DNA of 24,391 bases from a virus: IMG/VR virus record IMGVR_UViG_3300009084_000071, positions 1 through 24,391 of that record. One strand, 5' to 3'. Both the position numbers and the translations under genes were made by a program. Positions 1 to 24,391 of the stretch are shown in pieces; positions within the stretch are counted from its first letter, which is position 1; each line of letters begins with the position of its first letter. The notes under the pieces were generated by a model. It did not search any database and was not told the DNA's origin. It saw nothing but the letters and a program-made list of their open reading frames with translations.

Positions 1-117
1 AGCGACAAATTCAGCACCAACGAGGCTCACGATAGAGGCGCTGAAAAACTTAACCTGCTTCTTAGGGTTATTGATGAGCGTTTAGAGGCGATTGTTGAAA
101 CATATTTTGAAAATTAA
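1..117 (+). CDS. C-terminal end of an unrecognised protein (5' truncated)
   Basis: Frame 1 is open from the window edge to a TAA at 115-117 and gives 38 residues ending in VETYFEN. The piece is charged and probably helical (RGAEKLNLLLRVIDERLEAI). It is too short to assign a family. A strong hairpin with a T tract follows directly, which supports this being the real end of a gene and of a transcript. The start lies outside the window. I cannot say whether it belongs to the replication or the packaging region of the phage. Confidence 0.6.
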   Translation, partial: SDKFSTNEAHDRGAEKLNLLLRVIDERLEAIVETYFEN

Positions 118-147
118 GAAGTCCGTTGTTCACAAACAACGGATTTT
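118..147 (+). terminator. Rho-independent terminator
   Basis: A perfect 9-bp stem (TCCGTTGTT at 122-130 with AACAACGGA at 135-143) encloses a CACA loop. Outer G-T and A-T pairs lengthen the stem, and TTTT follows at 144-147. It starts one base after the upstream stop codon. It separates the upstream gene from the ParB-like gene, which therefore probably has its own promoter in the remaining 50 bases, though I could not identify one there. Confidence 0.8.
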
Positions 148-200
148 GCAAAACAAAATTAGTTTTCCACCGGCGACCAAAAAAATAACAATCTGATAAC

Positions 201-704
201 GTGCAAATAGAATACGTAAAAGCGAATAAGATAAAAATAAACCCGGACAATCCACGGGTTATAAAAGACGAGCGGTTTAAAAAACTCGTTCAATCGGTTA
301 GGGAGTTCCCTAAAATGCTGGAAATCCGTCCTATTGTGGTGGATGCCAATATGATGGTTTTGGGCGGCAACATGCGGCTAAGGGCTTGCATTGAAGCAGG
401 CATGAAGGAAATACCTGTTTTGCGCGCTGACACGCTTACGGATGAAGAACAAAGGCGGTTTATTATAGCCGATAACGTCGGGTTTGGGGACTGGGACTGG
501 GAACCGCTTAGTAATGATTGGGATTCGGAACAGTTGATTGATTGGGGTGTAAACGTATGGGATCAGCCATCCGGCATTTACGGAGATGATGGATTCGGCG
601 GCAAGCGCCCTGATTTTTCTTTAGATGATGCAATTGGGTCAATTAAGGACAACAGCGTAGCAGAATGTAAATGCCCTAAATGTGGTTTCCAATGGGCAAA
701 ATAG
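201..704 (+). CDS. ParB/sulfiredoxin-fold domain protein with a Cys-rich C-terminus
   Basis: The start is GTG and gives 167 residues. Residues 5-95 look like the ParB N-terminal (ParB/Srx) domain: a KIKINPDNPR opening, then PIVVD, then the GGNMRLRA box at 55-62, which corresponds to the family GGHRRxxA motif. Residues 95-120 (GDWDWEPL... LIDWGV) match the segment that follows this domain in phage ParB-methylase proteins, but no methyltransferase domain follows here. The C-terminus carries C156, C158 and C161 in a CPKCGFQW setting, half of a zinc ribbon. Phage ParB-like proteins include nucleases, NTPases and DNA-modification partners. The role here is unknown. The gene overlaps the radical SAM gene, so the two are probably co-translated. 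No Shine-Dalgarno sequence is seen. Confidence 0.8.
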   Translation: MQIEYVKANKIKINPDNPRVIKDERFKKLVQSVREFPKMLEIRPIVVDANMMVLGGNMRLRACIEAGMKEIPVLRADTLTDEEQRRFIIADNVGFGDWDWEPLSNDWDSEQLIDWGVNVWDQPSGIYGDDGFGGKRPDFSLDDAIGSIKDNSVAECKCPKCGFQWAK

Positions 705-2053
705 GCGTACTCATACTCGACAAACAGGTCAGATTCAGGCAGATTAGCAAGGGCACTGCATTCGATGATATTAAACATATCGGATTCAGGGCAATCATAG
801 ATGAATGTATAGAAGCCGGGCATGAGGTTGGGTATGTTTCGCCTGAAACAGCGCACACGGTCGATAAGGTCGTTTTTTCTTTAGTTTCATACTATGAAGC
901 GTATAACCTTATTTCCAATAAAACCAGGTTCAAAAAAGGAATAGAAAACAAGTTAATACTTGGCGGTGCAGGAATGAGCAACGCTATTCCTTTCCGGGAT
1001 ATGGCATACGCTGTTTGTTTCGGGCGAGGGGAAAACACCATTGCCGATATTATTGCAGGCAAACCAATAGAAAATGTTTGGTATAATAACGACAAAGATT
1101 TTACCGGAAAGTATGAAATAGGCCAGTTGAAAAGATGGATTGACACAAAAGGGATTCAGCATGGCGAAGGCCCAAAGGGATTATCTGGCTTTCAGGAATC
1201 GCACTTGGGGTGTAGGAAAAAGTGTTACTTTTGTCAATACACATGGAAAAACAAGTTTGTAAAAGACGATGCATTGATTGGGTATAAATCCGGTTTAAAC
1301 GATTGTGAGAATACAATTGCAGAAATTGATTGGGGCAGGGAAGGCGGAAAGCAGAACAATCATAACATTACGGCTATTGACGGGGCCACAGAAAGAGCAA
1401 GAAGGACAGTAAACCGGGCAAACATTACGAATCTTAAAATAATAGAAACGCTGCATAGGTTTTTCGAGCAAACCGCACACGAGGTTGCTACCCTTAAACT
1501 ATATTGTGTTGTCGGGTATCCCTGGGAGACGCAAAAGGACGTTGATTTCAAGGAGTTGCTCGACTTATTCGAGATCGTGGATAAGTCTCTTTCAGATAGC
1601 GAGCCGCGAAAACTTCATGTGTTTATCACATGCACCCACTTTGTCCCCATGCCTTTCACACCGATGCAAGGCGAACCGGTGAACGCTTTCAATGTTCGGG
1701 AATACCTGCACAAGCACAAACCGCAATACGTCGGCAGGAATATCGTAGCAAAGATAATGTCTCAAATATCATCTCCAGCAGCGGCTATGGAACAGGCCGT
1801 TTTCAATCGGAGCAAAATAGGAGACGATAAATACATGCTTTCCATAACCTCGCCTCTATACAATAAGTTGGGGTCAAACGAAAAGATTGGTTTTATCAAA
1901 AAGCATTTTCCAGAAAGGCTTTGGGGAAGAACGGATGATATAATCCACGATTATATCAAAGCGCCGTATGATTTGGAAAACGTAATTAAGGCTTATAGGC
2001 AGAATGTAGAAACGTTTTACGGGAACAACAAAACGAACTTAGATACGGTTTAG
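680..2053 (+). CDS. Radical SAM protein with cobalamin-binding-like N-terminal domain
   Basis: 457 residues from the ATG at 680; the internal ATG at 692 (MGKIGVLILD) is an equally good start and gives a neater first beta strand. C178, C182 and C185 form the canonical CX3CX2C motif that binds the 4Fe-4S cluster used to cleave S-adenosylmethionine. The N-terminal 130 residues look like the Rossmann domain of B12-binding radical SAM proteins (AGHEVGYVSP, then FGRGENTIADII, similar to the usual GEGE segment). The cobalamin-ligand motif DxHxxG is not visible, so cofactor binding is doubtful. The C-terminal FVPMPFTPMQ resembles the FVPKPxTPxQ segment of that class. The substrate is unknown. Its place between a ParB-like gene and terminase suggests modification of nucleic acid or a phage protein, but that is inference. 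Confidence 0.85.
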   Translation: MWFPMGKIGVLILDKQVRFRQISKGTAFDDIKHIGFRAIIDECIEAGHEVGYVSPETAHTVDKVVFSLVSYYEAYNLISNKTRFKKGIENKLILGGAGMSNAIPFRDMAYAVCFGRGENTIADIIAGKPIENVWYNNDKDFTGKYEIGQLKRWIDTKGIQHGEGPKGLSGFQESHLGCRKKCYFCQYTWKNKFVKDDALIGYKSGLNDCENTIAEIDWGREGGKQNNHNITAIDGATERARRTVNRANITNLKIIETLHRFFEQTAHEVATLKLYCVVGYPWETQKDVDFKELLDLFEIVDKSLSDSEPRKLHVFITCTHFVPMPFTPMQGEPVNAFNVREYLHKHKPQYVGRNIVAKIMSQISSPAAAMEQAVFNRSKIGDDKYMLSITSPLYNKLGSNEKIGFIKKHFPERLWGRTDDIIHDYIKAPYDLENVIKAYRQNVETFYGNNKTNLDTV

Positions 2054-2058
2054 ATACG

Positions 2059-2496
2059 ATGAGAAAGGTAAAGCAGGCACACGGCGGGACATTGACATTG
2101 GCAGAAAAAGGCGACGTGCTAAACCCAGCCGGGCCATCCCGTAAACTTACGTCAAAAATCATTGCTGACCTCAAAGAGGACGGCGTAGAGGTAATTACAC
2201 CGAACCAGGTCTCGGAGGCGATTTCAGTTTTGCTAAACCTGACAATGGATGACCTAAAGAAATTGGCCGAGGATAAGGACGTAGCGGTACTGATACGAAG
2301 GACAGCTCGAAGGTTGGCAATAGCATCGGATAAGGAGTGGGATAAGGTAATAAGCGACAACTTGGACAGGGCGCACGGCAAACCGGCACAGGCCGTTGAC
2401 GTAACAAGCAAGGGGCAAAGCATTAACCCGCTTTCGGAGTTAAGCCTGGAAAGGCAAGCCGAAATACTTCGACTAATGAGAAATGCTGACACATGA
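2059..2496 (+). CDS. Probable terminase small subunit (DUF5681-like)
   Basis: 145 residues, starting 5 bases after the radical SAM stop. The segment NPAGPSRKLTSKI near residue 22 and the later DRAHGKPAQAVDV segment resemble small phage proteins annotated as DUF5681 or small terminase. Those proteins recognise phage DNA and load the large subunit. The middle is charged and helical. The last 14 bases overlap the large terminase gene, the usual place for a small subunit. I see no certain helix-turn-helix, so the call rests mainly on position and on these two segments. Confidence 0.6.
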   Translation: MRKVKQAHGGTLTLAEKGDVLNPAGPSRKLTSKIIADLKEDGVEVITPNQVSEAISVLLNLTMDDLKKLAEDKDVAVLIRRTARRLAIASDKEWDKVISDNLDRAHGKPAQAVDVTSKGQSINPLSELSLERQAEILRLMRNADT

Positions 2497-3898
2497 AGAT
2501 GTGATACAGATGAAATGCAACTGCTTTAAGGCGGGCATTTTTGATGTTCTGGATTTGCTCCCTAAGCAGGAAGAGGCCATGAAGATTTTAACAAATCATT
2601 CGGTTTCTGAACTACTTTACGGAGGTGCGAAGGGCGGGGCAAAAAGTTGGCTTGGTTGTGAGTGGTTGCTTTGGTCTTGTCTTTCTTACCCCGAAACGAG
2701 ATGGTACGTAGGCAGACACTTTTTAAAACAGATCAGGGAATCCACGTTGGTGACGTTTAGGAAAGTCTGCAAAAAGCATCACATTCCAGTTTCGTTTTTT
2801 CACATCAACGAGAACGAAGTGACGATAAAATTTAGTAATGGATCGTTTATTGGGGGGATAGAATTACGGCACAAGCCAAGCGACGCGGAATATGACGGAT
2901 TTGGCTCGACTGAATACACCGGAGGTTGGATTGAGGAAGGCGGGGGGGTTGCTTATAAGGCTTACGAAATCGGCAGGATGAGTATAGGCCGGCACCTAAA
3001 TAAGGAATATGGGATTTACGGGAAGTTGTTTATTACGGCGAACCCTGCCAGAAATTGGATGTATAGCATTTTTTACCGGCCTTGGAGTTTGGGGAATCTT
3101 CTTCCAGGAAGGGTGTTCATCCAGGCCTTTGTAACGGATAACACAAAAGTTGACGCCGGGTACAAAGAGCGGCTGGAGGGCTTAACAGGATCGGCCAGGG
3201 AACGGCTACTTTTGGGGAATTGGGATTACGAAGACGACCCATTAGCGTTGATAGAATATGATGCCATTGTCGATTTGTTTACAAATGACTACCTTCGTAC
3301 CGACGAAACGAAAAAAAGGTTAGTGATAGATGCGGCGATGTACGGATCAGACCTTTTTAGGATGGGCGTTTTTTACGGGGATGTTTTGGTGGATCACACA
3401 TGGATGCCGAAAAGCGGTGGGAAAGAAATAATCACAAAAGCGAAAGGATTACAGGCAAAGCACGGCATAAGAGCGTCAAATATACTTTATGACGCGGATG
3501 GTGTAGGCGCTTTCATCGGAAACAAGGGGGGGTTCATTCCCGGGGCGGTTGCCTTTCACGGCAACGCATCCCCGTTGAAAAGAAAGTACGATAAAGTTAC
3601 AGATTATGCTAATTTAAAGGCTCAATGTGGGTATGCCTTAGCAAGCGATCTGAACGAGGGTAAAATGTGGGCCAGGGCGGTAACGGACGAGAAAGACAGG
3701 GAGATGCTTTCAGAGGAGTTAGCCCAAATTAAGAGGGGTAAAGTTGACACGGATGAAAAGTTAACCCTGATGAAAAAAGAACTTATTGTCGAGGCGTTAG
3801 GGAGAAGCCCGGATTTTTCGGATTTATTTTTGATGTCGAGGTATTTTAAAATACTTGAATCGTTAAAAAGGCCTGCTCACGAAAGGCCACTTCATTGA
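2483..3898 (+). CDS. terL: Terminase large subunit (packaging ATPase-nuclease)
   Basis: 471 residues, a normal length for TerL. The N-terminal ATPase has a Walker A-type loop GGAKGGAKS at residues 47-55, a Walker B-type strand ending in the acidic pair E151-E152 (GGWIEE), and a coupling motif TAN at 185-187. The C-terminal RNase H-like nuclease shows acidic residues at D283 (VIDAA), D337 (ILYDADG) and D444 or D447 (SPDFSD). It powers DNA translocation into the prohead and cuts concatemers, working with the small subunit and the portal. The portal gene is unusually far away, at 19304. The gene overlaps the small-subunit gene by 14 bases and the next gene by up to 4. Confidence 0.95.
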   Translation: MLTHEDVIQMKCNCFKAGIFDVLDLLPKQEEAMKILTNHSVSELLYGGAKGGAKSWLGCEWLLWSCLSYPETRWYVGRHFLKQIRESTLVTFRKVCKKHHIPVSFFHINENEVTIKFSNGSFIGGIELRHKPSDAEYDGFGSTEYTGGWIEEGGGVAYKAYEIGRMSIGRHLNKEYGIYGKLFITANPARNWMYSIFYRPWSLGNLLPGRVFIQAFVTDNTKVDAGYKERLEGLTGSARERLLLGNWDYEDDPLALIEYDAIVDLFTNDYLRTDETKKRLVIDAAMYGSDLFRMGVFYGDVLVDHTWMPKSGGKEIITKAKGLQAKHGIRASNILYDADGVGAFIGNKGGFIPGAVAFHGNASPLKRKYDKVTDYANLKAQCGYALASDLNEGKMWARAVTDEKDREMLSEELAQIKRGKVDTDEKLTLMKKELIVEALGRSPDFSDLFLMSRYFKILESLKRPAHERPLH

Positions 3899-4098
3899 AT
3901 GATATGAACGAAAATAAGAGTTTTTCGATTAAAATATCTGACATTAAATTTATTGAGATGATCGACGGCATTGTTACCGGAATCAAGATGAAACGAAAGG
4001 GAACCTATAACGGAAAACGGTACGAACGAGCGCCTGTTCTTCACTCAATCACAACTGAAACTCCCGCCATTGAGCAGGATATAAAAACAATCGAATGA
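3895..4098 (+). CDS. Small hypothetical protein downstream of terminase
   Basis: 67 residues from a TTG that overlaps the terminase stop (TTGA), or 64 from the ATG at 3904. I do not recognise it. It begins hydrophilic (NENKSFSIKISDIKF) and has a basic middle (KMKRKGTYNGKRYERAP). No membrane segment or Cys is present. It overlaps the next gene by an ATGA, so it lies in a translationally coupled chain. Coding is supported by the tight overlaps on both sides rather than by homology. Confidence 0.6.
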   Translation: MNDMNENKSFSIKISDIKFIEMIDGIVTGIKMKRKGTYNGKRYERAPVLHSITTETPAIEQDIKTIE

Positions 4099-4619
4099 CG
4101 ATACTTGAACAAACGTTAGCTCTTTACGAACGGCTACAAAAAGAAAAAAACCCTTCGCATACCGCTACCAGGTCAATGGAGGGGTACATTACTCAGCATT
4201 TTGGCCGAGAAGGTATGCTGGCAGTTGCGAAACTTAAATCGGTTCGGCCGGCAACCGTAAACAAGGGTGAACCCAGGGAGATGCGCGAATTCAAACCAAC
4301 TGTGGGAAAGCAAGCGGCTTCGCTTACGCCGGTATCAGCGAAGCCCCGCAAGGAGTTCAAGCCGGTATCCAGTCCGTCAGAGCCCAAAGAATTATCCAGC
4401 CCGGAGGTAAAAAAAGATGTTGTGGTAAGTAATCCAGTTGTGGCAAATACTAACCCAGTAAACAAGGCATTCCTTTTGGAAAAGCCTTCTACGTCTGATA
4501 TTATGGGGAAATACTCCCCCGAGCAAATCAAAGCGTTCTTCGACGCCGAAGGAATTACATATTCCGCTGAAAAGTCACACCGGCAACTCGCAGGACAACT
4601 GGTAAGGCTGAATGATTGA
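4095..4619 (+). CDS. Hypothetical protein with C-terminal HeH/LEM-like domain
   Basis: 174 residues, with an ATGA overlap with the previous gene. The N-terminal 45 residues are helical. A long Pro/Ser/Lys-rich linker follows (about residues 55-125) and contains two EFKP repeats, probably disordered. The last 40 residues (SDIMGKYSPEQIKAFFDAEG and onward) look like a HeH/LEM or SAP-like two-helix domain (a helix, AEGITYS, then a second helix). Such domains bind DNA or proteins and occur in small phage proteins of head and packaging regions. The role is unknown; a packaging or assembly accessory fits its position. The 3' end overlaps the next gene by 8 bases. Confidence 0.65.
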   Translation: MTILEQTLALYERLQKEKNPSHTATRSMEGYITQHFGREGMLAVAKLKSVRPATVNKGEPREMREFKPTVGKQAASLTPVSAKPRKEFKPVSSPSEPKELSSPEVKKDVVVSNPVVANTNPVNKAFLLEKPSTSDIMGKYSPEQIKAFFDAEGITYSAEKSHRQLAGQLVRLND

Positions 4620-5559
4620 AATAATCTTAAAATCAAATAAGGGGTTTTCAAGGACGATACAAGCGCCGTCTTCCCTTTCGGAACTGCCACTTCCGAGGTA
4701 TGTTGATTTTTTGGTAGAACAGCGAAAGATTGGATATGATGTGAACAACGTAGAAATCATGGCTAAGGCCGTCGAGGCGTTCTACAAAATCCCGATGGAT
4801 GAGATACTATCCCAAACATCGGGAAATCTGTACGGAAAAGATATTAAGGGGTTGGAGGGATCATTAAGGGGCTTATATTCTTATGCTTCTAAAATGGTTG
4901 CCGATGGATTAGGAAGGATACCCAACGAGACAGACAGTTTTCAATACAAAGGTGAGACTTATGTAATGCCGGTGATTTTAAAACAGGCATTAGCTGGTGA
5001 ACTTATCTTGCCAGACGTTCAGACGATTGAAGCCATTGAGGCAGCGGAAATTCAGAGGCACACGAGCCAGCAGATCGAAGCAGTCGGGGACCCGGTCGGA
5101 AGTTTAAAAAGGAAAATAATGGAGTTGGTCACGGAGCATGCCGAAACACACGGGGCCGATCCTGGATTAGTGAAAGAAGCAAATCAGATTATTGAGGCGG
5201 AAACCGAAAAATTAGGCGACTCGGATGGTACACTAAGGTGTACAGAGTTTTTGAAAATGTGCGCGATAATGTACAAGAAAGAGGGGGAACACTTACCGGT
5301 TAACGACGGCGATAGGGAAAAATGGATCAACGACAGGGCGATACACTTTTGGGAATTAGATGCCCAAACCTGCCTGAATGTGTCTTTTTTTTTTCGGAGT
5401 ATTTCGCCGCGCTTAGAAGGCACAAAAGATATGTTTGGTTTTTTGAGGGAAGAAAGTTCGAAAGTTCTGGCGGAGATATTAAGTCTGAAATGGCTGCTTT
5501 CGATAGAGCGCAGGCTCACAACGAAAAGGTCTTTAGTCGAGTTGGGTGGAGAGGGTTAA
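4612..5559 (+). CDS. Candidate tail assembly chaperone, zero-frame product
   Basis: 315 residues in the zero frame. The segment FLKMCAIMYKKEGEHLPVND followed by RAIHFWELDAQTCLNVSFFF resembles proteins upstream of tape-measure genes in Bacteroidota phages. A run of ten T lies at codons 258-261. After it, the zero frame adds 54 residues ending in LVELGGEG, while the -1 frame stays open for 95 codons and looks more natural. In many siphophages the chaperone is made in two forms by such a shift, and both help assemble the tube around the tape measure. Here four genes separate it from the tape measure, which is not the classic spacing. The chaperone role is inferred; that the gene codes for protein is clear. 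Confidence 0.7.
   Translation: MIEIILKSNKGFSRTIQAPSSLSELPLPRYVDFLVEQRKIGYDVNNVEIMAKAVEAFYKIPMDEILSQTSGNLYGKDIKGLEGSLRGLYSYASKMVADGLGRIPNETDSFQYKGETYVMPVILKQALAGELILPDVQTIEAIEAAEIQRHTSQQIEAVGDPVGSLKRKIMELVTEHAETHGADPGLVKEANQIIEAETEKLGDSDGTLRCTEFLKMCAIMYKKEGEHLPVNDGDREKWINDRAIHFWELDAQTCLNVSFFFRSISPRLEGTKDMFGFLREESSKVLAEILSLKWLLSIERRLTTKRSLVELGGEG
5385..5394 (+). promoter_or_regulatory. Ten-T slippery run, candidate -1 frameshift or slippage site
   Basis: Ten T at 5385-5394 follow GTG TC in the zero frame, read as TCT TTT TTT TTT CGG. Any -1 move inside the run keeps Phe-Phe pairing and leads into the open frame that continues as SEYFAALRRHKRYVW. Either ribosomal -1 shifting or RNA polymerase slippage could use it. 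An eleventh T in the true genome would join the two frames as one gene, so a miscounted homopolymer is a real alternative. I saw no strong stimulatory hairpin just downstream. Confidence 0.65.
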
Positions 5560-5681
5560 TCCTTCTTTTGATGGAAAAAAAATGGTTCAACAGCCCTAAT
5601 ATGTCGCCTTACGAAAGTGCATGCAGGGCTAATTTTGAAACCGTTGTATCTTTGATAAGTGTTGAAAACGCAAGTGCATGA
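5394..5681 (+). CDS. -1 frame extension of the candidate chaperone
   Basis: The -1 frame runs from the T run to a TGA at 5679-5681 and adds 95 residues. With the 261 zero-frame codons it would give a protein of about 356 residues. The frame contains FSRVGWRGLILLLMEKKWFN, MSPYESACRANFETVVSLIS and VENASA. It reads as a folded, conserved-looking domain and extends past the zero-frame stop into otherwise empty sequence before the next gene at 5685. An independent start at 5322 is possible, but its first 24 codons only shadow the zero frame. The extension is therefore best read as the C-terminus of a fusion product. Confidence 0.65.
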   Translation, partial: SEYFAALRRHKRYVWFFEGRKFESSGGDIKSEMAAFDRAQAHNEKVFSRVGWRGLILLLMEKKWFNSPNMSPYESACRANFETVVSLISVENASA

Positions 5682-5684
5682 TAA

Positions 5685-6434
5685 ATGACTGACCTGACGC
5701 TCAAAGACTTCTTCCAAATAGGGAAGAACGCCGCGCAACTTTATCCGCAAAGCACCCCATGCCTGCAGCCGCAGGCTTTTCGCGTTTTGCAGCGCCAACG
5801 AGGCACAGAGGTCGGGGAAGACAATTTAGGTGCCGTTCCAACCGATAAAGACAATCCATTTTTTTGGTCAAGAAGGTGGCACAATGCCAAGTACAATCCG
5901 AATTCAATTTCCTTTGAATGGCCTATCCTTACAATGTTTGAGGCGTACAGCGAATCGAAGGATTCCCCGATGGGCGACATTTTCAGGAGGTGTTACCGGG
6001 TTCAATTGTCGGTTTTAGACAAGTACAAAGAAGAATGCACCACGATAAAACATAGGGGCTGCGAAGCAAGAACGGTCAATCAGATTTACATTGACACCGA
6101 AAAAATACTGGACGGTGTTTTGAAATACTTCGGCAAAACGGTTATCGCAACGACGGATGACTGTTCAACTCCAAAGGTTTACTATCTGCCCTGGCTGATT
6201 GTCCAACGAGAAAACGCGGGGCTGAACTTTGATGTTTTATTTGAATTGCAGGACAAGTTAAACGCCCAAAACCCAACTGTAAGATTTGGGCGTGTGGAAA
6301 GACCTACTCAGCAGATTTACGGCACGGAAGTGTTCTTGAATTTTTGCACCACGAATTGCGAATCAATCGAATATAACTTAGACATTCCCGACTTCGGTAC
6401 AGTAGCCTTTGAAGCGGGATGTTCAAACTGTTGA
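5685..6434 (+). CDS. Unrecognised tail-region protein
   Basis: 249 residues with an ATG start shortly after the chaperone extension. I do not recognise the family. It is Trp/Tyr-rich in the middle (DNPFFWSRRWHNAKYN) and ends with a Cys-rich tail (NFCTTNCES and AGCSNC). No signal peptide or membrane segment is visible. Its place between chaperone and tape measure is where siphophages often carry tail terminator or head-completion proteins, but nothing in the sequence proves that. The next gene starts inside its last 16 bases. Confidence 0.7.
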   Translation: MTDLTLKDFFQIGKNAAQLYPQSTPCLQPQAFRVLQRQRGTEVGEDNLGAVPTDKDNPFFWSRRWHNAKYNPNSISFEWPILTMFEAYSESKDSPMGDIFRRCYRVQLSVLDKYKEECTTIKHRGCEARTVNQIYIDTEKILDGVLKYFGKTVIATTDDCSTPKVYYLPWLIVQRENAGLNFDVLFELQDKLNAQNPTVRFGRVERPTQQIYGTEVFLNFCTTNCESIEYNLDIPDFGTVAFEAGCSNC

Positions 6435-6739
6435 AAATGATTAAGAATCTTTTTAAAAGAGACGGCTATAAAAAGAACATCGTTGCCGATGCAAGGGCAC
6501 GGGTTGCCCAAACGGCCATGAAACAAATCATAAGCGACATGCTCGCCGAAGAGAACGCGATATTTGAACGGGCATGCCGGGAAAACGCCGAACCTCCGTT
6601 AACTGAAATCAGCATAGAGATTTTGGAACTGAATGAAATTGTAATGTGCCAATTTTCCAATGATGACGGTTCAAGAAAATGGTTGGAGCAAAGAGGTACG
6701 ATAATTTCACCTGTTGTTGTGCAAAAATTTAAGATATGA
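6419..6739 (+). CDS. Small hypothetical protein, tail region
   Basis: 106 residues from the ATG at 6419; a second ATG at 6437 would remove six residues. It starts with an amphipathic basic helix (FKLLKMIKNLFKR), then a charged helical stretch with an acidic Glu-rich centre, and ends in a beta-like segment (GTIISPVVVQKFKI). No known motif is seen. It overlaps genes on both sides (16 bases upstream, 4 bases downstream), so it belongs to the same coupled chain. Function unknown. Confidence 0.6.
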   Translation: MFKLLKMIKNLFKRDGYKKNIVADARARVAQTAMKQIISDMLAEENAIFERACRENAEPPLTEISIEILELNEIVMCQFSNDDGSRKWLEQRGTIISPVVVQKFKI

Positions 6740-7056
6740 AATTATCGTACGTATGCCTTTTTTTCCTTTGTTCATGTTCAAGAGAGTTATACTTCGTTGA
6801 TCCTAAAATGAAGGTCAATGTCGTAGAAACAGTAAATAAAAATGTTACAGACTCTACATGTGTGAAACTGTATGATTATATTTTAGTTGGAGGCGAAAAA
6901 GTGCCCGTTGAGGTTAAACTTTATGGGGTAATAACCAACAAAGAGCAAATAAAGAGAGAACAGGAGGCAGATAGAAAATACTCAATAATGATAGGAGTGT
7001 GGAGCGGAATTGTCGCGCTAATTGCAGGGCTAACTGTTCACGGATCAACGCATTGA
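6736..7056 (+). CDS. Small lipoprotein with C-terminal membrane segment; candidate unimolecular spanin
   Basis: 106 residues, overlapping the previous gene by 4 bases (ATGA). The N-terminus (MKLSYVCLFFLCSC) is a signal peptide with a plausible lipobox L-C-S-C and lipidation at C14. The centre (residues 20-80) is beta-rich and then charged. Residues 82-102 (YSIMIGVWSGIVALIAGLTV) form one membrane helix. Lipoprotein signal plus C-terminal anchor within about 110 residues is the architecture of unimolecular spanins such as phage T1 gp11, which join outer and inner membranes and fuse them at lysis. The position inside the tail module is odd, and no holin or endolysin is nearby. An envelope-anchored lipoprotein of another role is possible. 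Confidence 0.7.
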   Translation: MKLSYVCLFFLCSCSRELYFVDPKMKVNVVETVNKNVTDSTCVKLYDYILVGGEKVPVEVKLYGVITNKEQIKREQEADRKYSIMIGVWSGIVALIAGLTVHGSTH

Positions 7057-7613
7057 CCTTTCTGGAAGACATCCGCCCGATTGTTGAAGAGGTTATGAAA
7101 ACCCTACAATCAGGATTCAGAAATGAGCAAGAAAAGCAGGGGCACAAACTGACTGGAAAGTTGGGAGATTCGATTGAATACGAAATATCTCAGGATGGAA
7201 AGGATGTAAAGGCTACTATGTATGCCGAAGACTACGGGGTATACGTGGAGCTTGGTGTATCGGCAAGCAAGATTCCATTTAGCGGCACCGGGGGCGGCGG
7301 CACGTCAAAGTACATTGAAGGGCTTATATCGTTTTGGGAGTTAAGAGGTCTATCAGGAAGGGAGGCAATAGGGGCCGCGTTCGCAACCGCACACGTACAC
7401 GCAAGGGAAGGCATGCCGTCAAACGCAAGTGCAAGGTTTTCATCAACGGGTGAAAGAACAGGTTTTGTCCGGGCGGTAGTTGAAAAGAACCTGGAAGGAA
7501 TCGGAAGGTTAATAGAAGACAAGTATGGCGCTGTTTTAGAATTACGATTTGCTGAAATGTTCAACCCTGAAAATACGGGATTAGACATTGGTGTAATAAA
7601 ATTAAGAGCATGA
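7053..7613 (+). CDS. HK97 gp10-like head-tail/tail-completion protein
   Basis: About 186 residues from the TTG at 7053, which overlaps the previous stop as TTGA. A GTG at 6999 would add 18 residues (RNCRANCRANC...) that read as a shadow of the preceding membrane helix, so I prefer the TTG. The segment TGKLGDSIEYEISQDG, then a strand, then YAEDYGVYVELGVSASKIPF follows the pattern of HK97 gp10-like proteins (TGxLxxSI... YAxxxExG). Those act at the head-tail junction or at tail completion in siphophages. Its place directly before the tape measure fits. It ends in an ATGA overlap with the tape-measure gene. Confidence 0.75.
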   Translation: MTFLEDIRPIVEEVMKTLQSGFRNEQEKQGHKLTGKLGDSIEYEISQDGKDVKATMYAEDYGVYVELGVSASKIPFSGTGGGGTSKYIEGLISFWELRGLSGREAIGAAFATAHVHAREGMPSNASARFSSTGERTGFVRAVVEKNLEGIGRLIEDKYGAVLELRFAEMFNPENTGLDIGVIKLRA

Positions 7614-10600
7614 GCAAAGTTATATTCGAACTTGTTGTCCAGGATGTCAATTTGTCCGCCGAACTTGTCAAGCAAAAGGCGTTAGTCAAGGACTTGGCCA
7701 AGGAACTGCTGGGTATAGAGAAGGGCACGGTAAAGGAAAGGGAACTTGCCGAACAAATCGGTAAAACAAGGGCCGAGATCATAAAGTTAACCGCCGAACA
7801 AAAAGCACTCAATAAGGAGTTTGCCGCCACGCAAGTACCTAAAGATTCTTTGGCGGGGCTTAGATTAGAGTATTCAAAACTTACCGATCAGATCACAAAA
7901 TTATCGAGGGCGGAAAGAGAGGCCGACTTCGGCAAAAGACTGATAGCGAACGCCAACGGCATAAAAGGCGAAATAAACAAAATCGAGGAAAGTGTAGGAA
8001 GATTTACGGGCAGTGTTGGAAATTACAAACAGGCCAGGCTTCAACTTGCCGACCTTATCACCGGTGGGTTAGCGACGGGGGGGATAGTGGTAGCGCTTTC
8101 GAAAGTTATTGAAATTACAAAAATCGGAATATCCGAAACAATAAAATACGAAAAGGCGCTGGATAGATTGCAGGCGCTCACCGGGATTACGGACAAAGAA
8201 TTAGAGGGATTCAAGCAGGTAGAAGAATCACTAAGGTCGATTCAGGTAAAGGGGGAAGAGATAGTAAACACCGGGACCGATATAACTAATGCGCTCACCT
8301 TGGTAGGTTCTGCCAGGCCTGAATTATTGAAAAGCGCCGAAGGATTAGGAGAGGTTACAAAGCAGGCAATAATATTACAAAAAGCATCTGGCGATAGCCT
8401 GGATGCGTCCGTAAAAGCCCTTACGACCACAATGGGGCAGTTCAACGCTGAGGCGGGGGATGCTGGAAAATTGGTAAATGAGTTAGCGGCAGGCGCAAAA
8501 GTTGGATCGGCTGAAATTCCAGATATTACACAAGCCTTAGCGCAATTTGGGGCGGTTGCTAAATTGACAAACGTTTCAACGTCGGAATCTATCGCCCTAA
8601 TTGAAACCTTGGCAAAGTCAAAAATTCCGATAGAACAAATTGGAACCCAGTCGAGAAACATACTTACCGACCTTGCCAGTGCCGAGGCTTTGCCCCGAAA
8701 AGCGCAGGCAGCGTTTGCTAAATTTGGAATTGACCCAAAGGTTTTAGCCGATCAAACATTAACACTCACTGAAAGGCTTACGGAACTGCAAAAGTTAAAA
8801 GGTGACATTCCCGCCCTAAAAGCAATTTTCGGAAAAGAAAATTTGCTGGGCGCGGCGGTTCTTTCAACGAATGTAGCCACACTCGAGGAGTTAAGGATGG
8901 GTATAATAAACACAAGCGAAGCGTTAGACCAAGCGGCTATTAATGCAGATAACACAAGCACGGCCCTTTTGAACCTCAAAAACAAGGCATTAAATCAACT
9001 ACAAAAAGATTTTCAAGACGGGTCCCCACTTATTAAGAGTTTCGCGGAAAGCCTTGGAAGCTTATCGGATAATGGGGTTTTGAGTTTTTTGTTGAAGTTC
9101 ACAAATCAACTCAGCTTAGCATTTAATGCGGTTCAGTTAATACGGAATCAAATAAAAATAGTTAGCGGTGAAGCAAGAACGAGCGGATTTTTAGGGTTTT
9201 TAAAAGGCGATATATTACCCGATGTCCAAAAGGCGACCTCGTTAGATTTTGAAACATCACTTGGAATACCTAACAAAGAAACATCTAAAAGCGTATTAGG
9301 GCTAACACCGGAAGAAAAAACGGCGGCGCTGTTAAAGAAGATAGAAGCCGAAGGGGACAACGTTTCAGAGAAAAACACTAAAAACGCAAAAAAGAAAAAG
9401 GAAGAAGATTTAGGAGCAATCGACTCTTTAAGGTCTTTGGAAAAAGCAGTAAGGGATATTACGGATCAGATAGAAAAAGCTCCTGCCGATGCTAAAATAC
9501 TCGATCCGCTCGTTGCGAAACTCGTATTTGCCGAGGCGCGGCTTAAGGCGTTCAAGTCGAGGTTAGATGAAATCAGAAATCCAGACAAAAGAAGTGAACA
9601 GGATCGGGCTAACGCGGGCTTTTCGGAGTTAGGTGATTCGCCCACGGTTGAGGTAGACCGAGCAAAGTCTATTTCTACTGAAATAATAGACGTCGAAAAA
9701 TCGACAGATGAACAGGTTTTAGAACTGCGCCGGTCGCTTACGGAAGCATCATTAGAGCTAACAAGAACCGAAGCGGCGGAAAAAAAACGACTTGCTGAGG
9801 AGGAAATAGCAAGGGATAAGGAACGAAGAAAACAGATATTTGATGCAGCCGTTGATTCGGCATATAGTATCGCCGGTGCATTAACCGACATTTCAATAGC
9901 CAAGCAACAGCAGGAACAAACATTACAGGAGCAAGCATTAGAGGCTGAGTTTCAAAAGAGACGAGACGCCGCAGCAGGTAACGCTCCGAAGTTGGTAAAG
10001 ATCGAAAAGGACTACCAAAAAAGAAAACTTGAACTCGAAAAACAATCCGCCGAAGAAAGGAGAAAGATAGCCCTCAAAGAGGCAATCATCCAAGGAGCGT
10101 TGGCAATTATAAAGGCCTTGGCAACGGGGAATTACTTCGCGGCAATCGCTGCCGGTATCGCAACCGCGTTACAAATCGCAGTGATAAATAAACAAACCTT
10201 CGCCAAGGGTGGCGCGGTTAAAAGCGGAACATTTGGCGGGAAGTCACACGCTCAGGGTGGTACACAAGGCCATTTTGATGATGGCACATTTGTTGAAGTT
10301 GAAAAGGATGAAGACTTTATAATATTAAACAAAGCGGCATCTTTTGAAAGGAAACGGCTTTCTAACTTAAATTCAAGATTCGGAGGTCGGAGATTCGCCG
10401 CTGGAGGGTCGCTGGACTTTACCCCTCAAATTGCGGTACCTTCGGCATCTCCTGGGACCACATTAGTTGTGACAGCACAAGCGGCGTTTACCGACGACCA
10501 GATCAGATTAATGGCCAGGGAGATAGCGACCCAAAACGCGATAGGAACTCGCCAGGCCATAGGCGAAGGATTGAACGACAACAACAGACTACAAGAACGC

Positions 10601-10633
10601 AAGGCCGCAGCGGCTATAAATTCAGTAATATGA
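7610..10633 (+). CDS. Tail tape measure protein (TP901 family)
   Basis: 1007 residues. The N-terminal 135 residues are coiled coil (KDLAKELLGIEKG... KLTAEQKALN). Residues about 170-380 form the TP901-type core, with an EKALDRLQALTGI opening, Ala-rich helices and a KIPIEQIGTQSRNIL segment. Residues about 590-820 are charged coiled coil rich in Glu, Lys and Arg. A hydrophobic stretch at about 824-860 (GALAIIKALATGNYFAAIAA) is typical of the segment used during DNA ejection. The C-terminus is Gly-rich (FAKGGAVKSGTFGGKSHAQG). The protein sets tail length; at the usual 0.15 nm per residue the tail would be about 150 nm. ATGA overlaps link it to both neighbours. Confidence 0.93.
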   Translation: MSKVIFELVVQDVNLSAELVKQKALVKDLAKELLGIEKGTVKERELAEQIGKTRAEIIKLTAEQKALNKEFAATQVPKDSLAGLRLEYSKLTDQITKLSRAEREADFGKRLIANANGIKGEINKIEESVGRFTGSVGNYKQARLQLADLITGGLATGGIVVALSKVIEITKIGISETIKYEKALDRLQALTGITDKELEGFKQVEESLRSIQVKGEEIVNTGTDITNALTLVGSARPELLKSAEGLGEVTKQAIILQKASGDSLDASVKALTTTMGQFNAEAGDAGKLVNELAAGAKVGSAEIPDITQALAQFGAVAKLTNVSTSESIALIETLAKSKIPIEQIGTQSRNILTDLASAEALPRKAQAAFAKFGIDPKVLADQTLTLTERLTELQKLKGDIPALKAIFGKENLLGAAVLSTNVATLEELRMGIINTSEALDQAAINADNTSTALLNLKNKALNQLQKDFQDGSPLIKSFAESLGSLSDNGVLSFLLKFTNQLSLAFNAVQLIRNQIKIVSGEARTSGFLGFLKGDILPDVQKATSLDFETSLGIPNKETSKSVLGLTPEEKTAALLKKIEAEGDNVSEKNTKNAKKKKEEDLGAIDSLRSLEKAVRDITDQIEKAPADAKILDPLVAKLVFAEARLKAFKSRLDEIRNPDKRSEQDRANAGFSELGDSPTVEVDRAKSISTEIIDVEKSTDEQVLELRRSLTEASLELTRTEAAEKKRLAEEEIARDKERRKQIFDAAVDSAYSIAGALTDISIAKQQQEQTLQEQALEAEFQKRRDAAAGNAPKLVKIEKDYQKRKLELEKQSAEERRKIALKEAIIQGALAIIKALATGNYFAAIAAGIATALQIAVINKQTFAKGGAVKSGTFGGKSHAQGGTQGHFDDGTFVEVEKDEDFIILNKAASFERKRLSNLNSRFGGRRFAAGGSLDFTPQIAVPSASPGTTLVVTAQAAFTDDQIRLMAREIATQNAIGTRQAIGEGLNDNNRLQERKAAAAINSVI

Positions 10634-12240
10634 CATTATTATCGAGTGAGCCGTCTTTGGTTGATCCGCTTGGAGTGAGTGAATGTTTGCCGTTTTGCGT
10701 GCTTGCAGACGATGCGGACGCTGTTTTGGTCGCCGGGAACGCGGCAAGTTTTAGCGCGATATTCACAGGTAGCGTATTGGCCAACGGCACCACGTTTAAA
10801 ATGTGGGGTTATGACTTCACAGTAAGTAACTTAACTATCTTCACATCAACGTCGTTCAAGATGACCGCAGATGCGGACGAGACGGCGATCAATTTTAAAA
10901 ATATGATTCAGTCTAACTTTATTTTTTTAAGGGAGATTGAATTTTATGCAACGGCAAGCAATACGGTAGGTGTACGGTGGAAAACATGCGGTCCGCAGCC
11001 GCGATTTGACGTTCCTAATTGGAGTTTTACAAATTTAACGGGCGTGACTGCATCTTTCACTCAGGGTGTTCTTGCCGAATTTTCAGAAGGATTTAAGCTT
11101 TTGTGGTCGCTAAATGACGGAACCAACAATTTTATGCCGTTCGAGTCAATAAATTCCCCAATTACGGGGTGTTCTATGCCTTCGGCCTATTGTTTTGATT
11201 TAATGTCAGTTGTTAAAAGTTTATTATATACCGTATTCCCTTCACTTTCATACAGCCTTTCGGGCGCAAGAGATCGGGATATTAAAAAAACCGTATACCT
11301 TTTGTACGGCCACACATTAAGGGTTGATTGCGTCCCGGTTCCTGGCACGATAAATATAGGCGGGCCTTACGTTGTTGCAAACTTAGCCTTCCCGGTTGAT
11401 GAGCCGTACGGAATGCGTAGATACTTTCCTGGGCATTCAGGTGGCTTACCTGGTAGTTATGTAGAATTTATGACAACACAGCCCAAAAAGTACAGGCTAT
11501 GCCAAAATTCAAATGCTTGGTTGTGGTTTTGGAACGCTTACGAATTGAACACTACTGTTAGATTCGACATAGTCACCAAGGCGGGACAATCAGCAAGAAA
11601 GGAGGTTAACGTAATAGAAAGCGCAGGTTCAGGAACATTTTTATCGGATATTAGGTACGTGAACGCCGCCCCTATTTTCCTGGAAGGTGTTTATACCCTT
11701 TTAACGATAGCGGTTGAGGACATTAACTATTTTGATGTCTATGTAGTAGAAGACAATGTTGGTCATGTGCAACTAACCGAGAAAATAAGGTACTACGTCG
11801 ATGAATGTTGTAATTCACAAGAGGTTTACTTCTTAACCCCTGCTGGCGGTATAGGGACTTTAATATTGCAGGATATTTCGGAGAAAGAAATAATCCAGGA
11901 TGGCAGCGAGATTCTTTTATCGGTGTCATGCGGTGGAACTTATGCTGAAAAACTTAGGTACGGTAATTCAAGTATTTCACAAGTTAAAAGTTATGAAAAG
12001 GTCATATTAAGAGCCAAAAGCCTTTACACGGATGAGTTAAGGGAATGGTACGCCGACTTTAAAAGGAGCCCTCAAAGATGGCTAAGAACCGTAGATAAAG
12101 GAGGAAACTACGTAGCGAGAAAGATCATTCCAGAAACGGGGGGGATTAAGGTTTTTAGAAAGGATGAAAACATAGAGATTATGATTACGTGTAGATTTGC
12201 ACAGGAAACCCCCGTTCAGAGTTCAACCGAACCGATATGA
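10630..12240 (+). CDS. Tail tip protein (distal-tail-like)
   Basis: 536 residues, beta-rich and full of aromatic residues, with an ATGA overlap at both ends. It begins SEPSLVDPLGVSECLPFCVL. A Cys pair sits in YVDECCNSQEVYFL at about residue 395. The C-terminal part (LRAKSLYTDELREWYADFKR... QRWLRTVDKGGN) has a helical stretch followed by strands. Its place directly after the tape measure is that of distal tail and tail-hub proteins, and similar proteins occur in Bacteroidota prophages. I cannot name the exact family. It probably forms part of the tail tip that closes the tube and carries fibres. Confidence 0.7.
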   Translation: MTLLSSEPSLVDPLGVSECLPFCVLADDADAVLVAGNAASFSAIFTGSVLANGTTFKMWGYDFTVSNLTIFTSTSFKMTADADETAINFKNMIQSNFIFLREIEFYATASNTVGVRWKTCGPQPRFDVPNWSFTNLTGVTASFTQGVLAEFSEGFKLLWSLNDGTNNFMPFESINSPITGCSMPSAYCFDLMSVVKSLLYTVFPSLSYSLSGARDRDIKKTVYLLYGHTLRVDCVPVPGTINIGGPYVVANLAFPVDEPYGMRRYFPGHSGGLPGSYVEFMTTQPKKYRLCQNSNAWLWFWNAYELNTTVRFDIVTKAGQSARKEVNVIESAGSGTFLSDIRYVNAAPIFLEGVYTLLTIAVEDINYFDVYVVEDNVGHVQLTEKIRYYVDECCNSQEVYFLTPAGGIGTLILQDISEKEIIQDGSEILLSVSCGGTYAEKLRYGNSSISQVKSYEKVILRAKSLYTDELREWYADFKRSPQRWLRTVDKGGNYVARKIIPETGGIKVFRKDENIEIMITCRFAQETPVQSSTEPI

Positions 12241-14885
12241 GTTGCACTATTATAAGGGTTGTTAACTTGCCCGACGAAACAAAGGCAAGGTTAGGGGTAA
12301 CGGATGTCGAGTTAGACTTGCCGGCTAATTTTTCATTGAGGCAGACTAAGGTAGCGTCCAAGTTGACTACCCTGAATCAGGTGGAGATTGATTCGATCAT
12401 AGGTTTTCAATTGCCGTCTACCCCAACAAACGACGCGGTTTTTGAACCGATGTACGGACCACTTTCGATAGATCAAAATAAGGTGGGCTTAGAAATTCAA
12501 GTGATAGAATCTTCCCACAGGCTACAATACGATTTTTTGAAAGTCATAAAATTCGATTCGAGTTGGGAGGTCCAAATTTTGAGAAGCGAGCAGCACTGGG
12601 CGGAATTGGCCAAGGTAAAAAAACTAAACTCTATTGACTTTGGAACATTTGTGTTTTCTAAAGTTAATGTAGATGCTCGCTTCCCGATCAACGCATGGAA
12701 TGTTGGACTTTCTCCGGTTCTTTTCCCTGTTGTGGATTTTGGCGATTGGGTAGATTTAAGTGAACCGAATCAGTTCACCGATCCTCCAGTTAAAAGCGTA
12801 AACTACGAAGACCTAAGACCCCTCGTGTCTTTTCCGTATGCTCTTTTTCAGGGTTTTTGTGAAATTGGATGGACGCTGGACTGCCCGCTTTTGATGACCG
12901 AAAGGTATCGAAGGGCATGGATGTATATTCTTTCAAGAACATTTTTTACCGAAAGCCGTGGTGGTGATTTAAAAATCATTGGCAGGATGAGCGTAGACTT
13001 TACGCCGAACAATATTTTCATTTTTGCTCTTTTGGGCTATAACGAAATTCTATACGATCCGGGCACAAACGCGCTTCTATACGTTCCGGGGCTTTATGGG
13101 ACATTTTATACAAATAATTTTCCATATAAGGCAGGTTTTAAATTTTGTATCAAAGGGAACTTCAAAAATAACACCGGGGCCGACTTTGTTATTGAAAGTC
13201 AGGTGTGGGAGTATAATATAGGAGATGTTCTTCCAGACGGAACAAGTCTGGCCGTGAACGACGAAAGGGTAACACTTTTGGCAGGGCAGACAAAGTTTAT
13301 TACTTTTTGCATTGACGTCGAGTTAAACCCGGGGCAAACGGGGTGGATGTCTATTTTTTCTTACAACACAGCCGGAACTCAGCAAAACTGGGCCGCTCAA
13401 CTTACCCTGCAAAAAGGGTACAACTTTTCAGTTGTCCCTACGCAAAAAACTTTTATCCGTGGGGACACGATTAATATAGGCTTGGCAGTAAGCCCCGAAG
13501 AAAACTACAACCTGCTAAACCTTTTTAAATCTTTAATTTTTCAATCTAACGGAAGGGTAGAAACTGATTGGAACACAAAAACCGTTTACGTAAAACCGCA
13601 GGCGGAAAGCAATGTCGATGGTGAGTATGTAGATTCTTACTACAACTCAAACGATACCGCGATTGAACTGAAAATAATTAAAGGTTCCGAAAAATTAACC
13701 GCTGTCAAGTCAACCGCAAAGAGGTACACTCGATTGCAGTGGCAGTCCGGAGATGCTTATATTGAAAGTTTGAATTTGGTTGAGCCGCCTAATTCAAGAA
13801 AAATAACAAACGGGAACGATCTGATAAACGAGATTGAAGAACTGATTGATCCTTTTTTTCAATCCACCGTCGAAATTCAGCCAGAAGGTGGCCTAAAGAA
13901 AGTGGCAAATAAAATACCGATTCCGTATTTACCTCGGATGTGGGATAATACGAATAATGAAATGTCCTACGACATAGGGCCACGTTTGTTATTTTCTTTC
14001 GGGTATGACAGGCAGGTAACAGATGTTCCGGCAACTACGGTAGATTTTGCTTTTTACTTCAACGGGTACGAAATAGCGGATGCGCTTATAGATTTTCCGT
14101 ACGCTACACAATTAGCTACAAAAATAGTTCTTGCCGCAACGATAAATGGAAATTTCGTCTTTGGCTATCAGTCAAATGACCTTTATTCATTTTTTTACAT
14201 GGGCTTGAGCCGGTACAATAAAGACGGGTACGAAATTGAAATATTGGCAATGGTATCCCCCGAAGAATTTGCCGCGTGGGGTTTCAGAACACCGTTTAAT
14301 GTTCCATTTAATGGTCGGCCGATGTTTCTTCCTGGTACGTATATTAGGGACTTCGCCGGATGCGAGGGGACGCCTACCCCGATGGGATTCTTTATTGACC
14401 CCCAAAAGTCGGCATGTTGTGATATCCCATGTGGGTGCAGGTTTAGGATATGTACCTACTATCAGGATTTTGGCACATTTATTACCCAGGCAACCCTCGA
14501 CGACCTTAAAATTTCCTCTTTCAAGATCGAAGGAATAGAATACATAACCACCCCTTTGACCTTTGGGATCATTAATTTTGTTGAATACTCCGGAAGTGGA
14601 TATATCACCAACTTAGTCGACACCCTAAACTCCGGAGGGTTCCCGTATTTCTCATTTGGGTACTCTAATAAGTTACACCCGGAAAAGGGGCTGCGGTATT
14701 TCACGATTAAAAACCCGGCTTGCTGGAGTTGGCAAATCGAAATAACCGATTCATCGGACGCCTTAGTTTACTTTTATTCCGATCTGGAACAGCAAACATC
14801 ATGGTTTGGCGCTCCTGCTGACTTCGGATATGGGACTGCTTTTATCGGCATCCCGGAAGGATGCATTGAAACAACAGAATATTAA
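12237..14885 (+). CDS. Large tail tip/hub protein
   Basis: 882 residues, coupled to the previous gene by ATGA. It is beta-rich throughout and lacks a recognisable lysozyme or peptidase motif. Residues 420-560 (RVETDWNTKTVYVKP through IEELIDPFFQSTVEI) and the IPIPYLPRMWDNTNN segment near 561 look like a conserved hub domain of Bacteroidota phages. A dense Cys cluster lies at C727, C728, C732, C734 and C739. The role is inferred from size, position and fold: a baseplate or tail-hub component that binds the tip and the fibres. It ends 3 bases before the nucleotidyltransferase-like gene, the last step of this chain. Confidence 0.7.
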   Translation: MSCTIIRVVNLPDETKARLGVTDVELDLPANFSLRQTKVASKLTTLNQVEIDSIIGFQLPSTPTNDAVFEPMYGPLSIDQNKVGLEIQVIESSHRLQYDFLKVIKFDSSWEVQILRSEQHWAELAKVKKLNSIDFGTFVFSKVNVDARFPINAWNVGLSPVLFPVVDFGDWVDLSEPNQFTDPPVKSVNYEDLRPLVSFPYALFQGFCEIGWTLDCPLLMTERYRRAWMYILSRTFFTESRGGDLKIIGRMSVDFTPNNIFIFALLGYNEILYDPGTNALLYVPGLYGTFYTNNFPYKAGFKFCIKGNFKNNTGADFVIESQVWEYNIGDVLPDGTSLAVNDERVTLLAGQTKFITFCIDVELNPGQTGWMSIFSYNTAGTQQNWAAQLTLQKGYNFSVVPTQKTFIRGDTINIGLAVSPEENYNLLNLFKSLIFQSNGRVETDWNTKTVYVKPQAESNVDGEYVDSYYNSNDTAIELKIIKGSEKLTAVKSTAKRYTRLQWQSGDAYIESLNLVEPPNSRKITNGNDLINEIEELIDPFFQSTVEIQPEGGLKKVANKIPIPYLPRMWDNTNNEMSYDIGPRLLFSFGYDRQVTDVPATTVDFAFYFNGYEIADALIDFPYATQLATKIVLAATINGNFVFGYQSNDLYSFFYMGLSRYNKDGYEIEILAMVSPEEFAAWGFRTPFNVPFNGRPMFLPGTYIRDFAGCEGTPTPMGFFIDPQKSACCDIPCGCRFRICTYYQDFGTFITQATLDDLKISSFKIEGIEYITTPLTFGIINFVEYSGSGYITNLVDTLNSGGFPYFSFGYSNKLHPEKGLRYFTIKNPACWSWQIEITDSSDALVYFYSDLEQQTSWFGAPADFGYGTAFIGIPEGCIETTEY

Positions 14886-15548
14886 ATGGAAGTATACGCT
14901 GAATTTATAAGGTTACACCCAAAATCGAAAGAGGTGTTTATTTTGAGCGATGAAAATCTGAAAAGATGGAGGTGGCATATTGAAAATATTAAAGCAATGC
15001 CCCATCTTGAACGGATTGAAATAAACGGTGCCCTGGCAAGGGATTGGGCGGACGCAAGGAAATTTTACGACTTTTCAGAATTGCCAAAATACATGAAAAC
15101 AAGATACTCAATCCTTTCGTCCCTTTTTCCTGACAGGCAGGTGTACGCTTGCGGAAGTAGGATAAACGGTGAATATGTAGAAGATTGGAGCGGGCCGGAA
15201 GTGGATGAAATGAGAGCACAATTAATGAAACAGGTTAAGAGGACAAGCGACTACGATTTTTTCATGGATATACCCCCTAAAGAACCGATACCCGAATGGG
15301 CTGATTTTGTTTTGCGAACTGAAAGAAAAATCGAAATACCAATGTGGGACTTTTCAAAACTTCCTGAAAGTGAATACGAAAACGTTAAAGAGTTATACGA
15401 GGCTCAGGATTGGAGTAAACTTATTTTGATTCACAACAAGTACCAACTTTCGTTTAATTCGTATTGCTGCGATGAAGCACCGGTTAAAAGATGGTACAAA
15501 TGGATAATAGATGGGATTAATGATAAAACAGAACCGGGAACGATTTGA
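14886..15548 (+). CDS. Nucleotidyltransferase-fold protein
   Basis: 220 residues with the ATG at 14886 right after the hub stop. The polymerase-beta/MNT nucleotidyltransferase signature is visible: VYACGSRINGEYVEDWSG with G90-S91, then TSDYDFFMDI with D122 and D124, then E150 in RKIEIPMW as a possible third carboxylate. The gap between GS and DxD is about 30 residues, longer than in minimal MNT domains, so an insertion is present. Such enzymes move AMP or other nucleotides to proteins, RNA or small molecules; the target here is unknown. It may be an accessory (moron) gene between tail and head modules, paired with the downstream HTH gene. Alternatively it is a phage-specific factor common in this lineage. 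Confidence 0.7.
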   Translation: MEVYAEFIRLHPKSKEVFILSDENLKRWRWHIENIKAMPHLERIEINGALARDWADARKFYDFSELPKYMKTRYSILSSLFPDRQVYACGSRINGEYVEDWSGPEVDEMRAQLMKQVKRTSDYDFFMDIPPKEPIPEWADFVLRTERKIEIPMWDFSKLPESEYENVKELYEAQDWSKLILIHNKYQLSFNSYCCDEAPVKRWYKWIIDGINDKTEPGTI

Positions 15549-15783
15549 GGTTATGGCATTGAGATTGGCCCATTATATGGAATGGTCGAAAGCCGACACA
15601 TACGAAGCGCTACCACCTAAGTACCGGCAGTACTTCGAAAGTCAGAAGTATGCAGATATCGTAATGCCTTTAATTAATTTCGATAGATTTAACGGTCACT
15701 CTATTAGGGGGTTAAGTAACAAATATGGTATATCAAAAAGTGAAATTTTCAGAAGGTTAAATAAAAGTTCGTCCCTTCAATAG
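15511..15783 (+). CDS. Small protein with C-terminal helix-turn-helix
   Basis: 90 residues from the ATG at 15511. ATGs at 15520 and 15553 are alternatives, and the last would remove the overlap with the upstream gene. The C-terminus HSIRGLSNKYGISKSEIFRR reads as a resolvase- or sigma-like helix-turn-helix. The N-terminal half is helical (RLAHYMEWSKADTYEALPPK). No HEPN RX4-6H motif is present, so it does not look like a HEPN toxin. It may act with the nucleotidyltransferase as partner or regulator. Its stop codon lies inside a hairpin (15771-15787). Confidence 0.6.
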   Translation: MGLMIKQNRERFEVMALRLAHYMEWSKADTYEALPPKYRQYFESQKYADIVMPLINFDRFNGHSIRGLSNKYGISKSEIFRRLNKSSSLQ

Positions 15784-15787
15784 GGAC
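15771..15787 (+). other. Hairpin over the stop codon, first of two
   Basis: GTCCCT at 15771-15776 pairs with AGGGAC at 15782-15787 around a 5-base loop that includes the TAG stop. No T tract follows, so it is not a classic terminator. It may stabilise the 3' end of the tail transcript. Confidence 0.5.
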
Positions 15788-15801
15788 ACTATCAATAAAT
15801 A

Positions 15802-15821
15802 AAGCGTATTTCCTTACGCTT
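15802..15821 (+). other. Hairpin in the gap before the head module
   Basis: AAGCGTA at 15802-15808 pairs with TACGCTT at 15815-15821 around a 6-base loop. No T tract follows. With the preceding hairpin it marks a boundary between the tail and head modules. It could be a weak terminator, an RNA processing signal or an operator near the candidate promoter. Confidence 0.45.
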
Positions 15822-15827
15822 CGGCCC

Positions 15828-15835
15828 TACGTTTG
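15828..15835 (+). promoter_or_regulatory. Candidate Bacteroidota -7 promoter element
   Basis: TACGTTTG matches the Bacteroidota -7 consensus TAnnTTTG exactly and lies in one of only three gaps longer than 40 bases. No good -33 TTTG stands about 20 bases upstream, so the match is partial. If real, transcription would begin near 15842, and the protease would start at the ATG at 15851 rather than at the TTG at 15833. Confidence 0.4.
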
Positions 15836-16741
15836 TATCACGAAATACAAATGGCCGACAATCGAGACATAGATGGTTTTTTGCTTAGTTCTGACTGCTG
15901 GGAAATCCATTTGGGTTTTGGCATATCAGAACTGTATCGCTATTGGGAAGATTGCCGCCTACGTTCGGAGGGTTTTTCTTACGATGAACTCGGAATCGCC
16001 AAAAGGCGGCACGAACAACGACCGATTATAATTGATTCAGATGCGCACTTTGTGGAAGGCGCAACCATTTACCAACAATCAGAAACGCCGCTAAATTCTA
16101 TTGCCCTACTTAAATTATCGGGTGTGATGCGCTCCCAGGATGGAATTTCTACCCGTGGCATGGATTCGATGATCGGCGATTTAAGAGCCGCCTATTCCAA
16201 TTCAAATATAAAAGGGGTAATCATCGAAACAAACTCCGGAGGAGGGGAAAGCCTCGCCGGGACGATGTTGAAATCCGCGATAAGCGAAAGGAATAAACCC
16301 GTTGTAGGTTTTGGGCACATGGTCGCTTCGGCTGCATACCGGGCTTTGAGCGGGGCGGATGAGATAGGTTTGAGCGGAAACGGATCGGAAAGTGGAAGCA
16401 TAGGCACTATGATTTCGATGGACCGAAAAACCCTGGAAGATTATAAGGCTCGGTATATGGATTTTTATGGAGCTACCGCTCCTGAAAAGAACTCCGAATA
16501 TCGAAGCGCAGTACAGGGAATCTTCGAGGGGTTACAGGCAAGGGTGAACGAAAAAACTGTCCAGTTCCAAAACGAAATCCGGGATGAGAGAAATCTAAGG
16601 GGCGGTACTGCAAAAGTAGCAGAAACCCTCAACGGTGCAATGTACGCCGCCGAACAATCCAAAATCAGAGGATTAAGCGATTGGACCGGAAACATGAACT
16701 ACGCAATCAAAAGAGTTAACGCCTTACGGGCAAAATATTAA
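15833..16741 (+). CDS. Capsid maturation protease, S49/SppA-like
   Basis: 302 residues from the TTG at 15833; the ATG at 15851 (MADNRDIDG) is more likely if the upstream -7 element is real. The ClpP/crotonase-like S49 fold is clear: IKGVIIETNSGGGES at 127-140, then VASAAYRALSGADEI with the probable nucleophile S166 (S160 from the ATG), then GSESGSIGTMISM at 184-196. Phage S49 proteases cut scaffold and capsid precursors during head maturation. The adjacent scaffold candidate and major capsid gene are the expected partners. The first 80 residues are extra to the family core. Confidence 0.9.
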   Translation: MYHEIQMADNRDIDGFLLSSDCWEIHLGFGISELYRYWEDCRLRSEGFSYDELGIAKRRHEQRPIIIDSDAHFVEGATIYQQSETPLNSIALLKLSGVMRSQDGISTRGMDSMIGDLRAAYSNSNIKGVIIETNSGGGESLAGTMLKSAISERNKPVVGFGHMVASAAYRALSGADEIGLSGNGSESGSIGTMISMDRKTLEDYKARYMDFYGATAPEKNSEYRSAVQGIFEGLQARVNEKTVQFQNEIRDERNLRGGTAKVAETLNGAMYAAEQSKIRGLSDWTGNMNYAIKRVNALRAKY

Positions 16742-16745
16742 AAAA

Positions 16746-17255
16746 ATGTTTGACGCAAGCAAATCTAAACTTTTCGGTCCGATCATGGAAGCGCTTCGGG
16801 GTTTTTTCTCCCTTAGTGAAAGTGCGACCGAATCTGATATTCATAATGCTCTGGACGGACAAAAGCCATTATCCGAGCAACTATCTGATGCAAATAACGA
16901 GACCAAGTTTTTCGAAATATCGGAACGCTTCACGGCGCTGGAAACATCTTTTTCGGAAATGAAAACTGCAGGTGAAGCAAAAGACACCCTGATTTCGGAA
17001 ATGCAAGCCGAAATGGAATCCCTGAAATTGGCTGCCGATGATTCGATAAAAGCATTCGAAACAAAAAAGGTGGAATACGAAAATCAAATCAAAGTCCTGG
17101 CCGGTCAAAACGCCACGTTAAAAGCCGGAAAAAGTCAGGAACAAGACCAAGGTGGAGATGACCACGAAGCCGGTAAAAAAAGAGTGAACGATCAGGAAGT
17201 TATTGCGCTCGTTGACGGGCCTTTGAAAAAAATGCTCCAAACGAGCGCAAACTAA
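16746..17255 (+). CDS. Probable capsid scaffolding protein
   Basis: 169 residues, starting 4 bases after the protease stop. It is acidic and mostly helical; residues 50-125 form a coiled coil (FTALETSFSEMKTAGEAKDT and onward). A disordered acidic linker (SQEQDQGGDDHEAGKK) and a short C-terminal helix (VIALVDGPLKKMLQ) follow. Size, coiled coil and position between protease and capsid are typical of scaffolds, which organise the shell and are then removed by the protease. No sequence motif proves it. Confidence 0.7.
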   Translation: MFDASKSKLFGPIMEALRGFFSLSESATESDIHNALDGQKPLSEQLSDANNETKFFEISERFTALETSFSEMKTAGEAKDTLISEMQAEMESLKLAADDSIKAFETKKVEYENQIKVLAGQNATLKAGKSQEQDQGGDDHEAGKKRVNDQEVIALVDGPLKKMLQTSAN

Positions 17256-17273
17256 ACATTTAAAATTTACGCC

Positions 17274-18497
17274 ATGCCTATTCTTGAAGGTGGATTTAAT
17301 TTCAGTTCTAACAGCTTCGCAAACCGTATTGAGGTTCCTACGTCGGCTGCTATAACTATTTTTGATAATGTTGCCGTTTTACAGCGGGATCAATACGCAC
17401 GGGAACTTGGCCTTTATGGTGAAGTTGTTTTGGGCAGTGACCTGGAAGCAAAATTCATGTCTTTCAATACCCCCAAACACCTTTTAGGGCCGCGCACATC
17501 GTGTACCGTGTGGACACCAAAGGGAGGCTTGCGGCCTAACATTGAAAGTTTTCCTACATGCCCAGTAGAGTATGACGGAACTCAGTGCCCAGATGTTTTT
17601 TATGGAACCTGTTTTGAGAAATGGTTCGGGCCGGGGAATATGGTCCGCGACTTTACAGGCACGGCGGCAGGTCAGAAAATGTTTTCCCTGATGTTGATGA
17701 AGGTTTATCAAGGTCTTGGAAACTCGTTCTTTGACCTTTATAACTTCGCCAACCACCCGCTTATTTCCCAGGTGAACACCCTTGGCTCTTACGCGGTCGG
17801 CGTTCCCGAATGGGAGGACTACGTTGACCAAATGCTCGACAATGGCAACGGAAAGAACCTTTGCGCCGGACTTATCACCCAACTGGACGCGCTGAAAAAT
17901 TCCGGCGGTTACCCCAACTTGGCTTTGGACATTCCAGAATCCGACATTAACTTCACCACCGGAGCATACACGGGTGATATTATCGCCCTGCTTGATGAAA
18001 TTATCGCCGCTGCCGGCCCTGAACTTGAAACACAAATCAACAGCGGCGCGATGGTAAACGGTACGATGCGCTACCCCATCATCCTTGCTACCAAGGCGGA
18101 ATTTCAGGCATTGAAAAACTATTATAAATCAATGGCCCCGACCAATGAACTCGCATATCGGTACATGATCGAACTGTCAGACGGCACAACGAAATTAATG
18201 CCGAATGTTCTGTATTACGAAAACCTGCCGGTTGTTCGTTGGGATGCACACGCGTCTTTTGACGCCGTTACAGGTGCCCAAAGTCACCGCGTCGCCCTTG
18301 TTGCGCCTGGTGTTTTTGGGGTTCTTCACGACGTTTCCGATTTGAAGCAATGGGAAGGCATGGGTCTTGTCATTGAACAATCCAAAATCCTTCGGGATAA
18401 AGGACGAATTGATATGACCACTACATTCAGGTGGGGCGCGGCAATCGCCGATCCGAGGTTTATTGTGATGGCGTCCAAAATTCTTTTACCCGTCTAA
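17274..18497 (+). CDS. Major capsid protein
   Basis: 407 residues, preceded by an A/T-rich leader without a Shine-Dalgarno sequence. The length, the position after protease and scaffold, and the downstream portal support a major capsid protein of HK97-like fold. The sequence is mixed alpha/beta, with a long helix near residues 140-160 and a late strand-rich domain (PVVRWDAHASFDAVTGAQSH). The C-terminal DMTTTFRWGAAIADPRFIVM resembles the final strand of capsid proteins of Bacteroidota phages. It probably assembles as pentamers and hexamers around the scaffold. There is no obvious protease cut site. Confidence 0.85.
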   Translation: MPILEGGFNFSSNSFANRIEVPTSAAITIFDNVAVLQRDQYARELGLYGEVVLGSDLEAKFMSFNTPKHLLGPRTSCTVWTPKGGLRPNIESFPTCPVEYDGTQCPDVFYGTCFEKWFGPGNMVRDFTGTAAGQKMFSLMLMKVYQGLGNSFFDLYNFANHPLISQVNTLGSYAVGVPEWEDYVDQMLDNGNGKNLCAGLITQLDALKNSGGYPNLALDIPESDINFTTGAYTGDIIALLDEIIAAAGPELETQINSGAMVNGTMRYPIILATKAEFQALKNYYKSMAPTNELAYRYMIELSDGTTKLMPNVLYYENLPVVRWDAHASFDAVTGAQSHRVALVAPGVFGVLHDVSDLKQWEGMGLVIEQSKILRDKGRIDMTTTFRWGAAIADPRFIVMASKILLPV

Positions 18498-18507
18498 ATT
18501 CTAAATT

Positions 18508-19059
18508 ATGGCTTGCGGAATAACAGGTATTAATTCGGGAACAGCGTGCTTAGGAAACGAGGGCGGTATTGTAAGAAGTTACGCCGCCAAACTCGCAGAC
18601 ATTACGGCTGTGACATTAACGGGGAACGCGATAAGCAACTTTACAATGGCTACTACTGGTCTATGGAAAGCCTTCGTTTACGACCGTGACAATACCGCGA
18701 ATATCAACCAGGTAGGTTCCTTGAATAACAACAGATTCAGCGTAGAATTGACTACGTTCATGAAGTTCAAGGGGCTCGCACAGGCTTCGATAGACGCGGC
18801 CAATACGTCTAAGGATTGTTGTGATACGGTTTGGATTCACGTTTTAGGAAACGGCCTCAAAGTAGTTCAAGGCATAGAACTTGACGCATCCGTAACAGCG
18901 GGTTTTGTTCCTTCGAAGAATCGTTCTACTCGGATTGTTCCGACGATCAATTCGGACACCTCGGCAAACGAACTGAAAATGGAGTACAGCATAGCCGGTA
19001 ATCAGGACTCGTTTACGCCTTCCACAACTTTAACTGATACTGCAATACTCGCACTATAA
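18508..19059 (+). CDS. Probable major tail tube protein, or head decoration protein
   Basis: 183 residues, beginning MACGITGINSGTACLGNEGG. The MACGIT opening resembles small structural proteins next to capsid genes in Bacteroidota phages. It is beta-rich, with the central segment NNNRFSVELTTFMKFKGLAQ, a Cys pair in TSKDCCDTVWIHVLG, and a compact C-terminus. Size and strand pattern fit a tail tube subunit, but the position directly after the capsid also fits a decoration protein. If it is the tube protein, it is separated from the rest of the tail by the head genes. Its last base overlaps the next ATG. Confidence 0.6.
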   Translation: MACGITGINSGTACLGNEGGIVRSYAAKLADITAVTLTGNAISNFTMATTGLWKAFVYDRDNTANINQVGSLNNNRFSVELTTFMKFKGLAQASIDAANTSKDCCDTVWIHVLGNGLKVVQGIELDASVTAGFVPSKNRSTRIVPTINSDTSANELKMEYSIAGNQDSFTPSTTLTDTAILAL

Positions 19060-19307
19060 TGGAAGAAATTAAAGTTAAAGCAAAGAAAATCCGAATTAAG
19101 GCTGCGGCTGTTTACGAATTAGGCCCTACCCACGTCACTCAATTAGACGGCGTTTCGGTTTCGCTTACAAGCGAAGACGTCAAAGGAAGGAAAGAGGCAA
19201 ACAAATTTGGTCCGGGGGGTGATGTTATTTCCAGGGCCGCTACTCAGCCCCAACTCCGAAAACTTTACGACCAAGGCAATCCGTTACTCGAAGAAATTGA
19301 AGAATGA
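19059..19307 (+). CDS. Small hypothetical protein in the head module
   Basis: 82 residues, with ATG sharing one base with the previous stop and an ATGA overlap with the portal gene. The N-terminus is basic (KVKAKKIRIKAAAVYELG). The C-terminus ATQPQLRKLYDQGNPLLEEI looks like a short helix seen in small proteins near connector genes. No other motif is recognised. Coupling on both sides argues that it is expressed with the portal. Confidence 0.65.
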   Translation: MEEIKVKAKKIRIKAAAVYELGPTHVTQLDGVSVSLTSEDVKGRKEANKFGPGGDVISRAATQPQLRKLYDQGNPLLEEIEE

Positions 19308-20692
19308 GCGATATCACTACATGCTGCGATGAACCATCTTTGAACCTCAAAGAGCGGATACACCGTAACAGTAGTAACCGGGAAATAAAGTTCATTGACA
19401 CGATAAGAAATCCAATTCCTGATGAAATCCGTGACTCAAAGGATTTAAAAAAGTTTTTTCAGGATTGGAATTTGGTTCCTTACGCTGGCAGTACAATAGA
19501 ATCGGGGCAAAGTTTATTAGCGTGGTACCTGATGCTCGCTAAGTTGAGCTCTACGCACAACGCGTCTGTACAGAAGATGATTAAGTACGCTTTTGGGGGG
19601 AAGGCGATGTTTGTCAAGTTGCTGGACCCTGAATTTTCGGTACAAGACGAGGTTGCGGAATTGAACGTAAACGAACAGACCGTGTACCGGGATGCGATAA
19701 ACGAATTTTTCACATTTCAGGACGGGATAGGGAAATTTCACCGGGCGGTTGCTAAGTCTTACAAGGACACCGGAAACGCTTTTGTGGAATTGACTTTCAG
19801 CGAAACGTTAGGAGTGGGCAGGATTTTTGTAAGGGCCCACAGGATCACACACGTTTTATACGTCAACACTTTACCGGGTGAACCAAAAGAGGTTGCAATT
19901 TCCCCGGTTTGGACGGATGAATATCTGAAAAAGTACCCGGCAAGAAAAGTTGCCGTTTCTACAAAATACGCTTCGGTTTTCACGAAAACAAAAGAAGGAT
20001 TAAAAACGGTCTTTCATTTGAAAAACGGCGACAATACATGGTACGGGAGGCCCGATTCAGAAGGTTCCGACCTCTATAAAATGAGGGAAGTCCAGGATGC
20101 GATTTACCAAATCAAACAGGCAAACGCAAACTTCACGGGTCAGATTATCATTGAAGTAGAAGACGACGACCCGGAATTTTCAGCGGCGGTTGAAGATGAA
20201 AAATCTCAAACAGTAGGTTTTAATTCTTTCGCCGAAAGGATGGAACACAATTACACCCAAAAGGCAAACGAGCCTCAAAGTATCATGGTCACGGCAAGAC
20301 CTTACGGATCAAAGCCGATGTTTGTACATCAACTTTCACCGAATACGAATGAAAATTGGTACAAGGTGACAGGTGAAATATCGGAAAAGAAGATCGTAAT
20401 GGCACACGGGATCACATTGAGGTTCATGGGGTTCGATGTTTCTAACGGATTAGGGGGTGGCGATATGTTGTTGGCAGATTATGTTCTAAATAACGAGCCT
20501 GCCATAAATGATTTAAGGACGGAAGTAATAATGTTTACGAGCGAAATAATGAACGCCGGATGGGATTTGGTTGGCCGGGAAGAGTGGAAGAAAAATTCAG
20601 TAACCTTTGTAACCCCAATTCAATCACAAATAGACGCTTTCAAAAATGCTGATAACGCCGTACGAAGTACTAAAATACAGCCCGGCGGGTAA
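19304..20692 (+). CDS. Portal protein
   Basis: 462 residues, coupled by ATGA to the preceding gene. The portal fold is suggested by the N-terminal wing (SLLAWYLMLAKLSSTHNASV), the middle KNGDNTWYGRPDSEGSDLYK (the family Y-G-x-P motif), the following helical stem (MREVQDAIYQIKQANANFTG), and the C-terminal helical crown region. It forms the dodecameric gate through which the terminase packages DNA and to which the tail attaches. It follows the capsid gene instead of preceding it. It overlaps the next gene by 47 bases. Confidence 0.85.
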   Translation: MSDITTCCDEPSLNLKERIHRNSSNREIKFIDTIRNPIPDEIRDSKDLKKFFQDWNLVPYAGSTIESGQSLLAWYLMLAKLSSTHNASVQKMIKYAFGGKAMFVKLLDPEFSVQDEVAELNVNEQTVYRDAINEFFTFQDGIGKFHRAVAKSYKDTGNAFVELTFSETLGVGRIFVRAHRITHVLYVNTLPGEPKEVAISPVWTDEYLKKYPARKVAVSTKYASVFTKTKEGLKTVFHLKNGDNTWYGRPDSEGSDLYKMREVQDAIYQIKQANANFTGQIIIEVEDDDPEFSAAVEDEKSQTVGFNSFAERMEHNYTQKANEPQSIMVTARPYGSKPMFVHQLSPNTNENWYKVTGEISEKKIVMAHGITLRFMGFDVSNGLGGGDMLLADYVLNNEPAINDLRTEVIMFTSEIMNAGWDLVGREEWKKNSVTFVTPIQSQIDAFKNADNAVRSTKIQPGG

Positions 20693-21311
20693 GGACTACT
20701 CAACCAGGCAGTTTTGCGAACTCATACCGCAAATTGAGGAGGAGTTTGCACGCGATTGTTTGGGGAAAGAAAGGTACGATTACATGGTTGCCAGTCTGAC
20801 AGATGTTCCTTTTTCGGATGTTTGGGATTCTTGCAAAAGTTACTCCGTGGATGAGACGGTAATCAGGGAGGGTTGTACTTTTGTCTCGTTAATAAATGAC
20901 AACTTTTCAGACCCCTTGGATTCGGAAGATTGGAATTTGTTTGAAAGATTTACGACGGCAGGATCAAATCTTTTGTGGACAAGATATTTGAGGGTTATTT
21001 TAGCATACAAGGTTTATCTGAGTTCTCTTTTTGCGAACACTTGGATGCCAGGATCGGGGGGAGTTGTGGTTAACCAGGGGGATCAGACAGGATTTAGAAG
21101 CGGGAAAAAGGATGAGATAATCCAACTGAAAAGCGAGGCGATGTCAAATGTAGAAAGGATGACTGCAAATATGTTAAAGTGGTTGAAAGATTTTGGTGTT
21201 GAAAATTCCATTCCAGAACCCGATATTTGCGGAACGGCGTGTGCTACTCCAGGTAGGAGACAAAGACGCTGGGCATTTAGAAACGAATGGAATTACTCGA
21301 CAAAATACTAA
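20646..21311 (+). CDS. Probable head-tail connector protein
   Basis: 221 residues, overlapping the portal gene by 47 bases. The opening ITPYEVLKYSPAGKDYSTRQ and the following helix (FCELIPQIEEEFARDCLG) resemble DUF6712-type proteins of Bacteroidota phages, which I associate with a connector position. The middle is helical (LLWTRYLRVILAYKVYLSSL). Position after the portal fits a neck or adaptor protein that docks the tail. The family call is tentative. Confidence 0.6.
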   Translation: MLITPYEVLKYSPAGKDYSTRQFCELIPQIEEEFARDCLGKERYDYMVASLTDVPFSDVWDSCKSYSVDETVIREGCTFVSLINDNFSDPLDSEDWNLFERFTTAGSNLLWTRYLRVILAYKVYLSSLFANTWMPGSGGVVVNQGDQTGFRSGKKDEIIQLKSEAMSNVERMTANMLKWLKDFGVENSIPEPDICGTACATPGRRQRRWAFRNEWNYSTKY

Positions 21312-21589
21312 AAATGGCGGCCAATAAATTACTGGTCGAGGAATATGTTAAAAAAGAGGTTGCAGAGTGGAGGTACGGAGTTTGCGAAGGGTGTAATGTT
21401 TTTGACCCGACCGCAAAAAGGTGTAAGGCTTGCCGATGTTTTATGGAAGTCAAAACAAAATCAAAAATGAACTTTAATCCGGTCAAAATGAGATTCGAGA
21501 TCACGCACTGCCCGATGGGGAAATGGAATGACCTTGAAATAACAAACGAATACAGAAAAATTGACGGGCTGACGCCCATAACAAACTAA
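21287..21589 (+). CDS. Small Cys-rich, probably zinc-binding protein (DUF6171-like)
   Basis: 100 residues, overlapping the previous gene by 25 bases. Cysteines are arranged as CEGCNVFDPTAKRCKACRCF followed later by HCPMGKWND. This spacing (CxxC, C, CxC, then CP.GKW) matches small zinc proteins found in many Bacteroidota phages between connector and fibre genes. The N-terminal 35 residues are helical. Function is unknown; assembly or regulation are both possible. The ATG at 21311 is an alternative start. Confidence 0.7.
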   Translation: MELLDKILKMAANKLLVEEYVKKEVAEWRYGVCEGCNVFDPTAKRCKACRCFMEVKTKSKMNFNPVKMRFEITHCPMGKWNDLEITNEYRKIDGLTPITN

Positions 21590-21592
21590 ACT

Positions 21593-22306
21593 ATGTTCCG
21601 AAGAATTTTAAATCCAGATCAATCGGCAACCAATTTGCTGAAAATGTACCAGGGCGATTCGGGTTGTTGTGGCGATACGTTGCCTATCTGCCAATACACC
21701 GCTACCACTGTGACGGCGCAGAATATTGACACAATGATTATCGCCGTTGGTGGCGTGAATCGAACCCTGACTTTCCCTGCTGCCGTTGGCGCTGGCGCTT
21801 TGGCTGCTGTTGTTCAGGCGGCGATTCAAACGCTTATTGTGGCCCAAGGATACGAGGATGACGGCGTGGCTCCGAAGGGGGTTGTTGTGACCGCTGTTTC
21901 GACAAACCTTTCTATCGTAATTACAGGCGACGTCGTTCCTATATCTATCACAACGGCCACTCCTGCGATTTCGGCTTTTGATGCTGATTGTACGGTTGAA
22001 AATCAGTGTACCTACACGATTGAAAACTACGCCGGGGGGGCGACAAACTCGATGGTTATCAACGGCACTGCTTACGCCTTGGGTGCGATCACTCCGGGAA
22101 CGACAAGCGGCGCGACGGTTAAAACCGCAGTTGACGGGGCGTTCACATCCGCATTAATCACCACCGGAACGGTAGTTGTAACCCTTACCGGAAGCGGAGT
22201 GGGAACGCTGTACACTATCGCAATTCCAGGTTTGCCGAGCGACACAGAAATTACACTCGGTGGAAATTACCTTGGACGGGCATCATGCGTACAGGTATAC
22301 GTTTAA
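21593..22306 (+). CDS. Structural protein with two tandem Cys-led beta domains
   Basis: 237 residues. After a 30-residue N-terminus with CCGD, two similar domains follow: residues 33-125, opening CQYTATTVTAQ, and residues 139-224, opening CTYTIENYAGG. Each has a Gly/Thr/Val-rich beta pattern and an Ala-rich helix in its middle (AVVQAAIQTL and VKTAVDGAFT). The protein is low in charge and probably exposed on the particle. A head fibre, decoration or tail appendage role is likely, but I cannot choose. A run of 11 A spans the stop, and a strong terminator ends this transcript. Confidence 0.65.
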   Translation: MFRRILNPDQSATNLLKMYQGDSGCCGDTLPICQYTATTVTAQNIDTMIIAVGGVNRTLTFPAAVGAGALAAVVQAAIQTLIVAQGYEDDGVAPKGVVVTAVSTNLSIVITGDVVPISITTATPAISAFDADCTVENQCTYTIENYAGGATNSMVINGTAYALGAITPGTTSGATVKTAVDGAFTSALITTGTVVVTLTGSGVGTLYTIAIPGLPSDTEITLGGNYLGRASCVQVYV

Positions 22307-22327
22307 AAAAAAAAATATCAAACCATG

Positions 22328-22360
22328 AGCCGCCTTTGCCCGTTGCAAGGGCGGCTTTTT
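22328..22360 (+). terminator. Strong rho-independent terminator
   Basis: AGCCGCCTTT pairs with AAGGGCGGCT around a 9-base loop (one G-T pair), and the T tract runs 22356-22360. It lies in the 65-base gap after the tandem-domain gene. The next ATG is only 11 bases beyond the T tract. Confidence 0.88.
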
Positions 22361-22371
22361 AATTTCTAAAA

Positions 22372-23028
22372 ATGAAACAGATACTTTTTGCGCTTTTGGT
22401 TTTGTGTTCCCTTACTGCAAATTCGCAGTCTATTTCCCGGTGGTGGAATGTGCCCCTTTCTACGACCGTTCCTACTAAGGTTCCGCGTATCAATACTACT
22501 ACTGAAATGTGGTTTAAGGCCGGGGCGGGCGATTTATACACCTGGTCACGAACCGACCAGGCTTGGCAGAAAAATATAAATGAAGGAAACTTAGATGGTT
22601 TTTCCGCCTATGCTGAAATGTCCCTGGATAGTACGACGAGTACAATTTCTTTTGCTGCTACCACGGCGGCTCCAGTTGAAGGGCTTACCGCAGGTTTGAT
22701 GTCTGGATTTAGCATGCTCAGCGATTCTGGATTAACTTATACCGGAACGGGCGGCAGGTTTCTGATTCAATATTCCGCATCGCTGACTTTCGCCGAAGCC
22801 GCCAATGTTATTTCGGGGTGGCCGATTATTTCGGGTGTGAATAGAAACCGGGGTAAGTTCAGCCAAACTATTGTTTTGACAACTGATAGATCAACCGTTT
22901 CGGGCTCGGTTATTGTGAATCTTGTTACGGGGAATGTAATCAGATTTTTATGTGTACCGTCGGCGCACACCGGAACTGATATTCTTACATTAAATCAATT
23001 TCGATTGAATGTTACGCAACTTCGCTAA
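22372..23028 (+). CDS. Secreted or fibre protein with C1q-like C-terminal domain
   Basis: 218 residues. The start is fixed by a clear Sec signal peptide (MKQILFALLVLCSLTANSQS). LVLC lacks a small residue before Cys, so signal peptidase I is more likely than lipidation. Residues 30-75 are Trp-rich (SRWWNVPLS, then DLYTWSRTDQAWQKN). The C-terminal 130 residues look like a C1q/TNF-type jelly roll (GTGGRFLIQYSASLTF to DILTLNQFRLNV), a fold found in trimeric fibre tips. A receptor-binding or envelope role is likely. A signal peptide on a phage virion protein is unusual. The next gene overlaps by 20 bases in another frame. Confidence 0.7.
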   Translation: MKQILFALLVLCSLTANSQSISRWWNVPLSTTVPTKVPRINTTTEMWFKAGAGDLYTWSRTDQAWQKNINEGNLDGFSAYAEMSLDSTTSTISFAATTAAPVEGLTAGLMSGFSMLSDSGLTYTGTGGRFLIQYSASLTFAEAANVISGWPIISGVNRNRGKFSQTIVLTTDRSTVSGSVIVNLVTGNVIRFLCVPSAHTGTDILTLNQFRLNVTQLR

Positions 23029-24391
23029 TATTTGTCTTTTTTTAGTAGGTTTGGTTTGGGCGTCCCATGTTGACGCTCAAACCTATACTTTTTTTTGTAA
23101 ATGTGAGAATATAAGCGGCGCTAATTGTGATTTATGCAACACTGTAATACAATCCCGTTATTTTTCGGGGCTTTATATTAAAAAAAATGGTGTTGCTTAT
23201 AAGTGGATCGACGCCCCCTACATTATAAAATGGCAAGGAACGACGGCGGTAATAACTGAAATTATACCGAATCCTGAAAGCATCTCAATCAACATGTCCG
23301 GCACTTCTTACGGCACGTTGGACAGTTTTAAAATGGCGCTGGATTGTAGGTGTGGGGTAGACACTACGGGAGGGGCAGGAGATAATTGGGGCACTCAATA
23401 CGTAGAGCATGATAGCAGTTTAACGGGCCGGGGGCTTGTCTCTTTTCCGCTGAGCATTAAGGGGTACCAGGCTGCGGCAAACGGAGAAGTGCCATCTAAA
23501 TCCGCAGGCGGTATGACGTGGATTGTTCCTGCTGGAATTACCAACCTAACCTACACAGGAACCTCATCCCCTGTTACGCTTAATAGTTCAACCGGCACGG
23601 ACGTCACAATCACGCAAGGCACGGGAATATCGTTAACCGCCACGTCGACCAATATTAACATAATCAACTCATCCCCCGATCAGGTCGTAAGCCTAACAGG
23701 CGCGGGCATTAACGTCGTTACGGGTACATACCCTACATTCACTATCACGGGCACGGAGGTCGATGGTTCGACTACAAACGAGTTGCAAACATATTCTCAT
23801 GGTGGTACAACGACGTACACCAACACGTTATCGAGTGGTGGCGGTTCGTGGTCGATCACAGGCGCGGGCATTGCGGTTGTTTCACAAACAGCCGGGGCGA
23901 TTACCGTGACGGCCACAGAGGTCGATGGTTCGACGTCAAACGAACTACAAACCTTAGCAAACACATCAAACGCTACTTCGCACACAGCCACATTGTCAAA
24001 TTCGGGCGGATCAATGCAATTGGTTGAGGGTTCAAACATAACTTTGACGACCACCGGAACGGGAAATGATGGAGTTGTCACCATTGCTGCAACGGGTGGG
24101 GGCAATACTGATTTGACGTTCACCGGTGCATCATCCCCGGTGACGTTGAACTCGTCAACCGGCACGGACGTGACGTTCACGGCGGGCGGTATCAACACGT
24201 TTAGCGCAACGGGAACGAATATAACAATCACGGCCACGGAGGTCGATGGTTCGACGTCAAACGAACTTCAAACAATTGCGGTCACAGGAACGACCACAGG
24301 CATAACGACCCTGTCAAATTCAGGCGGGTCGATGACTATTGCCGGGGCGGGGATAAATACCGTAGGCGTTTCGGGGTCAACCATAACCATA
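23009..24391 (+). CDS. Repetitive fibre or adhesin with signal peptide (3' truncated)
   Basis: The ATG at 23009 opens a frame with no stop through the window edge, 461 codons. The N-terminus (MLRNFANICLFLVGLVWASH then VDAQT) is a Sec signal peptide. A compact domain follows at residues 25-118, with Cys pairs C30/C32, C40/C43 and C113/C115. From about residue 180 the protein becomes Thr/Ser/Gly-rich with repeats (TEVDGSTxNELQT three times; a SSPVTLNSSTGTDVT unit twice). This composition is typical of long tail fibres and bacterial adhesins of Bacteroidota. It probably binds the host surface. The start overlaps the previous gene by 20 bases. Confidence 0.85.
   Translation, partial: MLRNFANICLFLVGLVWASHVDAQTYTFFCKCENISGANCDLCNTVIQSRYFSGLYIKKNGVAYKWIDAPYIIKWQGTTAVITEIIPNPESISINMSGTSYGTLDSFKMALDCRCGVDTTGGAGDNWGTQYVEHDSSLTGRGLVSFPLSIKGYQAAANGEVPSKSAGGMTWIVPAGITNLTYTGTSSPVTLNSSTGTDVTITQGTGISLTATSTNINIINSSPDQVVSLTGAGINVVTGTYPTFTITGTEVDGSTTNELQTYSHGGTTTYTNTLSSGGGSWSITGAGIAVVSQTAGAITVTATEVDGSTSNELQTLANTSNATSHTATLSNSGGSMQLVEGSNITLTTTGTGNDGVVTIAATGGGNTDLTFTGASSPVTLNSSTGTDVTFTAGGINTFSATGTNITITATEVDGSTSNELQTIAVTGTTTGITTLSNSGGSMTIAGAGINTVGVSGSTITI
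23546..24178 (+). repeat. Two copies of a 66-base coding repeat
   Basis: Bases 23546-23611 and 24113-24178 encode LTYTGTSSPVTLNSSTGTDV and LTFTGASSPVTLNSSTGTDV followed by TI or TF. They differ mainly at synonymous sites and are 567 bases (189 codons) apart, in frame. Confidence 0.8.
23753..24274 (+). repeat. Three copies of a 39-base coding repeat (TEVDGSTxNELQT)
   Basis: Copies lie at 23753-23791, 23915-23953 and 24236-24274. All share GAGGTCGATGGTTCGAC. The spacings are 162 and 321 bases (54 and 107 codons), so the second interval is about twice the first and probably hides a diverged copy. Confidence 0.85.

Follow-up and report, generated by a model that had tools for sequence, protein, structure and literature searches.

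A programmed −1 recoding event very probably occurs at a run of ten T residues (T10) in a gene of the virus record IMGVR_UViG_3300009084_000071, of which the whole 24,391-nucleotide stretch analysed is referred to here as the window. As judged from sequence comparison, the recoding is real, conserved and unannotated; it is of a known kind, resembling that of lambda G/GT, and the sequence family and the site are new. Programmed −1 recoding is well supported by a conserved split arrangement, by an in-phase slippery site, by selection that switches frame and by fused homologues that lack the site. The gene, whose parts are as follows, is probably a tail assembly chaperone, a functional assignment drawn from its layout and from gene order and meaning that it works like lambda G/GT, not that it is a member of that family.

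4612–5559, plus strand: zero-frame ORF of 315 aa, the short form of the probable tail assembly chaperone, with 261 codons to the run and a 54-codon tail (ORF reading; held-out profile of relatives)
5385–5394, plus strand: T10 recoding site (in-phase heptamer common to 161 of 161 split loci)
5395–5559, plus strand: zero-frame tail past the run, 54 codons (tail length 8 to 81 codons among 42 representatives)
5394–5681, plus strand: −1-frame C-terminal domain, 95 codons plus stop (held-out profile of marine −1 domains)

The preliminary description had proposed that a ten-T run joins two reading frames, and its account was borne out: the run is exactly ten T long, the zero frame ends 54 codons further on, and the −1 frame stays open for 95 codons and stops at a TGA (5679–5681), leaving 3 bases before the next ATG at 5685. 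Across the run the zero frame reads TCT TTT TTT TTT CGG, the first T being the third position of the TCT codon, and the tract consists of two overlapping in-phase T_TTT_TTT heptamers (5385–5391 and 5388–5394). It is the only run of nine or more T on the plus strand of the window. Joining the zero-frame part to the −1 domain gives a predicted fusion of ∼356 aa. An A8 tract is located within the −1 domain (5575–5582; −1 frame ATG GAA AAA AAA TGG), with A7 at a similar place in several marine relatives, and a second slippery tract may exist. The longest homopolymer of the window is an A11 tract at 22305–22315, directly at the TAA stop of the ORF at 21593–22306 and apparently intergenic.

When close relatives of the window gene were sought with single sequences, only two near-identical contigs were detected, with none among genome contigs, and tblastn with four family members and the window −1 domain gave no match among 50,697 named phages. 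The first 17 relatives were partly chosen by layout, which is circular; the argument, therefore, rests on later searches, performed with protein profiles carrying no knowledge of the T run, and on held-out tests. A T7 at position 1385 of L117, found by layout, was dropped, as it sits in a methylase-like ORF. A terminase profile brought in 138 loci; the relatives L009 to L018, picked via terminase, had seemed to lack the gene, and several of them in fact carry fused forms. The window zero-frame protein matched locus L082 from residue 216 to residue 260 to 263, the match ending at the run (tblastn E about 4e-5), and both L081 and L082 have a T9 at the corresponding place with an open −1 frame. 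Searches with a zero-frame profile yielded 24 loci in Bacteroidota and the family of Pedobacter genome G012, all with T7 to T10 and the second domain in the −1 frame, and 17 more in other groups (7 split with T9 or T7, 9 fused, with a junction free of T runs, and 1 cut). In viral contigs, a −1-domain profile detected 80 loci, comprising 76 split with T7 to T11 and 4 fused without a run, and a marine zero-frame profile detected 42, comprising 41 with T9 and 1 cut. L191 and L328, which are cut at a contig end, and L326, which has an upstream frame break, were not counted as evidence. When the window was held out, a profile of zero-frame relatives found it at an E-value of 1.7e-8, and with a profile of marine −1 domains the top-ranking matches of all six-frame ORFs in the loci came from the window and the two contigs nearly identical to it (E 3e-4). 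Three of the tblastn and profile E-values refer to small local sets rather than to whole databases. Pairwise comparisons, also within small sets, gave E-values of 4e-7 for the window zero frame against L082 and 5e-7 for the window −1 domain against L106. These comparisons indicated that both halves of the window gene have relatives with the same run at the same join.

A total of 161 split loci were assembled, mostly from Bacteroidota phages and prophages and with some contigs counted twice; 42 diverged representatives, less than 70% similar near the run, were defined among them. In all 161, a run of 7 to 11 T with an in-phase T_TTT_TTT precedes the C-terminal domain, which is encoded in the −1 frame, and recurrence in so many loci places the arrangement far beyond chance. 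This result supports the earlier suggestion that a programmed shift, by −1 movement of the ribosome or by polymerase slippage, generates two forms of the protein. T9 predominates among the representatives (32), followed by T7 (7), T10 (2) and T11 (1), while T8 is confined to one clade; the zero-frame tail extends for 8 to 81 codons and the −1 domain for 79 to 103. All of the T7 loci (n = 61) and T8 loci (n = 10) have their run in the phase that fits the heptamer; as a run of nine or more T holds the heptamer in any phase, phase is tested only by these 71 loci, which belong mostly to one clade plus L195. The homologue search that had been advised, for a single fused protein or a conserved run with two frames, found both: some lineages are fused without an in-phase site and others are split, all with the site. 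The in-phase T_TTT_TTT is absent from the fused single-frame homologues, and two fused members from Prevotellaceae metagenome-assembled genomes (L051 and L055) have a T7 whose phase excludes the heptamer. No locus of sufficient length to judge lacked the −1 domain, an absence that had been named as evidence against a fusion. Further T or A runs of at least 9 are rare, numbering 7 in 188 kb when two junctions listed for L202 and L204 are left out.

The frame under selection was examined in 39 marine loci. Before the run, 2,733 of 4,379 substitutions fell on zero-frame third positions, compared with 1,047 and 599 at the other two positions; in the 150 bases after the run, 1,501 of 2,600 fell on −1-frame third positions, compared with 630 and 469. 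It is precisely at the run that the third-position bias moves to the −1 frame, even though the zero frame continues open beyond it. These counts are not independent, because pairs share branches, but the change of frame is nonetheless plain. The substitution pattern indicates that purifying selection changes frame at the run.

Both frames are simply fused in some relatives, as they would be if the window carried one fused gene in which sequencing or assembly had missed an eleventh T, the competing explanation offered in the preliminary description. Two more metagenome contigs of the same phage were available (IMGVR 3300032456 and 3300007521), which are 99.7 to 99.9% identical to the window with SNPs elsewhere; the 421 bp around the site, T10 included, are identical in all three. 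A missed T is very unlikely because T10 is present in three assemblies, and sequencing error is very unlikely because homologues have out-of-frame runs of T7, T8, T9, T10 and T11 at the corresponding position, followed by a −1 domain that is itself homologous. Runs of each of these lengths occur out of frame in isolate genomes as well as in contigs, T7 is not an error-prone length, and the −1 relation holds whatever the run length. An error of this type is, hence, scarcely credible. A T10 tract can also slip during replication, and DNA-level changes in run length could then turn the fusion on and off by phase variation. None of the 161 loci, however, has a run length that would fuse the frames; runs of T7 are not long enough to slip at a high rate; and T10 is common to the three assemblies of the window phage, making phase variation most improbable. 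Much the same low probability attaches to a pair of overlapping genes, translated without a frameshift, in which the second starts at an internal ATG. The −1 frame of the window does contain an ATG at 5322, 21 codons upstream of the run, but in 126 of the 161 loci the −1 frame, read from the stop preceding it to 5 codons beyond the run, contains no ATG, GTG or TTG, and separate initiation is impossible for these loci for that reason; 153 loci have no ATG there. Separate initiation would, moreover, leave the in-phase T_TTT_TTT unexplained.

Under programmed −1 recoding, most translation would produce the 315-aa zero-frame protein, while a minority of events would shift by −1 within the T run, yielding the fusion with its 95-residue C-terminal domain. 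The slip would be mainly ribosomal, with two tRNA-Phe molecules re-pairing by −1 from U_UUU_UUU. The ribosome is somewhat favoured as the main slipping machine in the window, since T7 and T8 serve a large clade and the separate lineage L195, below the length for polymerase slippage, and since U_UUU_UUU fits the tandem-slippage rule. Tandem −1 slippage at this heptamer accounts for every member, T7 and T8 included. At the family level, a heptamer without a long homopolymer suffices, as the 71 T7/T8 loci have it in the required phase; the window itself has T10. T-run slippage by polymerase has been reported for more than 8 T (PMC3711429), which leaves the ribosome as the simplest explanation for T7 members, and the reported range for bacterial transcription slippage is runs of 9 or more A/T (PMC5009743, PMC3711429). 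A conserved 3′ RNA structure was not detected: the consensus energy was 0.00 for 17 Sphingobacteriaceae-type loci and the mean z score just after the run was −0.67. A downstream stimulator is not obligatory for this class of −1 frameshift.

RNA polymerase slippage in the T9 to T11 members, the window T10 included, is a possible but less likely alternative, in which a U would be added in some mRNAs (10 to 11) and ribosomal slippage would be retained for T7 and T8. Except in one clade, runs are nearly always of at least 9 T, longer than the ribosome needs; 35 of the 42 representatives have T9 or longer, with T9 itself in 32, as does L194, a genome of 56% G+C. The lack of a detected 3′ stimulator would also fit polymerase slippage. 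Two weak hints, from tests that ignore relatedness, point the same way: Phe codons of the −1 frame are pure TTT where TTC is common (L145, L165 and L058), and +1-frame stops lie close behind the run, at a mean of 4.1 codons versus 8.8 in a crude null. The latter test is weakened by Glu and Asp codons after the run, which create TGA unaided. Against a polymerase mechanism, runs of only 7 or 8 T underlie the same fusion in the large clade and in L195, and on a fast tree, many forks of which are weak, run length switches between short and long at least 5 times. As dnaX uses either mechanism, depending on the species (PMC3711429), a mixed family is plausible. There is, thus, some chance that the T9 to T11 lineages, including the window, make their fusion by polymerase slippage and that the family, its two proteins unchanged, has more than once exchanged polymerase for ribosomal slippage or the reverse. 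The papers that were searched yielded no phage tail chaperone reported to be expressed through polymerase slippage. Shigella mxiE and Thermus dnaX, known cases of transcription slippage at T9 or A9 to A10, resemble the window family in that a homopolymer of at least 9 joins two frames and its length is conserved in most representatives; the window family differs in also having T7 and T8 members at the same junction. For the window, slippage by the ribosome is still the preferred reading.

The gene is part of a conserved cassette, for which the following plus-strand features were identified in the window.

2483–3898, plus strand: terminase large subunit, upstream end of the cassette (phrog_2, E 1.6e-17)
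5685–6434, plus strand: next gene, 249 aa, with a relative at the same place in L081 (tblastn E 7e-5)
6419–6739 and 6736–7056, plus strand: ORFs between the chaperone gene and the tape measure gene (ORF reading)
6999–7613, plus strand: tail-completion/Neck1-like protein, 204 aa, with relatives in L081, L082, L147 and L156 (phrog_5, E 0.0035)
7610–10633, plus strand: tape measure protein, 1,007 aa, the presumed chaperone client (PHROG tape measure, E 5e-38; Pfam PhageMin_Tail, 1e-24)

As previously noted, four genes separate the T10 gene from the tape measure gene. The order of terminase, T10-type gene, small genes and tape measure, with matches to tape measure profiles, is shared by the window, Pedobacter prophage L201 and L202, and is kept with divergent terminases; L204 has the same layout, its candidate tape measure having no profile match. 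A conserved gene of ∼240 aa, glycosyltransferase-like by eye, lies directly 3′ of the chaperone gene in marine phages (L147:8390-9100 and L156:4675-5397). Downstream of the tape measure gene, the window region 15833–20692 contains a head protease (15833–16741) and a weak portal match (19304–20692), an unusual order; the protease is likewise downstream of the tape measure gene in prophage L201. On a Tannerellaceae MAG contig (L073:3156-4572), a terminase 50% identical to that of the window is broken into two ORFs; portal-like genes follow on that contig, which has no chaperone gene.

The role of the two proteins would be to join tape measure protein and tail tube subunit at a set ratio. The family shares with lambda gpG/gpGT a short zero-frame protein and a −1 extended fusion carrying a second domain, a site of the XXXYYYZ type (here the in-phase T_TTT_TTT) near the end of the zero frame, and an operon and strand in common with the tape measure gene. 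The lambda gpG:gpGT ratio is about 30:1 (PMC5009743). In contrast to the lambda genes, which adjoin the tape measure gene, the window family gene is located just after terminase and four ORFs before the tape measure; in L201 and L202 several genes likewise intervene, and only the strand and cassette are shared. A wider family of lambda gpG/gpGT-type frameshifts was reportedly described by Xu, Hendrix and Duda in 2004. The window family further differs from lambda gpG/gpGT in having no relation to it detectable by sequence, profile or fold, in its site, a pure run of 7 to 11 T, and in the permanent fusion of some relatives.

No match for the chaperone family was obtained in Pfam, NCBIfam or the named PHROGs. 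Structural searches of the PDB (Foldseek, VIA-align) with models of pLDDT 72 and 75 gave unspecific helical matches only, none above noise, and nothing in the PDB matched the natural-fusion model (pLDDT 75). Foldseek matches of the predicted zero-frame domain (pLDDT 72.5) were to uncharacterised phage proteins only. These were the BFVD proteins A0A1B1IQJ1 and A0A516L677, together with Flavobacterium phage 6H gp10 (E 4.5e-5, 2.3e-4 and 4.8e-3, respectively), for which no function is named; gp10 differs in having no long T run and a junction of another kind. In this phage (L205, NC_021867; 10047–10927, minus strand), gp10 is 191 aa and stops early, and is followed by ∼300 unannotated bases whose −1 frame encodes a domain resembling the C-terminal half of L184, a fused homologue; the junction may reflect another kind of shift or a base error.

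These results point to an unannotated recoding gene family in Bacteroidota prophages and uncultured phages and provide a probable tail chaperone for phages in which profile libraries find none. Annotation pipelines would otherwise lose the −1 domain. With a natural range of T7 to T11 runs and fused members, ribosomal and polymerase slippage can be compared within one gene family, and the family opens the question of why a ratio of short to long chaperone is needed for some tails but apparently not for others.
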